From Arthrobacter sp. YN (GTDB lineage Bacteria > Actinomycetota > Actinomycetes > Actinomycetales > Micrococcaceae), in the NCBI RefSeq assembly GCF_002224285.1, contig NZ_CP022436.1, positions 3,968,001 through 4,032,000 on the forward strand: 64,000 bases of DNA, written 5' to 3'. The notes beneath the pieces were generated by a model that was given only the letters and a program-made list of their open reading frames with translations, was not told where the DNA came from and did no database searches. Each line of letters starts with the position of its first letter. Position 1 is the stretch's first letter. Made by a program: the position numbers and the translations under genes. Shown here in pieces: positions 1 through 64,000 of the stretch.

Positions 1-42
1 CGGCGAGAAGGGTTGGAGAGTTGATGTCAGGAAGGCCGGACA

Positions 43-840
43 TCATGGTGTTGCCCTCTGGAGTTGGATCACCGAGGCAAAGCTGGCCACCCCATCCTGG
101 AAGGGGCGGAACGTTGATGCGGCTCCATCGGTCCATGCCACGGGAAGTTCGATGATGCTGGCGTTGTTGTCCTGCAGGCGCAGCAAAAGCTCAACGTCGA
201 AAGCGAAACCAGTGCTGCGGCACTGAACCATGGCTGCTGTGAGGGCATCGCGTTCGAAGAATTTGAAGCCGCACTGAGTGTCCCGTATGCCCTTGACCTT
301 TGACTTGGTCAGCGCCCGGAAGGCAGAGCCTCCCACCCTTCGTCCGAGGTGTTGGGGCCGGACCAGGGTTGAGCCGGGTGCATGGCGGGAAGCGATCACC
401 GCTGCTGCACCGTCTGAGAGATGGGCCATGGCCTCGGTGAGTGTTTCCAGCGGCGTGGCGAGGTCGGCGTCGAAAAAGCCCGTGAACCTGGACGTGCCGC
501 TAAGGAGGCCGCGACGGACTGCCGCTCCCTTCCCCTTCCGTGAGCACCCCACCACGGAAATGGGAACGGCGTCCCCCTCTTCCCGGGAGATCCTGCGGAC
601 CACTGCGGCGGTCTCATCAACGCTTCCGTTGTCCACCACAACAATCCGCGAAGACCACGGCTGGTTGGTCAGGAAATCGACCGTCTGTTTCAAGGTGTCG
701 GGGATTCTCGCGGCCTCGTTGTAGGCGGGAATGACCACCTCCAGATCCACGCGGGAGCGGCGCAGCGAGTCTGAATGTCGGCGTGCCTGCACACTCCCTC
801 TCTTGCCTATGTGCACACTGTGCTGTTGAAGAAGGACCAT
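43..840 (-). CDS. Family 2 glycosyltransferase, polyprenyl-phosphate glycosyltransferase type
   Basis: Probably transfers a sugar from a nucleotide sugar to a lipid phosphate at the inner membrane, as in the DPM1/ALG5 group. The GT-A fold is visible: the nucleotide-binding start DLEVVIPAYNE, the metal-binding motif FFDADLATP, and the TQCGFK motif typical of dolichyl-phosphate glucosyltransferase relatives. The chosen ATG has a strong ribosome site (GGAGG, 5 nt before it) and gives 265 residues. The open frame continues upstream into the peptidase promoter but has no family homology there. It lacks C-terminal membrane segments, so it may be cytosolic or peripheral. It is divergent from the oligopeptidase gene. 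The acceptor and sugar cannot be told. Confidence 0.82.
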   Translation of the reverse strand: MVLLQQHSVHIGKRGSVQARRHSDSLRRSRVDLEVVIPAYNEAARIPDTLKQTVDFLTNQPWSSRIVVVDNGSVDETAAVVRRISREEGDAVPISVVGCSRKGKGAAVRRGLLSGTSRFTGFFDADLATPLETLTEAMAHLSDGAAAVIASRHAPGSTLVRPQHLGRRVGGSAFRALTKSKVKGIRDTQCGFKFFERDALTAAMVQCRSTGFAFDVELLLRLQDNNASIIELPVAWTDGAASTFRPFQDGVASFASVIQLQRATP

Positions 841-1033
841 CTGAACCTCCATATATCCGGGTACGGCACAAAAACGTGCTCGCAATATAAGGAGTGGGGG
901 CACCACGGAAGTCATGACGCCAATCCAGCCGTAGTGCTCCAAGTCATGGACCACTCTCAATACTGGGAGCGGAGCCGGGCGCTCTGAGCGAAATTGCTGG
1001 TTCCTTGTCTGAGCCCGTCTATAGAGTGGCCAC

Positions 1034-3252
1034 ATGAGCCACACATCTTCCGTCCCTGCCGCTGCTCCGGAATCAACAGCGGTGCCTCCTGTCGCCAAGC
1101 GGGTCCCCACGCGCCGTGAACACCACGGCGACGTTTTTGTGGACAACTACGAGTGGCTCAGGGACAAGGAATCCGCTGAGGTAGTGGACCTCCTGAAGGC
1201 GGAGAACGCCTACCAGGAAGCCGTCACAGCGCACCAGGAACCGTTGCGGGAAGCCATGTTCCAAGAGATCAAGGGCCGCACCCAGGAAACGGATCTGTCC
1301 GTGCCCAGCCGCAAGGACGGGTGGTGGTACTACAGCCGTTCGGTGGAAGGCAAAGAGTACAGCATCCAGTGCCGCGTCCTGGCCCACGACACCGGGGACC
1401 CCGTAGCGGACTGGACGCCCCCGTCTGTGGAGCCCGGCGTGGAGATCGACGGCGAACAAATCCTCCTGGACGGCAACATCGAAGCCGAGGGCCAGCCGTT
1501 CTTCAGCGTGGGCGGTGCCGCGGTGACGGTTGACGGCAACCTTTACGCCTACGCCGTGGACAACTCAGGCGACGAACGGTTCACCCTCAGGATCAAGGAC
1601 CTGCGCACCGGGGAGCTCCTCCCGGACGTCATTGAGGACATCTTCTACGGAGTGGCTTTCTCCCCCGACGGCACGCGCCTCTTCTACACCGTGGTGGATG
1701 ATTCGTGGCGCCCCTACCAGGTGAAGGCCCACGTTCTTGGTACGCCGGTGGCCGAGGACGAGGTTCTCTACCAGGAGGACGACGTCGCCATGTGGCTGGG
1801 GTTCGATCTCTCAGCGGACCGCCGCCATCTGGTGCTCAGCATCGGCTGCTCGGAGTTCAGCGAGACGCAACTGCTCCGCTTCGACGACTACGACGCCGGC
1901 CTCAGCACTGTGATCTCACGCGACCACCATATTCTGTACGAGGCTGAGCCCTTCCTCCTGGACGGCAAGGAGACACTCCTCCTGACCCACAACAAGGACG
2001 CCATCAACTCGATGGTCAGCCTGGTGGACCCGGCCGGGCTCACCAAGCCGCTGGCAGAGCAGGACTGGCGTACCGTCGTCGAACATTCCGACGACGTCCG
2101 GGTCAACGGCGCCGGCGTGACGTCCACGCACCTGGTGCTGTCTGTCCGCAAGGACACCATCGAACGGGTCCAGGTGCTGCCCCTGGCCGGCCTCGGCACC
2201 GAGGCCCAGGGTGCGCCGGTGGAGCCGGCCTTTGACGAAGAGCTCTACACCGCCGGGGTGGCAGGTTCGGACTACGAGGCTCCCGTCATCCGCATGGGCT
2301 ACACGTCTTACTTCACTCCGTCGCGCGTCTACGACTTTGTGCTCCCTACCGCCGGGCTGCCCGCCGGCCAGTTGCTCCTCCGCAAGGAAAGCCCCGTTCT
2401 GGGCGGCTACACGGCGCAGGATTACGTGGCCACCCGCGAATGGGCAACGGCCGACGACGGCACCCGGGTCCCGCTGTCAGTGCTGCGTCACGCGTCGGTC
2501 CAGCAGGACGGCACGGGAGCAGGGCTGGTGTACGGCTATGGCTCGTACGAGATGAGCATGGATCCGGGCTTCGGCGTGGCCCGCTTGTCCCTCCTGGACC
2601 GCGGCATCGTCATGGTGATCGCCCACATCCGGGGCGGCGGCGAATTGGGCCGTCAGTGGTACGAGGACGGCAAGAAGCTCACCAAGAAGAACACCTTCAC
2701 GGACTTCATCGCGGCCACGGATTGGCTGGCTGGATCGGGATGGGTTGAACCGTCCCGAATCGCGGCGATGGGTGGATCTGCGGGAGGCTTGCTCATGGGT
2801 GCAGTCGCCAACATGGCCCCGGAAAAATATGCTGCCGTGGTGGCACAGGTGCCGTTCGTGGATGCCCTGACCACCATCCTGGATCCCGAGCTTCCGCTGT
2901 CCGCCCTGGAATGGAGGAATGGGGCAACCCGATCACGGACCCCGAGGCCTACGCCTACATGAAGTCCTACACTCCGTACGAGAATGTGGGGGCCGTTGCC
3001 TACCCCAAGATCGCTGCGGTGACATCCTTCAACGACACCCGGGTGCTGTATGTCGAGCCTGCCAAATGGGTTCAGGCGCTGCGCTCCGTGTCCACGGGTT
3101 CCGAGCCGATCGTCATGAAGATCGAAATGGACGGCGGACACGGCGGAGCCTCGGGCCGGTACGTCCAGTGGCGTGAGCGGGCATGGGACTACGCGTTCGT
3201 CGCCGACTCCCTTGGAGCCACTGAACTCCTGCCGGGAGCCGGCCTGAAGTAG
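1034..3252 (+). pseudogene. ptrB: Oligopeptidase B (serine peptidase family S9A), frameshifted
   Basis: Oligopeptidase B cuts short peptides after basic residues in the cytosol. An N-terminal beta-propeller half is followed by the alpha/beta-hydrolase half. The first frame runs to 2962 and carries the nucleophile in GGSAGG (Ser codon 2777). The homologous continuation ALEW-EEWGNP switches frame at 2914: one G seems to be missing in the run TGGAGG, and the rest reads in the minus-one frame to the stop at 3252. The catalytic Asp (codon 3034, NDTRV) and His (codon 3139, DGGHGG) lie only in that second frame. Intact length would be about 739 residues, normal for the family. It is either a recent inactivation or a one-base sequence error. 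The ATG is preceded by TATAGA at 1020 with 8 nt between and no ribosome site, so the transcript may be leaderless. Confidence 0.85.
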
Positions 3253-3315
3253 GAGTTTTTGTACAGCAGATGCCCTCATGAAGACCTTTTGAGGGCATCT
3301 GCTGTACAAAAACTC
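3253..3315. repeat. Perfect 26-bp hairpin filling the gap between two converging stop codons
   Basis: Arms 3253-3278 and 3290-3315 are perfectly complementary around an 11-nt loop. The outer arm GAGTTTTTGTACAGC recurs at 47290-47350. The element begins at the base after the peptidase stop codon and ends at the base before the methyltransferase stop codon. The T run is in the 5' arm and the A run in the 3' arm on both strands, the reverse of a normal intrinsic terminator. It may be a processing site, a transcript-end stabiliser or a mobile palindrome. Confidence 0.85.
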
Positions 3316-4125
3316 TCAGCGCTGGCGGGCCCCGAGCAGCGCGAAGTATCCAGGGATCAAGTCCGGGGTGGACGGGTTGCTCAGCGGGCGCGTCTCGATG
3401 CTCGCCGAGCCTTCCTCCACCAGGGTCCAGTCCGAGGCCGGGAAGGCCTTGGCCCGCTGTGCTGCCCCGAACCGGCCAGGCATAGGCAGCCCACGGATGG
3501 CCCACTCCAACGGGGCGGGGATGGACTTGCGGGTGGCGCCCAGATGGCTGACGTAGTCCACCGGTGTGCCCGGAAAGTTGGTCTCAGCCAGGAACACGCC
3601 GCCGCGGGTCCCGACGACGGGCAGCAGGTTCGCAGCCAACGCGGTGCGGCCGCTTCGGTCCAGAACGTGCAGGACACCACGGATGAAGACGTTCGCGTCC
3701 CCCGTCCAGCCCGCCGCTTCGAGGGCCGTAGCGACAGTCTGCGCTGCGTCCGGTGCCGTCATGTCGCAGACCGCATATGACGCCGTCGTGATTCCTGCTG
3801 ACTCCTGCCGTGCCCGCTCGACCGCGTTTGCAGAGTAGTCCAGGCCCAATGCGTGCGGGAAGTGTTGCGCCAGCAAGCGCGTGAAACTGCCGTTGCCGCA
3901 TCCGACGTCCACCACGGGCAGGGAAGGGTCCAACTGCGCCATTTGGGGGAGGTAGCCGTTGAGTTCATGGTCACTGCCCGAGTCCCACAGGACGTCGCCA
4001 GTGGCACCGGTCGAGCGGATATCGCCCCAGAACCGGTCCCAGGCGGTGCGGGGATCCTTGGGCGCAGCGGAAGAGAGCCTGATGAGGCGGGGAATCAGCA
4101 GGTACTTCCTCAAAGCGGAGAACAT
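3316..4125 (-). CDS. Class I SAM-dependent methyltransferase
   Basis: A cytosolic methyltransferase of 269 residues, substrate unknown. Motif I, VVDVGCGNG (residues 71-79), binds S-adenosylmethionine, and an acidic loop near LGLDYS (about 93-98) would contact the ribose. ATYAVCDM-like text about 25 residues later is the usual motif II/III region. The N-terminus (AWDRFWGDI) resembles small-molecule methyltransferases. The start has TATATT followed by 6 nt and then ATG, with no spaced ribosome site, suggesting a leaderless transcript. The gene converges on the broken peptidase gene and shares the hairpin between them. Confidence 0.8.
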   Translation of the reverse strand: MFSALRKYLLIPRLIRLSSAAPKDPRTAWDRFWGDIRSTGATGDVLWDSGSDHELNGYLPQMAQLDPSLPVVDVGCGNGSFTRLLAQHFPHALGLDYSANAVERARQESAGITTASYAVCDMTAPDAAQTVATALEAAGWTGDANVFIRGVLHVLDRSGRTALAANLLPVVGTRGGVFLAETNFPGTPVDYVSHLGATRKSIPAPLEWAIRGLPMPGRFGAAQRAKAFPASDWTLVEEGSASIETRPLSNPSTPDLIPGYFALLGARQR

Positions 4126-4144
4126 TCTCCAAATATAGGTGGCG

Positions 4145-4528
4145 CTAGGCCTCCACCAGCCACTCCAACGCCTCTGTTTCAGATGTGAAGAACTTAGTGG
4201 GGCACGGTGGCTTCATGATGCCCAGAAAAAAGTTGGCAATGACCCTGTCCACCGGAGATGAGCCCCAGAGCGCGATGCGGTTGGCCTGGCACGGTTTGGC
4301 AAACACGGAACGGGCACCCCGGGTGACATCATCCGTAGTGGCCATGTCCACGATCATTGGATGGCGTTCCTCGCCGCAGAGCTCGTTCACCCGGTCCATG
4401 GCCCGTTGGGCGTCAGGTTCCTTGATCCTTGCCCCGCGCGGCCACGTCAGGCGAAGAATGCCTGGTTCTTCGAGCTCCAGCTCGAACGTCACCTGTTGAT
4501 GGTCCTGCGGTGTTGCTGGGTGGTCCAC
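4145..4528 (-). CDS. STAS/SpoIIAA-like protein (DUF7793 type)
   Basis: A soluble protein of about 127 residues. The pattern of a short beta-strand start (GILRLTWPRGARI), a helix with AMDRVNEL, the strand PMIVDMATTD, and the closing GSSPVDRVIANFFLG and FTSETEALEWL is that of the actinobacterial STAS-like DUF7793 group, whose members often sit beside sensor kinases. The function is unknown; members are thought to be regulatory or protein-binding. The GTG start at 4528 is preferred because AAGGAG lies 4 nt before it; the longer frame to 4606 has no such site. Transcribed away from the histidine kinase at 4736. Confidence 0.7.
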   Translation of the reverse strand: MDHPATPQDHQQVTFELELEEPGILRLTWPRGARIKEPDAQRAMDRVNELCGEERHPMIVDMATTDDVTRGARSVFAKPCQANRIALWGSSPVDRVIANFFLGIMKPPCPTKFFTSETEALEWLVEA

Positions 4529-4735
4529 AGTGCTCCTTGCGCGGTTGGTGCTGCTGCAGCGGTTACCTCTGCTGACATCCTCAAGGCTGTCGAATCCCAA
4601 GGGCAAAGTAAAGGTGTGTCCCAGGACTCATCCACCCCATTTGACGCATGGTCACCTTTGGCCGCAATGCCGCTGATAGGGTGTTGCCACATCATGAAAA
4701 CACCGTGAATGAACCGTTGGAACGGAAGGGGCTCA

Positions 4736-6373
4736 GTGGGCGAGACCGTTGCCGACGTACAGCATGCCCGCTCCGCCGTAGTGGCGGATTCAGACAAGGA
4801 CCGTTTGGCCGCGACGACGGCCGCCCTTGCCGCAGCGGGATTCAACGTTTTCCCTGCCGTGGATGCCGCGGCCCTGGCCGCCCATCTCCAGCACCGCACC
4901 CCCTCGGTAGCGGTAGCTGAGAGTTCCCTGGCATACGGACTGCGCAGCCCCGGGGTTCCGATGCTGCTGATCCTTGCCTCCTTGGAATCCCTGGACCTCC
5001 AGGAAGTGGAATCCTGGCGCGTAGCGGACTACGTCATCAGCCCCGTGCGATCCGGGGAACTGGTCCACCGGGTTGAAACCCTGATCGGCCGGGCTGCCGA
5101 ACGCGCGCGTTCACGCGGCGAAATCGAAGCACTGCGCGAAAGCCTCCGCAATGTCTCCTCGGCGATCCGGGAGACCAACGATCCCCAACTGATCTCAGAC
5201 CACGTGGTGCGTGGCTTCGGTGAGGCGCTGGACGTGGACCACGTCTGGTTTGCCACCTTCCGCGACGAACGTGTTCCCAGCATTCGTGCACAGTGGAACC
5301 GTCCCGGCCTTCCGCTGCTTCCCGCGAGGCTGGGTGAGAGCGAAAACGCCATTATCGAGGCCGCCAACAGGCTGTGGGCGGATGCGGATGTCCTGGCAGT
5401 CGCGGACCACCGCGAAGACCCCGACTCCAGGATCGCCAAGGCCCTGCGGGAGTGGTCCGGCGAGCTCGACCCTGTGTCCACCGTCCTTCTCCCAGTGGGT
5501 GAGGGAGCAACCGCGATGGGCATCATCCTGCTCTCCACCGTCCAGGAACGGCACGATTGGACCCGTCCCGAGATCGCGTTGATGCAACACGTGGCCGGGA
5601 ACGTGGCCCACGGGCTCATCCAGGGCCACCTCATCAGTGCCCAACAGCGGGTGCTGCACCAGCTAAGGCAGTTGGACAAGGCCAAAACCGATTTCCTGGC
5701 CACGGTCAACCATGAACTCCGGACACCGCTGACCTCCATCACCGCCTATCTGGACATGATCCAGGACGGATCCGGCGGGCCGGTTCCCGACGGTATCCGG
5801 AAGATGCTGGACGTCATCGCCCGGAACTCCACCCGCCTCCGCAGGCTCATCGAGGACATGCTTACCGTGTCCATGCAGGACGGCAGCAACCTGGACCTCA
5901 AACCGGTGGATATTGCCAAGCTCCTGCAGGTGGTGGTGGCCACGCTTCGGCCACTGGCAGAGTCCCGCCACGTCTCGTTGTCCTTCACCGAGGGGACTGA
6001 CGACATCGAGGTCACGGCCGACGAAGCGAAGCTGGAACAGGTGTTCACCAACATCGTGGCCAACGCCATCAAGTTCACACCCGAGGGCGGCAGGGTGGGC
6101 ATCACCAGTTCGGTCTCGGACTCGGAGGGCGGCGGGCTGGCGCTGGTAGAGATCGCAGACAACGGCCTGGGCATCCCCGAGCACGATCTCCCCCACATCT
6201 TCACCCGCTTCTACCGGGCCTCCAATGCCACGTCAGCAGCGGTCCCCGGCAGTGGGCTTGGACTGGCGATTGCGCACGACATCATCAGCCGCCACATGGG
6301 CCGCCTCCTGCTGGATTCCACCCTCGGGGCCGGCACCACGGTATCCGTGGAGTTGCCGGTGGGCGGGCCGTAG
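4736..6373 (+). CDS. Sensor histidine kinase with degenerate receiver and GAF domains
   Basis: A soluble hybrid kinase of about 545 residues. In order: a receiver-like domain (first 120 residues), a GAF-like domain (about 140-300), HisKA with the phospho-acceptor His in FLATVNHELRTPL (codon 5711), and HATPase with FTNIVANAIKFTPEGG (N box), DNGLGI (G1) and GSGLGLAIAH (G2). The receiver lacks the usual phospho-Asp (VAVAES) and the conserved Lys (YVISPV), so it is probably a binding or dimerisation module. No membrane segment is seen, so the signal is intracellular or partner-borne. GTG at 4736 follows GGAAGGGG; the in-frame ATG at 4709 is an alternative. No cognate response regulator is adjacent. 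Confidence 0.85.
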   Translation: MGETVADVQHARSAVVADSDKDRLAATTAALAAAGFNVFPAVDAAALAAHLQHRTPSVAVAESSLAYGLRSPGVPMLLILASLESLDLQEVESWRVADYVISPVRSGELVHRVETLIGRAAERARSRGEIEALRESLRNVSSAIRETNDPQLISDHVVRGFGEALDVDHVWFATFRDERVPSIRAQWNRPGLPLLPARLGESENAIIEAANRLWADADVLAVADHREDPDSRIAKALREWSGELDPVSTVLLPVGEGATAMGIILLSTVQERHDWTRPEIALMQHVAGNVAHGLIQGHLISAQQRVLHQLRQLDKAKTDFLATVNHELRTPLTSITAYLDMIQDGSGGPVPDGIRKMLDVIARNSTRLRRLIEDMLTVSMQDGSNLDLKPVDIAKLLQVVVATLRPLAESRHVSLSFTEGTDDIEVTADEAKLEQVFTNIVANAIKFTPEGGRVGITSSVSDSEGGGLALVEIADNGLGIPEHDLPHIFTRFYRASNATSAAVPGSGLGLAIAHDIISRHMGRLLLDSTLGAGTTVSVELPVGGP

Positions 6374-6462
6374 TCACACCCCTGCCCGGTGTGACAGGCG
6401 TGTCAAGGTCAGGTCCGTGCAAGTGCTCTAAGGTCACTAATGCTCGACATACTGTGAAACAA

Positions 6463-6498
6463 AATTGATGCCCCGGGCAGCAACCCGGGGCATCAATT
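6463..6498 (-). terminator. Intrinsic terminator of the small peptide gene
   Basis: Arms 6463-6477 and 6484-6498 form a perfect 15-bp GC-rich stem with a 6-nt loop. Read on the minus strand the stem is followed by a U-rich run (TTTTGTTT), so it should end the transcript of the peptide gene whose stop lies 35 bp upstream. It would also block reading into the kinase gene. Confidence 0.8.
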
Positions 6499-6532
6499 GA
6501 CGTTATATGGCCTTGAGAGGCGCCCCCAAAGT

Positions 6533-6703
6533 TTAGTTTGGCCACCAACCGATGCTGGTGGTGTTCGTCTTCGTGGCGGTGTAGCTGTTAGGCCACCAGC
6601 CGATTGCCGTGCTGTCTTGCGTAGGCTCGGCATTAGCTGGGGCAGCGAAACCCGTTACTGCCAGAACCGCCGCCATGAGCAGGGTTGCCGCAAATTTTTT
6701 CAT
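6533..6703 (-). CDS. Small secreted peptide with two IGWWPN motifs
   Basis: A 56-residue protein. It has a classic Sec signal peptide: Lys-Lys at positions 2-3, a hydrophobic core to about residue 20, and APANA before a likely cut after residue 25. The predicted mature part is only 31 residues and contains IGWWPN twice, at 34-39 and as the last six residues 51-56, joined by a Thr/Ser/Asn-rich stretch. There are no cysteines. AAAGGG sits 8 nt before the ATG, and an intrinsic terminator follows, so it looks like a real, independently expressed gene. It is divergent from a TPR protein gene 93 bp away. I do not recognise a family. The exported short product with a repeated C-terminal hexapeptide resembles pheromone precursors, which is inference only. 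Confidence 0.8.
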   Translation of the reverse strand: MKKFAATLLMAAVLAVTGFAAPANAEPTQDSTAIGWWPNSYTATKTNTTSIGWWPN

Positions 6704-6741
6704 CCGCTATGCCCTTTCGTACTGATGCGAATTTGTTGTCT

Positions 6742-6775
6742 GTGACTTGAATAAAGTCACGGTGCAAACTATACG
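6742..6775 (+). promoter_or_regulatory. Promoter and inverted repeat between peptide and TPR genes
   Basis: A perfect 7-bp inverted repeat GTGACTT/AAGTCAC (6742-6748, 6754-6760) with a 5-bp spacer overlaps a promoter for the rightward TPR gene: TTGAAT (6747-6752), 17 bp, TATACG (6770-6775). It lies centrally between the divergent genes and is a plausible operator for one or both. Confidence 0.5.
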
Positions 6776-6795
6776 AGCTTTTCTTCCCTAATGAC

Positions 6796-7863
6796 ATGGA
6801 TAATGGGCTCATGCAAAGTCCGCACCTCGCCTCCCACTTCGTTGCCGGTCTCACGGCACGCGCCAAGTGGAAGGAACGGGACTTCGACGAGGCCTACCGC
6901 CTGGCCGTAGAGGCTGCCGGACTGTCCACCGCCGCCGGAGATGACGAGTCCTGGTGGAACATGCGTTACCTTCAAGCGGAGTGCCTCCGGGACCAAGGCC
7001 GCATTGAGGAATACCTCAACGTCGCCATGGAACTCAACGATCACAGCCTGACCGCCTCCTCGGCCGAGCTCGGGGCCAAAGCAGGAACCATGGTTGCCGT
7101 AGCATTCCAAGGCCTGGGCAGGCTCCCCGAAGCTGCCACCATGGCTGCGGAGGCGGCCAAACTTGCGGCCGGAGATGCCGAATTGCTGTACGTTCAGATC
7201 CTCGCCCAGCGCGCCCTGATCGCTGCATTGGCGGAGAGCCGGCTCCTGGACGATGCCTGGCGCGAATGCCTCGTCCTGGAAACCCTGCTGACCGACGACG
7301 TCGATGAAGACACTGCCGGCAAAGGTTATTGGGTGATTGGCAACGTTGCATTCCTTGCCAATCGTGTTGCCGACGGCGGCCGCTACCACGATCTCGCGGC
7401 CGAACGGCTTTCACCGTCCAAAGACGTTGATTTGTGGGCACGGTTCAACAGGGCATCAGCGGAAATGCGCCTGCAGGCAAAACTCAGGGATCCTGCAACC
7501 CTCCGCTGCATTGAAAGGGCAGAGCTCGCCACGGACATTGTGGGCGGCTCCGAGCGGGACCACCTGGAAATGTCGCTGGTCCGCGCCCACTGGTATTTTC
7601 TCAGCGATGATATGCAGCAAGCCGCCGCGATCCTGGAACCCCTGTGCGCCCGCTCCACCATTCTGGCCACACAAACCTCGGCGGAAGCACATTTCCTTTT
7701 AGCCCGGACCCTGCTTGAATCCGATCGACGGCAGGATGCACTGGTGACGTTCGAAAAAGCTGCCATGCTGTTCGAACAGGCAGCATTGCCCGAACGCAGC
7801 GCAGCCGTTCGGGAGTACCTTCGCCACAGCGATGAACAACGAGGCGGGCCACACGGGGGGTGA
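6796..7863 (+). CDS. Helical-repeat (TPR-like) protein, 355 residues
   Basis: All-helical from end to end, with repeated AxxLxxxGRxxEA-type pairs that match tetratricopeptide repeats, for example ARAKWKERDFDEAYRLA, LQAECLRDQGRIEEYL, AFQGLGRLPEAATMA and LLARTLLESDRRQDALVTFEKA. No HTH, kinase or membrane segment is seen. Length and architecture resemble Rap-type TPR proteins that bind short peptides, but no specific family is recognised. The last codon overlaps the GGDEF-EAL gene (GTGA), so the two are translationally coupled and probably act together. The ATG at 6796 has no clear ribosome site; ATG at 6811 is an alternative. It is divergent from the small secreted peptide gene. The functional link to the peptide is inferred from position only. 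Confidence 0.75.
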   Translation: MDNGLMQSPHLASHFVAGLTARAKWKERDFDEAYRLAVEAAGLSTAAGDDESWWNMRYLQAECLRDQGRIEEYLNVAMELNDHSLTASSAELGAKAGTMVAVAFQGLGRLPEAATMAAEAAKLAAGDAELLYVQILAQRALIAALAESRLLDDAWRECLVLETLLTDDVDEDTAGKGYWVIGNVAFLANRVADGGRYHDLAAERLSPSKDVDLWARFNRASAEMRLQAKLRDPATLRCIERAELATDIVGGSERDHLEMSLVRAHWYFLSDDMQQAAAILEPLCARSTILATQTSAEAHFLLARTLLESDRRQDALVTFEKAAMLFEQAALPERSAAVREYLRHSDEQRGGPHGG

Positions 7864-9419
7864 GCATGTCCGAAGGGAAAATGTACTCCGGCAACGACCC
7901 GCGCCTTGGGCTGCTCCTGGACGGAATCGTCAGGTTGGCCGCCGGGGATCTCAACACCAGAATCGAAGTCTCAGAGGCACGGGACGAAATCGACGCCGTG
8001 ATCATGGGCACCAACCTCCTGGCGGAGGATCTCCAGATCATTTACGCAGAGTTGGAGCAACGGGTGCGGGCCCGTACCCAGCAGCTCAACGAAGCCCACC
8101 TGGCGATGCAGCACATGGCCATGACCGATCCCCTCACAGGCCTGAACAACCGCTCAGCATTTGCCACGGCACTCAGCGAAGCCCAGGCCAGTGGGGCGCA
8201 GAGCGGCCGAAAGGCAGCCATCCTCCTCCTGGACATGGACGGGTTCAAAGCGATCAACGACTCTCTGGGGCACACCATCGGGGACAAGGTCCTGGAAACG
8301 GTGGCCAATCGGATCACCGGCGCCGTGCGCGATCAGGACATGGTGGCCCGCATGGGCGGCGACGAATTCGCGGTGCTGATCCCCGACGTGACTCCCGCTA
8401 TCGCCGCTTCCATCGGCAACCGCATCCTTGCCGCAGTGGTGGGCGTCATGGAGATTGAGGGCCAGCACCTGCGTTGCGGTGCCAGCATGGGCCTCCGGAT
8501 GGCCGATCCCGGCCACCGCGCGGAGGAACTGATGATGGAAGCGGACATCGCCATGTACGAGTCCAAGGCTGACGGGCGCGGCAAGCTCAAGGTCTTCGAA
8601 CCCGCCATGCTGCACGCCCGGCAGATGAGGAACCAGCTGGTGGGCGAACTCAAGGAAGCGATCACCGGCTCGCAGCTGATGCTCTACTATCAGCCGATCA
8701 TCCGGTTGGATACCCGCGAAATCGAAGGCGTGGAGGCGTTGGTCCGCTGGAACCACCCCACCCGCGGACTCGTCATGCCGGACGAGTTCATCCCCATTGC
8801 CGAGGAAACGGGAATGATTTCCGATCTGGGCGGCTGGGTGCTCCGCACCGCCGTCGGGCAGTTGAAGCAATGGCGCACCGACCCCCTCACGTCGGGCCAC
8901 AACTTCAGCATGCGAATCAACGTTTCGGCGGCGGATCTACAGCGGCTGGAGTTTATTGAAGACGTCCGGGAGGCTTTGGCTTCGGCTGAGTTGGACCCGT
9001 CACTCCTGGTCCTGGAACTGACCGAGAGCGCAGTCATTCAAGGCAATGACTTGGACCGCTACACGCTCAACAGCCTGCGCCGACTGGGCGTGGGACTGGA
9101 AATCGACGACTTTGGCACCGGCTACTCATCCATCAGCTACCTGCGCCAGCTTCCGGTGGACACCGTCAAAGTGGACCGGACCCTGCTCTCAGCACTGGGC
9201 AGCGACCCCTTGCAACCCGCACTGCTGGCCGCCGTGCTGCAGTTGATCCGGGCTTGCGGGTTGGCTGCGGTGTGGGAAGGCGTCGAAAGTGCCGAGCAAG
9301 CCGAATATCTCCTCAGCATCGGGTGCACCAGCGGCCAAGGGTACTACTTCAGCAGGCCACTGCCTGAAGAGCAGCTGACCGAACAGCTGAAGCACCACAA
9401 GACGTGGCCCGTCAGTTGA
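7860..9419 (+). CDS. Bifunctional-type c-di-GMP enzyme, GGDEF-EAL
   Basis: Makes and/or degrades cyclic di-GMP in the cytosol. Residues 15-60 look like a soluble HAMP-type segment (RLAAGDLNTRI), followed by a coiled coil and then GGDEF. The catalytic motif GGDEF (166-170) is intact and preceded by an RDQD inhibitory site. The EAL domain begins at EALVRW (292) and keeps the acidic and lysine residues expected for activity: ELTES, DDFGTGYSS, VKVDRT and WEGVES. Both activities therefore look possible. There is no membrane segment, so the sensing partner is probably the TPR protein encoded immediately upstream, with which it shares a GTGA overlap. ATG at 7866 is an alternative start. Its 3' end overlaps the convergent acetyltransferase gene by 8 bp. 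Confidence 0.9.
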   Translation: MSMSEGKMYSGNDPRLGLLLDGIVRLAAGDLNTRIEVSEARDEIDAVIMGTNLLAEDLQIIYAELEQRVRARTQQLNEAHLAMQHMAMTDPLTGLNNRSAFATALSEAQASGAQSGRKAAILLLDMDGFKAINDSLGHTIGDKVLETVANRITGAVRDQDMVARMGGDEFAVLIPDVTPAIAASIGNRILAAVVGVMEIEGQHLRCGASMGLRMADPGHRAEELMMEADIAMYESKADGRGKLKVFEPAMLHARQMRNQLVGELKEAITGSQLMLYYQPIIRLDTREIEGVEALVRWNHPTRGLVMPDEFIPIAEETGMISDLGGWVLRTAVGQLKQWRTDPLTSGHNFSMRINVSAADLQRLEFIEDVREALASAELDPSLLVLELTESAVIQGNDLDRYTLNSLRRLGVGLEIDDFGTGYSSISYLRQLPVDTVKVDRTLLSALGSDPLQPALLAAVLQLIRACGLAAVWEGVESAEQAEYLLSIGCTSGQGYYFSRPLPEEQLTEQLKHHKTWPVS

Positions 9420-9990
9420 TGGTCCGCGTCCACGGATGGTGCCGGGTTCGCCACTCGGAGTCGAGAATCGCGTAGATAGTCTCCGTGGCCCATTGGCCCT
9501 TGTAGTGCCAATTGTCCACCAGCGTCGCTTCCAGGCGCATGCCCAGGCGCTTGGCGATGCCGGCCGAGCCTTCGTTGAGGGCATCCAACTTGGCATCAAC
9601 GCGGTGGAATGAGAGCGTCTCGAACGCAAGCCTCAGCACGGCTTCCGCGGCTTCGGTGGCAATGCCGTGACCCTGGGCATCAGGATGGAGAATCCAGCCC
9701 ACCTCTGCCTGCCCTGTCCCCTCAAGCCATTTCAGCACCACCTCGCCCATGAGTCCCGGGTGGTCCTTCCTCTCGATGGCCAGGCAAATCCAGTCACCCT
9801 CCTGGTTGAACTCGAAGTTGGCGTACCGGCCCAGGACTTCCATGGACTTGGTCCTGGTCAGCTCGTTGCGCAGAAGGAACCGGGCAGTTTCGGGAAGCGA
9901 CTGGTATCCGTGGAAGCGATCGAGGTCCTCCGCTTCGAAGCGGCGCAGAATGAGTCGGTCTGTGGTGATGGGGAGCTCAATTTCGGGCAT
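9412..9990 (-). CDS. GNAT acetyltransferase, RimJ/RimL type
   Basis: Transfers an acetyl group from acetyl-CoA to an amine; members of this branch act on ribosomal protein N-termini, polyamines or antibiotics, and the target here is unknown. Family signs are the start TDRLILRRF, the CoA-binding segment ILHPDAQGHGIATEAA, and ALNEGSAGIAKRLGMRLE near the end. Length is 192 residues. The start at 9990 is preceded by TAGCCT with 7 nt between, which fits a leaderless transcript; the much longer open frame upstream is antisense to paaI. Converges on the GGDEF-EAL gene with an 8-bp overlap of the ends. Confidence 0.8.
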   Translation of the reverse strand: MPEIELPITTDRLILRRFEAEDLDRFHGYQSLPETARFLLRNELTRTKSMEVLGRYANFEFNQEGDWICLAIERKDHPGLMGEVVLKWLEGTGQAEVGWILHPDAQGHGIATEAAEAVLRLAFETLSFHRVDAKLDALNEGSAGIAKRLGMRLEATLVDNWHYKGQWATETIYAILDSEWRTRHHPWTRTIN

Positions 9991-10031
9991 GTCTCCGAGG
10001 CTACTAGGTGCGGGCGAATACTGGTCCAGTC

Positions 10032-10076
10032 TTGACACGTGGCGCGATCTGGGATTACCTAATGAACATTCGGTAA
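10032..10076 (+). promoter_or_regulatory. paaI-paaK promoter with TetR-type palindrome
   Basis: TTGACA (10032-10037), 17 bp and TTACCT (10055-10060) make a good promoter. The -10 lies inside a 22-bp near-perfect palindrome (10055-10076) with halves TTACC and GGTAA. Similar half-sites (TCGGTA) lie before paaZ and paaJ, which suggests one repressor, probably the TetR protein at 11952. Confidence 0.6.
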
Positions 10077-10098
10077 ATAAAGCTGGAGGCAATGACGC

Positions 10099-10563
10099 AT
10101 GGTTGAAACAACCCTCTCCGGTGCATCGCACCACATCCTGACGAACGACTACGCGTCCGAATGGATGGGCATCGAGGTCCTCAAGCTCGACGACGGGCAC
10201 GCCACCATCCGCATGCACCTCCGCCAGGAGATGCTCAACGGATTCGGAATGGCCCACGGCGGAATGATCTTCGCCTTCGGGGACACCGCGTTCGCACTGG
10301 CCTGCAACCCAGCCAACCCCACGCCCAAGCAAGCCGCCAACATCACGGTGGCGTCCGGCGTCGACATCAACTTCATCAAGCCCGCGTTCCAAGGCCAGGT
10401 GATCACCGCCGTCGCAAACCGCCGCGCGAGCACCGGCCGAAGCGGCCTGTACGACATCCAGATCTACGCGGCCGCGCCTGACGCCGATTCCGCCCCCGAC
10501 GCCGAGCACGGTGAACTCATTGCCGAGTTCCGTGGCCGCAGCCGCACCATCTCCAAGAAGTAG
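10099..10563 (+). CDS. paaI: Hydroxyphenylacetyl-CoA thioesterase PaaI
   Basis: A hotdog-fold thioesterase that hydrolyses dead-end ring-hydroxylated phenylacetyl-CoA and so frees CoA during phenylacetate breakdown. It is 154 residues long, normal for PaaI. The active-site region NGFGMAHGGMIFAFGDTAFA contains the HGG turn and the catalytic Asp. GGAGG stands 9 nt before the ATG. The ligase gene paaK starts 8 bp after the stop, and the TetR gene follows, giving a three-gene unit under the palindrome-bearing promoter at 10032-10076. Confidence 0.88.
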   Translation: MVETTLSGASHHILTNDYASEWMGIEVLKLDDGHATIRMHLRQEMLNGFGMAHGGMIFAFGDTAFALACNPANPTPKQAANITVASGVDINFIKPAFQGQVITAVANRRASTGRSGLYDIQIYAAAPDADSAPDAEHGELIAEFRGRSRTISKK

Positions 10564-10571
10564 GAACCCCA

Positions 10572-11921
10572 ATGACGCAGAACACCGTGGCCGCACCCGC
10601 AGCTTCCTCCTCGAAGGCAACTGACCCCGTGCTGGACCGTGAAGAAACCATCTCCCGCGACGAACTCGAGGCCCTGCAGCTCACCCGCCTGAAGCACACC
10701 GTGGCCTACGCCTACGATCGAGTGCCGCTGTACAAGCGCAAGTTCGACGAAGCCGGCGTGCACCCCTCGGACCTCCGCGAACTGAGCGACCTCGGCAAAT
10801 TCCCGTACACCACCAAGGAAGACCTCCGCCTGGAATACCCGTTCGGCATGTTCGCCGTGCCCCAGGACCAGGTGGCACGCATCCACGCGAGCTCCGGAAC
10901 CACCGGCCGCCCCACAGTAGTCGGCTACACCAAGCAGGACCTCGCCAACTGGGCGACACTGGTGGCCCGCTCCTTCCGCGCCTCCGGAGTCCGGCCCGGC
11001 ATGAAGGTCCACAACGCCTACGGATACGGCCTCTTTACCGGCGGCCTCGGCGCACACGCCGGCGCTGAAGCGCTCGGCTGCACCGTCATTCCGATCTCCG
11101 GCGGCCAGACTGAACGCCAGATCCAGCTGATCCAGGACTTCAAGCCGGACGCCATCCTTGCCACACCCACCTACCTGCTGACCATCGCCGACGCCATGGC
11201 ACACCAGGGCATCGACCCCACCTCCACGTCGCTCAAGTACGCCGTTCTGGGCGCCGAACCGTGGACCGAAGAAATGCGCCACGAGCTCGAAAACACCATG
11301 AACATCAAGGCCTCGGACATCTACGGCCTCTCCGAAGTCATGGGCCCCGGCGTCGCCGGCGAAGCCGTTGAAACCCAGGACGGCTGCCACATCTGGGAAG
11401 ACCACTTCCGCCCCGAAATCATCGATCCGTTCGACCACTCCACAGTCCTCGGTGACGGCGAACCCGGCGAACTCGTCTTCACATCCCTGACCAAGGAAGC
11501 GCTCCCGATTATCCGGTACCGCACCAAGGACCTCACCCGCCTGCTCCCCGGCACCGCCCGCCCGGCGCACCGCCGCATGGGCCGCATCACCGGCCGCAGC
11601 GACGACATGATCATCCTCCGCGGCGTGAACCTGTTCCCGTCGCAGATCGAGGAAATCGCGCTCCGCATCCCGGAACTCAGCCCGCACTTCCAGCTCGAAA
11701 TCACCCGCCCAGAGGGCAAGCGCATGGATTCACTGACCGTGAAGATCGAACGGCGCGAGAACGTCTCCACCGATGCAGGCACGACGGCGGCGCACACCTT
11801 GCGTGAGCAGATCAAGATTCACGTCGGGTCATCTTGCGTAGTAGACGTAGTAGAGCCTGGTTCCCTTGAGCGGTCCAACGGCAAGCTTCGACGGATCTAC
11901 GACATGCGCCCCAAGGGCTGA
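10572..11921 (+). CDS. paaK: Phenylacetate-CoA ligase PaaK
   Basis: Activates phenylacetate to phenylacetyl-CoA with ATP and CoA, the entry step of the aerobic phenylacetate pathway, in the cytosol. The adenylate-forming signature SSGTTGRPTVVGYT and the acceptor region YRTKDLTR are present, as is the C-terminal GRSDDMIILRGVNLFPSQIEE typical of PaaK rather than general acyl-CoA ligases. Its 449 residues match the family. Translation probably follows paaI (8 bp apart). Genes for the ring-opening epoxidase paaABCDE are not in this window. Confidence 0.93.
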   Translation: MTQNTVAAPAASSSKATDPVLDREETISRDELEALQLTRLKHTVAYAYDRVPLYKRKFDEAGVHPSDLRELSDLGKFPYTTKEDLRLEYPFGMFAVPQDQVARIHASSGTTGRPTVVGYTKQDLANWATLVARSFRASGVRPGMKVHNAYGYGLFTGGLGAHAGAEALGCTVIPISGGQTERQIQLIQDFKPDAILATPTYLLTIADAMAHQGIDPTSTSLKYAVLGAEPWTEEMRHELENTMNIKASDIYGLSEVMGPGVAGEAVETQDGCHIWEDHFRPEIIDPFDHSTVLGDGEPGELVFTSLTKEALPIIRYRTKDLTRLLPGTARPAHRRMGRITGRSDDMIILRGVNLFPSQIEEIALRIPELSPHFQLEITRPEGKRMDSLTVKIERRENVSTDAGTTAAHTLREQIKIHVGSSCVVDVVEPGSLERSNGKLRRIYDMRPKG

Positions 11922-11951
11922 CCTTGCTTGAGATCGTGAGAAAATGCCAGC

Positions 11952-12554
11952 ATGCCTACTGAGACCACCACCAAGCGCGGACGGCCCGGTTACGACCAGC
12001 AGTCGGTGCTCCGCATCGCCGTCGACGTCTTCAACCGCCACGGGTACGACGCTACGTCCATGGGCATCCTGGCCGAGAACCTCGGGATCTCGAAGTCAGC
12101 CATTTACCACCACGTGCCGTCCAAGGGCGATCTGCTGAAGCTCGCCCTGGACCACGCGTTGGGCGGCCTTGAGGCCATCCTCGAGGAGCCTGCCGCCACC
12201 TCCGGGCCGGCCGACGCCCGGCTTGAGTTCGTGCTGCGGCAGACCATCGCTGTGCTGGTGGACCGGCTGCCCTTCGTCACACTTCTCCTGCGCCTCCGAG
12301 GCAACACGGAGATTGAGCGGGACGCCCTGGAACGCCGCCGCGCGTTCGACCACAAGGTAGCCGAACTCATCTCTGCGGCCCGCGAGGACGGTTCCCTGCG
12401 GCAGGACATCGATCCCCGCACCGTGACGCGCCTGCTGTTCGGCACTATCAACTCGATCGTGGAATGGTACAAGCCGGGCGGCTCGCTGTCCCCTGAGAAG
12501 CTCGCGGACGACGTCATCACCATGGCCTTCGACGGCCTCCACACGGCCGCCTGA
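11952..12554 (+). CDS. TetR-family repressor, probably of the phenylacetate genes (PaaR-like)
   Basis: Two hundred residues. The N-terminal DNA-binding domain is clear: VLRIAVDVFNRHGYDATSMGILAENLGISKSAIYHHVPSKGDLL. The C-terminal helices would bind the inducer, expected to be phenylacetyl-CoA by analogy with PaaR of corynebacteria. It follows paaK by 30 bp and probably controls the palindromes before paaI, paaZ and paaJ. Its stop codon is followed directly by an array of 32-bp repeats. Confidence 0.82.
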   Translation: MPTETTTKRGRPGYDQQSVLRIAVDVFNRHGYDATSMGILAENLGISKSAIYHHVPSKGDLLKLALDHALGGLEAILEEPAATSGPADARLEFVLRQTIAVLVDRLPFVTLLLRLRGNTEIERDALERRRAFDHKVAELISAAREDGSLRQDIDPRTVTRLLFGTINSIVEWYKPGGSLSPEKLADDVITMAFDGLHTAA

Positions 12555-12827
12555 CCCTCTCGCACATCCCACGGGCTTCCGGCCGTCCCTGTCTCACATC
12601 CCACGCGCTTCCGGCCATCCCCCTCGCACATCCCACTGGCTTCCGGCCATCCCTCTCGCACATCCCACTGGCTTCCGGCCGTCCCTCTCTCACATCCCAC
12701 GCGCTTGAGTCGAACCCTCTCTCACCTCCCACGGGCCTCCGGCCATCCCTCTCGCACATCCCACGCGCTTCCGGCCGTCCCTCTCGCACATCCCACGGGC
12801 TTCCGGCCATCCCTCTCGCACATCCCA
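12555..12827. repeat. Tandem 32-bp repeat array after the TetR gene
   Basis: Eight full units of exactly 32 bp and one 17-bp partial unit start on the base after the TetR stop codon. Each unit has a conserved core CTCTCGCACATCCC followed by a GGGCTT-like part and then 8 variable bases (mostly CCGGCCAT or CCGGCCGT, once GAGTCGAA). A period of 32 changes reading frame at each unit, so the array is not coding. The same repeat, inverted, faces it at 12945-13062. Confidence 0.85.
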
Positions 12828-12879
12828 GTAGACAGGTAGCTTCGTCGTGCAGTCTCCTGTCCGCCCGCAACCGGAACGC

Positions 12880-12913
12880 CGAACGCCTTCCCCCTCATGT
12901 GGGAAGGCGTTCG
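12880..12913. terminator. Hairpin between the facing repeat arrays
   Basis: A perfect 13-bp stem (12880-12892 with 12901-12913) and an 8-nt loop lie midway between the convergent TetR and paaZ genes. It is GC-rich and a plausible terminator in either direction, although no long T run follows. Confidence 0.5.
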
Positions 12914-12944
12914 ATCGGTCGCCGGCGCATCGATTTCCATTTGA

Positions 12945-13062
12945 GCCCGCGGGATGTGAGAGAGGGACCCACTCAAGCCCGCGGGACGTGAGAGAGGGAC
13001 CCACTCAAGCCCGCGGGATGTGCGAGAGGGACCCACTCAAACCCGCGGGACGTGAGAGAGGG
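12945..13062. repeat. Inverted 32-bp repeat array after paaZ
   Basis: Three full 32-bp units and one 22-bp partial unit end on the base next to the paaZ stop codon (13063). Read on the paaZ strand each unit begins with the same core, CTCTC(G/T)CAC(A/G)TCCC, then GCGGGCTT, but the variable end is GAGTGGGT instead of CCGGCCAT. The array thus has the same orientation relative to paaZ as the other array has to the TetR gene. Confidence 0.85.
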
Positions 13063-15162
13063 TTACTTCTCCACGAGGGTGAGGACGTCGTAGGTGGCCA
13101 CGATTTCGTCGTTCTGGTTGGTCAGGACAGCGTCCCAAGCAACTTCGCCGTATTCGTCCGTCTCACGCGGAGTGATCTTCTTGGCTGTCAGCGTGACCCG
13201 GATCGAATCTCCCGCCGCCACCGGGGTGATGAAGCGCAGGTTCTCGAGCCCATAGTTGGCCAGGACGGGACCCGGAGCAGGCTCCACGAAGAGACCGGCA
13301 GCCCAGCTCAGGAGAAGGTAGCCGTGGGCCACGATGCCGGGGAAGAACGGGTTGGCTTCGGCTGCTTCCTGGTTGGTGTGGGCGTAGAACGTGTCGCCCG
13401 TGGAGTTGGCAAACGCAGTAATGTCCTCGAGCGTGACCTCCCGGAGTTCCGAGCGAACAGCGTCGCCGATCCGGAGGGTGGAGAGGTGCTTGCGGAACGG
13501 GTGCTCGCCCTCGGTTTCCACCGTGAAGTTGCGGTCGGCGCCCGTGTGCCACTGGCCCGTGACGGCGGTCAGCATGTTCGGGGAGCCCTGGATGGCGGTG
13601 CGCTGCATGTGGTGCAGGACGGAACGAATGCCACCGAGTTCCTCGCCACCACCGGCGCGGCCCGGACCGCCGTGAACCAGGTGCGGAACCGGGGATCCGT
13701 GACCGGTGGAGGAGCGGGCGTCTTCACGGTTGAGCATGTGGACGCGGCCGTGGTGGGCTGCGATGCCAAGCACCAACTCCTGCGCCACGGAAGGATCGTT
13801 GGTGCACACCGAAGCTACCAAGGAGCCGGAACCGCGGGCTGCGAGGCGGACGGCGTCGGCCAGATCCGAGTAACCGAGCACGGAGGAAACCGGACCGAAG
13901 GCCTCGAGCGAGTGTACTTCCTCGGCTTCGGCGTCCGCCCAGCTCAGGAGAACGGGCGACATGAAAGCGCCGTCCTCCACGACCCCCACTTCGCCGCCAA
14001 CTGAGGTGACCGACGGCGTATCGAGGGATCCGTACGCAAGCTCGCCACCGGCGTCGAGCATTGATTGCACAGCAGCGCGGACGTCGGCGAGCTGCTCCAG
14101 CGAAGCCAGGGCGCCCATGGTGACGCCCTCGGCGCGGGGGTCGCCAACAACGACGCGCTCATTAATGCGCGCACCAACGGCGGCAGCAACCTCAGCGGTG
14201 AGCTGCTGTGGGACGATGATGCGGCGGATGGCCGTACACTTCTGGCCGGCCTTAACGGTCATTTCGGTGACGACTGCCTTGACGAAGGCGTCGAACTCCG
14301 GGGTCCCGGGAACCGCATCCGGGCCGAGAATCGCGGCGTTGAGGGAGTCGGTCTCAGACGTGAAACGGACGCCACCTTGGACCACATTCTGGTGCCCCTT
14401 CAGCGAGTTGGCCGTTGAGGCCGATCCCGTGAAGGACACAAGGTCGCGGTAATCGAGTTCGTCCAGGATGGTGCGGGCGGAGCCGGAGATCAGCTGGAGG
14501 GAACCGGCCGGGAGAATGCCCGATTCGACCATTGCCTTGACCGCAGCGGCGGCGACGTAGCCCGTGGGCGTAGCCGGCTTCACGATGGTGGGAACACCGG
14601 CGAGGAAGGCGGGAGCGAACTTCTCCAGCATGCCCCACACGGGGAAGTTGAAGGCGTTGATCTGCACTGCGACGCCGGGGATGCGGGTGTAGATGTGCTC
14701 ACCGGCGAACGAGCCGTCCTTGGACAGGACCTCCATAGGGCCGTCCACCACAACCTGCGAGTTGGGCAGTTCGCGGCGGCCCTTGGAGCCGAACGTGAAG
14801 AGCACGCCGATACCGCCGTCGATGTCGATCATGTTGTCGATCTTGGTGGCGCCGCTCTGGGACGAGGACTCGTACAGCTCCTGGCGCCGGCCGTTGAGGT
14901 ACTGGGCAAGCTCCTTGAGCTTGAGCGCACGCTGGTGGAACGTCAGCTTCCCGAGTTCAGTTTGGCCTGTGGTGCGGGCGAAATCCACGACGGCGCCAAG
15001 GTCCAGTCCGTCGGTGCTCACGTTGGCCAGGACTTCTCCGGTGCTGGCATCGCGGACCGGGACTTTCGTGGCATCAGGCGCCGGTGTCCACCAGGCATCC
15101 TGAACGTAGCTGGGGACGGTTGCAACGGCTGTGGTTTCCGGGGCGACTGCGGTAGTGGTCAT
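13063..15162 (-). CDS. paaZ: Bifunctional oxepin-CoA hydrolase / aldehyde dehydrogenase PaaZ
   Basis: Opens the oxepin-CoA ring and oxidises the resulting aldehyde to 3-oxo-5,6-didehydrosuberyl-CoA in phenylacetate breakdown. The N-terminal 520 or so residues are an aldehyde dehydrogenase with the catalytic Cys in KAGQKCTAIRR and the cofactor loop FTGSAST. The C-terminal part is a MaoC-type hydratase with ANSTGDTFYAH and FFPGIVAHGYLL. At 699 residues it is full length. The ATG at 15162 (MTTTAV) has GGAAGGA before it; an upstream in-frame ATG at 15228 would add 22 unlikely residues. It is its own transcription unit, converging on the TetR gene, with a palindrome upstream. Confidence 0.92.
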   Translation of the reverse strand: MTTTAVAPETTAVATVPSYVQDAWWTPAPDATKVPVRDASTGEVLANVSTDGLDLGAVVDFARTTGQTELGKLTFHQRALKLKELAQYLNGRRQELYESSSQSGATKIDNMIDIDGGIGVLFTFGSKGRRELPNSQVVVDGPMEVLSKDGSFAGEHIYTRIPGVAVQINAFNFPVWGMLEKFAPAFLAGVPTIVKPATPTGYVAAAAVKAMVESGILPAGSLQLISGSARTILDELDYRDLVSFTGSASTANSLKGHQNVVQGGVRFTSETDSLNAAILGPDAVPGTPEFDAFVKAVVTEMTVKAGQKCTAIRRIIVPQQLTAEVAAAVGARINERVVVGDPRAEGVTMGALASLEQLADVRAAVQSMLDAGGELAYGSLDTPSVTSVGGEVGVVEDGAFMSPVLLSWADAEAEEVHSLEAFGPVSSVLGYSDLADAVRLAARGSGSLVASVCTNDPSVAQELVLGIAAHHGRVHMLNREDARSSTGHGSPVPHLVHGGPGRAGGGEELGGIRSVLHHMQRTAIQGSPNMLTAVTGQWHTGADRNFTVETEGEHPFRKHLSTLRIGDAVRSELREVTLEDITAFANSTGDTFYAHTNQEAAEANPFFPGIVAHGYLLLSWAAGLFVEPAPGPVLANYGLENLRFITPVAAGDSIRVTLTAKKITPRETDEYGEVAWDAVLTNQNDEIVATYDVLTLVEK

Positions 15163-15226
15163 CGTCGACGGGTCCTTCCAAGGCACGTGAAATCGGCACG
15201 GTCTGTGGTGCTGCCCGGGGGCAAAC

Positions 15227-15250
15227 ATTACTGACCGGCCGTTCGGTAAT
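15227..15250 (-). promoter_or_regulatory. Palindrome before paaZ, probable PaaR-type operator
   Basis: A 24-bp palindrome with halves ATTACTGACCGG and CCGTTCGGTAAT (two mismatched positions per half) lies 65 bp before the paaZ start, next to an AT-rich -10-like TATATT. The half-site TTCGGTAA is identical to that at 10069-10076 before paaI. It resembles the TetR-type PaaR operator described in corynebacteria. Confidence 0.6.
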
Positions 15251-15305
15251 ATATACAGGGTACATGAATGCCCGGAGGAGTACAGCAGTTATTTTGCGGG
15301 AGGCG

Positions 15306-16289
15306 TCAGCCCCGGCCACTCAGCTTCCTGGCCAACAACAGCGGCTTCTTGAGGAACTCCCCCACACTGGTCCGGGCAATGACCGTCTGGTTCAGGGCAT
15401 CCAGCCGCTCCAGAACATGGTCCAGCTTGGCGCCGGTTTCGTCGAGGCGTCGCTGCTGGGCACGGATGAGCTCCTCCTGCTCAGCCAGGACGCGCGTCAG
15501 GTACAACATCCCGCCAAGCCCTCCCTGGGCCACGCCATCGCGAAGATGCTCATCCCGGACCAAGGCATCGTAGCGGGCATGCTCGGCGGCCTTTGCGAAA
15601 ATACTGTTGCCCTCATGGCCCTCGGACTCCGGCCGTTGCGACCAGAACGCTAGCGGTTCGCCGTCGATGAATCCCACGCGCGAGTGGCTGAGGGTGCGCA
15701 AGTGGAACTCCCAGTCGCCCACTACGGGGAGGTCCTCGTTGTAGTAGCCCACGGCGTCGTGCAGGCTCCGGCGGTACAGGAAGGAAATGGGAACGGCCCG
15801 GTTGATCTTCAGCATGTCCGCAAGGGTGATCTGCTGCATATCCGCCCAGAAGAGCTCACGGCGGATCGGCTCAATCCGGTCCCCCACCAGTTCCTCGATG
15901 ACAATCTCCGTCCGGACCATGACGCCACTTTCGGCTCCATGCGCAGGATCCTCCAGGTAAGCCACAGTGCTCTCAAGGAAGTTCGGGGCCCAGAAATCGT
16001 CGTCGTCATGGATCACAATGAACTCACCGGATCCAGCCTTGATACCCGCGTTTGATGCCGCTTCCATTCCCACGGACTCGGAATGGTGGAGCGTGGTGAT
16101 CCGCTCCCGCTCGCCGTCGGCCCGCTGGGAGGTGAGGCGATCGACGTCGGCCGGGTTGCCGCCGTCGTTCACAATCACCAGCTCGAAATCCTGGAGCGTC
16201 TGGGCGAAGACATCGTCCAGGGCCCGGGCCAGGAAAATCGGACGGTTCTTGGTTCGGGTCACGATGGTGACGCGGGCACCGGCGTTCAT
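15306..16289 (-). CDS. Family 2 glycosyltransferase with C-terminal coiled coil
   Basis: A GT-A glycosyltransferase of 327 residues, probably for a cell-surface glycan; acceptor unknown. The nucleotide-sugar site is visible as VTIVTRTKNRP, ELVIVNDGG and the metal motif IHDDDDFW. A conserved GDWEFHLR stands in the acceptor region. The last 70 residues (LAEQEELIRAQQRRLDETGAKLDHVLERLDAL) form a predicted coiled coil that may hold it in a complex or at the membrane. It is separated by 30 bp from the phosphatase gene upstream on the same strand. Confidence 0.82.
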   Translation of the reverse strand: MNAGARVTIVTRTKNRPIFLARALDDVFAQTLQDFELVIVNDGGNPADVDRLTSQRADGERERITTLHHSESVGMEAASNAGIKAGSGEFIVIHDDDDFWAPNFLESTVAYLEDPAHGAESGVMVRTEIVIEELVGDRIEPIRRELFWADMQQITLADMLKINRAVPISFLYRRSLHDAVGYYNEDLPVVGDWEFHLRTLSHSRVGFIDGEPLAFWSQRPESEGHEGNSIFAKAAEHARYDALVRDEHLRDGVAQGGLGGMLYLTRVLAEQEELIRAQQRRLDETGAKLDHVLERLDALNQTVIARTSVGEFLKKPLLLARKLSGRG

Positions 16290-16319
16290 GGCGGGTCCAT
16301 TCCGTTTGGGGAAGTGTGA

Positions 16320-17060
16320 TCAATCCTGCATGTTAGCAGCGGTACTGGCCCCCGAGCCGAGCTTTGACCTCAGTGCGTCAACCTCGTGTTCCACAACGCC
16401 GTTGGCCCTCAAAAAGGCCACGACGTCCAGCCCCTCGAGGAACTCGCACAGGCCCGCCCTTTTCTGCTCCAGCATGGCCTCAAGTTCAGCATCGGGAAGG
16501 TACGGATCATGGGCATGCGGGGCACCGTGGGTTCGATGCCGCTCATTGATTCCCCGGGCCGCAAGCTCGTAGCCACGAACGATGTCCTCGTCACTCATAC
16601 CCGCCAGCCGCTGCAGCATCAGCGCGATCACGCCGCTGCGATCCCTCCCCGCCGAACAATGAACCACCACCTTGCCAGGCGACGCCGCAATGGCCTTGAA
16701 GACCGGCGCGATCTTCTCCGCGAAGAGACTCAGGTAATCGCCGTACTTCCCTGGATCCTTCAAGTACGGGCCGAACAGCTCGCTGAAGCGGCGGTGATCC
16801 GGATCCTCCGTGGGGCAATGTACGACGTCGATTCGCGCCTTCACATCGTCCGGCACCTCGGGATCGGTGTCGCGTTGCCGACGCTCGCGGGAGGCGCGGA
16901 GATCGATCACGGTGCGGACGCCGTCGTCGTACATCTGCTGCCAGCCGACCTCGGTGACCCACTCATGCCGGCCCATCCGATAGACGTCCCCGGCGATCCG
17001 CCACGCGTTCACGGCGCCGTCCCAGTGGACGCTTCGGTGAGCTTCAGATGTCCCCTCCAT
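16320..17060 (-). CDS. Tyrosine-specific/dual-specificity protein phosphatase
   Basis: A cytosolic phosphatase of 246 residues with the CX5R loop HCSAGRDRSG, the nucleophile Cys and phosphate-binding Arg both present. The N-terminal NAWRIAGDVYRMGRHEWVTE and TVIDLRASRE match the PtpB/IphP-type group, whose members dephosphorylate protein tyrosine or phosphoinositides. The start codon has no obvious ribosome site. It is followed by the glycosyltransferase gene on the same strand, so the two may be cotranscribed. The physiological substrate cannot be told. Confidence 0.82.
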   Translation of the reverse strand: MEGTSEAHRSVHWDGAVNAWRIAGDVYRMGRHEWVTEVGWQQMYDDGVRTVIDLRASRERRQRDTDPEVPDDVKARIDVVHCPTEDPDHRRFSELFGPYLKDPGKYGDYLSLFAEKIAPVFKAIAASPGKVVVHCSAGRDRSGVIALMLQRLAGMSDEDIVRGYELAARGINERHRTHGAPHAHDPYLPDAELEAMLEQKRAGLCEFLEGLDVVAFLRANGVVEHEVDALRSKLGSGASTAANMQD

Positions 17061-17109
17061 AGCAGCCAGCTAAGCACACGGAAGGGCACGTGTGTGAGCT
17101 TTGAGGCGC

Positions 17110-17175
17110 GCCGAGGGGTTAGCTCTCGGCACATTCGGGTTTGCCGAGGGGTTAGCTCTCGGCACATTCGGGTGT
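17110..17175. repeat. Two tandem 33-bp repeats downstream of the SGNH gene
   Basis: Two consecutive 33-bp units (17110-17142, 17143-17175) are almost identical and each carries GAGGGGTTAGCTCTCGG followed by CACATTCGGG. The piece CTCTCGGCACAT resembles the core of the 32-bp repeats at 12.6-13.1 kb. A related motif occurs inverted and direct at 18241-18332. Confidence 0.75.
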
Positions 17176-17215
17176 GCATAAGGGACGAGAGCCCGCCCTC
17201 GACGAACTGGTAGAC

Positions 17216-18091
17216 CTACCGCTTGGCCAGTTGGGCAGGCTTGACGGCGGAGACCAGCGCGGCTGCGTAGGCCTGATGCCCGGCAATGTTCGGATGGAAG
17301 TTGGCGTCCGGGAGAGGCAGCCGGAGGTCCAGGACGATCCACGGCTCCAGGGAATTTGCAGCGTGGCCGGCGAACCTCTTGGTCACGTCGATGAACTTCG
17401 CGTTGGTCCCGCTGTCAACGACCGCTTTGGCGATGGTTGAGTTGAGAGCGTCGATGGCCTGATTGACCATTGTTTGGTTCTGGACGGGAATGACCGGCAC
17501 ACCATTCACCGGATCAAAGAGTCGCGGATAGCCCAGGACAGCAATGGTTGCCTGCGGAGCCGAAGCTCGAATCGTTTGGTAGATACCCTCAAGGCCGGTC
17601 TCAAGCACGGGGAGGTTGGCGATGATCGCGTTGACCGTCCCTGCGCACGTCACCGTATCCGGAGTCGCGCAAGCCTGAAGCGCCAAAAGGCTCCCCGCAT
17701 CGATGGCACCTGCGGTGATGCTCACCAACTCGGCATTTCGGAGTGCGGTTTGGCCGGAGGCGATCTGTTCAATTACGGACGGTGCACCGTTGTAAAATGG
17801 ACCACCGGGCACAAGCAGGGCTCCGTGGCAAGCGAGGTTCCCCAGTAAGTTGACCCGGCCAGTATCCGCAACTACATCCACATAGCCAGGGTGGCTTTGC
17901 CAACAAAGCGCGTCCCTGTACAGCCCGCCCGACCCGGTCCCCGCCGTGTACGAATCACCGAGTGCCACGTAGTCAGCGGGTGGCGGAGGTGCGGCAGTGG
18001 CAGGACTCCCCACGAATCCCAACGATAGTCCCAGGACAGCGAGCCCGCCCGCTAAAGCCGCCAGCCGTCGTCGTGCTTGATGAGTTGCCAT
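17216..18091 (-). CDS. Secreted SGNH/GDSL-type hydrolase with a substituted oxyanion motif
   Basis: An exported protein of 291 residues. The signal peptide is clear: RRRLAALAGGLAVLGLSL and a cut near PATA-APPP. Block I, ALGDSYTAG, contains the nucleophile Ser, and block V, DANFHPN, contains the catalytic Asp-x-x-His pair. The Gly-x-Asn-Asp of block III is replaced by AGAIDAG, so the usual oxyanion-hole Asn is missing. Six cysteines suggest disulfides outside the cell. The fold otherwise matches actinobacterial secreted lipases/esterases. AAGGGGAG lies 4 nt before the chosen ATG; the open frame extends 13 codons further upstream without support. A true substrate is not known and reduced activity is possible. 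Confidence 0.8.
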   Translation of the reverse strand: MATHQARRRLAALAGGLAVLGLSLGFVGSPATAAPPPPADYVALGDSYTAGTGSGGLYRDALCWQSHPGYVDVVADTGRVNLLGNLACHGALLVPGGPFYNGAPSVIEQIASGQTALRNAELVSITAGAIDAGSLLALQACATPDTVTCAGTVNAIIANLPVLETGLEGIYQTIRASAPQATIAVLGYPRLFDPVNGVPVIPVQNQTMVNQAIDALNSTIAKAVVDSGTNAKFIDVTKRFAGHAANSLEPWIVLDLRLPLPDANFHPNIAGHQAYAAALVSAVKPAQLAKR

Positions 18092-18240
18092 GATTCTCCC
18101 CTTCGTACTGCTCAAATGGGGCTCCGGCACTCCGAAGGTGCGGAGGTCACGGCTCGCCCCACCACTCGGCCGCGTACCGGGGCAATGTGTTGGCTAGAGT
18201 ACGCCTGCCGGGGTACCGCGGGAAGACCTTGACAGCGCAC

Positions 18241-18332
18241 CGAAGGGTTAGCTCTCGGGGGTAACGAGAGCACTTACAGGCGAGAGCTCACCCCTCGGCG
18301 CCCGGATAAAGGCGAGAGCTCACCCCTCGACG
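18241..18332. repeat. Repeats of the GAGGGGTTAGCTCTCG type downstream of the acetyltransferase
   Basis: One copy in one orientation (18241-18258, CGAAGGGTTAGCTCTCGG) and two copies in the other (18279 and 18311, GGCGAGAGCTCACCCCTCG), spaced exactly 32 bp. The motif is nearly palindromic at its ends. It is about 20 bp beyond the acetyltransferase stop codon. Confidence 0.7.
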
Positions 18333-18355
18333 CACACTCCGGCGAATCTTCGCGT

Positions 18356-18952
18356 CTACGCGCCGTACTTCGCCAGCCGGAACTCCAGGCCGTTGCGCAC
18401 AGCCGGCCACTCGTGCTCGAGGATGGAGAACACCACGGTGTCGCGGAGGGCTCCATCGGCGCTGCGGGAGTGATTCCGCAGCACGCCGTCCTGTTTGGCA
18501 CCGAGCCGGGCAATGGCTTCGCGGGACTGCTGGTTCATCCAGTGCGTGCGGAATTCCACGGCCGGGCAGCCCAGCGTCTCGAAGGCGTGCCGCAGGAGCA
18601 GGAGCTTGGAATCCGGGTTGGTCCCCGTACCGTGCGCGGACGCGGCGTTCCACGTGGATCCGATTTCCAAGCGAGGAGTCTCGTGGTCAATGTTCATGTA
18701 CGTCGTCATGCCGATGAGCTTGCCCGTGGCGTTGGAGCGCGTGGCGAACGGCACCATGGAGCCTTTCGCCAGCAAGTCCAGGCGGCGATCGATTTCAGCT
18801 GCCATTCCTTCCGGGGTCGTGACCGAGGTGTACCAAAGCTTCCAGAGGTCGCCGTCGCGGGCTGCATCCACCAGCCCGTCATGGTGTGCCTGGCTCAACG
18901 GTTCCAGCGTCACGAATTTTCCGGTCAGGGTGATGGGTTCGATTGAAGTCAC
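18356..18952 (-). CDS. GNAT acetyltransferase
   Basis: A cytosolic acetyltransferase of 198 residues. Typical features are ITLTGKFVTLEPLSQAHHDGL at the start, LIGMTTYMNIDHETPRLEIGST (strand region before the CoA loop), and LLLLRHAFETLGCPAVEFRTHWMN. The usual Q/RxxGxG/A loop is altered to a HGTGTNPDSK stretch, which is common in this RimJ/RimL subgroup. The GTG start follows TAGGCT by 6 nt with no ribosome site, suggesting a leaderless message; the same bases lie in a perfect inverted repeat (18954-18968). It follows paaH by 26 bp but probably has its own promoter. Confidence 0.78.
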   Translation of the reverse strand: MTSIEPITLTGKFVTLEPLSQAHHDGLVDAARDGDLWKLWYTSVTTPEGMAAEIDRRLDLLAKGSMVPFATRSNATGKLIGMTTYMNIDHETPRLEIGSTWNAASAHGTGTNPDSKLLLLRHAFETLGCPAVEFRTHWMNQQSREAIARLGAKQDGVLRNHSRSADGALRDTVVFSILEHEWPAVRNGLEFRLAKYGA

Positions 18953-18978
18953 CCGGTTAGCCTAACCGCCCGCGGGGT

Positions 18979-19842
18979 TCAGTCTTTCCAGTCGAAGAAA
19001 CCCTTACCCGTCTTACGTCCGAGTTCGCCGCGAGCCACCTTGTCGCGGAGGATCTGCGGCGGCGCAAAACGGTCGCCAAGAGTCGAGTGCAGGTATTCCG
19101 CAATACCCAGCCGGACGTCCAAGCCCACAATGTCGGTAGTTTTCAGAGGGCCCGTGGGGTGCTTGTAGCCAAGGACCATGGCGGCGTCGATGTCCTCGGC
19201 CGACGCCACACCTTCCTCCACCATACGCATCGCTTCAAGGGCAATCGCGACGCCGAGCCTTGAAGACGCAAAGCCGGGAGCGTCATTGACGACGACGGCG
19301 GTCTTGCCGAGTGCCTCCGTCCAGTTTTTCGCCGCAACAGCGAGTTCGGGAGACGTCTTCTCGGCCAGCACCACCTCAATAAGGGTGGAGGCGGGCACCG
19401 GGTTGAAGAAGTGGAGGCCCACAAAGTTGGCGGGCCGACGGAGCTCGTTGGCGAGTCCGGTGACGGAGAGCGAGGACGTGTTCGATGCCAGGAAAGCATC
19501 GGCGGACAAGTGCTCCTCCACAGCTTTCAGCGCCGAAACTTTGAGGTCGTAGTCCTCAGGCACGGCCTCCACCACGAGGCCACAGTGGATGAAGGATTCG
19601 TAGTCCGTGGAGGTGCTGAAGCGTGACATTGCTTCTTCGGGGGTTTCACTGAGTGTGCCGCGGGCGGCGGACTTGGCAACGGCGTCAGCAACGCGACCTT
19701 GCGCTCCGGCCGCTGCCTCGTGATCGCGTTCCACCACAATCACGGTGGCACCTTTGACGAGGAAGGCGTGGGCGATGCCGGCACCCATCCGGCCTCCGCC
19801 CAGGACTCCGACGACGTGCGGGATGGCGGGAGCTTCTGTCAT
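18979..19842 (-). CDS. paaH: 3-hydroxyacyl-CoA dehydrogenase, phenylacetate pathway PaaH
   Basis: Oxidises 3-hydroxyadipyl-CoA to 3-oxoadipyl-CoA with NAD. The Rossmann start VVGVLGGGRMGAGIAHAF and the second-domain motif VGLHFFNPVP (with the catalytic His) are present, as is the NDAPGF segment. At 287 residues it is the short, single-function form. The ATG overlaps the stop of the hydratase gene (ATGA). It is the last gene of the unit thiolase-hydratase-dehydrogenase, which together carry out the beta-oxidation-like end of phenylacetate breakdown. It could also serve fatty-acid or butyrate metabolism. Confidence 0.85.
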   Translation of the reverse strand: MTEAPAIPHVVGVLGGGRMGAGIAHAFLVKGATVIVVERDHEAAAGAQGRVADAVAKSAARGTLSETPEEAMSRFSTSTDYESFIHCGLVVEAVPEDYDLKVSALKAVEEHLSADAFLASNTSSLSVTGLANELRRPANFVGLHFFNPVPASTLIEVVLAEKTSPELAVAAKNWTEALGKTAVVVNDAPGFASSRLGVAIALEAMRMVEEGVASAEDIDAAMVLGYKHPTGPLKTTDIVGLDVRLGIAEYLHSTLGDRFAPPQILRDKVARGELGRKTGKGFFDWKD

Positions 19843-20657
19843 TTCTGGGTCCTGTCTTGCGTGAGGTCGGCAGTGGCGGGAGCGTCAGTATTCTGGGAAG
19901 CCTTCGCCGATTTCTTGTCGAGAAAAGCCTGCATCCGGTCAAACTTGGCCTGGGACTCAAAAAGGATCCCCTGGGCCAGTGTGTCGATCAGCGGGTGGGC
20001 TTCAGCCGGGGCGTGGAACACGGATTTGGTGATGCGCACTGCCAAGGGATCCTGGCGTCCGATGCGGTCGGCCAGCCTATGCGCTGCGTCCATCAGCTCG
20101 GGAGCTTCGTGGATCTCCGTGATGAGGCTGATCCGCAAGGCTTCCTCGGCGCGGAGCACAGTGCCGGCGAGGAGAATTTCCTTGGCCTTCGGCTCTCCCA
20201 CGAGTTCCTTGAGCCGCCAACTGGCACCCGCGGCGGCGAGGATTCCCAGGCCGGTTTCCGGGTTTCCGATCCGGATGCTCGGAGTCCCGATGCGGAAGTC
20301 CGCTGCGTAGGCGAGTTCGGCACCACCGCCCAGGCAGTATCCATCCAAGGCCGCGATGACGGGCATAGGAAGCTTGGCGATCCGGACAAAGATGGTGGAG
20401 TTGATCCCCTGCAAAGCATCGTCCCGGCGGCGTTCCCGCAGCTGTCCAATGTCCGCGCCGGAGGCGAACACGCCATCGGTCCCGGCAATAATCAGCACCT
20501 TCGGGTTCCGCTCGAGTTCAGCGCAGACCACATGGAGCTCGTCCACCATCTTCTGGTCAATCGCATTGCGGACCTCGGGACGGTTCAGCAAAACAGTGAG
20601 GCGGTCCTCGCGTTCCTCGATGAGAAGCGTGGTGAAGTCTTCCGGGTTCAGTGCCAT
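19839..20657 (-). CDS. Enoyl-CoA hydratase/isomerase, likely phenylacetate pathway (PaaF-like)
   Basis: A crotonase-fold enzyme of 272 residues, placed between paaJ and paaH, so most likely the 2,3-dehydroadipyl-CoA hydratase. Both acidic residues expected for hydration are present: the first in GGGAELAYA and the second in GNPETGLG. The oxyanion segment ASGADIGQL is also typical. The ATG at 20657 overlaps the thiolase stop (TAATG); the frame continuing upstream has no support. PaaG-type isomerase activity cannot be excluded from sequence alone. Confidence 0.8.
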   Translation of the reverse strand: MALNPEDFTTLLIEEREDRLTVLLNRPEVRNAIDQKMVDELHVVCAELERNPKVLIIAGTDGVFASGADIGQLRERRRDDALQGINSTIFVRIAKLPMPVIAALDGYCLGGGAELAYAADFRIGTPSIRIGNPETGLGILAAAGASWRLKELVGEPKAKEILLAGTVLRAEEALRISLITEIHEAPELMDAAHRLADRIGRQDPLAVRITKSVFHAPAEAHPLIDTLAQGILFESQAKFDRMQAFLDKKSAKASQNTDAPATADLTQDRTQK

Positions 20658-21883
20658 TACACGCCTTCCAACAGCATTGCGGTGCCCTGCCCGACGCCGA
20701 TACACATCGTGGCCAACCCGAGCTTAGGTCCAGAAAATGAGGCGAGTTCACGCTCCATACGCCCCAGCAGCGTAATCGCAATACGCGAGCCGCTGGAACC
20801 GAGCGGGTGCCCCAAACTGATGGCGCCGCCGTCGTTGTTGACGATGTCGGGGTTCAACCCGAGGCGGCGCATGCTGGCGAGCGACTGCGTGGCGAAAGCT
20901 TCGTTGAGTTCCACGGCGCCCAACTGGTCCACGGTGAGCCCGGTGCGGGCCAGGATCTTCTGCGTGGCCGGGACGGGACCGATGCCCATGATCTCGGGCT
21001 CGCAACCCGCTGAAGCACCATCGATAATCCGGGCGCGGGGCGTCAATCCGAACTTCTTGATGGCTGCTTCAGAGGCAACGATGATGGCCGAGGCGCCGTC
21101 GTTGAGCGTGGACGAGTTGCCGGCTGTGACCACGGATCCGCCGGGCACAACGGGTCGCAACCCCGCCAGGACGTCCATGGTGGTGCCTTCGCGGGGTCCT
21201 TCGTCGGTGTCCACCACGGTCTCGGACTTCCGGGTCTTGACCGTCACGGGAACAATCTCGTCCTTGAAGCGACCGCCCGCTATCGCGGCCAGTGCGCGCT
21301 CGTGCGAACGGACGGCAAAGGCGTCAGCATCCTCACGGGAAATCTTGTCCACGCGGCCTACTTCCTCAGCCGTTTCCGGCATGGAGTAGGTCATTTTGCC
21401 GTCGCGTGAGAGCTCGCCCTGGGTGAAGAGCGGGTTGGCGAAGCGCCAGCCGATGGAGGTGTCGAAGATCTGCCCGGGCTTGGCGAACGCCGTGGTGGGC
21501 TTTTCCTGAACCCACGGGGCGCGGCTCATGGACTCAACGCCACCGGCCACCACGATGTCAGCGGCACCGGACTTGATCATGTGGCTGGCCATGATGATCG
21601 CGCTGAGGCCGGAGGCACAAAGCCGGTTCACCGTGATGCCCGGGATGTGGAGGGGAAGTCCGGCAAGAATGGTGGCCATACGCGCCACGTTCCGGTTTTC
21701 CTCGCCGGCACCGTTGGCGTTGCCGAGGATCACCTCGTCAATGGAGTCAGGATCGACGCCGGCACGCGCCACGGCTTCCCGGACCACCAATGCTGCGAGA
21801 TCGTCCGGGCGGACGGAGGACAGTGCCCCACCGTAGCGACCTACAGGCGTACGTGCGCCGCCAACAAGAAAAGCCTCGACCAT
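20657..21883 (-). CDS. paaJ: Thiolase, 3-oxoadipyl-CoA thiolase type (PaaJ/PcaF)
   Basis: Cleaves 3-oxoadipyl-CoA to succinyl-CoA and acetyl-CoA, the last step of the phenylacetate and beta-ketoadipate pathways. The acylated Cys stands in NRLCASGLSA; GHPLGSSGSR holds the His, and TMCIGVGQG the second Cys. Together with GEENRNVARM and the GRYGGALSSVRPDDL start these match PcaF/PaaJ. It is 408 residues long and full length. GAAGGA lies 8 nt before the ATG. First gene of a three-gene unit with one-base and four-base overlaps. A general degradative thiolase is the alternative. Confidence 0.83.
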   Translation of the reverse strand: MVEAFLVGGARTPVGRYGGALSSVRPDDLAALVVREAVARAGVDPDSIDEVILGNANGAGEENRNVARMATILAGLPLHIPGITVNRLCASGLSAIIMASHMIKSGAADIVVAGGVESMSRAPWVQEKPTTAFAKPGQIFDTSIGWRFANPLFTQGELSRDGKMTYSMPETAEEVGRVDKISREDADAFAVRSHERALAAIAGGRFKDEIVPVTVKTRKSETVVDTDEGPREGTTMDVLAGLRPVVPGGSVVTAGNSSTLNDGASAIIVASEAAIKKFGLTPRARIIDGASAGCEPEIMGIGPVPATQKILARTGLTVDQLGAVELNEAFATQSLASMRRLGLNPDIVNNDGGAISLGHPLGSSGSRIAITLLGRMERELASFSGPKLGLATMCIGVGQGTAMLLEGV

Positions 21884-21926
21884 GAGAACATCCTTCGCGA
21901 AAGTGAAAGGGACCGGCCTGGAATAA

Positions 21927-21950
21927 TATACCGACCGTTCGTTCTATAAA
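21927..21950 (-). promoter_or_regulatory. Probable operator/promoter before paaJ
   Basis: An AT-rich region with a PaaR-like half-site, TCGGTATA on the gene strand (and ACCGACCGTTCG on the other), lies 44 bp before the paaJ start. It matches one half of the palindromes before paaI and paaZ but is not a clean palindrome itself. Confidence 0.4.
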
Positions 21951-21964
21951 GATTACACGGCCCG

Positions 21965-22006
21965 GCGGGCCGGTCAACAGCTGACGTCATCTATTGACCG
22001 GCCCGC
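21965..22006 (-). terminator. Hairpin after the pentapeptide-repeat gene
   Basis: A perfect 13-bp GC-rich stem (21965-21977 with 21994-22006) and a 16-nt loop begin 33 bp after the pentapeptide gene stop. It would keep transcription of the upstream unit from entering the paaJ promoter. Confidence 0.55.
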
Positions 22007-22038
22007 ACAGGAAACGAAGCAGTCCCGGAAACCCGGGA

Positions 22039-22695
22039 TCACACCACCCGGATCCCGAGGTGACCAGCCAGAAGGGGTGCCATGAGGCTGAGTTGGTAGT
22101 CATCGATAACAACCCCCGCCAGCCCGGCCAATCCGTTGATGCCACGGAACTCCGACGTCCGCAGATCAACATCCTTGAGCTTTGCCCCGGTAACGTCCAA
22201 GGTGCCTATAGTGCAATTCTTCAGGGCGATCCTCGTGCCTGCGCAGCCACCGAGATCCAACTCGTTGATGATGCAGTCCGAGATCTGGAGGTCCATGAGC
22301 TTGGAGCCGCGGAGGTTCACATAGTCCAGCTTGCCGCCGTCGATCCGGACCGAGCGCCAGTTCCCCTCATAGAGCTCAGCTGAGCCCCATCGAGGGTTGC
22401 TGATTTCCACGTCCTGCCAGGAGCTCCGTGCGGCGGTGAAGACCGGCGCGTACGGCTCGGCCAGAATGCACTCGCGGAACGTTGCACCCCGCAACTGCGC
22501 CTCGTTGAAGGAGACACCGTTCAATTCGCATTCAATGAAGTCGGAGCCACTCAGCTCCTCTCCGTCGGCAGAAACCTTGGTCCACCTGACGCCGTCATAC
22601 CGTTCGCCACGCTGGAAGTCCGGAGCGTCGTCGTCGCGCAGTTCTTCCAAACGAACCGCTGAAATCTTAGGGGCCGCAACCTTCGCAGCCGCCAT
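22039..22695 (-). CDS. Pentapeptide-repeat protein
   Basis: About 218 residues built largely of A(D/N)LXX-like five-residue repeats, for example LSGSDFIECELNG, FNEAQLRGATFRE and LRGSKLMDLQISD, which fold as a four-sided beta-helix. Some relatives mimic DNA and bind gyrase, but no such role can be assigned here. The ATG overlaps the stop of the SRPBCC gene (TGATG), making it the end of a tightly packed unit with MarR, an acyl-CoA ligase and DUF2177. Its partner in that unit is unknown. Confidence 0.8.
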   Translation of the reverse strand: MAAAKVAAPKISAVRLEELRDDDAPDFQRGERYDGVRWTKVSADGEELSGSDFIECELNGVSFNEAQLRGATFRECILAEPYAPVFTAARSSWQDVEISNPRWGSAELYEGNWRSVRIDGGKLDYVNLRGSKLMDLQISDCIINELDLGGCAGTRIALKNCTIGTLDVTGAKLKDVDLRTSEFRGINGLAGLAGVVIDDYQLSLMAPLLAGHLGIRVV

Positions 22696-23153
22696 CAGAG
22701 GGATTCCGCCTTCGCTGCGATCTCCGCCAGGTCCTTGGCGAGGGCCTTGCGCGTCATGCTCATGCCGATTTTCCCGAAGAGCGCCATACCCACCTTGCTC
22801 AGGAACGACGGCTTGAGCACCTCGGCGCCGAACGTCAGCGTAAGGTCCGTACCGCCGTCGCGCTCGAAGAGGGTAAAGCGCGAGGTGTAATCAGCGCCGC
22901 CCTGAAGCGCCTTCACAGTAGTGCTGCGCGGTGGGTCTGCCTGGGACACCCACATTTCGACGGTTTCCTGCTTGCCCATCATGGTCCGGGTTTCCTTCCA
23001 GCGAGTGCCTTCGCCGTACGGGCCCTCGCTGAGCAACTGGACGGAGTCGATGCCGGAGAGGGTGCCGGCTGAGCCCGGGATGTCCGAGATAACGGCCCAG
23101 ACTTTCTCCGGACCTGCCTTAATGTGTTGCGTCAGGGTGGTGGTGTGTTCCAT
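22695..23153 (-). CDS. SRPBCC-fold (START/Bet v1-like) protein
   Basis: A soluble protein of 152 residues with the SRPBCC pattern: a first strand HTTTLTQHIKAGPEKVWAVI, middle strands with GTRWKETRTMM and RFTLFERDGGTDLTLTF, and a long closing helix (MSMTRKALAKDLAEIAAKAE). Such proteins bind hydrophobic ligands in a groove and occur as polyketide cyclases, lipid carriers or unknowns. An own leaderless-type start is visible: TAGGCT, 6 nt, ATG. It continues into the pentapeptide gene with a one-base overlap. Confidence 0.8.
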   Translation of the reverse strand: MEHTTTLTQHIKAGPEKVWAVISDIPGSAGTLSGIDSVQLLSEGPYGEGTRWKETRTMMGKQETVEMWVSQADPPRSTTVKALQGGADYTSRFTLFERDGGTDLTLTFGAEVLKPSFLSKVGMALFGKIGMSMTRKALAKDLAEIAAKAESL

Positions 23154-23162
23154 ACATCGAGC

Positions 23163-23582
23163 CTAGACCCGACCCCTGACAGTCCCAATTAGGGCAGTCA
23201 GCCAGGTGACCACAGCGCAGACACCAACACCCCAGGCAATGTCGGTCACCGCCACCATCGGCGGGAAGTCCTTCAGGACTGCGAGCGCCGTCAACGCCCA
23301 AGTGGAATACGTGAAGAAGCCAAACAACGCTCCTCCCGCGACCCGCCGACCCAGCGTGAGGTCCGCCTTCCCCGGCCGCACGCCATAGTGAACAATCCCG
23401 GCAACGAAGACCACGTAGAACAGCACGGCCCCGACCGGCTGCGGACTGGACGCCATAAGGTGTCCGATCTGGCTTTCATACTGCCGCTGCGCCACGGTGA
23501 CGATCCATACGACGTCGATCACGGCAAAGATCACTGCTGCCAGCGCGTAGGACAGAAGCCAACGCTTCATGCCGCGGCTCAT
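23163..23582 (-). CDS. DUF2177 family membrane protein
   Basis: About 139 residues with four predicted membrane spans (LLSYALAAVIFAVIDVVWI, GAVLFYVVFVAGIVHYGV, GGALFGFFTYSTWALTALAV, VAVTDIAWGVGVCAVVTWLTA). The family signature YTTYDLTN-like TYSTWALTALAVLKDFP and the IDxxWxxxVA segment near the N-terminus match DUF2177. Function unknown. The start overlaps the acyl-CoA ligase stop (ATGA), so it is translated with the ligase. Confidence 0.8.
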   Translation of the reverse strand: MSRGMKRWLLSYALAAVIFAVIDVVWIVTVAQRQYESQIGHLMASSPQPVGAVLFYVVFVAGIVHYGVRPGKADLTLGRRVAGGALFGFFTYSTWALTALAVLKDFPPMVAVTDIAWGVGVCAVVTWLTALIGTVRGRV

Positions 23583-25447
23583 CCCTGGCGCCGGGTGTCA
23601 GCGTAGAGGCTGTCCACGATGTGCCGTGCGCGTTCGGTGAAAGCCCCGCGCTTGAGTTTCATGGTGGGTGTCACGATTCCGTTGGCCTCCGTGAGGTCGG
23701 TCAGCAGCAAGACGAACCGGCGCACCTGCTCGGAACGTGCGATTTTCGCGTTCGCGGCACTGACGGCCTGGCCAATCACGGCGAGAAGCCGGACGTCGTC
23801 GATTTGGACTGCGCCGCCGTCGTTGGGGATCCGGAGGCCCTTCAGATCCGCGATGCCCTCGCGCTCGGCCCACGCCGCCAAGGTTTCGGGGTCCAGCAGC
23901 ACCAGCCCACCGAGATACGGCTTGCCCTCCCCCACCATCACGGCATGGGCAACCAGGGGGTCGCCTTCCACGTAGCCTTCCCAAATGGCCGGGGAGATGG
24001 TTTTCCCTCCGGCGGTGACAATCACGTCCTTGATCCGGCCCTTCAGGGTGAGCCGGCCCAGATGGTCCAGCTCGCCGAGGTCCCCGGTCCGGAAGTAGCC
24101 GTCGACGAACGCGTCTGCGTTGTCCGCCTCCCGACGGTAGCCGGCGAAGACGCCCACACCGCGGGCCAGGACTTCCCCTTGGTCTGTGAGACGTACGGTG
24201 GTACCGGGCATGGGGACACCCACGGACCCCGAGTTGATGGACCCGGGCAGGTTCCCCGTCAGTGGGGCTGTAGTTTCCGTGAGGCCGTAGCCTTCGATCA
24301 CTGGAAGTCCCAGTCCCCGGAAGAAAAGGGACAGCTCCGCATCGAGCGCGCCGGCGCCGGACAACAGGTAATCGAGGCGTCCGCCTACCACTTTCCGCAG
24401 CCGGGCGTAAAAAAGGCGGTCGAACAGAGCCTGCCGGATGCGGAGGCCGGCGGAGGCACGGACGGCAGGGTCGGCGTCGTGCGCTTCGGCAAACCGGCCC
24501 CACTCCACTGCCGTGCTTTGCGCCGAAGCCCACACGCGACCCAGCCGTTTTTGCGTTGCGGCCGCAGCGGCCGATGCCTGGATTTTCTGCAGCACACGCG
24601 GAACCACCACAAGGAACGTGGGCTTCAAAGCGCCCAGCGCGGGCACCACATCCCGAGGATCTGAGAGGTGGGCAATCCGCATGCCGTTGGCCAGGCAGAT
24701 CAGCTGCAGCCCGCGCGCAAGGACATGGGCCATCGGCAGGAAGATGATGGTGTTTCCATCCTCCCGGACCACCTCTGTGTAGGCTCCGGCGACGTTAAGG
24801 ACCTGCCCCACGAAGTTGCCGTGGGTGATGAGTGCACCCTTGGGCGCCGCCGTGGTGCCGGAGGTGTACACGATGGTGGCAACAGAGTCGAGATCGGCCA
24901 GCAAGCGGCGCTCCTCTACGGTGCTCTCAGGGATCCCGACGCCGCGGGCCACCAAATCTGCCAGGTCCGATCCCGGCCACGCCTCAATGGTCCAGATCCC
25001 CAGGGGCTGGATTCCTGCGTTGCTGAAACCCTGCTCCAGCAACGCGGCGTGCTCCGCCGTGCCGCCCAGGGCCAGCCTGACGTCGGCATCGGCCAGAATC
25101 GCCGTCACCTGCGGTGCCGCTGAGGTTTCGTAGACGGGAACCACGACGGCGCCGGCGAACCAGGCAGCCATATCGGCCAGCGCCCACTCGTAGCGGGTGG
25201 GGGACATGATGGCCAGGGACTCCCCCGGCTGGATGCCGGCCGCGATGAAACCCTTGGCCAGGGCCCGGACCTCGTCAACGAACTGCTCCGTGGTTACTTG
25301 CCGCCAGGGATCGGTGATGGCCGTATCTGCCGCACGGACCTCAAAAGCGATGTGACCGGGGTTCGTCCTGACGCGCTGCATGAGCAACTCGGTGGCGTTA
25401 CGGTGGTTGGCCGCGTCAACCAGCGGCGGGGAGGTGAATTCTCTCAA
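23579..25447 (-). CDS. Long-chain fatty-acid-CoA ligase (FadD15-like)
   Basis: Activates a long-chain fatty acid to its CoA thioester with ATP, probably at the membrane face. All adenylate-forming motifs are there: YTSGTTAAPKGALITH (P-loop), PMAHVLARGLQ, EGYGLTETTAP and YFRTGDLGELD, with the C-terminal catalytic Lys region TPTMKLKRGAF. It is 622 residues long and full length, like FadD15 and other large bacterial ligases. It overlaps both neighbours by 4 bp: the MarR gene before it and DUF2177 after. The substrate range is unknown. Confidence 0.88.
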   Translation of the reverse strand: MREFTSPPLVDAANHRNATELLMQRVRTNPGHIAFEVRAADTAITDPWRQVTTEQFVDEVRALAKGFIAAGIQPGESLAIMSPTRYEWALADMAAWFAGAVVVPVYETSAAPQVTAILADADVRLALGGTAEHAALLEQGFSNAGIQPLGIWTIEAWPGSDLADLVARGVGIPESTVEERRLLADLDSVATIVYTSGTTAAPKGALITHGNFVGQVLNVAGAYTEVVREDGNTIIFLPMAHVLARGLQLICLANGMRIAHLSDPRDVVPALGALKPTFLVVVPRVLQKIQASAAAAATQKRLGRVWASAQSTAVEWGRFAEAHDADPAVRASAGLRIRQALFDRLFYARLRKVVGGRLDYLLSGAGALDAELSLFFRGLGLPVIEGYGLTETTAPLTGNLPGSINSGSVGVPMPGTTVRLTDQGEVLARGVGVFAGYRREADNADAFVDGYFRTGDLGELDHLGRLTLKGRIKDVIVTAGGKTISPAIWEGYVEGDPLVAHAVMVGEGKPYLGGLVLLDPETLAAWAEREGIADLKGLRIPNDGGAVQIDDVRLLAVIGQAVSAANAKIARSEQVRRFVLLLTDLTEANGIVTPTMKLKRGAFTERARHIVDSLYADTRRQG

Positions 25448-25923
25448 CGGGAACCCTCAGCGGACAGGGATTGCAGGTGCTCCTGCATCAGGCCCAGGAC
25501 AGCGTCGAGAAAATCCCCTACGACGGCTTGGTGTTCAGCGGGCAGAGCGTCCACGTGCGCAGCGGCGGCAGACAGGAGCGGCTGCAGCAGGTCCTTGATT
25601 TGGAGGGATGCCGAACTGGTGACGTTGACGTGCACTTGCCGCCGGTCTTCCGTGCTGCGCAGTCGTTCAACGAACCCGTGCGACTCCAAACGACTGACCA
25701 GCGCAGTAGTGGTGGCCGCGGTAGTTCCCAAGTCCGAGGCGAGGGCCCCCACGGTGACGGGACCCGAATCAGCCAGGACCGTGAGCGCCCTGTAGTCAGT
25801 GAGGTTGAGTCCGAGCGCCCGGGCTACCTCGCGTTCGGTCTCATTAGCCAGGCCAAACAGACCTTGCAAGGTCCGGGAGGTCGGGTGGGCCAACTCTCCG
25901 GTAGCCTTTTGATGGTTTTGCAT
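25444..25923 (-). CDS. MarR-family transcriptional regulator
   Basis: A winged-helix regulator of 159 residues. The DNA-binding part is LTDYRALTVLADSGPVTVGALASDLGTTAATTTALVSRLESHGFVERLRSTEDRR, where the last segment is the wing. As the first gene of the ligase unit it probably represses it and responds to an acyl-CoA or fatty acid, by analogy with similar MarR proteins. A palindrome sits directly before the start. ATG with no strong ribosome site. Confidence 0.85.
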   Translation of the reverse strand: MQNHQKATGELAHPTSRTLQGLFGLANETEREVARALGLNLTDYRALTVLADSGPVTVGALASDLGTTAATTTALVSRLESHGFVERLRSTEDRRQVHVNVTSSASLQIKDLLQPLLSAAAAHVDALPAEHQAVVGDFLDAVLGLMQEHLQSLSAEGSR

Positions 25924-25950
25924 GATTATATAGTAATCAAATTAGTTTGA
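25924..25950. promoter_or_regulatory. AT-rich palindromes before the MarR gene
   Basis: GATTA-TATAG-TAATC (25924-25938) and the adjoining TCAAATTAGTTTGA (25937-25950) are two inverted repeats directly before the MarR start codon and near the divergent DUF1295 gene. They are likely targets for the MarR protein. Confidence 0.45.
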
Positions 25951-26020
25951 ACATCAAGCAGGCTAGTAAATCGGCGTTGTGGGGAACTGCCGCTGGAGCC
26001 GCCATGAAAGGAACACTGTC

Positions 26021-26890
26021 GTGAAGGATTCAGAGAGGAAGGGCCTCATTGCCGTTCCCGCGGTGGTGCTGCTTGGCGGACTCGTCGCCGCGGCCGGAAG
26101 CCACCACGGAGCCAGCCTGGCCGGGATTCCGGTCTTCGCCGCCGCAGTCGCCGTCGCGTTCATCATTCAATGGCTTGTCTTCATCCCGTCCTTCAAGGCA
26201 CAGACAGAGAAGTACTTCGATCTGACCGGCTCACTGACCTATGTAGCCATCACCGTCCTGCTGGTACTTGCCACGCCCGGAATTGATGCCCGATCGCTGC
26301 TCCTTGCGGCCATGGTTGCCGCGTGGGCCCTCCGCCTGGGTACCTTCCTGTCACGGCGGATCCACAAAGCAGGCAAGGACGACCGGTTCGACGAGATCAA
26401 GCCATCATTCGTCCGCTTCCTCAACGTCTGGACCATGCAAGGACTCTGGGTGGTGTTCACCGCGGCAGCGGCATGGGTGGCCATCACCAGCACCAACCGG
26501 GTGGCTTTGGACTGGCTGGCCGTCCTCGGATTCGTGGTGTGGGCGGCAGGATTCGTCATCGAGATCGTGGCCGACCTGCAGAAGAGCCGGTTCAAGGCCA
26601 ACCCCGCCAACAAGGGAAAGTTCATCTCCACCGGGCTATGGTCAAAGTCCAGGCACCCCAACTACTTCGGCGAGATCCTCCTGTGGACGGGTGTGGCCAT
26701 CATCGCCATCCCGGTACTCCAAGGCTGGCAGTGGGTTGCTCTGATCTCCCCGATCTTCGTGACCCTCCTGCTCACCAAGGTCAGCGGCATCCCCCTGCTG
26801 GAAAAGAAGGCCGACAAGACCTGGGGCGGCGAGGCCGGGTACGAGGCCTACAAGAAGAGCACCCCGGTGTTGATCCCCAAGCTCGGCTAG
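26021..26890 (+). CDS. DUF1295 / steroid 5-alpha-reductase-like membrane protein
   Basis: A membrane protein of 289 residues with about seven spans. The C-terminal signature FISTGLWSKSRHPNYFGEILLWTG is the isoprenylcysteine methyltransferase/steroid reductase fold element, and DRFDEIKPSFVRFLNVWTMQGLW is typical of DUF1295. Its reaction is unknown; relatives are annotated as putative NADPH-dependent reductases. The GTG start has AAAGGA 9 nt before it and the earlier in-frame ATG does not. It is divergent from the MarR gene. Confidence 0.83.
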   Translation: MKDSERKGLIAVPAVVLLGGLVAAAGSHHGASLAGIPVFAAAVAVAFIIQWLVFIPSFKAQTEKYFDLTGSLTYVAITVLLVLATPGIDARSLLLAAMVAAWALRLGTFLSRRIHKAGKDDRFDEIKPSFVRFLNVWTMQGLWVVFTAAAAWVAITSTNRVALDWLAVLGFVVWAAGFVIEIVADLQKSRFKANPANKGKFISTGLWSKSRHPNYFGEILLWTGVAIIAIPVLQGWQWVALISPIFVTLLLTKVSGIPLLEKKADKTWGGEAGYEAYKKSTPVLIPKLG

Positions 26891-26916
26891 GCCGCACAGC
26901 AGGCCCCACAACGCGA

Positions 26917-26950
26917 ACGGCGCGCGCCCCCGGAAGGAGGCACGCGCCGT
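26917..26950. terminator. Hairpin between DUF1295 and the permease gene
   Basis: Arms ACGGCGCG (26917-26924) and CGCGCCGT (26943-26950) flank an 18-nt loop, with further partial pairing of the C and G runs inside. It lies in the gap between two converging genes and could serve both. Confidence 0.5.
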
Positions 26951-26983
26951 CGTACGTTTGAAACGCAGTTAACCAGACGAGTC

Positions 26984-28447
26984 TTAGCTGAAGAGCTCGC
27001 TCTTGGGTTCGTTGTTCTTGACCTTCTGCCAGCCGAGCCACAGCACCAGGGCGAAGAACGGGATGGTCGCGAGGGTCCAAAGGCCCAGCAGGAAGACCTC
27101 GCCGGTTTCCTTGTCCGTCATGGAATCGAAACCGATCAGCACGGTGATCGCCAGCAGGGCAATGAGCCCCACCCAGCTGGTCCACGGTGAACCGGGCATC
27201 GGCAGGCTGGAGACGTTGCCGCGCTTCTTCCGCAAGGCAATCTGGCTCGCGAAGATGGAGCCCCACGTGAAGATCACGCCGATGGACGCGGTGTTCAGCG
27301 CGAGGTCGAACGCGTGCGATCCGCCCAGCCAAATGTTGAGCAGGATGCCTACAAGGTAGACGCCACCGATCGCCAGGATGGCCGCGTACGGCACGTGACG
27401 TGTGGACATCTTGGTGAGCCACTGCGGGGCATGGCCGTTGTTGGCCATGGTGCGGAAGATACGGCCAATCGAGTACAGGCCCGAGTTGCAGGAGGACAAC
27501 GCGGCGGTGATGACGATCATGTTCATGACATCGCCCATCCAGCCAAGGCCCATCTGGCCGAACACGGTAACGAACGGCGAGGTGCCGGCCACGTACTGGT
27601 CGGACGGCAGCAGCATCGCGAGCAGCGTCACCGAACCGACGTAGAAGACCACAATACGGACCACGACGGCGCGGATCGCCTTGGGAACTTCGCGTTCCGG
27701 GTTTTCCATCTCACCAGCGGTAATGCCAACGAGCTCGATGGCGTTGTAGGCGAAGATCACGGCGTTGAGGACCAGGATCATCACCAGGCCGCCCTTGGGG
27801 AACATGCCGCCGTCTTCGTGGAAGAGGTTGGCCACGGACGCATTGCCATCGCCCACCTTGGCGTTGGTGACAACCATGAACGTACCAACGGCCAGGAAGA
27901 TCACGATGGCCGCGACCTTGAGGCAGGAGGCCCAGAATTCGAATTCGCCGAACGCCTTGACGCTGAACAGGTTCACAGCCACCAGCAGCACCAGCGCGGC
28001 GATGGCGGACAGTTCAATAGGCACGTTGGGGAAGAAGAACTGGAAGTACAGGCCGATGGCGATCAGCTCGGCGATGCCAGTCATGGCCCAGTTGATGAAG
28101 TACATCCAGCCGGAAAGGAACGCGCCCTTCTTGCCGAACATTTCGCCGGCGTAGCTCACGAAGGAGCCGGACGTCTGGCGGTACATGATGAGTTCACCGA
28201 GGGCGCGCATCAGCAGGTAAGCGATGACGCCGGCAATGGCGTAGGAGAAGATCAGGGCCGGGCCGGTGGAAGCCAGACGGCCACCGGCGCCCATGAAGAG
28301 GCCGACGCCGATGGCGCCACCCATGGCGATCATGGTGACGTGGCGGCGGCTCAGGGTCTTCTGGTATCCCTCGGCGCTGAGGTTGGAGTCCGAGGCTGCA
28401 GATGAGGCCTTGGAGCTCTGGAGATCTGTGGGAGTACTTTGCGGCAC
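26984..28447 (-). CDS. Amino-acid permease (APC family, AnsP-like)
   Basis: A 12-span proton/amino-acid symporter of 487 residues in the cytoplasmic membrane. The family start YQKTLSRRHVTMIAMGGAIGVGLFMGAG and the consensus ELVGITAGEMENPEREVPKAI are present, and GWMYFINWAMTGI is as in L-asparagine permeases (AnsP). The exact substrate, asparagine, GABA or another, is inference. GTG start with AAGGA 6 nt before it. It is upstream of nothing on its strand except DUF1295 facing it, so it is a single-gene unit. Confidence 0.85.
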   Translation of the reverse strand: MPQSTPTDLQSSKASSAASDSNLSAEGYQKTLSRRHVTMIAMGGAIGVGLFMGAGGRLASTGPALIFSYAIAGVIAYLLMRALGELIMYRQTSGSFVSYAGEMFGKKGAFLSGWMYFINWAMTGIAELIAIGLYFQFFFPNVPIELSAIAALVLLVAVNLFSVKAFGEFEFWASCLKVAAIVIFLAVGTFMVVTNAKVGDGNASVANLFHEDGGMFPKGGLVMILVLNAVIFAYNAIELVGITAGEMENPEREVPKAIRAVVVRIVVFYVGSVTLLAMLLPSDQYVAGTSPFVTVFGQMGLGWMGDVMNMIVITAALSSCNSGLYSIGRIFRTMANNGHAPQWLTKMSTRHVPYAAILAIGGVYLVGILLNIWLGGSHAFDLALNTASIGVIFTWGSIFASQIALRKKRGNVSSLPMPGSPWTSWVGLIALLAITVLIGFDSMTDKETGEVFLLGLWTLATIPFFALVLWLGWQKVKNNEPKSELFS

Positions 28448-28686
28448 AGCTGTTCCTTGTGGGTTGGGGTGTTGCTGTAGGTGTCACGCCCATGCCGGAA
28501 CACGGGCGGCTTTGGCACACATAATTCGAGCTTTTCCTCTTTGGAGGACCCGAAGTGTGACAAAGAACGCAGAACGCCGAAGCTTCGCGCAACCCGTCTA
28601 TCTTACGGGATTAACCCGAATGCCCGTGACGCAGGCAACAAGGAGCTGTGGATAAGGGCCAAAGCACCCCCTGGAAGCGGCGCTGT

Positions 28687-29061
28687 TCAACCCAGTTCAA
28701 GCACCATATTTCCGGCCTCATCTGCGAAAACAATGTAGGTCCTCAAGGGTTTGGCGCCCGTGGTGGAGCAGCCTGTTTGGAGTTCGAAGGCGTGTTGATG
28801 AAGGGGGCACACCACCACCTGCTGGTCGATGGTGCCGTCCGCGATCGGGCCACCTTTGTGCGGGCAGACTCCCGAGACGGCCCGCAGGTTTCCATCCCGC
28901 AAACGGAACACCGCCACCTGCTCTCCGTCGATTCCAAACGCCCGGCCTTCGCCGAACGGGATTTGGTCAACGGGGCCAAGGATGTGCAGGACCTTCGATC
29001 CAGCAACGGACCCGGACCCGGCGGCAGAAACCAACCCGGCGCTCACTGGCTGCGCACTCAT
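28687..29061 (-). CDS. nirD: Nitrite reductase small subunit NirD
   Basis: A Rieske-type partner of NirB in NADH-dependent nitrite reduction to ammonium. The [2Fe-2S] motifs are CPHKGGP and CPLHQH (Cys-x-His and Cys-x-x-His). About 124 residues with an N-terminal extension of 20. The ATG overlaps the nirB stop (ATGA), which supports equal synthesis. Confidence 0.9.
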   Translation of the reverse strand: MSAQPVSAGLVSAAGSGSVAGSKVLHILGPVDQIPFGEGRAFGIDGEQVAVFRLRDGNLRAVSGVCPHKGGPIADGTIDQQVVVCPLHQHAFELQTGCSTTGAKPLRTYIVFADEAGNMVLELG

Positions 29062-31538
29062 CGGACCGGCACCTGCGGCAGGACGGTCAAGGGCAGGGAG
29101 GTCCGGAACTGGCCAGGCGTCAGCGGATCATCACGTTCGCTCCACGGGTCCACATAGCTGTCCACCGAGGCTTGCATGGAATCATCCAGACGGGCTGCGA
29201 TCCCCTCGGAATCATCCAGGATGACGCTGCGGATGTGTTCGATCCCCACCCGCGGCACGAACGCATACGTCCGCTCCAGCCAGTTGGCGTTCTCCCGGTA
29301 GTACTGCATGAACCGGCCTGCCATGAGGGTCACCTCTTCCGGGGTATCCACAGTGACCAGGAGATCGCCCTTGCGGATATGGGCGCCGGCGGCTCCACCG
29401 ATGTAAATTTCCCAGCGACCACCTTCCACGGCCACCACACCCACGTCTTTGACCAAGGACTCCGCGCAGTTGCGGGGGCAGCCGGACACGGCGAGCTTCA
29501 GCTTGGCCGGCGCTTCAATTCCCTGGAACCTGGACTCCAGTCGGATTCCCAATCCTGTGGAATCCCCTGTTCCGAACCGGCAATAGTCCTTCCCTACACA
29601 GGTCTTGACCGTGCGGAAGCTCTTGCCGTAGGCGTACCCGGAAGGCATGTCCAGATCGGCCCAGACCAGCGGGAGCTCTTCTTTAGGCACCCCCAAGAGG
29701 TCGATCCTTTGCCCGCCGGTCAGCTTGATCATGGGAATGTTGTGCTTCTCGGCGACGTCCGCGATCCGCCGAAGCTGCTGCACCGAAGTCACCCCGCCTT
29801 TCATCTGCGGGACCACGGAGAAGGTGCCGTCGCGCTGGATGTTGGCGTGGACGCGCTCGTTGATGAACCGGGCGTCGCGTTCGTCCACATAGTCCCCGGC
29901 CAGCATCATTTTCATCAGCGACGCCAGCCCCATCTTGGATTTGGCATCCTCAGTACTGCCCGGAGCCAAGGCGGCAAAGACCTCTGACACGGAACGGAGC
30001 CCACGGGACCGGATCTCCACCATCAGGGAAGCCTTGTCCAACGGAATTCCGGGAACGTAGTAGTTGGCGGCCGGGTCTTCCTCCACAGCACCGCCGGCGG
30101 CCCACTCCACCACTTGGGTGACCATGAGCTTGCACGAGCCGCACCCTTTTCCTGCCCGGGTGGTGTCCATGGCAGCGGACACCGATGTGCACCCGCCACG
30201 AACGGCGGAGACCAACGCGCCTTTGGAGACGCCGTTGCAATTGCAGACCTGGGCGCTGTCCGCCAGCTCGGCGACGCTCTCTTCCTCCCCCGGCGATCCG
30301 AGATCGAACATCAGCGAGAGCCGCTCCTCCGGAAGGAACAAGCCTTGATCAAAAGCCTGGGTCAGGTAGGCCACCTTCCGGCTGTCACCCAGCAGGGTGG
30401 CACCCACCATTTTGTTGTCCCTGATCACGATCGACTTGAAGACTCCGCGGCTGGGTTCCGAGAACACGATGTGCTCGTCGCTGTCCCGTTCCGGGCCATG
30501 AAGCCCCATGGAAGCGACGTCGACGCCGGCCACCTTCAGTTTGGTGGCGGTCCTGGACCCCAGATACATCGACGAGCGGTCCACTCCCGTCACATGGTCG
30601 GCCAGCACGGCGGCCTGCTCCCACAGGGGCGCCACCAGCCCGTAGACCTCGCCGCGGTGCTGGACGCACTCCCCCACGGCGTAGATCTCCTCTTCGTCCA
30701 TCACCCGAAGGTGGTCATCCACCACGATTCCGCGCTCCACTGCCAAACCACTGACGACGGCGACATCCACGTTGGGTCTGATGCCTGCGGTGACCACCAC
30801 CATGTCGCAGTCGAGGTTGGGTTGATCGCGCAGGCCCACCCCGGTGATGCGGTCCGATCCCAGGATCGCCGTGGTCCGGCTTCCGGTGTGCACCGCGATG
30901 CCCAGCGCCTCCACGCTTCGCCGCAGTATTGCACCGCCGTCGGGCCCCATCTGGGCGTTCATCAGGTGACCGCCCGAGTGGACCACGGCGACGTCGAGGC
31001 CGTAGGCCTGCAACCCCCGCGCCGCCTCCAGCCCCAGCAATCCACCGCCGATCACCACAGCCCTGCTTTGCTGATCGCCCGGGTGTTCGTGTTGGGCAAA
31101 CTGGATCATCCTGCGGGTATCGTCCATGGTCCGGAAGGTGAAGACGCCGTGCCGGACCGTCCCGCTGGGCGTGTAGATGCCGTCCATGGGTGGCAGGAAG
31201 GAACGGCTGCCCGTGGCGATGATCAGGTAGTCGTACTGGACCACGCGGCCATCGGCGGCGAAAACATGCCGGCTGAACTTATCGATCCGATCCACGCGGA
31301 CCCCGGTGTGGAGGGTGATGTTGTTTTCCTGGTACCAGGGCAGGGCATTGAGGAAGATGTCCGCATCGCTTTCCTCGCCGGACAGGACGTGGCTGAGCAT
31401 GATCCTGTTGTAGTTCCCGTACGGCTCGTCACCGAACATGGTGATGTCAAAAAGATCGGCACCACCCCGGGCCAGGATTTCCTCCACAGCCCGGGCGCCC
31501 GCCATGCCGTTTCCGATCACTACAAGCCGCTTTTTCAT
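29058..31538 (-). CDS. nirB: Nitrite reductase (NADH) large subunit NirB
   Basis: Reduces nitrite to ammonium for nitrogen assimilation, with electrons from NAD(P)H. From the N-terminus: an FAD/NAD domain (LVVIGNGMAGARAVEE and GGGLLGLEAARGL), a BFD-type [2Fe-2S] region (CNCNGVSKGALV ... GKGCGSCK), and the siroheme/[4Fe-4S] domain with CVGKDYC and CPRNC. Length 826 residues, normal. Overlaps the unknown small gene before it by one base (TGATG) and nirD by four (ATGA). No nitrate reductase or transporter gene is in the window. Confidence 0.93.
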   Translation of the reverse strand: MKKRLVVIGNGMAGARAVEEILARGGADLFDITMFGDEPYGNYNRIMLSHVLSGEESDADIFLNALPWYQENNITLHTGVRVDRIDKFSRHVFAADGRVVQYDYLIIATGSRSFLPPMDGIYTPSGTVRHGVFTFRTMDDTRRMIQFAQHEHPGDQQSRAVVIGGGLLGLEAARGLQAYGLDVAVVHSGGHLMNAQMGPDGGAILRRSVEALGIAVHTGSRTTAILGSDRITGVGLRDQPNLDCDMVVVTAGIRPNVDVAVVSGLAVERGIVVDDHLRVMDEEEIYAVGECVQHRGEVYGLVAPLWEQAAVLADHVTGVDRSSMYLGSRTATKLKVAGVDVASMGLHGPERDSDEHIVFSEPSRGVFKSIVIRDNKMVGATLLGDSRKVAYLTQAFDQGLFLPEERLSLMFDLGSPGEEESVAELADSAQVCNCNGVSKGALVSAVRGGCTSVSAAMDTTRAGKGCGSCKLMVTQVVEWAAGGAVEEDPAANYYVPGIPLDKASLMVEIRSRGLRSVSEVFAALAPGSTEDAKSKMGLASLMKMMLAGDYVDERDARFINERVHANIQRDGTFSVVPQMKGGVTSVQQLRRIADVAEKHNIPMIKLTGGQRIDLLGVPKEELPLVWADLDMPSGYAYGKSFRTVKTCVGKDYCRFGTGDSTGLGIRLESRFQGIEAPAKLKLAVSGCPRNCAESLVKDVGVVAVEGGRWEIYIGGAAGAHIRKGDLLVTVDTPEEVTLMAGRFMQYYRENANWLERTYAFVPRVGIEHIRSVILDDSEGIAARLDDSMQASVDSYVDPWSERDDPLTPGQFRTSLPLTVLPQVPVR

Positions 31539-31885
31539 CAGTGCTCCACCATGCCAAGATCCACCACCACGGTTCCCCGCACCCCGGCAGGGGCCACGAT
31601 GAACAGTTCGATCACGGACCCGCCTTCGGTGTCTTCCACCACCCTGAGCGGGATGTGGACATCGCCCTTGGCTCCGATGGGGAAATAGCGCAGGGGAATG
31701 CGGTCGCGCATCAACACCACGGTGATCAGTTCCGGGCTGGAATTGCCGCCACGGAAGTACAGCGTCTGGTTGACCACGCCATCCGGAACAAAGTGCGAGA
31801 GTTCGGCGTGGATGGGAACCGGTTTATCCAGCCCGGTTCCTTCAAAGTGGTAGATGCCCTGCAGGAAGAGATTCTGGATGATCAC
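31538..31885 (-). CDS. Conserved small protein in the nirBD unit, unknown function
   Basis: About 115 residues, probably all-beta: IIQNLFLQGIYHFEG, NQTLYFRGGNSSPEL, VVLMRDRIPLRYFP, DVHIPLRVVED, GTVVVDLG. No cofactor motif and no signal peptide. It is the first gene of nirBD and overlaps nirB by one base, so it is made together with the reductase. A role in assembly, regulation or substrate delivery would fit but nothing in the sequence shows which. GTG at 31885 has GAAAGGA 8 nt before it; the in-frame ATG at 31948 would add 21 implausible residues. Confidence 0.65.
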   Translation of the reverse strand: MIIQNLFLQGIYHFEGTGLDKPVPIHAELSHFVPDGVVNQTLYFRGGNSSPELITVVLMRDRIPLRYFPIGAKGDVHIPLRVVEDTEGGSVIELFIVAPAGVRGTVVVDLGMVEH

Positions 31886-32025
31886 GGGACAAGTCCTTTC
31901 GGCCGGTTCCCTTCCCATGGTGCTCCGCCGTTGTTTCAGGACCCTCAATGCCGTGTTTCCGCCCGCAGGACAGGGGGTAACGATCCCTTTGCGAACAACT
32001 CACCGGAGGGGAAGCCGAGTGAGGA

Positions 32026-33708
32026 CTACAGCAGTTCGCCGCCCTGCATCCCGTAGCGGACCCACGAACCCGCCGACGCGCCCCGGCCGGAGCCGGCGGT
32101 ACGGCCGCCGGCAACGCGGGCACAATGATCGAACCACTCACCCAAGGCCCGGTCGTGGCTCACGATCACCAGGGTCCCGGCGAACGACGCCAATGCTGCC
32201 TCCAGTTGTTCCACCAAGACCGGTGCCAGATGGTTGGTGGGCTCATCCACAATCATGGTTTGGTACCCGCCCAGGAGCAGCCGGGCCAAGGCGAGACGGC
32301 GTTGCTGCCCCGCGGACAGGCCACCCACGGGCACGTGGAACTCGGCGGGCCGGAAAAGACCCAGGCGAAGCAAGCCTTCCGCGTGTTCATCGATGTTGCC
32401 ACCCAGACCAGCGGCGAATGCCGGAAGCAACCGCAGCCCCGGCCGCGTGGGAACGTCGAGCTCCTGCTGCAGGTAGCCCACCTTGCCGTGGATGGCCACC
32501 GACCCCGTGGCCGGTTCCAGGTTCCCCGTCACCACGGACAGCAACGTCGATTTGCCGGCTCCGTTGGGCCCGGTGATGAGTACCTTCTGGCCTGTTTCAA
32601 CCCTAAGATCGGTGGGTTGAAGCCTCCCTGGGACGCTGATGCCGTGGGCTTCCACCGCAGGTTCGGACATCACGTCAGTCACAGAACCCAGCGGAGCTGA
32701 CAGTGTCAGCGGCACCGGTGGGCGGTCCACCGGGTTCTCCTCGAGCCGGCGGAGCCGTTCCTGGGCGTTGCGGACCTTGCTGGTGACCGCGCTCTGCCAG
32801 GTTCCGGCTTTGAACCCAAAACCCATCTTGTCGTTGTCGCGCTTGCGTCCGTAGCCCATACGGTCGGCCACTGTGGCAGCTTGCAGCCGTTCGGCAGCCA
32901 TGGCGTCCAGCCATTCGTCGTACTCCTGGACCCAACGGGCACGTTCGGCGGCTTTCTCGCGGAGGTAGCCTTCGTAGCCGTTCCCATAGCGGTTCACGGA
33001 CCTGCGGTCGGCGTCCACTTCGATGATGGTGGTGGCGACTCTGCGCAGCAGGACACGGTCGTGCGAGACCACCACTACCGTGCCGCGATGCGCAGCCAAC
33101 CGGGACTCAAGCCAGGCCGTACCGTTCGCGTCCAAGTGGTTGGTGGGCTCGTCCAGGAGCAACGCTTCGGCAGGATCGGCCAGCAAGCATGCCAGCGCCA
33201 CCCGCTCCTGCTCGCCGCCGGACAAGGAACCAAGCGTTCGACGGCGGTCCAGGCCTCCCAGCCCCAGCTTATCCAGCGCTGCTTCCACCCGGGATTCGGC
33301 AGCGTAGCCCTCGCGGAGTTGATACTCCGTTTGCAGGCTTCCGTAGAGTTCAAGTTCCTCGGTGTCGGCGTCGGCCAGGCCTGATTCCAGGTCCAGGATG
33401 CGGGCTTCAAGGGAACGCAGCGACGCCAAGGAGGAGTCGATGGCATCTCCTACGGTCACCGACTCGGAGAAGCCATGGGTCTGGGCGAGGTAGCCCACGC
33501 GGTAGCCGGGGTTGCCGCTCAGGCCGGCCGCGCCGTCGTCGGGCGTTTCCACACCGGACAGCAGCCGCAGCAGCGTGGACTTTCCCGCGCCGTTTTCGCC
33601 GACGATTGCCACGTGCTCGCCGTGGTGGATGACGAGGTCAACGTTGTTGAGAAGTTCGCGGTCCCCGTAGCCGTGGGAAACGCCGGAAAGGTAAAGGTGG
33701 TCAGTCAA
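32026..33708 (-). CDS. ABC-F family ATPase, possible ribosome protection protein
   Basis: Two ABC cassettes on one chain and no membrane spans, the ABC-F plan. First cassette: GENGAGKST, SGGEQERVAL, LLLDEPTNHLD. Second cassette: GPNGAGKST, SAGQQRRLAL, MIVDEPTNHLAP. The linker between them is charged and helical (YLREKAAERARWVQEYDEWLD), the part that reaches into the ribosome in known members. Some relatives protect against macrolides, lincosamides or streptogramins; others are housekeeping. The second Walker B lacks the usual Asp after His-Leu. A TTG start at 33708 with GAGGA 6 nt before it is preferred; ATG at 33792 is an alternative. Confidence 0.83.
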   Translation of the reverse strand: MTDHLYLSGVSHGYGDRELLNNVDLVIHHGEHVAIVGENGAGKSTLLRLLSGVETPDDGAAGLSGNPGYRVGYLAQTHGFSESVTVGDAIDSSLASLRSLEARILDLESGLADADTEELELYGSLQTEYQLREGYAAESRVEAALDKLGLGGLDRRRTLGSLSGGEQERVALACLLADPAEALLLDEPTNHLDANGTAWLESRLAAHRGTVVVVSHDRVLLRRVATTIIEVDADRRSVNRYGNGYEGYLREKAAERARWVQEYDEWLDAMAAERLQAATVADRMGYGRKRDNDKMGFGFKAGTWQSAVTSKVRNAQERLRRLEENPVDRPPVPLTLSAPLGSVTDVMSEPAVEAHGISVPGRLQPTDLRVETGQKVLITGPNGAGKSTLLSVVTGNLEPATGSVAIHGKVGYLQQELDVPTRPGLRLLPAFAAGLGGNIDEHAEGLLRLGLFRPAEFHVPVGGLSAGQQRRLALARLLLGGYQTMIVDEPTNHLAPVLVEQLEAALASFAGTLVIVSHDRALGEWFDHCARVAGGRTAGSGRGASAGSWVRYGMQGGELL

Positions 33709-33851
33709 GAGGAATCCTCGCAAGTCCGCAGTGGGTGGCCTAAAGCCGTGTGGGTACTGGGGATGCAGCCGCAGATAGGGGGCTGCGCTCAAGACTTCAT
33801 CGCTCCAGACTGCCCGGCGAACGCGGCGCCGTCAAGCTGGGGCACCACGGG

Positions 33852-33913
33852 TGACACCATGAGGAAACGGAAAGACCTTGTGTTGACACCACGATGACGT
33901 CAGAATGGTGTCA
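33852..33913 (+). promoter_or_regulatory. Three TGACACCA half-sites before the RHH regulator gene
   Basis: TGACACCA occurs at 33852-33859 and 33884-33891, exactly 32 bp apart, and inverted as TGGTGTCA at 33906-33913, where it overlaps the start codon. The last two make an 8-bp perfect inverted repeat. This is the expected arrangement for autoregulation by a ribbon-helix-helix protein. Confidence 0.6.
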
Positions 33914-34422
33914 TGCAGCTCAACCAGTACGTCACCGCCGTCCAGCACCAATTGGACACGGCCGCCGAAGCCGGAGGTCCGGAAGCACGGGCCCTCAGCG
34001 AGCGACTCACCGCCGCGGTGGAGTCCACAGTTCGGTTGGTCCTTCTCGAGGCTCTCTCCGACGCCGCACGCGAGATCACCTTGGAGCTTGCCCCCGGCTC
34101 GGTGGAGGTGAGGCTCCGTGGCCGCGACCCGGAATTCGTGGTCAACAATCCGCCCAGCGGGGACTTCGAGGCAATGATCGAGCAATCAATCCTGGGCACC
34201 ATAGCCCCGGAAGACTTCGACGGCACCAGCATCTCGCGCACCACGCTCCGGCTTCCGGATCAGCTCAAGCAACAAGTTGAGGAGGCCGCCGTCAGGGATG
34301 GCGTGTCCGTGAACTCGTGGCTGGTCCGGGCCGTCGCCGAGGCGCTCCACGGCAGCCACTCGGCCAATAAAGGCAAGCGCCGCGAACCCGGCGAACAGAA
34401 CTTCACGGGATGGGCGCGCTGA
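33913..34422 (+). CDS. Ribbon-helix-helix (HicB/Arc-like) regulator
   Basis: About 169 residues. An N-terminal part (LNQYVTAVQHQLDTAA ... ITLELAPGSVEVRLRGRDPEF) resembles a ligand- or partner-binding domain. The C-terminal part has the DNA-binding fold TSISRTTLRLPDQLKQQVEEAAVRDGVSVNSWLVRAVAEAL. The gene stop overlaps the DUF4097 start (TGATG). Similar proteins are annotated as HicB-type antitoxins, but no HicA-like toxin gene is adjacent, so a repressor of its own operon fits better. The start has no ribosome site and sits within an operator half-site. Confidence 0.78.
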   Translation: MQLNQYVTAVQHQLDTAAEAGGPEARALSERLTAAVESTVRLVLLEALSDAAREITLELAPGSVEVRLRGRDPEFVVNNPPSGDFEAMIEQSILGTIAPEDFDGTSISRTTLRLPDQLKQQVEEAAVRDGVSVNSWLVRAVAEALHGSHSANKGKRREPGEQNFTGWAR

Positions 34423-35288
34423 TGGCGACCTTCCAGACTCCCCAGCCGATCGCCGTCGTGGTTGACGTCTCCGTCCGCGGCGATATGTGGATCGTGGCCC
34501 GCGACCACCCCGAAACCGAGGTGACGGTCCAGCCCCGCAAGGCAAAACGAAGCCTGGACGTCAGGATGGCTGAGCAAACCACCGTGGACTACTCGGACGG
34601 CCGCTTGCAAGTCAGGCTTCACCCCGCATTCCGCCACAGCTGGTTCAGCGACGGCGGCGCAGTGGAGATTGTCGTTGAGGTTCCCATTGGCAGCAGCCTG
34701 GAGCTGAAGACTGCCATGGGCGACCTCCGCTGCGAGGGCGAATTCAGCACCGCCGACCTGAAGACCGATTTGGGCCACATCCGCATCGACCACTGCGGCG
34801 AGCTCCGAGCCCACACGGACATGGGTGACGTCACCGTGGAACGCGCGTCAGGACGGTCCAGGATCAAGACCGGCTCAGGCAAGATCCGCGTCCGTCACAT
34901 CGACGGGGTTGCCACTGTAAAGAACGGCAACGGCAGCACCTACATCTCGCACGCTTCCGGCGAACTCAGCGTCAGCGCCGCCAACGGCGATGTCTCCTTG
35001 GAGCAGGCCGGCCTCTCCACGACAGTCAAAACGTCCAACGGGGACATCACGGTAGGGGAAGTGGCCGCGGGAACCCTCACGGTGCAGACGGCCGCGGGCG
35101 CACTGTCCATCGGCGTGCGCCAAGGTACCGCGGCCTGGCTTGACCTCAAGACCAAATATGGACGGGTACGCAACGCACTCGACGTCACCCATGGACCTGG
35201 CCAATCCACGGACACAGTGGAGATCCGTGCCCGCAACGCCTACGGCGACATCACAGTGACGCGTTCACCCGCAACAGCGCACGCCTAA
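34422..35288 (+). CDS. DUF4097 family beta-helical protein
   Basis: About 288 residues of short repeated beta-strands with the recurring pattern LKTxxGDLRxE/IKTGSGKIRVRHIDG/VKTSNGDITVGEV, the DUF4097 signature of a right-handed beta-helix. No signal peptide or membrane span is seen, so it appears cytosolic. Function unknown; relatives are often next to regulators or anti-sigma-like proteins. Its start overlaps the RHH gene by one base, implying they are translated together. An in-frame ATG at 34410 is a possible alternative start. Confidence 0.8.
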   Translation: MATFQTPQPIAVVVDVSVRGDMWIVARDHPETEVTVQPRKAKRSLDVRMAEQTTVDYSDGRLQVRLHPAFRHSWFSDGGAVEIVVEVPIGSSLELKTAMGDLRCEGEFSTADLKTDLGHIRIDHCGELRAHTDMGDVTVERASGRSRIKTGSGKIRVRHIDGVATVKNGNGSTYISHASGELSVSAANGDVSLEQAGLSTTVKTSNGDITVGEVAAGTLTVQTAAGALSIGVRQGTAAWLDLKTKYGRVRNALDVTHGPGQSTDTVEIRARNAYGDITVTRSPATAHA

Positions 35289-35290
35289 AC

Positions 35291-36154
35291 CTACGCCGTG
35301 GCCAGGGCCCGCTTCCGACGAGCCTTGGCCAGCCGCGTCCCTATCAGCCCCTGCCGCGGGCTGAATAGATACACAAACGCGAACACCACGCCTTGGGTGA
35401 GCACCACCATGGCCCCCGATGCTGTGTCCAGGTAATAGCTGAGGTAGATGCCGGCCACGGAACACACCACGGAGATCACCGGTGCAATAACCAGCATCCG
35501 CGAGAACCGGTCCGTCAGCAGGTAGGCGGTGGCGCCCGGGATGATCAGCATGGCGACCACCAAGACCACGCCCACCGTCTGCAGGGCTACAACCGAGGTC
35601 AGTGCCAGCAAACCCAACAACAGCGCGCCAAGCCTGCGGGGCGAGAGGCCGATCGCGTGCGCATGCGTGGGGTCGAAGGCGTACAGCGTGAGATCGCGGC
35701 GTTTGAGGATCAGGATGGCGAAGGCCACCACGCCCAGCACCACCACCTGGATGAGGTCGGGGATACTGACGCCCAGCAGGTTGCCGAAGATGATGTGGTT
35801 CAGGTCGGTTTGGCTTGGAGTCACCGAGATCAGGACCAGGCCCAGGGCAAACAGCGACGTGAAGACGATGCCGATCGCAGCGTCTTCCTTTACCCGGCTC
35901 GTGTTGCGGACCACCCCGATCAACGTCACCGCGATCAGTGCGAACACCAAGGCACCCAACGCGAACGGCGCACCCACGATGTACGAGAGGACGACGCCGG
36001 GAAGCACCGCGTGCGAGACGGCGTCGCCCATGAGGGACCAGCCGATCAGGACGAGCCAGCAACTGAGCACCGCGCAGACCACCGCGGCGATGGCCGTGGT
36101 TGCGAGCGCCCGCACCATGAAGTCGTAGCTCAGGGGTTCCAGGAGAAATTCCAC
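35291..36154 (-). CDS. Mn/Zn ABC transporter permease
   Basis: A permease of 287 residues with about eight spans, of the ABC-3 family for manganese, zinc or iron uptake. Typical: AIAAVVCAVLSCWLVLIGWSLMGDAVSHAVLPGVVLSY at the N-terminus and the GIVFTSLFALGLVLIS region. It is the last gene of a three-gene importer (binding protein, ATPase, permease), 3 bp after the ATPase. The metal cannot be decided by sequence. Confidence 0.88.
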   Translation of the reverse strand: MEFLLEPLSYDFMVRALATTAIAAVVCAVLSCWLVLIGWSLMGDAVSHAVLPGVVLSYIVGAPFALGALVFALIAVTLIGVVRNTSRVKEDAAIGIVFTSLFALGLVLISVTPSQTDLNHIIFGNLLGVSIPDLIQVVVLGVVAFAILILKRRDLTLYAFDPTHAHAIGLSPRRLGALLLGLLALTSVVALQTVGVVLVVAMLIIPGATAYLLTDRFSRMLVIAPVISVVCSVAGIYLSYYLDTASGAMVVLTQGVVFAFVYLFSPRQGLIGTRLAKARRKRALATA

Positions 36155-36157
36155 GGT

Positions 36158-36892
36158 TCAGCCCCTGTTCATGACGTCGAGGCCGAAGGCCATGGCCAGG
36201 TTCTCGGGCTGGAGCACAGTGTCAGGACTTCCATGCATGAGCACCTTGCGCATCAGCAGCACGGCTTCGTCGCAGAGCTGGGGCAGGGCATGGAGGTCAT
36301 GGGTGGAGATCAGGATGGTGGCGCCGTCCTCCGCCAACTCACGGAGGAGCCGGGTGATGGTGGCCTCGGACCGCTTATCCACGCCCGCGAAGGGCTCATC
36401 CAGCAGCATCATGGTGGCTCCCTGCGCAATGCCACGGGCCACGAAGGCCCTTTTCTTCTGTCCGCCGGAGAGCTGACCGATCTGCCGGTCGGCGAACTCG
36501 CTCAGTTCCACCCGTTCCAAGGCGTGATCGACGGCGTCCCGGTCGGCTTTGCGGGGCCGGCGCGTGAATCCGAGGTGCCCGTAGCGGCCCATCATCACCA
36601 CGTCCCGGACGGACAAGGGAAAGGCCCAGTCCACGTCTTCGCTTTGGGGGACGTAGCCGATCCCGGCGTCCTTGCGCATCTTCGCGGGTGGCTCTCCGTT
36701 GATGAGTACCCGGCCGGAATCGGGTTTCACCATGCCCATGATGACTTTGAACAGGGTGGATTTGCCCGAGCCGTTCATCCCCACCAGGCCGCAGATCCGG
36801 GAGTGCTCAAGTGTCAGGGACGCAGAATCCAGGGCCAGGACCTCACCGTAGTGGACCGTGACGTTTTCTACGGCGATCGCGGGGGTGCTCAT
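36158..36892 (-). CDS. Mn/Zn ABC transporter ATPase
   Basis: An ATP-binding subunit of 244 residues. Walker A GMNGSGKST, signature LSGGQKKRAFVA, Walker B MMLLDEPFAGVD and the switch His in ILISTHDLHAL are all present. The ATG overlaps the binding-protein stop (ATGA) and the permease follows directly. Confidence 0.9.
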   Translation of the reverse strand: MSTPAIAVENVTVHYGEVLALDSASLTLEHSRICGLVGMNGSGKSTLFKVIMGMVKPDSGRVLINGEPPAKMRKDAGIGYVPQSEDVDWAFPLSVRDVVMMGRYGHLGFTRRPRKADRDAVDHALERVELSEFADRQIGQLSGGQKKRAFVARGIAQGATMMLLDEPFAGVDKRSEATITRLLRELAEDGATILISTHDLHALPQLCDEAVLLMRKVLMHGSPDTVLQPENLAMAFGLDVMNRG

Positions 36893-37833
36893 GACGTTCC
36901 TCCTGTGAGTGCCGTGGTGATGACCTTGGCGTCGTGGCGGATGAGGTCAAGGTAAGTGGGAACCGGTCCGTCAGCTTCGGACAAGGAATCGACGTACAAC
37001 GTCCCACCGAACTCGGCGTCCGTGGCACCCACCACCTGCTGCATGGGGGCGTCCGACACCGTGGATTCACAGAAGACTGCAGGTACCTGGTTTTCTTTCA
37101 CGAACTCGATGGCCCGGGTGATCTGCTGCGGCGTAGCCTGCTGCTCTGCGTTGACTGCCCAGATATAGACCTCTTTGAGTCCGGCGTCGCGGGCCAGGTA
37201 GGAGAAGGCACCTTCGCAGGTGACCAAGGCCCTCTGCTTCTCCGAGAGGACGGACAGCTTGGACACCATCTCGTCCTGCACGGTCTGCAGTTGGGCGTTG
37301 TAGGCCTTGGCGTTGGCTTCGAACTCTGAAGCATGGGATGGATCCAGCTTCGCGAAGGCCTTGGCCATGTTGTTGGCGTAGATCTGGACGTTCTTGGGCG
37401 ACATCCAGGCGTGCGGGTTTGGCTTGCCCTGATAGGAGTCCTCGGCGATGGGCATGACCTCGACGCCGTCGCTCACCACAGCGTGCGGCACGTCCAGATC
37501 TTCCACGAACTGGGCGAACCACGCTTCGAGGTTGAGCCCGTTGTCCAGGATCAGGTCGGCTTGGGCAGCTTTGCGAATGTCGCCGGGTGTGGGCTCGTAG
37601 CCATGGATTTCGGCCCCGGCTTTGGTGATGGACTCGACCCGGAGTTTATCCCCGGCAACGTTCTTGGCGACGTCGGCCAACACAGTGAACGTTGTGAGCA
37701 CCACGGGTTTGTCGTCACCTCCCGCGGAGGAATTCCCGCCGCAGGCGGAGATCCCCAGGGCAAGGGCGATCACGGTGAGGAGAGCAGCGAAACGGCGGAC
37801 GTCTTTGGCGCGCCGAAACGAAAAGTTAGGCAT
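36889..37833 (-). CDS. Mn/Zn ABC transporter substrate-binding lipoprotein
   Basis: A cluster A-I binding protein of 314 residues, anchored in the membrane as a lipoprotein: the signal ends in LALGISACGG, where the Cys is lipidated. The metal ligands expected for the PsaA/ZnuA type are visible: a His in GAEIHGYEPTP, a His in NPHAWMSP, a Glu in TCEGAFSY and an Asp in DSLSEADG. There is no His-rich loop, which favours manganese over zinc, but only weakly. TACACT, 7 nt and ATG suggest a leaderless message; it shares a 51-bp gap with the CPBP protease gene. Confidence 0.87.
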   Translation of the reverse strand: MPNFSFRRAKDVRRFAALLTVIALALGISACGGNSSAGGDDKPVVLTTFTVLADVAKNVAGDKLRVESITKAGAEIHGYEPTPGDIRKAAQADLILDNGLNLEAWFAQFVEDLDVPHAVVSDGVEVMPIAEDSYQGKPNPHAWMSPKNVQIYANNMAKAFAKLDPSHASEFEANAKAYNAQLQTVQDEMVSKLSVLSEKQRALVTCEGAFSYLARDAGLKEVYIWAVNAEQQATPQQITRAIEFVKENQVPAVFCESTVSDAPMQQVVGATDAEFGGTLYVDSLSEADGPVPTYLDLIRHDAKVITTALTGGTS

Positions 37834-37884
37834 ACCGAAAAGTGTAGCCAAGCGAGGGCCACCCGGCAAAGCTAGGCTGGTCAC
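37834..37884. promoter_or_regulatory. 51-bp divergent promoter region, both genes leaderless-type
   Basis: Minus-strand -10 TACACT (37841-37846) lies 7 nt before the lipoprotein start and plus-strand -10 TAGGCT (37873-37878) lies 6 nt before the CPBP start. No ribosome site precedes either. The whole control region therefore fits into 51 bp, leaving room for one regulator site at most. Confidence 0.5.
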
Positions 37885-38613
37885 ATGGGCACTCTTTCCA
37901 CCAAAGCATCTTTGTATAGATTCACTGCCCTTGATGCCGTCGCCGTGGCCGTCTACCTCGCCTTTACCGCGTACTTCGCGTTCGCGGGTGAATCCGTGGA
38001 ACGGCTGATGCTCCAGCTCTTTCCCGAGCCGGCCACCGCGTCCTACGCCGTGAACGCGGTCTTCTATGCCGGCGTCGGAATATTCGCGGTGGCCTCAGCC
38101 TGGCGGGTGATGGGCAGGGACCTCAAGATCCTGGGCACCCGGCCATGGTTCACCCTGGGCATGGTTCCCTTGGCGATCGTGGTGATGCTCATTCTCACGG
38201 CCCTGCTGGTGGCGGCCTTCGGTACAGCTCAAAGCTCTGAGAACCAACTGGGCATCCAAGGCCTCCTGCAGCAGGTGCCTGCATGGCTCATGGTGCCCTT
38301 ACTGGTGCTGCTGGGTCCCTTTGTTGAGGAGTATCTGTTCCGGCATTTGCTGATCGGCAAGTTGTCGCAGTACCTGAACATCTGGATCTGCTGCGTGATC
38401 TCCGTGGTGGTCTTTGCCTCCATCCATGTGGTGGGCCGCGAAGGGCTGGTGCTGTCCGCGTTGGCACCGTATCTGGGCATGGCCGTGGTCCTGGTGGCGG
38501 TCTATGTCTGGACAGGGAAGAACCTGATGTTCTCCTACTTTGTCCACGCCGCCAAGAACCTCATGGCCGTTGTCCTGATCTACGCAATCCCGTCCGAGCT
38601 GCTGCCCAGCTAA
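37885..38613 (+). CDS. CPBP-family intramembrane glutamic protease
   Basis: A membrane protein of 242 residues with about six spans. The CPBP (Abi) motifs are intact: EEYLFRH (EExxxR), FASIHV and FVHAAKN. Relatives process prenylated proteins, bacteriocin peptides or take part in immunity. No peptide gene is adjacent here. It converges on the carbohydrate-unit gene at 38610, overlapping 4 bp. Confidence 0.83.
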   Translation: MGTLSTKASLYRFTALDAVAVAVYLAFTAYFAFAGESVERLMLQLFPEPATASYAVNAVFYAGVGIFAVASAWRVMGRDLKILGTRPWFTLGMVPLAIVVMLILTALLVAAFGTAQSSENQLGIQGLLQQVPAWLMVPLLVLLGPFVEEYLFRHLLIGKLSQYLNIWICCVISVVVFASIHVVGREGLVLSALAPYLGMAVVLVAVYVWTGKNLMFSYFVHAAKNLMAVVLIYAIPSELLPS

Positions 38614-40382
38614 GACACCCTTTTCCCCGTCAGCACCACGCGGTGGCTGCCTGAGGTCCGCCCCGTGATGTAAACCTTCACGCCGTAGCTGGCGTTCGAG
38701 CCTCCCGGATAGCGGTAGGCCTCCCCCGGGTTGTAGACGGGCGGACTGTCCGGGTCTGCTGCGATGCCGGGGCCGAACTCGATCACGTCGTTCCCCACGC
38801 GGTAGGCACCCATCCCGGAGGCCAACTGGAAGGTTCCGGACCCAGCGCCGGCCTCCTCCACCCCGCTGAGCTGCCCACCCGCGCGGAAGGTCAGCTCCAG
38901 GGCGTACGAAGTTTCGGCGCCGTCGAAGTCCAGCGACAGTTCCACTGTTCCGTCCGCTACATTCGGCGTGACCGTGATGGACGTTGCCAAGCGATGCTCC
39001 ACGGCAGGCCTGTTGCCGAAGTCCATGGAGGCACTGAAGCGTCCTTCGTGGACCAAAGGATAGATGCCGTCGGAACGCTGCACATCCACCGGCAGCGGAA
39101 GGTAGAAGTTGGCGCTCAGTTCATCTCCCAGGTGAACAGCGGGACCATCAACAATGGCGCGCTGGCTGCGGAACGGCCCGAGGTCGAAGAAGCTTCGCGA
39201 CAGCCGCACATCCGTCAGGACCGCCTCACCGTGACTGAACCGCAGGAAGGTGGGATTGGTGGCAAGTCCGGAGCTGATGCCGGACGAGACGTCGTCACAC
39301 CCGCCAAAAACCGTGACCGCACTCCGTCCACCGCGGAATCGGTGGATTCCACAGCTGGCCAAGCCTGCATACCAGGGAGCCATCGCTGCCGGGAGGTTTT
39401 CCCGCCGCTCCGCGGCAGGAAGCTCCACGGCTCGAAGCTCCACGGCCGGAAGCTCCGCGGCCAACCACGGATCAAGCCTGACCCTCGCCAGGGCCTTGGC
39501 CGGTTCCAGCAGCGGGAATTGCCGTAGCCAGGCCGCAGCAGCAGCGAAGTCGCCGTTCCCGTCCTGATTGGCCAGCCGGCGGTACAGCAGCTGGAAAGCT
39601 TCGCCGTCGAACCTGTTCCATTGGTCCTGCCTGCGCGAGAACAAGGACTCCACACTGCCATCGCTGCCGAACCACGGCAGGAACGCCCTCAGGTTGGCCC
39701 GGACATGGTCAAGGAGTTCGGGCCGGCCGGCATGGTCGGCGATCGCCAGCAGGGACGGGTTGGTCACGGCGGTGGCGTAGAGCGGGCCCCTTTCGGAGTA
39801 CATTCCATCCGGCAGTTGGTCGATCCCCTCGGCCAGCCATTGGCCGATGCGCTGCTGGATGTCCGGACGCGGATTGCCCTCCGATTCGTGCAGCGCGTGA
39901 ATACGGGCCAGCGCGGCACACAGCTCCCAGCGGTGGTTGGGGGTGTGGACGCCGCCGCTGACCAAGGCATCAGTGATACGCCCGACGACGGCGCGAAGCC
40001 GGCTGAAGGTCCCGGCCAACCGATGGCTCCGGGAACCCAGGATGTCCAAGGCCATGCAGGCGTCATTGATGGTGAAGGCGGAGTCCGGCGGCGAACTGAG
40101 GTTGGTGCCGTCAAACAGGCCGGTCGGCCCTTGCAGGTGCTCGAGCCTGGCGACACAGTCCGCCATGAGCCCGGGCAGCCTGGCCGAACCTTCGTGAACG
40201 GATCCCGCTTGGGTGTAGACGGTGGCCAAAGCCAGCAACCTGCCCATGGCGGGGCGGTGCGCCAAAGCTGCCACGCCGCCGTCGGACGCTTCCAACAGCG
40301 TGTCCACCTGGCGGTCGGCCGCTTCGATCAGTTCGTCGAGGAAGTGCGCATCCACCGCAACTGACGCTGTTTGGTGATTCAC
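38610..40382 (-). CDS. Large protein in a carbohydrate ABC unit, possibly a polysaccharide lyase or hydrolase
   Basis: Five hundred ninety residues without a signal peptide. The N-terminal half is rich in helices with repeated (A/L)xxLxxIHxLHESEGN-type pairs, suggesting an alpha/alpha barrel, and the C-terminal 240 residues are beta-rich, the layout of heparinase and polysaccharide lyases. I do not recognise the family. It follows the second sugar permease by 9 bp on the same strand, so it probably acts on the imported oligosaccharide. A short in-frame repeat, AVELRAVELPA, lies near the middle. Treat the enzyme class as inference. Confidence 0.5.
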   Translation of the reverse strand: MNHQTASVAVDAHFLDELIEAADRQVDTLLEASDGGVAALAHRPAMGRLLALATVYTQAGSVHEGSARLPGLMADCVARLEHLQGPTGLFDGTNLSSPPDSAFTINDACMALDILGSRSHRLAGTFSRLRAVVGRITDALVSGGVHTPNHRWELCAALARIHALHESEGNPRPDIQQRIGQWLAEGIDQLPDGMYSERGPLYATAVTNPSLLAIADHAGRPELLDHVRANLRAFLPWFGSDGSVESLFSRRQDQWNRFDGEAFQLLYRRLANQDGNGDFAAAAAWLRQFPLLEPAKALARVRLDPWLAAELPAVELRAVELPAAERRENLPAAMAPWYAGLASCGIHRFRGGRSAVTVFGGCDDVSSGISSGLATNPTFLRFSHGEAVLTDVRLSRSFFDLGPFRSQRAIVDGPAVHLGDELSANFYLPLPVDVQRSDGIYPLVHEGRFSASMDFGNRPAVEHRLATSITVTPNVADGTVELSLDFDGAETSYALELTFRAGGQLSGVEEAGAGSGTFQLASGMGAYRVGNDVIEFGPGIAADPDSPPVYNPGEAYRYPGGSNASYGVKVYITGRTSGSHRVVLTGKRVS

Positions 40383-40391
40383 TCCGAGCCC

Positions 40392-41282
40392 CTAATCCTT
40401 CAGTCCTGCGCTGACGTCAGCGTTGAGTACGTATTTCTGGAACACCGCGAACACCAGCACCAGCGGAAGGATGGAAATCACGGAGGCGCCCAGCAGCACG
40501 GGCCAGTCGATATTTTCTGCGCCCACAATGCTGCGAAGTGCCACCTGCAGGGTGTACCACTTGGGATCGTTCAGCACGATCAGTGGCCAGATGTAGTCGT
40601 TCCACCGCCACTGGAAAGAGAAAATGGCCAGCGTGAACAGGATGGGCTTGGACAGCGGGAGCATGATCCGGAAGAAGATGGCCAGTTCGCTGGCGCCGTC
40701 GATCCTGGCCGAATGCAGGAGGTCGTCCGGGACCGTCAGGAAGAACTGGCGGAACATGAACACACCCGTGGCTGTCAGCACGGAGGGCACTATGATGCCT
40801 GCCAGGGAGTTGTACAGCCCCAGGTCACGAATCACCGAGAACGTGGGGTTCAGGATCACTTCGGTGGGCAGCATGGTGGTAGCCAGGATGCACACGAAGA
40901 ACAGCCGCGTTCCCTTGTTGTTGTACTTGGCCAGCGCATAGCCGGTGCACGCGCTGAAGAACACCGTGAGGACTGTGGTGACCAGCGACACCGTGGCCGT
41001 GTTCAGGAAGTACCGGGCAAAATCCACCCGTGCCCAGGCATCCACAAACCCCTGGAACGTCCACTCCCGCGGAATCATGGACAGCGGATAGCTGAAAAGC
41101 TCGCTTCCGGGCTTGAACGAGCTGAGGAGGAACCACAGCAACGGCAGCGCGTAGATGGCCACGATAACCCAGAGCACGCCCGTCAGGGGAGCGGACAGGT
41201 TCTTCCGCTTGGCACGGCCCTGGCGGGTCTTGCCCGGGGGTTTGGCTCCTGCAGCAGGAGGCATTTTGGTAGCTGTAGCCAT
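40392..41282 (-). CDS. Carbohydrate ABC transporter permease (MalG type)
   Basis: About 296 residues, six membrane spans, with the EAA-type loop near the end (DGASELAIFFRIMLPLSKPILFTL) that contacts the ATPase. Second permease of the unit, 3 bp after the first. No ATPase gene is adjacent, so it probably uses a shared MsiK-type ATPase, as is common in actinobacteria. Confidence 0.9.
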   Translation of the reverse strand: MATATKMPPAAGAKPPGKTRQGRAKRKNLSAPLTGVLWVIVAIYALPLLWFLLSSFKPGSELFSYPLSMIPREWTFQGFVDAWARVDFARYFLNTATVSLVTTVLTVFFSACTGYALAKYNNKGTRLFFVCILATTMLPTEVILNPTFSVIRDLGLYNSLAGIIVPSVLTATGVFMFRQFFLTVPDDLLHSARIDGASELAIFFRIMLPLSKPILFTLAIFSFQWRWNDYIWPLIVLNDPKWYTLQVALRSIVGAENIDWPVLLGASVISILPLVLVFAVFQKYVLNADVSAGLKD

Positions 41283-41285
41283 GAT

Positions 41286-42230
41286 TCAGCCCTTCTTCTT
41301 GTTGAAGCGCAGCTGGATGAGCGCGATAGCCAACAGGACCACCATCAGCACCATGGAGGCCGCGCTCGCGTAGCCCACCTTGGATTGTTCGAAGCCGGTC
41401 TTGTAGATGTACTGGACGATCAACGTGTTCTCCGTTCCCGGTCCGCCGTTGGTGAGCGCCTGGATCATGGCGAACTCCTTCATCGCGTGGATGGTGGAGA
41501 GCAGGATCACCATGAACGACGTCGGCGCGATGCCGGGCAGGATTACATGCCGGAACCGCTGCCAGGCGTTGGCACCATCCAGTTCGGCCGCCTCCAGGAG
41601 TCCCTCGGGGATGTTCTTCAGGGCTGCGATGAACAGCAGCATGTTGAAGGCCGTACCGCCCCAGGCCGAGGCGAAAATGACCACCATCAAGGCAAGGTTG
41701 CCGTTGCTGGACCACGGCACAGGGCCGCCGCCCAGGGTGGTGATGACGAAGTTGACGAAGCCGAAGTCCTGGCCGAACATCCATTTCCAGATGACACCCA
41801 CCACGATCGGCGAGATCAGCCACGGCAGGAAAATGATCACCTTGGCCGCTGTCCGCCCCCTTGTGGCTTTGCTGACCAGCAGCGAGGCGATACCCAGGGA
41901 TGAGACGTAAACCAATGGCACCGAAAGAACCGTGTACAGGAACGTCCGGGTCAGGGCCGCGTAGAAGGTGCTGTCAGCGAAGAGCTTTTGGAAGTTGGCC
42001 AGACCGATGAAGTTCAGCTTGCCCACGCCGCGGTAATCCGTGAACGAATAGATCAACCCCAGGGCACCTGGCCATACAAAGAACACCAGGAACAACACCA
42101 CGTTGACGCCGATGAGGATCAGTGGCGCGATGACATAGCGGTTGCGCCGCCGTTGCTGGGACTTGCTGCGCACCGCCGGTGAGCCGGGCTGTTCCGGCCT
42201 CACTGCCGGACTGAGCGTTGAATTGGCCAT
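41286..42230 (-). CDS. Carbohydrate ABC transporter permease (MalF type)
   Basis: About 314 residues with six spans. The EAA-type motif is EAAELDGANAWQRFRHVILPGIAPT. The N-terminus has NRYVIAPLILIGVNVVLFLVFFVWPGALGL, the usual first span. Three bases after the binding-protein stop, so the order is binding protein, two permeases, large protein, a usual sugar-importer layout. Confidence 0.9.
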   Translation of the reverse strand: MANSTLSPAVRPEQPGSPAVRSKSQQRRRNRYVIAPLILIGVNVVLFLVFFVWPGALGLIYSFTDYRGVGKLNFIGLANFQKLFADSTFYAALTRTFLYTVLSVPLVYVSSLGIASLLVSKATRGRTAAKVIIFLPWLISPIVVGVIWKWMFGQDFGFVNFVITTLGGGPVPWSSNGNLALMVVIFASAWGGTAFNMLLFIAALKNIPEGLLEAAELDGANAWQRFRHVILPGIAPTSFMVILLSTIHAMKEFAMIQALTNGGPGTENTLIVQYIYKTGFEQSKVGYASAASMVLMVVLLAIALIQLRFNKKKG

Positions 42231-42233
42231 GGC

Positions 42234-43508
42234 CTAGGCGCCGTTGTAGAGCTTCACGATGTTCTCCACCGTGGTCTTGGCATCCTGGCTGCCGCCCAAC
42301 ATCTTCACGGTTTCCTCCCTCAAGGGGTCTCCGGAGAAGGGGGTCTCGGCGTAGGCTTCGGCCACGACGCGCTTGATGGCGTTGTCGCCCTTGGCCTGGT
42401 TCCCGGCAATCTGCTGCTGGTAGAGCTCAAAGGAGGCCTGCTGGTACGGATACTCCACCTTGAGGCTTTCCTTCACCGGCAGATAGCCGCCCAGCTTGGC
42501 GAACTCGGTGTAGTTGGCGTCGTCATAGAACCAATCGATGAACTTTTTGGCTTCTTCGTCCGCGCCCGTGTCCTTGAAGGCCACCATGAAGCCGCCGCCG
42601 AGGTTGGTGGCGTTGACTTCCTTCTTGGGCAGCGGCACGGACAGCCACTCAAAGTCCTTGATGTTCTTGTTGAAGTCGGCCACCTGCCAGCTGCCGGAGT
42701 AGTAGGCAGCTACCTGCCCGCTCTTGAACATGGCGTTGCCGTCTTCGCCGCTGAGCCACACTGACTTGGGCATCGTGGCGTCGTCGTTAATTTTCTGGAA
42801 GTACTCCAAGGTCTCCACGGCCTTCTCATCCGCGGCGTACTTGTCGCCATTCTTTGCAAAGGCGTCGCTGCCGAACTCGTACATCATGGCGCGCAAGCGG
42901 TGGCCTGAACGGTCCATCACCATGCCGTATTTGGCCCCGGCCTTCTCGCGGACCTGGTTCACGGCTGCTACGAACTCGTCCCAGGTCCAGCTGTTCCCGA
43001 TAGCGGTGGGGTAGGCCACTCCGGCTTTGTCGAAGAGGCTCTTGTTCACAAACAGGCCCACTGCGGTGAGGTCTGACGGGATGGCCGGGAGCGTTCCGTC
43101 GGGGGCCGTCTGCAGGAACTTCCCATCGATGTTCCGAGCCTTGGCGATCTCGCTGAGGTCCTGGAGTTGGTTGACCCAGAGGGGGTCCAGGCCCGTCACC
43201 CGGGCCAGCGCCAGAAGATCGTTGGCGGTTGCCGCATTCTTGAGCTTGGTAGTGATGTCCGCGGTGGGGACGTCGACTACCTCGATGGTGATCCCGGTGG
43301 CTTCCTTGTATTTCGCGGCGGCCGCGGCGAAAGCGCCGCCCTGGTTGGTGTCCCCGGAAAGGACCAATTGGAGGGTCTTGGCGCCGCCCTCAGCGGAGGT
43401 GCCGCCACCACTACAGGCAGAAAGCCCGACGGCGAGGGCGGAGAGGCCAAATGCCGTCAATCCGAATTGCCTGCGGCTGATGCTGGAGATGCGTGTCTGC
43501 TCTGACAA
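42234..43508 (-). CDS. Extracellular sugar-binding lipoprotein
   Basis: A cluster D/B binding protein of 424 residues, exported and lipid-anchored: SRRQFGLTAFGLSALAVGLSACSGGG, with a twin-Arg motif before the lipobox, so Tat export is possible. The body contains the usual VVDVPTADITTKLKNAA and WTWDEFVAAVNQV segments. TTG start with AAGGA 8 nt before it. First gene of the four-gene unit; the operator-like palindromes lie at 43629-43664. Confidence 0.88.
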   Translation of the reverse strand: MSEQTRISSISRRQFGLTAFGLSALAVGLSACSGGGTSAEGGAKTLQLVLSGDTNQGGAFAAAAAKYKEATGITIEVVDVPTADITTKLKNAATANDLLALARVTGLDPLWVNQLQDLSEIAKARNIDGKFLQTAPDGTLPAIPSDLTAVGLFVNKSLFDKAGVAYPTAIGNSWTWDEFVAAVNQVREKAGAKYGMVMDRSGHRLRAMMYEFGSDAFAKNGDKYAADEKAVETLEYFQKINDDATMPKSVWLSGEDGNAMFKSGQVAAYYSGSWQVADFNKNIKDFEWLSVPLPKKEVNATNLGGGFMVAFKDTGADEEAKKFIDWFYDDANYTEFAKLGGYLPVKESLKVEYPYQQASFELYQQQIAGNQAKGDNAIKRVVAEAYAETPFSGDPLREETVKMLGGSQDAKTTVENIVKLYNGA

Positions 43509-43628
43509 TGCTCTGTCCTTTTCTCACGGGGCTGCCAGTCCACGGAGGCCTGACTGCGGAAGTAGGACGTGGCGCGGGGGCCACGCTGCCTTGGTAGGAA
43601 AAGCCTTTCCTGCACCCACTGTGATCTA

Positions 43629-43664
43629 TGTCATGACAATATGTCAAGGTGATGTATGCACATC
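43629..43664. promoter_or_regulatory. Overlapping palindromes before the sugar-uptake unit
   Basis: TGTCATGACA (43629-43638), TGACAATATGTCA (43634-43646) and GATGTATGCACATC (43651-43664, imperfect) cluster 120-155 bp before the binding-protein start. They are candidates for a GntR- or LacI-type sugar regulator, though no regulator gene is adjacent. Confidence 0.4.
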
Positions 43665-43777
43665 TCTAACGTTGGAGAAGACCCAAGGGGCCGTGACCTG
43701 CAGGCCTCTTGGAACCCGGACCAAACATGACCGCAAAGACCTACCAGCCATCCGGCGTCGCGAATAACGTGGTGAGC

Positions 43778-44215
43778 ATGACACTGAACATCCAGGTAGT
43801 AGTCGATTGCAAGAAGCCGCATGACCTCGCCGACTGGTGGGCCGAGACCCTCGAGTGGAGCGTGGAACCACAGGACGAGGCGTTCATCCGGTCGATGATT
43901 GAGCAGGGCTACGCCACAGAGGATCAGACCATCACGCACAACGGCAAGCTGGTCTGGGCCGAGGGATGCGCGATCGTACCTGCCGAGGACACGGACCCCA
44001 AGTCCGGCCGGCGCATCCTGTTCCAGACCGATGCCAACGAAAAGACCGTCAAGAACCGCGTGCACTGGGATGTCCGCCTTGACGGCCGGGACAAGGATGA
44101 GGTGCGGAAACAGTTGGAGGCCCGCGGAGCAAAACACCTCTGGACCGCCAGTCAGGGACCGCACGAGTGGCACACCATGGCAGACCCCGAGGGCAACGAG
44201 TTCTGCATCAGCTAA
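43778..44215 (+). CDS. VOC-family (glyoxalase-like) protein
   Basis: About 145 residues with two halves of the VOC pattern: LNIQVVVDCKKPHDLADWWAETLEWSVE and HWDVRLDGRDKDEVRKQLEARGAKHLW ... TMADPEGNEFCIS. The Asp/Glu/His residues of the usual metal site are only partly present, so ligand binding rather than catalysis is possible. TAACGT with 7 nt before the ATG suggests a leaderless start; ATGs at 43727 and 43709 are alternatives. Just upstream of menB. Confidence 0.72.
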   Translation: MTLNIQVVVDCKKPHDLADWWAETLEWSVEPQDEAFIRSMIEQGYATEDQTITHNGKLVWAEGCAIVPAEDTDPKSGRRILFQTDANEKTVKNRVHWDVRLDGRDKDEVRKQLEARGAKHLWTASQGPHEWHTMADPEGNEFCIS

Positions 44216-44236
44216 GGCCATTACTAGACTCGGACT

Positions 44237-45199
44237 GTGAACAACCAACTCCCTGCCAAGGTTTCCGACGTCTTTGACCCCTCACGCTGGCGCACTGTTT
44301 CCGGCTTCGACGACTTCAAGGACATGACCTACCACCGGCAGGTAGAGCGTTCAGCGGACGGCACAGTCAAGGACCTCCCCACGGTCCGGATCGCGTTCAA
44401 CCGCCCCGAAGTCCGCAACGCCTTCCGCCCGGGAACGGTGGACGAGCTTTACCGCGCCATGGATCACGCGCGCATGACCCCTGACGTCGCCACGGTGCTG
44501 CTCACCGGCAACGGACCATCAGAGAAGGACGGCGGGCACTCGTTCTGCTCGGGTGGAGACCAACGGATCCGCGGCAGGGACGGTTACCGGTACCAGGTAG
44601 AAGGCGCTGCGGGTGATTCCGCTGAATTTATCGACCCCGCCCGCGCCGGCAGGCTCCACATCCTGGAAGTACAGCGGCTGATGCGGACCATGCCCAAGGT
44701 GGTCATCGCCGTCGTGAATGGGTGGGCGGCAGGCGGCGGCCACTCACTGCATGTGGTCAGCGACCTCACCATCGCCTCCCGTGAGCACGGCAAGTTCAAG
44801 CAGACGGACGCCACGGTGGGAAGTTTCGACGCCGGATACGGCTCTGCGCTGCTGGCCCGCCAGATCGGGCAGAAAGCCGCGCGGGAAATCTTCTTCCTTG
44901 CCCGCGAATATTCGGCCGACGACATGGTTCGCATGGGTGCCGTCAACGAAGCTGTGGACCACGCACGCCTGGAGGAAGTGGCCCTGGAGTACGCCGCGGA
45001 CATCGCCCGCCAGTCCCCGCAGGCCATCCGCATGCTCAAATTTGCCTTCAACCTGGCCGACGACGGCCTGGCAGGACAGCAGGTCTTCGCCGGCGAAGCC
45101 ACCCGCCTGGCCTACATGACGGACGAAGCCGTGGAGGGCAAGGAAGCGTTCCTCCAGAAACGCGACCCCGACTGGTCCAGCTTCCCCTACTACTTCTAG
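44237..45199 (+). CDS. menB: 1,4-dihydroxy-2-naphthoyl-CoA synthase MenB
   Basis: Closes the second ring in menaquinone synthesis from o-succinylbenzoyl-CoA. Crotonase-fold, 320 residues, with the actinobacterial insert. The signature SFCSGGDQRIRGRDGY and the catalytic TVGSFDAGYGS are clear. GTG start with TAGACT 6 nt upstream, suggesting a leaderless message. First of menB, menE and menA on the same strand. Confidence 0.93.
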   Translation: MNNQLPAKVSDVFDPSRWRTVSGFDDFKDMTYHRQVERSADGTVKDLPTVRIAFNRPEVRNAFRPGTVDELYRAMDHARMTPDVATVLLTGNGPSEKDGGHSFCSGGDQRIRGRDGYRYQVEGAAGDSAEFIDPARAGRLHILEVQRLMRTMPKVVIAVVNGWAAGGGHSLHVVSDLTIASREHGKFKQTDATVGSFDAGYGSALLARQIGQKAAREIFFLAREYSADDMVRMGAVNEAVDHARLEEVALEYAADIARQSPQAIRMLKFAFNLADDGLAGQQVFAGEATRLAYMTDEAVEGKEAFLQKRDPDWSSFPYYF

Positions 45200-45208
45200 G
45201 ACTCCCCT

Positions 45209-46348
45209 GTGGACATCGATCCCGTACTCAAAGCACTGATGGCTGCCCTCCACGGCGAGGGCCCCGCCGTCGAAATCGTCACTGGCAACCACGGCGGGCC
45301 ACAGGCGATCCCGGTGGAGACCGGCGTCGAGGATGCTGCTGTGGTGGTCCGCACTTCCGGTTCCACGGGCACGCCCAAGGCAACCGTCCTGACCATCGAC
45401 GCCCTCGCGGCCTCGTCCGTGTCCACCGCCATGGCCCTGCGCGGTGAGGGCCAGTGGTTGCTCGCGCTCCCGCTGCAGTATGTGGCCGGAGTGCAGGTCC
45501 TGGTCCGCTCGCTGTACGCAGGCACCCGGCCATGGGTCATGGACCAGTCGAATGGCTTCACGCCCGAGGCCTTCACCGCGGCGGCCGAGGAACTCACGGA
45601 CAAGATCCGTTTCACCTCCCTGGTTCCCACGCAGCTGCAGCGGCTCCTGGACTCCCCCGCGCCGGAAACCCTGGCCGTACTGCGCCGCTTCAACGCGATC
45701 CTGCTGGGCGGCGCTCCGGCGTCGCCTGATCTCCTCGCCTCCGCCCACGCGGAGGGACTCAAGGTGGTCACCACCTACGGCTCGGCCGAGACCTGCGGCG
45801 GGTGCGTGTACGACGGCGAGCCGCTGGACGGCGTCGAGGTCCGCATCGGCGAGGGCGGGCTGGAAGGCCGCATCCTGCTCGGTGGCGACACCGTGGCCGC
45901 GGGCTACCTGGACGCCGCACGCGCGTCGAAAGCTGCCTTCTTCGAGGAGGACGGCGTCCGCTGGTACGTCACCGGGGACCTCGGCGAGCTGGACGACGAC
46001 GGCAAGCTCACCGTGCTGGGCCGGGCGGACGATGTCATCATCACCGGCGGCGTCAAAGCCTCCGCCGCCTACATCCAGGGCAAGCTGGAAGAGCTCGACG
46101 GCGTCACTGCGGCTTTCGTCACCGGTGTCCCGTCGCGCGAGTGGGGCCAAGCCGTGGCAGCTTTCGTAGCAGTGACCGATCCCAGCCCCGAAGGCATCAA
46201 GGGCTTCACGTCCCGGCGCGAGGCTGCGCTTGGAGTCCTGGCCCCGAAAACGGTGTTCGCTGATAAGGAATTGCTCATGCTGCCCAACGGGAAACCGGAC
46301 AGGCTGGCCATGATTGAACGGCTTTCCGAACTGCATCAGGGACAATAG
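45209..46348 (+). CDS. menE: o-Succinylbenzoate-CoA ligase MenE
   Basis: Activates o-succinylbenzoate for MenB. A compact adenylate-forming enzyme of 379 residues: RTSGSTGTPKATVLT (P-loop), YGSAETCGG, YVTGDLGELD and VLGRADDVIITGG, then NGKPDR near the catalytic Lys. GTG start 9 bp after menB, so the two are probably cotranscribed. Confidence 0.9.
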   Translation: MDIDPVLKALMAALHGEGPAVEIVTGNHGGPQAIPVETGVEDAAVVVRTSGSTGTPKATVLTIDALAASSVSTAMALRGEGQWLLALPLQYVAGVQVLVRSLYAGTRPWVMDQSNGFTPEAFTAAAEELTDKIRFTSLVPTQLQRLLDSPAPETLAVLRRFNAILLGGAPASPDLLASAHAEGLKVVTTYGSAETCGGCVYDGEPLDGVEVRIGEGGLEGRILLGGDTVAAGYLDAARASKAAFFEEDGVRWYVTGDLGELDDDGKLTVLGRADDVIITGGVKASAAYIQGKLEELDGVTAAFVTGVPSREWGQAVAAFVAVTDPSPEGIKGFTSRREAALGVLAPKTVFADKELLMLPNGKPDRLAMIERLSELHQGQ

Positions 46349-46408
46349 ACACGTTCTTCCTCCCGAAACTGACTCTAGATCAACCGCGAAATACACGAGG
46401 TACTACAC

Positions 46409-47290
46409 GTGGCGACAGCTGCACAATGGATCCAAGGAGCCCGGCTCCGCACACTGCCCGCGGCCATCGCGCCCGTCCTGATCGGTTCGGCAGCGGCGTA
46501 CGAGCTCCAAGCGTTCCGGCTGCCGAACGCGATCCTGGCTGCGCTCGTGGCGCTCCTGCTCCAAATCGGCGTGAACTACGCCAATGACTACTCCGATGGC
46601 ATCCGCGGCACCGATGAGGACCGGGTAGGTCCCCTGCGTCTTGTCGGCTCCGGCGCTGCGCTGCCGGAACAAGTGAAGTGGGCCGCGTTCGGGCTGTTCG
46701 GCGCCGCGATGATTTGCGGCCTGATCCTGGTGATCATCACCCAAACGTGGTGGCTGATCCTGGTGGGTATCGGCTGCGTCCTGGCAGCCTGGGGCTACAC
46801 GGGCGGCAAGAATCCCTACGGCTACATGGGCTTGGGCGACGTCTTCGTGTTCGTATTCTTCGGGCTCGTTGCCACCCTCGGCACCACCTATACCCAGGCC
46901 GGCCAAGTCAGCCTGGCCGCGGTGATCGGCGCGATTGGTACAGGCCTCATCGCCTGCGCCCTGCTGATGGCCAACAACGTCAGGGACATCCCCACGGATA
47001 CAGCCGCTGGAAAGCGGACCCTGGCAGTGCGTCTCGGGGACCGGCACGCCCGTGAAAGCTACGTGTTGATGCTGGCCGTCGCCATCCTGCTGGTTATTGT
47101 GCTGGCGCCCACCAAGCCGTGGATGCTGATCGTCCTGCTGCTGATCCCTGCGTGCTTGATGCCCGCGTGGCTGATGGTCAATGGGAAGAAGCGCAAGAGC
47201 CTCATTCCCGTGCTCAAGCAGACCGGCATGATCAACCTCGGGTACAGCCTGCTGTTCTCGCTGGGCCTGGTCCTGAGCCGCGGCTTCTAA
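46409..47290 (+). CDS. menA: 1,4-dihydroxy-2-naphthoate prenyltransferase MenA
   Basis: Attaches the polyprenyl tail to dihydroxynaphthoate in the membrane. An UbiA-family protein of 293 residues with eight or nine spans. The Asp-rich motif NYANDYSDGIRGTD and the second NNVRDIPTDTAAGKRTLAV are both present. GTG start with GAGG before it. The stop codon touches the hairpin at 47290. Confidence 0.92.
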   Translation: MATAAQWIQGARLRTLPAAIAPVLIGSAAAYELQAFRLPNAILAALVALLLQIGVNYANDYSDGIRGTDEDRVGPLRLVGSGAALPEQVKWAAFGLFGAAMICGLILVIITQTWWLILVGIGCVLAAWGYTGGKNPYGYMGLGDVFVFVFFGLVATLGTTYTQAGQVSLAAVIGAIGTGLIACALLMANNVRDIPTDTAAGKRTLAVRLGDRHARESYVLMLAVAILLVIVLAPTKPWMLIVLLLIPACLMPAWLMVNGKKRKSLIPVLKQTGMINLGYSLLFSLGLVLSRGF

Positions 47291-47350
47291 GTTTTTGTAC
47301 AGCTAACGCCCCCAAGAAGGCTTCTTGGGGGCGTTAGCTGTACAAAAACT
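47290..47350. repeat. Perfect 30-bp hairpin filling the gap between two converging stop codons
   Basis: Arms 47290-47319 and 47321-47350 are perfectly complementary, with only the central GGC left as loop. Its outer 14 bp, AGTTTTTGTACAGC, equals the outer arm at 3253-3315, while the inner stem differs completely. It starts in the menA stop codon and ends 1 bp before that of DUF4229. As in the other copy, the T run is 5' and the A run 3', so it is not a standard terminator. Confidence 0.85.
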
Positions 47351-47351
47351 C

Positions 47352-47663
47352 CTAGACGGAACCCGGGCGTTTGTCGTTGTTGACGGCGATGTCCGGGTTT
47401 TTCTCCACCAAGCCGTCCTCGACGGCGGCGTCCTCAACTTCGCCGGCAGTACGGATGGGCTTGGCCCGCCCGGAGAAACGTTCGCGCATGGCTGCAGTGG
47501 CGGCGTCGCGCTGTTTCTGGAAGAAGAGGTAGCTGATGGCGAACGCGATCAGCCCGGCGAAGATGACCGCCAGGATCCAGCCAACCCCCAAAAAGGCGAA
47601 GAGGACGAACAACGGCACGAACAGCGCCAGGCGAATGAGGGAATACTTCAGGAAAGCCACCAT
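47352..47663 (-). CDS. DUF4229 family membrane protein
   Basis: About 103 residues with two or three spans at the N-terminus (KYSLIRLALFVPLFVLFAFLGVGWILAVIFAGLIAFAISYLFF) and a charged cytosolic tail. It matches DUF4229, found beside menA in many actinobacteria. Function unknown; association with the menaquinone genes is a conserved context, not proof of a role. TAAACT stands 3 nt before the ATG. Confidence 0.8.
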   Translation of the reverse strand: MVAFLKYSLIRLALFVPLFVLFAFLGVGWILAVIFAGLIAFAISYLFFQKQRDAATAAMRERFSGRAKPIRTAGEVEDAAVEDGLVEKNPDIAVNNDKRPGSV

Positions 47664-47750
47664 CCAAGTTTAGCGGGCCGGATGGTTGCACTCTGGTCAC
47701 AGCCGGTAGAGGACGTCCAGTGATGGGCTTCCGGCGACTAGACTTGGTGC

Positions 47751-48191
47751 ATGCTCCGGGTTGTAGGCGTCGTCATTGTTCTGGTCATCTTCGTCTATGC
47801 CCTGGTGGACGTCATCCGCACGGACAGCCACCAGACACGCGGTATTTCCAAACCCGCGTGGATCATCGTGATGATTGTTCTGCCGCTCTTGGGCGCCATC
47901 CTCTGGTTCATCTTCGGCCGGCCCTATGGCAAGCCCACGGCAAAGCCGGTCCGCCGCTATCCCACTGCTCCGGACGATGACCCCGAATTCCTCCGTAACC
48001 TGGAAACCCGCCGTCGCAACCAGGCCGAGGATGACCGCCTGAAGAAGCTCAAGGCAGACCTTGAAGCCAAGGAACGCGAGCTCGGCGACAAGCCCTCCGA
48101 TGGTTCCGGTGAGGCAACAGGCAACGGCTTCAAACCCGGCGACACCAAGCGCAGTGAGCCGGACCCCCATGACACCGACGAGCTGAAGTAG
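47751..48191 (+). CDS. PLDc_N (phospholipase D-nuclease N-terminal type) membrane protein
   Basis: About 146 residues: two spans (VVGVVIVLVIFVYALVDVI and PAWIIVMIVLPLLGAILWFIFGRP) and a highly charged tail. The last part of the membrane domain matches PLDc_N; no catalytic HKD motif follows. It is also common next to menA in this order. TAGACT, 6 nt and ATG suggest a leaderless start. Confidence 0.8.
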   Translation: MLRVVGVVIVLVIFVYALVDVIRTDSHQTRGISKPAWIIVMIVLPLLGAILWFIFGRPYGKPTAKPVRRYPTAPDDDPEFLRNLETRRRNQAEDDRLKKLKADLEAKERELGDKPSDGSGEATGNGFKPGDTKRSEPDPHDTDELK

Positions 48192-48197
48192 GCAAAC

Positions 48198-48824
48198 ATG
48201 GCCCAGCAAGCTGATGGTTCACGGCAGTTACCTTCCACCACACCATCAGTCATTGGGCCAACAGCGCGTCCCGCACCACCACCCCGTCCGGGCATGTCCC
48301 TGTCAGTGCCGCCTCCCATTACCGCGGCCATAGTGCCACCGGGCACCGCACGGCTCTCCCGCTCTCTGTGGGTTGCCAGCTTTGTGGCGGGAATCGCCGT
48401 CGTCGTCTTTGGCTTCCTTGGCCGTGACGCCCACTTCGAACGCCTGAAAGGCGTCATCGGAGGCATGGTTCCCGACGGTGACGCCCAAGCTGTCGAGGGG
48501 TCCACCGCCGTCGTATTTCTGGGCAGCCTCGCCATGATCGCGCTGGTGGTAGCCATGGAAGCGGTCCTGCTGGCGGTGCTTTTCAAACGTCGCGTCTGGG
48601 CACGGTGGACGTTGGCGCCCTTGGTCCTCCTGCACGCGGTGGTGACAGTGATCACGGCCGACTTTGTGGTGGCTCCCGGGGTGGACGGCGTTTTGCCCAC
48701 GGTTTTGCTGGCGTCCCAGTTCATCCTTGCCGCGGCGGGGCTGATCCTGTTGTTTTTCCCCTCAACTACTGTCTGGCTCCTGAGCGAAAAGTTCAGCGAG
48801 CGACTCAGCGAACGGCCGGCATAG
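48198..48824 (+). CDS. Four-span membrane protein, unknown
   Basis: About 208 residues: a Pro-rich cytosolic N-terminus of 50 (TARPAPPPRPGM), then four spans (LWVASFVAGIAVVVFGFL, AVVFLGSLAMIALVVAMEAVLLAVLF, WTLAPLVLLHAVVTVITADFVV, LLASQFILAAAGLILLFF). No family recognised. It starts 6 bp after the PLDc_N gene and its last 20 bp overlap the end of the IniC-like gene on the other strand. Confidence 0.65.
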   Translation: MAQQADGSRQLPSTTPSVIGPTARPAPPPRPGMSLSVPPPITAAIVPPGTARLSRSLWVASFVAGIAVVVFGFLGRDAHFERLKGVIGGMVPDGDAQAVEGSTAVVFLGSLAMIALVVAMEAVLLAVLFKRRVWARWTLAPLVLLHAVVTVITADFVVAPGVDGVLPTVLLASQFILAAAGLILLFFPSTTVWLLSEKFSERLSERPA

Positions 48825-50277
48825 CGGCCAGCATCCCTTCGCAACTTCGCATGACCACCCGGCAGGCTTCCAGTGCCGACGGCTCGGTCAAGGGATTTTC
48901 CGCGATCAGCCGCCAACGGCTCAAGCAACTCCGGGCAGCCTCGCTGATCTGCCCGGGAACCGCCTCAGGGTCCACCCCCAACCTCAACGCGGGAGTGCTG
49001 CCACGGCCACCCACCAGCCGTTCTGCTTCAGCTTCCTGCTCCTCACCCAGTCCCACGCCACCTGTTCGCAACGCGGCGAGGAGCTTGAGCTCCCGGAACT
49101 CATGAGCGCCAGTCTGGAGCCGTTCCAACGCCGCTTCCAGCGGCGCCGCCCGCTCCCGGGCAGCGCCGCGGACCAATGACTCCACGCCCACGACGACGGC
49201 ACGCGCCTTGAGTGCGTCGGCACGGGTCTGGAAGAGATAGCTGATGGCGTCCAGCAAGGTACCCAGCCCGCTGCGACGTGCCAGTTCATGGGCCAGCTCG
49301 GTGGGATCAGTGGTCCCGCCCCGGATCAGGGCAACACCCAACCGGATCCCGAACAGGCCAAACCTTTGCACCAGCGATGCTTTGGTGGCCGGGTGGAGGC
49401 CTTGCGGGTCCTCGAGACGGACAAAACGGTCTGCGGACAGCATCATTCGTTCCCGCTGGTTCCGGTCCATCTGCGCCAACATCACCATGGCTTCATAGTC
49501 CGCCTGGCGCATGGTCCGTGAGCTCTGTGCCAGCAGCCCGGCCACGGGCACCACACCCAAGGCCAGGGGTCTAAGGTTCTGGTCCCGGCTGTATCTGTCG
49601 GCGATGACTGCTGCGGAAATCAGGGAGTCGATCCTTCCGGCGCCGATCTCATCGGCCCGGGACAGGACAGCCAAGGCGTTGACAGTACCGGATCGTCCGG
49701 CGGCAGTGTCCTTGAAGGACTCGAGGAACCGGACATCGGAGGCGTGCAGGTGCCGCATGAGATAGATGACGGCGTCCGCTGCCGTGGGTTCGTCTTCCGG
49801 CAGCAGGAATGCCGCCGATCTCCCGGAAACATCCTCGGACAACGAGGCTATGCCGGGAGTATCGATCAAGGTGAGATTGCGCAGGCTGGCTGATGGCCAG
49901 TCCACCACCAGACGCTCCACATCCCCGGCCGGGATATCTCCCAAGGACAAGACCAGGCGGCCGTCCGCACGGGTCACGGGGAGGTTTTGAGGTCCGCCCC
50001 TGAACGGGTACACCGTGATTTTCGGAGTGTGTCCGTATTGGTACCACGTGACCACACGGGTGCACTCACCGGCGTCAGTGGGCGCGATTTCCTCGCCAAT
50101 GATCGCGTTGAGGAGTGTTGATTTCCCGGCCTTGACCATCCCGGCTACTGCGATGCGCAACGGTCCTTCCAACCGGCTGTCCAACTCGTCCACCACCGCG
50201 AGCGCGGCGGCGTCATCGCGGAAGACTTCCCGTGCGTGCCGGAGCAGGTCCGCGGCTCCGGCAATTCCCGGTTCCAT
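48805..50277 (-). CDS. IniC-like dynamin-family GTPase
   Basis: A GTPase of 490 residues. G1 GMVKAGKS (46-53), G2 Thr in GECTRVVT, G3 DTPG, and G4 SRAD are present. A helical stalk follows and no strong membrane paddle is seen. With the IniA-like gene it is probably a two-subunit dynamin-like pair, as in mycobacterial iniBAC, where IniA remodels membranes. Its start overlaps the IniA stop by one base. Its role here (membrane stress, fission or repair) is inference. Confidence 0.82.
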   Translation of the reverse strand: MEPGIAGAADLLRHAREVFRDDAAALAVVDELDSRLEGPLRIAVAGMVKAGKSTLLNAIIGEEIAPTDAGECTRVVTWYQYGHTPKITVYPFRGGPQNLPVTRADGRLVLSLGDIPAGDVERLVVDWPSASLRNLTLIDTPGIASLSEDVSGRSAAFLLPEDEPTAADAVIYLMRHLHASDVRFLESFKDTAAGRSGTVNALAVLSRADEIGAGRIDSLISAAVIADRYSRDQNLRPLALGVVPVAGLLAQSSRTMRQADYEAMVMLAQMDRNQRERMMLSADRFVRLEDPQGLHPATKASLVQRFGLFGIRLGVALIRGGTTDPTELAHELARRSGLGTLLDAISYLFQTRADALKARAVVVGVESLVRGAARERAAPLEAALERLQTGAHEFRELKLLAALRTGGVGLGEEQEAEAERLVGGRGSTPALRLGVDPEAVPGQISEAARSCLSRWRLIAENPLTEPSALEACRVVMRSCEGMLAAMPAVR

Positions 50278-52163
50278 CAGCCGGCCGGGACGGTTGAGGG
50301 TTTGGGCTGGTTTTCCGTGGACGGAGCGTCAAGCAACTGCTGTGCTTCCCTGGCCACGGTGTCCACGGCCTTCAGCTGGCCCCGGATCTCCTTGATCCTC
50401 ATGTCCCGTTCCACGGCGTAGGTTGCGGCAGCTTTTTGGGCGGCCGCCACGGATTCCGTCAGGGAGCGGTGGTGCTCCTCGGCGATCTCCGTGAAGTGGT
50501 CCCGGGTGGCCCGCTGGACCAGCCGCAGCCTGTCCCTCAGCTGTTTTCCGACTTGGAACACAACATCGTCCACGTGCTTCCTGACCAGGATCTTGGCTTC
50601 GGCTTGCCGCTGCTTGAGCCGGGCCGCCTTGTCCTCCCGGAAGGCTTTGCGTCCCAGCAGGAGGCCGGCGCCGACAGAGAGCGGGTTGATGAGGGCCATC
50701 CCAAAGATGCCAGTCAGGAGGCCGAACATCAGCACGCCGCCGTAGGATCCGCGCATCCCGATCAGCACCTTTTGCAGGGGACCGAGGCGCCCGTTGTCCA
50801 TTTCCTGGATGTCGGCCACGGGGTCCAGCACGCCGCCCGTATCGGCCACCTTCAACGCCGGCAGGGCTACCTCGTCCTCGGAAAAGTGATCCGCCACCTG
50901 GGTGGCCAGCCACTGGGCCCGTTCGCTGGTCCAGACGAAGGTATCCGACACCGCAGCAGCGGTGCTCTGTTCCAGCCACTGGGTGAACTGCTCCCAGGCG
51001 GGGCCGGGATCCCCCTGGTCAATGGCGATTTCCGCTTCGCGTTGGATACGGCGCAACCTGTCCTTCAGGTCGTACTCCATATCTGCGATGAGGTCCCCGA
51101 TGCCATCGTTGAGGGTGATCTGCCAGCGCGCCGACCGTTTGCGCAGCGAGTCCGCGTCCTCCTTGGCCGCGTTGAGGCCTGCGATCATCTGCGGCGTGCC
51201 CTCTGGGTTCTCCAGGGCACCAAGCTCCGACTGCAGGGCGAGCCTCAGGTTTTCCGCCACGGACAAGACATCATGGCCAACGGACCGACGTTGAATTCTG
51301 GCGGCCTCCCCCACAATGTTGTTCCTCAGGTGGTGGATCAGCGCAGGAAACCCTGATTCGGCGTTCAGTTCCGTGTCCTGCAGACGCGCGGCCTGGAGGC
51401 GCAGCTCCGAAGAGACGGGGAACAGGGGTATGTCCGGACCCACCTCGACCAGGTGTTTCCGGTCGAGGTCCTCAATCTGCCGCCAGCTCGGATAGAGGTC
51501 GGTCTTGGACAGCACGCACACCACATTGGGGCTTATGCGCATGGCTTGGCGCAGGAACCGCATCTCCGGTTCGGTGTATTCCTGGGACGCATCGGAGACG
51601 AACACCATGGCATGCGCTGACGGAAGAGCCGTCAAGGTGGTCAGTGTGTGCGTTGACCCCAGCCCACCCACCCCCGGTGAATCCACTACTGTCAGTCCGC
51701 CCGCCAGCAGTTTCCTCGGCAGGACAACTTCCGCCGCCACGATGTTCTTCGTGTTGCCCGGATTGCCTTTTTCGGAGACGTAGTCAGCAAGGTGGTCCAA
51801 CTGCACGGGCCGGCGTTCAAGCGTTCGTTCGTGGCCGTCGCTCTCGAGTTCCACACGAGTGCCTTCCGGCGTGCCACCATCCGCAGCGGGAACCAGGACA
51901 ACGGCCGACGCCGGATCCCCCTGCCGTACCACCGTCGGCACAGTGGTGGCAATGTCGTCATCGACAGGGCAGACGGGTGCATTTACCAGAGCATTGATCA
52001 GTTGGCTCTTGCCTTGCTTGAACTCGCCCACCACGATCACGCGAACGCTGGGATCCTGGAGGCGGTTGCGGGTGTTTTCCAAGCGTCGTCGAAGGTCGTT
52101 CCGCTCCCCCACCAGTGCCATGCCCTGCTCTACCAAGGTGGTCATCCGTACTGTTTCCGCCAC
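50277..52163 (-). CDS. IniA-like dynamin-family GTPase with membrane hairpin
   Basis: About 628 residues. G1 VGEFKQGKS (around 46-53), G3 DSPGVGG, G4 LSKTDLYP. A long helical stalk follows, then a hydrophobic hairpin (GGVLMFGLLTGIFGMALINPLSVGAGLLLG, about residues 470-510), which is the expected membrane-contact paddle of bacterial dynamins, and another helical region. GTG at 52163 has AAAGGA 6 nt before it; ATG at 52250 would add an unlikely leader. Partner of the IniC-like protein. Confidence 0.85.
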   Translation of the reverse strand: MAETVRMTTLVEQGMALVGERNDLRRRLENTRNRLQDPSVRVIVVGEFKQGKSQLINALVNAPVCPVDDDIATTVPTVVRQGDPASAVVLVPAADGGTPEGTRVELESDGHERTLERRPVQLDHLADYVSEKGNPGNTKNIVAAEVVLPRKLLAGGLTVVDSPGVGGLGSTHTLTTLTALPSAHAMVFVSDASQEYTEPEMRFLRQAMRISPNVVCVLSKTDLYPSWRQIEDLDRKHLVEVGPDIPLFPVSSELRLQAARLQDTELNAESGFPALIHHLRNNIVGEAARIQRRSVGHDVLSVAENLRLALQSELGALENPEGTPQMIAGLNAAKEDADSLRKRSARWQITLNDGIGDLIADMEYDLKDRLRRIQREAEIAIDQGDPGPAWEQFTQWLEQSTAAAVSDTFVWTSERAQWLATQVADHFSEDEVALPALKVADTGGVLDPVADIQEMDNGRLGPLQKVLIGMRGSYGGVLMFGLLTGIFGMALINPLSVGAGLLLGRKAFREDKAARLKQRQAEAKILVRKHVDDVVFQVGKQLRDRLRLVQRATRDHFTEIAEEHHRSLTESVAAAQKAAATYAVERDMRIKEIRGQLKAVDTVAREAQQLLDAPSTENQPKPSTVPAG

Positions 52164-52215
52164 GGTGTGTCCTTTGTTCTGCCTGTTCCGGTGCTGCTGT
52201 CCGGAGAGGCCACGA

Positions 52216-52251
52216 AGTGCCCGGCAGGCGTCCATCCGCCTGCCGGGCACT
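52216..52251. other. Strong hairpin between the IniB-like and IniA-like genes
   Basis: A perfect 15-bp GC-rich stem (52216-52230 with 52237-52251) and a 6-nt loop. No U run follows on the gene strand, so it probably acts as an attenuator or mRNA-stability element that lowers IniA/IniC relative to IniB. Confidence 0.6.
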
Positions 52252-52305
52252 GCTGGGGGTGCTCTGCGCCGCAGCTTTCGCTACGCCGCGTGGACCGCTT
52301 TGCTG

Positions 52306-53664
52306 CTAGTCGATGTCAACGTCGTTCTTGGCAATGACGTTCGAATGGTCAATGTCGTTGTATTCGACGTCAACTTCGTTGTCCTCGATGTTGGTGTAGC
52401 TCGACTTATCAACCTCGAGCTCGTTGTCCTGGATCACCGTGGAATCGTAGTTGACCTGGACGTCCTCCACATCGATCTCCTTGGAGTTGTCGATCTCCAG
52501 CTCGTTGTCCTGGATCACCGTGGAATCGTAGTTGACCTGGACGTCCTCCAGTTCCACGTTGGTGGAGTGATCGTTGGTGTATTCCAGCTCCACCTCGTTG
52601 TCCTTGATGATGGTGGAGTTCTCGATGTTCGTGTACTCCACGTCCACGTCGCCGACTTCCAGCTCGTTCTCCGTGTTGTAGGAGTCCTTGTTGAACGAAT
52701 CGGTGTTGTGGATGTTGGTGTGGGAGTTGTCGGTGTGCGAGGAGTTGTCCTCATTGAAGGAGTCCTCAATGTCCACGTCGACATCAACATCGGTGTTGTA
52801 GGAGTCCTTGGTCACCGAGTTGTCCGAATTGTCGTTGAACGAATCCTTGACCTCGATGTCCGTGTTGCCCACTTCGACATCTCCGGGACCTGTCTCGCGG
52901 ATGGTCACCGAGTTATCCGTTGAGTGATCGTCGGTGTTGGTGGTGGTGGTGTTACCGGAATCCTTGACGTCATCACCGGCTGCAATGGCGCCGTCGCCCG
53001 AGGCGATGACAGCGTCCTGGTTGAAGAGCTGCGTGACATCGCCGTCTGCCCAAATGTTCTGGTTCACCGACTGATCGGTGATCGTATCGCGGTCATCGAT
53101 AGTGGTGGTGTAGGAGTAGTTGTTCACCACGTGGACCAGTTGTTGAACGGCGTGGGCGTGGTCATCGTGGTCGTCTCCGCCACCCCAGCCACCGCCGCCA
53201 CCGCCGTGGCCGTGATCGTCGTCGTCATCATGACCACCCCAGCCACCGCCACCGCCGCCACCGCCGTGGCCGTGATCGTCGTCGTCATCATGGCCACCCC
53301 AGCCACCGCCACCGCCGCCACCGCCGTGGCCGTGATCGTCGTCGTCATCATGATCGGGGCGTCCGCCGCCGCCACCACCGCCGTTGGGGCGATCGTCATC
53401 GTCGTGTCCGCCCCAGCCGGCGCCGGCGCCAGTGGAGCCCTGGTTGCCGCCTGTGTTGTATTCACGGTCGAACGACGAACGGGCGTTGATGGGTGCGTAG
53501 TCGAGGACCACCGGGCGAACAGCATCGACGTCGGCCGAGGAAACGTCACGGAGGCCGGCTGCGGCAAGGGCAGCCTCGGGGTCGCGGACAAAGTCCTCGG
53601 CTGCGTCGGGATCGTTGAACAGGCTCATCAGGAACTGCACGAGCTGTTGTGCGAGTGTAGGCAT
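52306..53664 (-). CDS. IniB-like acidic repeat protein
   Basis: About 452 residues. Residues 1-60 (LAQQLVQFLMSLFNDPDAAEDFVRDP) form the IniB N-terminal domain. Residues about 80-172 are a run of Gly with blocks HDDDDDHGHGG, and the rest is extremely acidic and Asn/Thr-rich with a repeated QVNYDSTVIQDNELE segment. There is no signal peptide. The block composition suggests metal or cation binding and a disordered, perhaps surface or scaffold-forming, protein. GAGGGAG precedes the ATG. First gene of the iniB-iniA-iniC-like unit. Confidence 0.85.
   Translation of the reverse strand: MPTLAQQLVQFLMSLFNDPDAAEDFVRDPEAALAAAGLRDVSSADVDAVRPVVLDYAPINARSSFDREYNTGGNQGSTGAGAGWGGHDDDDRPNGGGGGGGRPDHDDDDDHGHGGGGGGGGWGGHDDDDDHGHGGGGGGGGWGGHDDDDDHGHGGGGGGWGGGDDHDDHAHAVQQLVHVVNNYSYTTTIDDRDTITDQSVNQNIWADGDVTQLFNQDAVIASGDGAIAAGDDVKDSGNTTTTNTDDHSTDNSVTIRETGPGDVEVGNTDIEVKDSFNDNSDNSVTKDSYNTDVDVDVDIEDSFNEDNSSHTDNSHTNIHNTDSFNKDSYNTENELEVGDVDVEYTNIENSTIIKDNEVELEYTNDHSTNVELEDVQVNYDSTVIQDNELEIDNSKEIDVEDVQVNYDSTVIQDNELEVDKSSYTNIEDNEVDVEYNDIDHSNVIAKNDVDID
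53190..53350. repeat. 60-bp tandem repeat inside the IniB-like gene
   Basis: Two perfect or near-perfect 60-bp copies (53221-53280, 53281-53340) with degenerate flanks encode the Gly-rich HDDDDDHGHGG units of 20 residues. Copy number is likely to vary between strains. Confidence 0.8.
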
Positions 53665-53770
53665 TGGAATGCTCCCTCAAATTCTGTGGTGGGTGGTAAA
53701 TGGCCCGGCGCCTTTGCCGGGCTCCCCTTCAACGTATGGCCGTGGTGAGGGACCGGGCATCGGGGGTGGT

Positions 53771-53824
53771 CCCCCTACCGCTTACCCCAGCGTTAGGGGG
53801 TCGCGGGGTTTTCCGTTAGGGGGT
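53771..53824 (-). promoter_or_regulatory. Candidate operator before the IniB-like gene
   Basis: CCCCCTACCG (53771-53780) and CGTTAGGGGG (53791-53800) form a 10-bp inverted repeat with one mismatch, and CGTTAGGGGGT recurs at 53814-53824, 23 bp further. They lie 107-160 bp before the IniB-like start and just beyond the LuxR-type gene, so they may be its binding sites. Confidence 0.5.
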
Positions 53825-53839
53825 GGAGGGGGCTGCCGC

Positions 53840-55909
53840 TCACGGAGGCGGGTACCCCTCCCCCAAGGCGAGGCGCAGGCGGACCAGGAGGTCCGATCGG
53901 CTGTCGGCCCCCAAACGCCTGCGCATGCGAGCCACATGGTGTTCGGCAGTGCGAGGCGAGATGTAGATGGCCTCCCCGATCTCCCGGTAGGTCCTGCCTT
54001 CAAGGAGAAGCCGAGCCACTTCGCGTTCCCTGGCGCTCAGCCCGGACGAACCCCCCGTACCCGGGTCGGCGCCGTCCGCAGCAGGGGTGCCCGCAACGCC
54101 ATGGTGCGGCTCCTCCACCCGATCGTGGCCCGCCCCGGCTGGAGCACCCTGGGGATGGATATCCCTGGCGCAGGCCAGCAGGCGCACCAGGTCGCGCCGT
54201 TCCTCCGCGTGCGCGGCGGCATGGCCCGCCAGTCGCGCGCCTTCCCAAGGCATGCCGACGGCGGCCAACCCGCGGGCCGCCGCTTCGACGTCGGACGCTT
54301 CAAACCGACCGGCCAACACCGAAACCCAGGCTTTGCCACCCACGGCAAGAACGGACGCCAGGTGGCTGTGTTCCGAAGCCCGGACCAGGGCGGCAGCATG
54401 CGGCGCCAGCTCAGCGGGGCTTTCGCTCAGCAGCGCAGCCTGCACTGCCGCCCAATGCAGCGGCACCGACCACAGTGGCGGGTTCCCCAGCCTCTGTAAG
54501 AGCTCCCAGGCCCCGTCCAGGTAGTGCGAGACTCGACGTGTCTCGCGCAACCGTGCAGCAGAAACCATCAGCTCACCCCACGGCAGGAGACTGTAGAGAT
54601 CCACAGCTACGTGCATCATGGCTTCCCGGGCCCGGTCCCATGCCAACACCAGACCGTGCACGTCGCTGCCACGCCGCGCCAGCCCCACCTCCAGCGCTGC
54701 CAGCAACAGTTCGTCCCGGGGTGCCAAGGACCAATGGTTTGCCTTGACGGCCTCATTGATGGCCAACCGCGCCTCGTCAGCGTTGTCCTGCTGCATGGCG
54801 GTCCACGCCTGCAGGAGGAACAGCCGGGGTCGGGCAGCATCCCCGCCCTGGCCCGCGGCCAACGCCGCCCTAAGCACGGTGTCCGCCACCGCCGGTTCCC
54901 CATTGTGGAGTGCGCAGAGGGCTGCCAAGGCTCCCGGGGTCTCCGGCAAGGGAATCGCCGCGCCAGAGGCATTCATCATGTCCGAGGCCCTGATGAGCTC
55001 CGGCAGGGCCAGTTGAGGATTGGGGCCAAGGGTCTGCCGCAGGCCCTCCTGGGTCAGCGTCAAAGCCACGGCCAGCAGCGTTGGCGAACCGGACGGCACA
55101 GCGGCTGCCAGGATCTCTTCGGCCAGCACAGCATTTCCGGTGCCGATCATGGCCACTGCGGCCAGCGGCGCGGACCCCTGCAACCTGTCCGGCCCCAACC
55201 AGGTGTACGTGTCAGCGCTCCGGGACAACATTCCCCGCTGTGCCCACACCGCGGCTGCCACGTCCACCCCCAGGCGAAGGTGTGGAGGTTCGGGCATGGC
55301 GAGCAGCCTGTCAACGATCCTGCCAGCTGCGTCCAGGTCCCCGGTGGCGGCCAGGGCCTGGGCACGCTTGGCGGCAATGTGGAGCTCCTTGTTCCCGGCA
55401 AGAAGCGCTTCGGCATAGAGATCCACGGCCAGACGCGGATCCGTGTCCAGGACGCTGTTTGCCATCTCCTCGAGTTCCGCGGCGACGCGGGCATCCTGGA
55501 GCCCACTCCTGGCGAGGTCGCGGGCCAGGTCTCCCCAGGGACGGCCTTCGTCCAGGACCTTGTCCACGAGCTCCCGCTGCAGCGCCCGGATGCGGGAGGC
55601 CGGGGTTGCCTTCAGCAAGGCATGCTGGACCGTCCCCACTACGGACCCGTCAGCCAGCAGCAAGCCCGAATCCATGGCTGCGGTGATGATCGAGTCCAGC
55701 CCATCATGGCTTTCAAGGCCGCGGGGCAGGGGTGAAGGCAGCGTGAACCCCACGGACAGGGCAAGGAGCAGTTCGCGGACCTTCGCCGTATCCCCGGAAA
55801 GCTCCGGGACATACGGCGACCCTGCCTCGTGAAGGGCGGCAGGTTCCTTGAACGGGTGATCGTCCGGCCCGGGTGGAAGGTGCCCAGGCTTAGGGTCATG
55901 TCCCGTCAT
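53840..55909 (-). CDS. LuxR-type transcriptional regulator with helical repeat region
   Basis: About 689 residues. The C-terminus is a clear LuxR HTH (GLSAREREVARLLLEGRTYREIGEAIYISPRTAEHHVARMRRRLG). The rest is helical, TPR-like, as in MalT-type regulators, but no Walker A is seen, so it lacks the usual ATPase part. It sits between the Hsp70-like gene (3 bp away) and the IniB-like gene. By position it is the likely activator of the IniB unit, as IniR is for iniBAC in mycobacteria. Confidence 0.82.
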   Translation of the reverse strand: MTGHDPKPGHLPPGPDDHPFKEPAALHEAGSPYVPELSGDTAKVRELLLALSVGFTLPSPLPRGLESHDGLDSIITAAMDSGLLLADGSVVGTVQHALLKATPASRIRALQRELVDKVLDEGRPWGDLARDLARSGLQDARVAAELEEMANSVLDTDPRLAVDLYAEALLAGNKELHIAAKRAQALAATGDLDAAGRIVDRLLAMPEPPHLRLGVDVAAAVWAQRGMLSRSADTYTWLGPDRLQGSAPLAAVAMIGTGNAVLAEEILAAAVPSGSPTLLAVALTLTQEGLRQTLGPNPQLALPELIRASDMMNASGAAIPLPETPGALAALCALHNGEPAVADTVLRAALAAGQGGDAARPRLFLLQAWTAMQQDNADEARLAINEAVKANHWSLAPRDELLLAALEVGLARRGSDVHGLVLAWDRAREAMMHVAVDLYSLLPWGELMVSAARLRETRRVSHYLDGAWELLQRLGNPPLWSVPLHWAAVQAALLSESPAELAPHAAALVRASEHSHLASVLAVGGKAWVSVLAGRFEASDVEAAARGLAAVGMPWEGARLAGHAAAHAEERRDLVRLLACARDIHPQGAPAGAGHDRVEEPHHGVAGTPAADGADPGTGGSSGLSAREREVARLLLEGRTYREIGEAIYISPRTAEHHVARMRRRLGADSRSDLLVRLRLALGEGYPPP

Positions 55910-55912
55910 GGG

Positions 55913-57943
55913 CTACACCACCGAAAGCATCGCTGGATCCTGAATGGGGCCCGTTTCCGAGGGCTGGGGTAAGGGATCAGCCGTGACAGGCGGGGTCACC
56001 GGTTCCGGCGTTGGCTCGGGCGACGGCGGTGGCGGGTCTTGCGTGAGCGTCGGTTCAGGCTGCGGCACCGTTGGCTCGGGCGACGGGGGTGGAGGTGGCG
56101 GTGGCGGTGGCGTGACAGGATCAGCCGGGGTTGTAGGCGGAGTTGTGGGTTCGATGACCGGTGGTGGCGTGGTGGGAGGTGTTACAGGGGGCGGGGTAGG
56201 CCCACTGGCGGCACCACCAGTAGGTGCCGGCGTGGGTGTGGTGGGAGCCGGGGTGGTGCCCGGAGCAGCGGGGGTTCCCGTGCCCGGCGCGGCAGGAGTG
56301 CTGGCGGCCGTCCCACCGGATGAGGTGCCCGGGGAGGTGCCGGTGGCCGGTCCAGCGGCAGATCCTGCGCCGGGTCCCACGGCGGCCCCCGATCCAGTGC
56401 CGGCATTCGCGGTTCCGGTGCTGGCCGGGTTCTTCCCTGCCTTGGTAACCCCAGTCCTGGCGCTGGCTTCAAGTCCGCCCGCCGGCTTGCCGACGGCCAG
56501 GGTTTCCCCGGGCTTGCCGCCACCAGCAACACTGCCTTGGCCCCCGGAAGCCTGAGGACCGCCGTCGCGCATGACATCAGCGGCCTGGTTGCCGAACACG
56601 GTTGCCAGAAGTCCACTGCCTTCGGGACTCTGTGCCGCCGTCGCCGTAGCGATGGTCAAGGCGGCTGCCGCTACAGCCGCGGCCGCCGCCATCCGGACAC
56701 GCGGCCGGGGAGCATGCCGGCCGGGCTTCGCGGACGCTGCTGTGAGGACTCCCAGGGCCGGGGCCCGGCCGGCGGTGTGCGGACGCCCCAGCGCACCACT
56801 TGCCACCACGCCGGCAGCCGCAGCCCCTGGAGTGGCCGAAGCCGCAGCATCCACGGCGTCCTCGCCCCTTGAGCGGAAACCAGCCACCGCTGCACCCAGG
56901 CAGATGGAGGACTTGGGATCGGCGTCGACGGCGATGGGCCGGCCAAGTTCCACCGAAATCATCTCGGCCACAAGGGGAATGCGCGATGACCCACCGATGA
57001 GCAGCACTGCGCTCAGATCCTGAGAGTCCACGTTGACCCTCTTCAAGCTTCGTTCCAGTGCTTCCACGGTTTCCCGGAGGGGTTCCTCGATCAGCGCTTC
57101 GAATTCGGCGCGGACCAGCCGGACAGACTGCTGTGTGCCCGGCAGGGAAACTGCCACGCTGGATTCGCTGTCCAAGGACAGCGCTTCCTTGGCCTCACGG
57201 CATTCCCGCCGCAGCCTCGAAAGGGCTGCCAGAGTGTCCGGCGCCTCCGGATCCACGTCCACAGATGCCTTGACGTGGCCCATCACGTGCCGCAGGACGG
57301 CGGCGTCGAAGTCTGCGCCGCCAAGGGTTTCAATACCGTCGGGGCGTCCCAGCAACTCAAAGTTCCCGGCTCCGGCTTTGCGGAGAATGGCGGTGTCGAA
57401 AGTACCTCCGCCGAGGTCGTACACAGCGATGATGCTGCCGTCCTCCACCCGCGTTTGGGAAGCGTAATGCAGGGCCGCCGCTTCCGGCTCACTGATCAGG
57501 GTGATGTCCTGGAGGCCCGCCACGTCGAGCGCTGCGAGGACCACCGAGGTTCGGTGCTGGCCCCAGGCAGCGGGGTGCGTCATGATGATCGACGACGGCG
57601 CCGCCCCCTCCCGCTCCCTGGCCCTGTCCACCACCCACCGGGCCATGGTGGCGTACACATCCTCCGGGGCCAGCCACCCCTCGCCGACAGCGAGGGGAAT
57701 GGAATCCCCGATCCGGCGTTTGAACTCACGCACCATATGGTGGGGATCGTCCAGGCCCCGGCGTTCGGCCGCTTCGCCTACCAACACACGGCCGTCGTCG
57801 GCGTAGAACAACACCGAGGGCACGGCGCTGCCATGCAATCCCAGCGGGAGGATTTCCGGTGTAGGGGTTGGACTCTGGTCAGGCTTAACCAGGGCTGCTG
57901 CGGTAAAACTTGTCCCGACGTCAATGGCGAGAACATAGTTCAT
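55913..57943 (-). CDS. Membrane-anchored Hsp70-like protein with Pro-rich tail
   Basis: About 676 residues. Residues 1-360 are the Hsp70 ATPase domain: AIDVGTSFTAAAL, VYDLGGGTFDTAIL (176-183 core), LIGGSSRIPLV. No peptide-binding domain follows. Instead there is one span (about 417-438, MAAAAAVAAAALTIATATAA) and a long Ala/Gly/Thr/Pro-rich tail with PPPP and EPT repeats, probably outside the cell. GAGG lies 5 nt before the ATG at 57943. First gene of the module; upstream ATG at 57988 has no support. Possibly a sensor of wall or membrane state coupled to the LuxR protein. Confidence 0.83.
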   Translation of the reverse strand: MNYVLAIDVGTSFTAAALVKPDQSPTPTPEILPLGLHGSAVPSVLFYADDGRVLVGEAAERRGLDDPHHMVREFKRRIGDSIPLAVGEGWLAPEDVYATMARWVVDRAREREGAAPSSIIMTHPAAWGQHRTSVVLAALDVAGLQDITLISEPEAAALHYASQTRVEDGSIIAVYDLGGGTFDTAILRKAGAGNFELLGRPDGIETLGGADFDAAVLRHVMGHVKASVDVDPEAPDTLAALSRLRRECREAKEALSLDSESSVAVSLPGTQQSVRLVRAEFEALIEEPLRETVEALERSLKRVNVDSQDLSAVLLIGGSSRIPLVAEMISVELGRPIAVDADPKSSICLGAAVAGFRSRGEDAVDAAASATPGAAAAGVVASGALGRPHTAGRAPALGVLTAASAKPGRHAPRPRVRMAAAAAVAAAALTIATATAAQSPEGSGLLATVFGNQAADVMRDGGPQASGGQGSVAGGGKPGETLAVGKPAGGLEASARTGVTKAGKNPASTGTANAGTGSGAAVGPGAGSAAGPATGTSPGTSSGGTAASTPAAPGTGTPAAPGTTPAPTTPTPAPTGGAASGPTPPPVTPPTTPPPVIEPTTPPTTPADPVTPPPPPPPPPSPEPTVPQPEPTLTQDPPPPSPEPTPEPVTPPVTADPLPQPSETGPIQDPAMLSVV

Positions 57944-58102
57944 AGCTACCTCAAAAGAACACGGCGCGTCGCTAGCGGGCTGCATCACAAGCGGGTTCTG
58001 AACAAGTTAGCACCTGCATTGGACAGGCAACAGGCTTGTTTAGTGCACCGTTTTGTTGTTTTTCGAGGGACTGGCCCGAGCCAGGGACAACGCCCCTGCT
58101 CA

Positions 58103-58124
58103 GGCCCGGATTGGGGCCCGGGCC
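58103..58124 (-). terminator. Hairpin after ccsB, weak candidate
   Basis: GGCCCGG (58103-58109) pairs with CCGGGCC (58118-58124); a second hairpin, CTGGC/GCCAG, lies just beyond. They follow the ccsB stop by about 25 bp on the gene strand but have no U run. They separate ccsB from the Hsp70-like gene. Confidence 0.35.
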
Positions 58125-58147
58125 GCGATCACGGCTCAGTATTCGAT

Positions 58148-59215
58148 TTAGAGCCCGGAGTAGGAATGCAGGCCGTTGAAGACCGTGTTCACCAGCGTGA
58201 AGTTGATGATGACGCAGGCGTAGCCAACAATCGACAACCAGGCTGCGCGCGTTCCGGTCCAACCGCGGGTGGCCCGGGCATGCAGGTAGCCGGCGTAGAC
58301 CACCCAGATCACAAAGGTCCACACTTCCTTGGGGTCCCAGCCCCAGAAGCGACCCCAGGCCTTCTCGGCCCAGATGGCGCCGAACATGAGGGTAAACGTC
58401 CAGCCAATGAAGGCGATGGCATTGATGCGGTAGGAGAGATTCTCCAGGCTCAGCGCGTTGGGGACCAGGCGCATGAAGCCCAGCTTGTCCGCACGGCCCG
58501 CAGCAAGGCTCTTCTGGCGGTACGACTGCAGCAACTGCAGCACTGACATGGCGAACGTCAGCGTGAACAGCGCTGAAGAGAGCACTGCGATGGAGACGTG
58601 GATGATCAACCAGTAGCTCTGCAGCGCCGGCACCAGGTGACCCACGGGGGTCCAGAAAGCAGCCGAAGCGGCAACCAGCATGATGATGGCCAGGCCGATC
58701 ACGAACGTGCCCAGGAACCGCAGGTCGCGGCGGATGAGGACGATCAGGAACACAGCCACTGCAACAAACGCGCCCGTGGTGAGGAACTCGTACATGTTGC
58801 CCCACGGCACGCGGCCTGCACCGAATGCGCGGGTGACCACCCCTGCGCCGTGGATGAGGACGCCCAACACCGTCAGGGCCACGGCCACGCGGGCAGGTGC
58901 GCGGCGTTCGCCGGCGTACTTCATGTCGCCTGCGGCGGTGCCGCCCTCAAAGGTGAGGCCCGACGTCGGACGCTCAGCGCGGCCTGCCGGCCCACCGGCG
59001 TCGGGACCTCCCAAGCCTCCCGCGACGCGACCTGCAGCAACCGTGACCTTCTCGCCGGCAGTGCTGGCCGCAGCCTTCAGGTCCACGGCGCGGAGCATCT
59101 TGCTGCTCTTGGCCAGGTCCCAGGCAAAGGCGATGAACGCCACGGTGTAGGTGCCGGCGGCCAACAGCATGAACAGCTCGCTGTATTGGCCCAGGGTTTC
59201 GTTGATGACGGGCAT
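58148..59215 (-). CDS. ccsB: Cytochrome c biogenesis protein CcsB (ResC)
   Basis: Membrane protein of about 355 residues with eight or so spans and a Gly/Ala-rich cytosolic insert near residue 60. The haem-handling Trp-rich motif WGRFWGWDPKEVW is present, as are His residues in flanking loops. With ResB it exports and attaches haem to c-type cytochromes outside the membrane. ATG at 59215 overlaps the resB stop (TAATG). Confidence 0.9.
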   Translation of the reverse strand: MPVINETLGQYSELFMLLAAGTYTVAFIAFAWDLAKSSKMLRAVDLKAAASTAGEKVTVAAGRVAGGLGGPDAGGPAGRAERPTSGLTFEGGTAAGDMKYAGERRAPARVAVALTVLGVLIHGAGVVTRAFGAGRVPWGNMYEFLTTGAFVAVAVFLIVLIRRDLRFLGTFVIGLAIIMLVAASAAFWTPVGHLVPALQSYWLIIHVSIAVLSSALFTLTFAMSVLQLLQSYRQKSLAAGRADKLGFMRLVPNALSLENLSYRINAIAFIGWTFTLMFGAIWAEKAWGRFWGWDPKEVWTFVIWVVYAGYLHARATRGWTGTRAAWLSIVGYACVIINFTLVNTVFNGLHSYSGL

Positions 59216-60924
59216 TACTGGTCCTTCGAGGTTGAGGAAGATCCTGCTGTTCTTGTGGCGGGGTCCTGCGTCTGTGGGATGTTCCATTCCCGGGCAAAGA
59301 TCTCGCGTAGTGCTGCTGCTTCGCCGGCCAGGCGGTGGTCCTCACCGCGGGCCAGCAGGCCATATTCCACCATGGTGCGGCCATCTGCGTGCGTACCGGT
59401 GCGGACCCAGACGCGGCGGCGGTTGATGTAGAGGGACATGACCAGGCCACCGACTGCGAGGAAGCCGAAGATCAGTGCGTAGAGCTGGCCGGGGTTGTGG
59501 TGGATGTCCACGCCGATGTACTTCTTGACGCCGTCGAACGTGATGCTGCCCTTGCCTTCGGGCAGGTTGACGGTTGCGCCCGGGGTCAGCGTGATGCCGC
59601 CTGCCGCGAGGTCACGGGCATTGAGCGGTTTCAAGTCCTTGACGTCCAGTTCGAACACGTTCTGGGGCACGCCCTTGTCCAGGCCGAGGTCTCCGTAGAA
59701 CGAGTTCAGGCTCAGCTGGGGGTTGAAGAGTTCCGGGGAAGCGCTGAACGAGGTGCCGTCTTCGGTGACGAACGCCGTGGGAAGGAAGAAGCCCACAAAG
59801 CCGAGCTGTTCCGGCTTCGCGTCGGGGACCTTGATGACCACCGACGAGTAGTAGTTGTCTCCCTGGACCTTGGCCGTGACGGGGCCTTGGAAGGAAACAT
59901 TGCCCTCGCCGTCCCGGACGGTGACCAGGGGCGCGTAGCCGTTGCCGGTCAGGTAGAGGCTGGTACCACCGAGGGAGACGGGGTCGTTGACCTTGAGGGT
60001 TTCCTTCTTGACCGGTGAATCCGGTCCTTCCTTGGTGGTGACCTCGGCCGTGTAATCGATCGGCTGGCCGGCTTTGCCCGGGGACTCACGGTCGAACTTG
60101 GCTTCGAACTTGTCCAGTTGCATCGAGTACGGCTGGAGCGCGCTGCTCTGGAAGTTGGTGCCGGGAGTGAATTGGTCGTAGCCCACCAGGGTGTTGACGA
60201 ACGTCTCGCCTTCTACCAGGATGCGCTGGCCGCTGTACCCGTAGAGGCCACCGATGGCCACGGACACCAGCACCCCGATCAGCGAGGTGTGGAAGACCAG
60301 GTTACCCACTTCCTTCAGGAAGCCGCGCTCGGCACCCAAGGACGGCAGGGCGCCGTCGACGTCCCTGACTTCCACGCGGTAGCCGCGCTTCTTCAGCAGC
60401 CCGGCGGCATCGTATATGGCCTTCGACGCCGGGATCCCGGCGTCGGCGGGTACAGCCAAGGTGCCGTACTCCGGCAGGCGCGAAAGGCGCTTGGGGGTGC
60501 GGGGCGGCTGGGACTTCATGGCCTTGTAATGGGCGATGGCGCGCGGGGTGACGCAGCCGATCAGCGAGATAAAGAGCAGGATGTAAATGGCCGAGAACCA
60601 GGCCGAGGAGTAGACGTCGTACAGCTGCAACGCGTCCAGGAGCTCGCCGTAGGACGGGTTGTCCTTGATGTACTGCGTGACCACCGACGGGTTCGCCGGC
60701 CGCTGCGGGAACAGGGAACCAGGCACCGCTCCGACGGCGAGAAGGAGCAGCAGGAACAACGCTGTGCGCATGCTGGTCAGCTGGGTCCAGGCCCACCGGA
60801 GCATGCCCTTGAACCCGAGGGCAGGAAGTGCGGCCTCGGACTTGGCCTGCTGGAGTTTTCCTTCCGCTGTGCTGGTGCTTTCAGCGGACGGTGACTTCTT
60901 TGTGGCTTTCACGGACTCGCTCAT
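59215..60924 (-). CDS. resB: Cytochrome c biogenesis protein ResB
   Basis: About 569 residues with three N-terminal spans, a large outside domain and a last span (GQLYALIFGFLAVGGLVMSLYINRRRVWVR). Its family signs are ALFLLLLLAVGAVPGSLFPQR and HTSLIGVLVSVAIG. Partner of CcsB. Start at 60924 overlaps the ccdA stop (TGATG); the frame upstream of it has no support. Confidence 0.9.
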   Translation of the reverse strand: MSESVKATKKSPSAESTSTAEGKLQQAKSEAALPALGFKGMLRWAWTQLTSMRTALFLLLLLAVGAVPGSLFPQRPANPSVVTQYIKDNPSYGELLDALQLYDVYSSAWFSAIYILLFISLIGCVTPRAIAHYKAMKSQPPRTPKRLSRLPEYGTLAVPADAGIPASKAIYDAAGLLKKRGYRVEVRDVDGALPSLGAERGFLKEVGNLVFHTSLIGVLVSVAIGGLYGYSGQRILVEGETFVNTLVGYDQFTPGTNFQSSALQPYSMQLDKFEAKFDRESPGKAGQPIDYTAEVTTKEGPDSPVKKETLKVNDPVSLGGTSLYLTGNGYAPLVTVRDGEGNVSFQGPVTAKVQGDNYYSSVVIKVPDAKPEQLGFVGFFLPTAFVTEDGTSFSASPELFNPQLSLNSFYGDLGLDKGVPQNVFELDVKDLKPLNARDLAAGGITLTPGATVNLPEGKGSITFDGVKKYIGVDIHHNPGQLYALIFGFLAVGGLVMSLYINRRRVWVRTGTHADGRTMVEYGLLARGEDHRLAGEAAALREIFAREWNIPQTQDPATRTAGSSSTSKDQ

Positions 60925-61679
60925 CAGATTGGCAACTTCACATCGTTTTGGAACCAGTACTGCAACTCGGTCACCCAGGTTCCCCACACGCCGGTGGCCA
61001 TCAGGATGCCGAGCAAAATCAGGATGCCGCCGCCGATCCGCTGGATGGCCAGACGGTGCTTGCGGAAGAAGGACATGACTCCCATGCCCCGGCGGACAGC
61101 CAACGCAATCAAGAGGAACGGGATGCCCAGTCCAAGGCTATAGACGAACGCCAGGAGCGCGCCCTTGGCTGCCGAGGAACCACCGGACAAGCTCAGCAAC
61201 TGTACCGCGGAGTACGTCGGACCGATACAGGGCGCCCAGCCCAGGCCAAAGGTCAATCCCAGGAGCGGTGCTCCCCAGAGGCCGGCAGGCGGTTTGGCAT
61301 GGATCTTTGCGTCGCGCTGCAACCAACCGAAGCCGCCCATGAACACCACGCCCATGATGATCACCAGGATGCCCAGCAACTGCGTAATCCAGGCGTTCTG
61401 CGGGCCGGTCAGCAACGTGCCCAACTGCCCGAAGGCGCCGCCCAGCAGAACAAAGATCACCGAGAAACCCAGGACAAACAGGCCAATTCCGGCCAGCATG
61501 CGGCCACGCCGCTGCTTTTGGAGGTCGACGCCGGTCAGTCCCGTGACGTAGCCAAGGTAACCGGGGACCAGTGGCAGCACGCATGGCGAAAGGAAGGAGA
61601 CCAGCCCGGCCAGCAACGCCACCGGCACAGCCAGCAGCAGCGATCCGTTGAGGATCGTCTCGGCGAAGGGACTGTTCAT
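60924..61679 (-). CDS. ccdA: Thiol-disulfide transporter CcdA
   Basis: Carries reducing power across the membrane to keep apocytochrome cysteines reduced. Six spans in 251 residues, with the two active cysteines in SPCVLPLVPGY and GWAPCIGPTY. Follows the TlpA/ResA gene by 5 bp and precedes resB. Confidence 0.92.
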   Translation of the reverse strand: MNSPFAETILNGSLLLAVPVALLAGLVSFLSPCVLPLVPGYLGYVTGLTGVDLQKQRRGRMLAGIGLFVLGFSVIFVLLGGAFGQLGTLLTGPQNAWITQLLGILVIIMGVVFMGGFGWLQRDAKIHAKPPAGLWGAPLLGLTFGLGWAPCIGPTYSAVQLLSLSGGSSAAKGALLAFVYSLGLGIPFLLIALAVRRGMGVMSFFRKHRLAIQRIGGGILILLGILMATGVWGTWVTELQYWFQNDVKLPI

Positions 61680-61684
61680 GGGTG

Positions 61685-62290
61685 CTACTCCGCCACTGCG
61701 GAGGTGATGAGGGCCTTCAGGGTGCTCTTCTCGATCTCGCCGAGCACGCGGGAGGCAACCTTGCCATCCTTGTCCAGGACCAATGTTGTGGGCACTGCAC
61801 CCGGCGGAACGATGCCGGACACGGACAGGAGAACAGCACCGTCCTTGTCGTTGAAGCTTGGGTAGGTGATGTTGAAGGTCTTGTCGAAGGCCTCAGCGGT
61901 AGCTTGTTCGTCGCGCAGGTTGACGCCGAAGAATTGGACGCCCTGGTCCTTGAAGTCCTGGTGCAGGGCTTCAAGCTGGGGCGCCTCGATGCGGCAAGGT
62001 GCACAGGCAGCAAACCAGAAGTTCAAGACCGTGACTTTGCCCTTGAGGTCCTCGGGCTTTACCGTCTCCCCGTTAAAGAGGGTGCCCTTGAGCGCCACTG
62101 GCGCGGCACGGTCCGCCTTCGCGAACTCTGTCACCGAACCATCGCCGGCTACGTAGTTCTTGTTGTCGCCTGCCTTGGCTTGCTTGGCGAGGGAATCTTC
62201 CTGGGCACACGCGGACAGGCCCATGGTCAGTCCTGCGAGGAGGACGCCACCGGCAGTCAACGCGCTGCGGCGTGAGAGGTTGTTGTCCAT
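61685..62290 (-). CDS. Thioredoxin-fold lipoprotein TlpA/ResA
   Basis: About 201 residues. The signal ends in MGLSACAQ, a lipobox; RRSALTAG before it has twin Arg. The thioredoxin part has the CxxC motif in FWFAACAPCRIEAP and the later cis-Pro GAVPTTLVLD. It reduces apocytochrome c outside the membrane, with electrons from CcdA. ATG at 62290 begins 4 bp after the phosphatase gene's stop. Confidence 0.88.
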   Translation of the reverse strand: MDNNLSRRSALTAGGVLLAGLTMGLSACAQEDSLAKQAKAGDNKNYVAGDGSVTEFAKADRAAPVALKGTLFNGETVKPEDLKGKVTVLNFWFAACAPCRIEAPQLEALHQDFKDQGVQFFGVNLRDEQATAEAFDKTFNITYPSFNDKDGAVLLSVSGIVPPGAVPTTLVLDKDGKVASRVLGEIEKSTLKALITSAVAE

Positions 62291-62294
62291 GCCT

Positions 62295-62960
62295 CTATGC
62301 CCCCGGGGTGCTCGCCGCGCCGGGGAGCAGGACGGCAGCAGGTTCGGTGTACTCAACGCGCACGATCTTGCCGTTCCCGTCCAGGGTCAGGGACGTCAGG
62401 GACGTGAGCGTGCATTCGCGCTTGCGGGGATCGTGTGCCAGCCGCCGTCCCTCTGCCGTCAAACGGGTTGACCAGATGGGGAGCTGATGGCTCACGAGGA
62501 TGGCTTCGGCACCGTCGCCACCCAACTCAACCGCCTTGGCACGGGCGTCTTCAACGGCGGCCAGCACCCGGGCGGCTTGGTCCTTGTACGGCTCGCCCCA
62601 GGATGGACGCAGAGGATTGCGGAAGTAGATCCAGTGCTTGGGCTTCAGGAATTCACTCTTGGTGGGGTGCAGCCCCTCAAAGTGGTTCTCGGCCTCGATG
62701 ATCCGGGGCTCGGTGGTGATCTCCAGGTTCAGGGCCTCCGCAGTGGGCATGGCCGTTTCCTGGGCGCGGGTCAGCGGTGAGGCGACCAAGTGGACAATCT
62801 TGGCACCCTGGCCGGCACGTGCCACAAAGTGGTCGGCCAGCATACGGGCCATCTCCCGGCCACGCTCGGAGAGGTGGAATTCCGGCAGGCGACCGTACAG
62901 GACGCCGTCGGGATTGTGGACCTCGCCATGGCGAAGCAGGTGGACAGTTGCTTGGGGCAT
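62295..62960 (-). CDS. Histidine phosphatase (phosphoglycerate mutase-like)
   Basis: About 221 residues. The catalytic His is in LLRHGEVHNPDG, with the second in LVSHQLPIWS and the Glu in EAENHFEGL. Related genes precede the resA-ccdA-resB-ccsB set in many actinobacteria. Substrate unknown; relatives act on phosphoglycerates or phospho-sugars. No clear ribosome site before the ATG. Confidence 0.85.
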   Translation of the reverse strand: MPQATVHLLRHGEVHNPDGVLYGRLPEFHLSERGREMARMLADHFVARAGQGAKIVHLVASPLTRAQETAMPTAEALNLEITTEPRIIEAENHFEGLHPTKSEFLKPKHWIYFRNPLRPSWGEPYKDQAARVLAAVEDARAKAVELGGDGAEAILVSHQLPIWSTRLTAEGRRLAHDPRKRECTLTSLTSLTLDGNGKIVRVEYTEPAAVLLPGAASTPGA

Positions 62961-63058
62961 GTTTACCAGTTTCTCAAAGAAGCGGGGCGATCCGAAATCT
63001 TCTACCGCTAGTAGAACTCAAAGTTTTTCCGAAATGTTCCCCGGAGTTGGAATAAAAG

Positions 63059-63079
63059 ATGCATATGCATGTTTATACT
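63059..63079 (+). promoter_or_regulatory. Palindrome and -10 box before the YceI gene
   Basis: A perfect 12-bp palindrome ATGCATATGCAT (63059-63070) lies directly before a TATACT -10 (63074-63079). A regulator bound there would block RNA polymerase. The start codon is 86 bp on. Confidence 0.45.
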
Positions 63080-63164
63080 GGACACGAAGCTCGGTTGACG
63101 CTTCAAGCAATGAGCTCGACCGGGCAAGCACGCAGTACCTACCAATCGATATAGGAGCAACACC

Positions 63165-63719
63165 ATGATGACTCTCCCCGCTTCCGTCACCACCGGCACC
63201 TGGACCCTCGACGCTTCCCACAGCGAGATCGGCTTCACCGTCCGCCACGCAGGAATCAGCAAGGTCCGCGGCCAGTTCAAGGACGCTTCGGCCACCCTCG
63301 AAGTTGGCGAAGCCCTGACCGACTCCAAGGTCACCGCCACCATCCAGACCGCCAGCTTCGACTCCGGCGACGTCAACCGCGATGGCCACGTCAAGGGCGA
63401 AGACTTCTTCGACGTGGAGAAGTTCCCGGAAATCACGTTCGTGTCCCGCCACGTCAAGGCCAACGGCAACAGCTTCGACCTCGTGGGCGATCTCACAATC
63501 AAGGGCGTGACCAAGGAAGTTTCCATCGAGACCGAATTCAACGGCGTCGCAGTGGATCCCTTCGGCAACACCCGCGCCGGCGTTTCCGGCGAAACCACCA
63601 TCAGCCGCAAGGACTTCGGCCTCACCTGGAACGCCGTCCTCGAAGCCGGCGGCGTGCTGGTCAGCGACAAGGTTGTCATCAACCTGGAACTCGCTTTCAT
63701 CGCACCGGCCGCTGCATAG
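63165..63719 (+). CDS. YceI-family lipocalin-like protein
   Basis: About 184 residues, an all-beta barrel that binds an isoprenoid such as ubiquinone or menaquinone in studied relatives. Family signs: WTLDASHSEIGFTVRHAGISKVRGQF, DGHVKGEDFFDVEKFPEITF and LTIKGVTKEVS. No signal peptide, so it is cytosolic. GGAG lies before the ATG pair; the second ATG (63168) is as likely. A terminator follows. Confidence 0.88.
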   Translation: MMTLPASVTTGTWTLDASHSEIGFTVRHAGISKVRGQFKDASATLEVGEALTDSKVTATIQTASFDSGDVNRDGHVKGEDFFDVEKFPEITFVSRHVKANGNSFDLVGDLTIKGVTKEVSIETEFNGVAVDPFGNTRAGVSGETTISRKDFGLTWNAVLEAGGVLVSDKVVINLELAFIAPAAA

Positions 63720-63747
63720 TCTTTTTCTCCTGACGCGGATTCACCCC

Positions 63748-63792
63748 AACGGCGCCACCCACAGCCCCCGGCTGTGCGGGGGCGCCGTTTCG
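63748..63792 (+). terminator. Terminator of the YceI gene
   Basis: Outer arms AACGGCGCC (63748-63756) and GGCGCCGTT (63781-63789) enclose a second hairpin CACAGCC/GGCTGTG (63760-63776). The outer stem ends in a short T run. Confidence 0.65.
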
Positions 63793-63899
63793 CATATCCG
63801 GAAGTCACCCCGCAATTGTTCGGCAAACAGCCTGTATTTGCCTGCGAGTTGCCTCCGAAGTTCCTATGCAACCTTCAACCTGCGGTCTACAGTGATGCC

Positions 63900-64000
63900 A
63901 TGAGTACCCCAGACGAAGCACCACAGCCACAGCAGCCCGGCTCCCAGCCTCCGCAGCCCGGCAATGTTCCTCCTTCGGGTTACCAGCCTCCGCAGGGCTA
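63900..64000 (+). CDS. Pro/Gln-rich protein, N-terminal fragment
   Basis: Only the first 33 codons are inside the window. They are rich in Pro, Gln and Gly (PQPQQPG, QPPQPG, YQPPQ), as in the cytosolic leaders of actinobacterial membrane proteins. TACAGT, 6 nt and ATG suggest a leaderless start. The identity lies beyond the window end. Confidence 0.6.
   Translation, partial: MSTPDEAPQPQQPGSQPPQPGNVPPSGYQPPQG

Follow-up and report, generated by a model that had tools for sequence, protein, structure and literature searches.

A twin-IGWWPN secreted peptide gene divergent from an HTH-free TPR protein and a GGDEF-EAL enzyme in Arthrobacter: a candidate RRNPP-like pheromone system

What does a very small secreted peptide do beside a TPR protein and a GGDEF-EAL enzyme? 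This question is raised by a locus in a 64,000-nucleotide stretch of the Arthrobacter sp. YN genome (contig NZ_CP022436.1, positions 3,968,001 to 4,032,000; hereafter the window, whose numbering is used below), for which the initial annotation had proposed a peptide-sensing system that sets cyclic di-GMP (c-di-GMP). Comparisons of genes and their neighborhoods across related genomes support this proposal. The reading that best fits the data places the locus in an RRNPP-like family of actinobacterial peptide pheromones; one of its branches carries an HTH domain, while the window's own branch is HTH-free and probably acts through c-di-GMP.

The peptide precursor gene

The precursor of 56 residues, defined by ORF reading and by its homologues, is encoded on the reverse strand (6533..6703). 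A GAAAGGG stretch lies upstream of its ATG, and a hairpin with perfect 11-bp arms (6467..6494, reverse strand), whose far side is T-rich in the direction of the peptide gene, could act as the terminator of the peptide transcript. At a cleavage point predicted by eye the precursor divides into a leader, MKKFAATLLMAAVLAVTGFAAPANA, and a mature part, EPTQDSTAIGWWPNSYTATKTNTTSIGWWPN. The leader (residues 1-25; 6629..6703, reverse strand), identified as Sec-type on inspection and with a hydropathy rule, has a lysine at its start, is hydrophobic and ends in ANA, placing an AxA motif ahead of the mature part. The predicted mature part of 31 residues lacks Cys, is not cationic and contains IGWWPN in mid-chain (6587..6604) and again at its extreme end (6536..6553), both copies being exact pattern matches on the reverse strand. 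The ORF, the GAAAGGG stretch and the hairpin thus agree with the earlier description of a gene with its own ribosome site, terminator, signal peptide and 31-residue mature part, as do the two copies of IGWWPN, one of them C-terminal.

A degenerate form of the IGWWPN pattern has two exact matches in the 5.06-Mb genome, both in the precursor, and the reversed-pattern control has none. Across 18 orthologues both copies show synonymous changes only, while the linker between them varies; furthermore, all 73 protein homologues of the precursor retain both the beginning of the leader and, at the C-terminus, an [IV]G[WS]WP motif. On account of these two observations the conservation of the twin motif goes beyond chance. 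In precursors of this type the IGWWPN-like unit is either C-terminal or repeated in tandem after variable spacers.

The divergent TPR gene and its GGDEF-EAL partner

Divergent from the peptide gene, across a gap of 92 bp, lies a forward-strand gene for a putative peptide receptor of 355 residues (6796..7863), the true start of which may be either at 6796 or at a Met at 6811, because several homologues have 350 residues. The gap contains an inverted repeat, GTGACTT-N5-AAGTCAC (6742..6760), a candidate operator found in 17 of 81 scanned sequences, namely the window and its 16 closest loci (L176-L191). Pfam detects no HTH in the receptor, and its AlphaFold model (pLDDT 94.4) is a TPR superhelix of 17 long helices, forming 8-9 helix pairs, and one short helix, which bears out the annotation of a divergent, HTH-free helical-repeat protein. 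On this predicted model the receptor has the superhelix with 5-9 TPR repeats by which RRNPP(A) receptors are recognized, and the gene adjoining it encodes, as in those systems, a propeptide with a Sec-type leader (by hydropathy rule and by eye). The best matches of the model among solved structures are TPR superhelices; RapI, which like NprR has an N-terminal three-helix bundle, aligns as a whole to its residues 12-351, and in the same search Rap and NprR score no higher than unrelated TPR proteins. Pfam and NCBIfam searches with this receptor and with its HTH-bearing paralogue (see below) gave no match to any named RRNPP model, the hits being generic TPR or HTH models or falling below the cut-off. 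The near-invariant residues of the receptor include N183 (helix 171-187) and N218 (helix 211-227); in TPR grooves generally, asparagines of this kind hold peptide backbones.

The initial annotation had also suggested looking for co-variation of IGWWPN with TPR residues. Strong raw contrasts were obtained between receptor residue 147 and peptide position -2 and between residue 224 and position -1. With independent pairs on the tree, the former ran in the same direction in 1.6 of 7 and the latter in 5.5 of 8, and other receptor columns scored equally well. As the raw signal was gone once ancestry was controlled, we dropped covariation as evidence.

The TPR ORF overlaps by 4 bp a forward-strand ORF with a GTG start (7860..9419) that encodes a 519-residue protein of HAMP-like, GGDEF and EAL domains, identified by Pfam and a motif check (EAL E=5e-70, GGDEF E=5.9e-42; the HAMP match is weak and below the cut-off). 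Its RxxD I-site and its GGDEF, EAL and DDFG motifs are all intact, in keeping with the complete GGDEF-EAL gene originally described.

The constancy of this arrangement was gauged in a census of loci selected solely through their TPR protein, comprising the best 80 of 234 confirmed relatives from a scan of genome contigs; the other 154, more distant relatives lie outside the linkage count, and the exclusion of L232, where the TPR gene runs off the contig end, leaves 79 loci. The census loci come almost all from Arthrobacter and its near relatives. A divergent, leader-bearing W-P peptide, with the leader judged by the hydropathy rule and by eye, is present in all 74 loci of this best-80 set that have at least 2.6 kb upstream, 72 being found by script and two by reading (L249, and L252, whose peptide was set aside by a position filter yet is present in the script output). 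Among the five loci with less than 2.6 kb upstream, L178 and L213 have the peptide by script, and L210 and L219 offer too little DNA; the first TPR gene of L214 has no peptide in its 1,028 bp upstream, and the tandem TPR gene next to it has one. Elsewhere in all flanks together the detector gave nine matches, three of them genuine peptides, as well as a spurious second match inside the divergent slot of L248. A separate hand-picked set has the peptide in 20 of 20 TPR loci, partly chosen since their peptide match was already known. The peptide gene is therefore not regularly missing beside TPR homologues of the best-80 set, an absence that the initial annotation had named as telling against its proposal. 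By a stricter rule none of the 79 census receptors has an HTH; a looser rule flagged L216.

A GGDEF-EAL gene is present in 72 of the 79 loci of the same best-80 set, and either this gene or one for a DUF7793/STAS protein in 78, the exception being L225. In the window a DUF7793/STAS-like protein (Pfam) is encoded at 4145..4606 on the reverse strand; in many relatives a paralogue of it sits between the TPR and GGDEF-EAL genes, and in two proteins (P0107 and L195) it is fused to the TPR protein. In 53 loci the enzyme gene follows the TPR gene downstream, and in 19 it lies on the other side of the peptide gene, upstream of it; these two layouts imply that rearrangement kept peptide, TPR protein and enzyme together. 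In a motif tally that covered all 72 enzymes as defined by BLAST, rather than ORFs preselected by motif, 71 keep GGDEF, RxxD and DDFG, of which 53 have EAL and 18 EVL; the remaining ORF, in L222, is short and has no GGDEF, RxxD or DDFG motif.

A wider family with an HTH-bearing branch

The genome encodes a second relative of the TPR protein (contig positions 4142150-4143193), 39% identical to it; the paralogue has 421 residues, with an HTH_31/HTH_3 domain ahead of the TPRs. Its divergent neighbor is again a leader-bearing precursor, with IGNWPDPM and a terminal copy IGNWPDTM, and because this paralogue has its own divergent repeat precursor the analogy with RRNPP systems drawn in the initial annotation is strengthened. 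All 14 HTH-branch loci that we fetched have the peptide in 2-4 copies each, one of them (L117) having been fetched because its peptide match was already known, and of 198 genomes of the genus 190 contain a GNWPDP pattern, whereas its reversed form, used as a control, is present in 2. The palindrome of the window's clade was not seen in eight promoters of the HTH-TPR paralogue, which have another conserved stretch in common. Within the genus the paralogous receptors are paired with different units, GWWPN-type and GNWPDPM-type respectively; some HTH-free receptors outside the genus are also paired with GNWPD units, so that the type of unit maps uncleanly onto the branch.

A wider search covered 60 genomes, 58 from 31 other genera and two from Arthrobacter, and gave TPR-family matches in 30 of them, from 16 of the 32 genera including Arthrobacter itself. 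Outside the genus a divergent, leader-bearing precursor is present in 23 of 28 loci (L171 and L172 supplying the missing parts of L150 and L153), representing 13 of the 15 other genera with TPR relatives; within these 28 none was found in L136, L140, L141, L142 and L144, and L142/L169 has a leaderless ORF alone, ending in GIGDWPHAA. The precursors beside TPR relatives contain 1-8 W-P units, frequently as tandem arrays whose spacers vary: VGDWPH in six copies in L139 and in six, plus two of VGNWPH, in L137; VGNWPDRF in four copies in L152 and eight in L172; and elsewhere five of FVGNWPDAV, two of NNNWPL, VNNWPG, VGYWPF, GGLWPY and more. In a pooled set of 156 distinct receptors a peptide was found by script for 141, and on reading for L137 and L139 too. 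No peptide was found for 10 of 47 HTH-bearing relatives (L166-L170, L266, L271 and L275-L277); since the detector looks for W-P, the constancy of W-P in the pooled set is in part a product of the method. Six loci initially without a match were reread, and of these L166-L168 and L170 revealed no other repeat-bearing secreted ORF. In the pooled set a GGDEF-EAL gene lies near 88 of 109 HTH-free receptors. By contrast, none of the 20 HTH-bearing loci with 2.5 kb or more of flank on both sides has one nearby.

Beyond the family, L264, from another family of the order, combines an HTH-TPR gene with a precursor of three VGGSWP repeats; the W-P peptide is clear there, weak at L265 and was not found at L266 and L277. 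An order-level search gave a match in 15 of 218 genomes, own genus and family included, and a profile search of 396 genomes of the phylum gave three with a match, the present genome included, adding no further group. As the named loci nearly all belong to Arthrobacter and near relatives, the genes might be together through inherited gene order alone, with no functional link. Against this, peptide and TPR genes stay divergent across both layouts (53 and 19 loci) and both paralogous branches, in 13 other genera and in L264, and we regard mere inheritance of order as extremely improbable.

The HTH branch also bears on the nature of the peptide, which, being rich in Trp and Pro, secreted and often multi-copy, could instead be a wall, adhesive or antimicrobial product whose production is regulated by the TPR and GGDEF-EAL genes, the more so as c-di-GMP often controls surface traits. 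We judge such a product unlikely, as the unit differs among receptor groups, the HTH-bearing receptors retain the arrangement without the enzyme, and the tiny mature part has neither Cys nor cationic character.

Some precursors occur away from any TPR gene, either next to genes for a histidine kinase and a response regulator or on their own, and resemble extra pheromone genes. The initial annotation had held that conservation of the peptide in unrelated settings would count against its pairing with the TPR protein; such orphan precursors do exist, but the genomes sampled for the leader-bearing ones each have at least two TPR-family matches. In L091, L093, L094 and L105 the orphan adjoins a paralogue of a GAF histidine kinase without a TPR gene, which leaves some room for a role of the kinase. 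In the window this kinase (4709..6373, forward strand; Pfam) is convergent with the peptide gene; it adjoins the peptide gene in all 34 of the closer loci (L176-L209) and is present in L174 too. That the peptide signals through it instead of through the TPR protein is nevertheless very unlikely: it is found in none of the 45 loci examined from L210-L255 (flanks up to 5 kb), where the TPR gene persists, and GAF, HisKA and HATPase are its only Pfam domains above the cut-off, with no extracellular sensor domain among them.

Leaderless precursors with identical W-P units are also present in some genomes, so that the unit may be recognized intracellularly. This raises the possibility that the TPR protein encounters the peptide ahead of export, serving its own precursor as cytosolic chaperone or as a sensor of export status, and that c-di-GMP reports secretion capacity, with no signal passing between cells; linear peptides, moreover, are often bound by TPR grooves. 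Yet a C-terminal or tandem unit following variable spacers would be an odd chaperone site, and the leader start is retained in all 73 homologues, making an export sensor a rather unlikely explanation.

Proposed mechanism and relation to known systems

We favor, with reasonable though not high confidence, a pheromone that is exported, cleaved and re-imported to act on the TPR protein. The precursor would be exported by Sec and its leader cut off by signal peptidase; proteolysis would then release a short peptide with the W-P core, IGWWPN or possibly a flank-extended form of it, which a peptide permease would bring back into the cell (the genome has 12 OppA-type SBP_bac_5 genes). There it would bind the neighboring TPR protein in its concave groove, and the peptide-bound receptor would interact differently with the GGDEF-EAL enzyme encoded in its presumed operon, thereby setting the c-di-GMP level of the cell. 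Co-transcription, maturation, re-import, peptide binding and the direction of c-di-GMP control are what we infer here. A pheromone is suggested by the constant unit and variable linker, the synonymous-only changes in both copies, the tandem units and the distinct units per receptor, and also by tandem receptor copies that have different peptides, VGNWPDG and IDDWPH in L217 and SGNWPDS and IDDWPH in L220.

A broader proposal, to which we give an even chance, is that of an overlooked W-P pheromone family in Micrococcaceae with parallel HTH-TPR and HTH-free branches in each cell. The HTH-TPR receptors with GNWPDPM-type peptides would act on transcription and the HTH-free receptors with GWWPN-type peptides directly on c-di-GMP, the W-P core being constant and its flanks variable; leaderless precursors of some genomes, which combine both units in one chain, could drive the two channels jointly.

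These systems are reminiscent of the RRNPP/RRNPPA group (Rap-Phr, PlcR-PapR, NprR, Rgg-SHP, PrgX, AimR) in having a small Sec-exported propeptide beside a cytosolic TPR receptor, a C-terminal and sometimes multi-copy pheromone unit, and receptors with and without an HTH; the N-terminal HTH of Rgg, NprR, PlcR, PrgX and AimR is absent from the window receptor and present in its paralogue. They differ in belonging to Actinobacteria rather than Bacillota, in their W-P peptides and in having GGDEF-EAL as operon partner. Rap/Phr comes close in having an HTH-free TPR receptor, an adjacent peptide gene and an output that does not involve the receptor binding DNA. The targets of Rap are response regulators, and phr follows rap on the same strand, whereas here the neighbor is an enzyme of c-di-GMP turnover and the peptide gene points away from the receptor gene. 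Some Phr precursors are likewise multi-copy, with up to eight copies reported in one account (PMC11343458), and a Firmicutes survey reported RRNPPA genes from several genera, which with a single exception belong to Bacilli (PMC9765709). Another precedent is rcbAB of Vibrio vulnificus, summarized as an operon of a TPR protein and a TPR-GGDEF protein (PMC12282931), which resembles the present locus in that an operon of two genes places a diguanylate cyclase under the control of a TPR protein. The GGDEF protein of rcbAB itself bears TPRs, and the abstract of that work names neither EAL nor a peptide gene; the window enzyme, in contrast, has HAMP-like, GGDEF and EAL domains only, without TPR, and the TPR gene has a divergent peptide gene beside it. 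In the open-licence portion of the PMC literature we found no description of a peptide/TPR/GGDEF-EAL system or of its motif letters.

Imported-peptide signaling through TPR receptors has been described for Bacillota. Signals in Actinomycetota, as outlined in one published account, are typically small molecules made by enzymes (PMC10075063). A family of many divergent receptor-peptide pairs in Actinobacteria would extend peptide quorum sensing to this phylum, each pair supplying a short, synthesizable candidate ligand. If the proposed mechanism holds, the peptide of one cell would set the c-di-GMP lifestyle switch of another by a route so far undescribed, and such a direct path from peptide to c-di-GMP would connect two fields of signaling.

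Further peptide precursors and loci

Single-copy precursors of the IGWWPN/VGWWPN type adjoin a GAF histidine kinase in the loci L091, L093, L094 and L105, at which the TPR gene is absent. L091 additionally carries a receiver-winged-helix regulator, and the thioesterase and PaaK-like neighbours of the window recur in L091, L094 and L105. Short leaderless ORFs, each with 2-5 of the W-P repeat units, were found at L156-L164 and L107 (genomes G157, G158, G128, G151, G002, G115, G020 and G101), and L161-L164 and L107 mix IGNWPDPM and IGWWPN-type units within a single chain. In the translated loci L159, L161 and L165 such an ORF adjoins a protein that is rich in Pro, begins like a leader and has a C-terminus resembling FDPGSSPD; L165 has the minimal form, MQNHIHSIGNWPDPM. 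An Arthrobacter-like TPR/peptide/GGDEF-EAL locus also occurs in L215, labelled Vibrio cholerae strain 35D, a contig that is probably mislabelled or contaminating.

Non-coding elements

Comparison of 8 sequences from L110-L125 revealed a conserved stretch of the type TTGACAnACATTGTAAAATG...TGTCAAG between the peptide gene and that of the HTH-bearing TPR paralogue, which is a candidate autoregulatory operator. In the window, two 32-bp tandem-repeat arrays (12555-12827, 8.5 copies; 12944-13062, 3.7 copies) lie directly beyond the ORF at 11952-12554.

The DUF7793 protein

The window also encodes a STAS-like DUF7793 protein (4145-4606). It and its relatives are recurrently associated with TPR-GGDEF-EAL operons, and in two cases, P0107 and L195, TPR receptor and DUF7793 form one fused protein. 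DUF7793 may act as a relay from the TPR receptor to the GGDEF-EAL enzyme.
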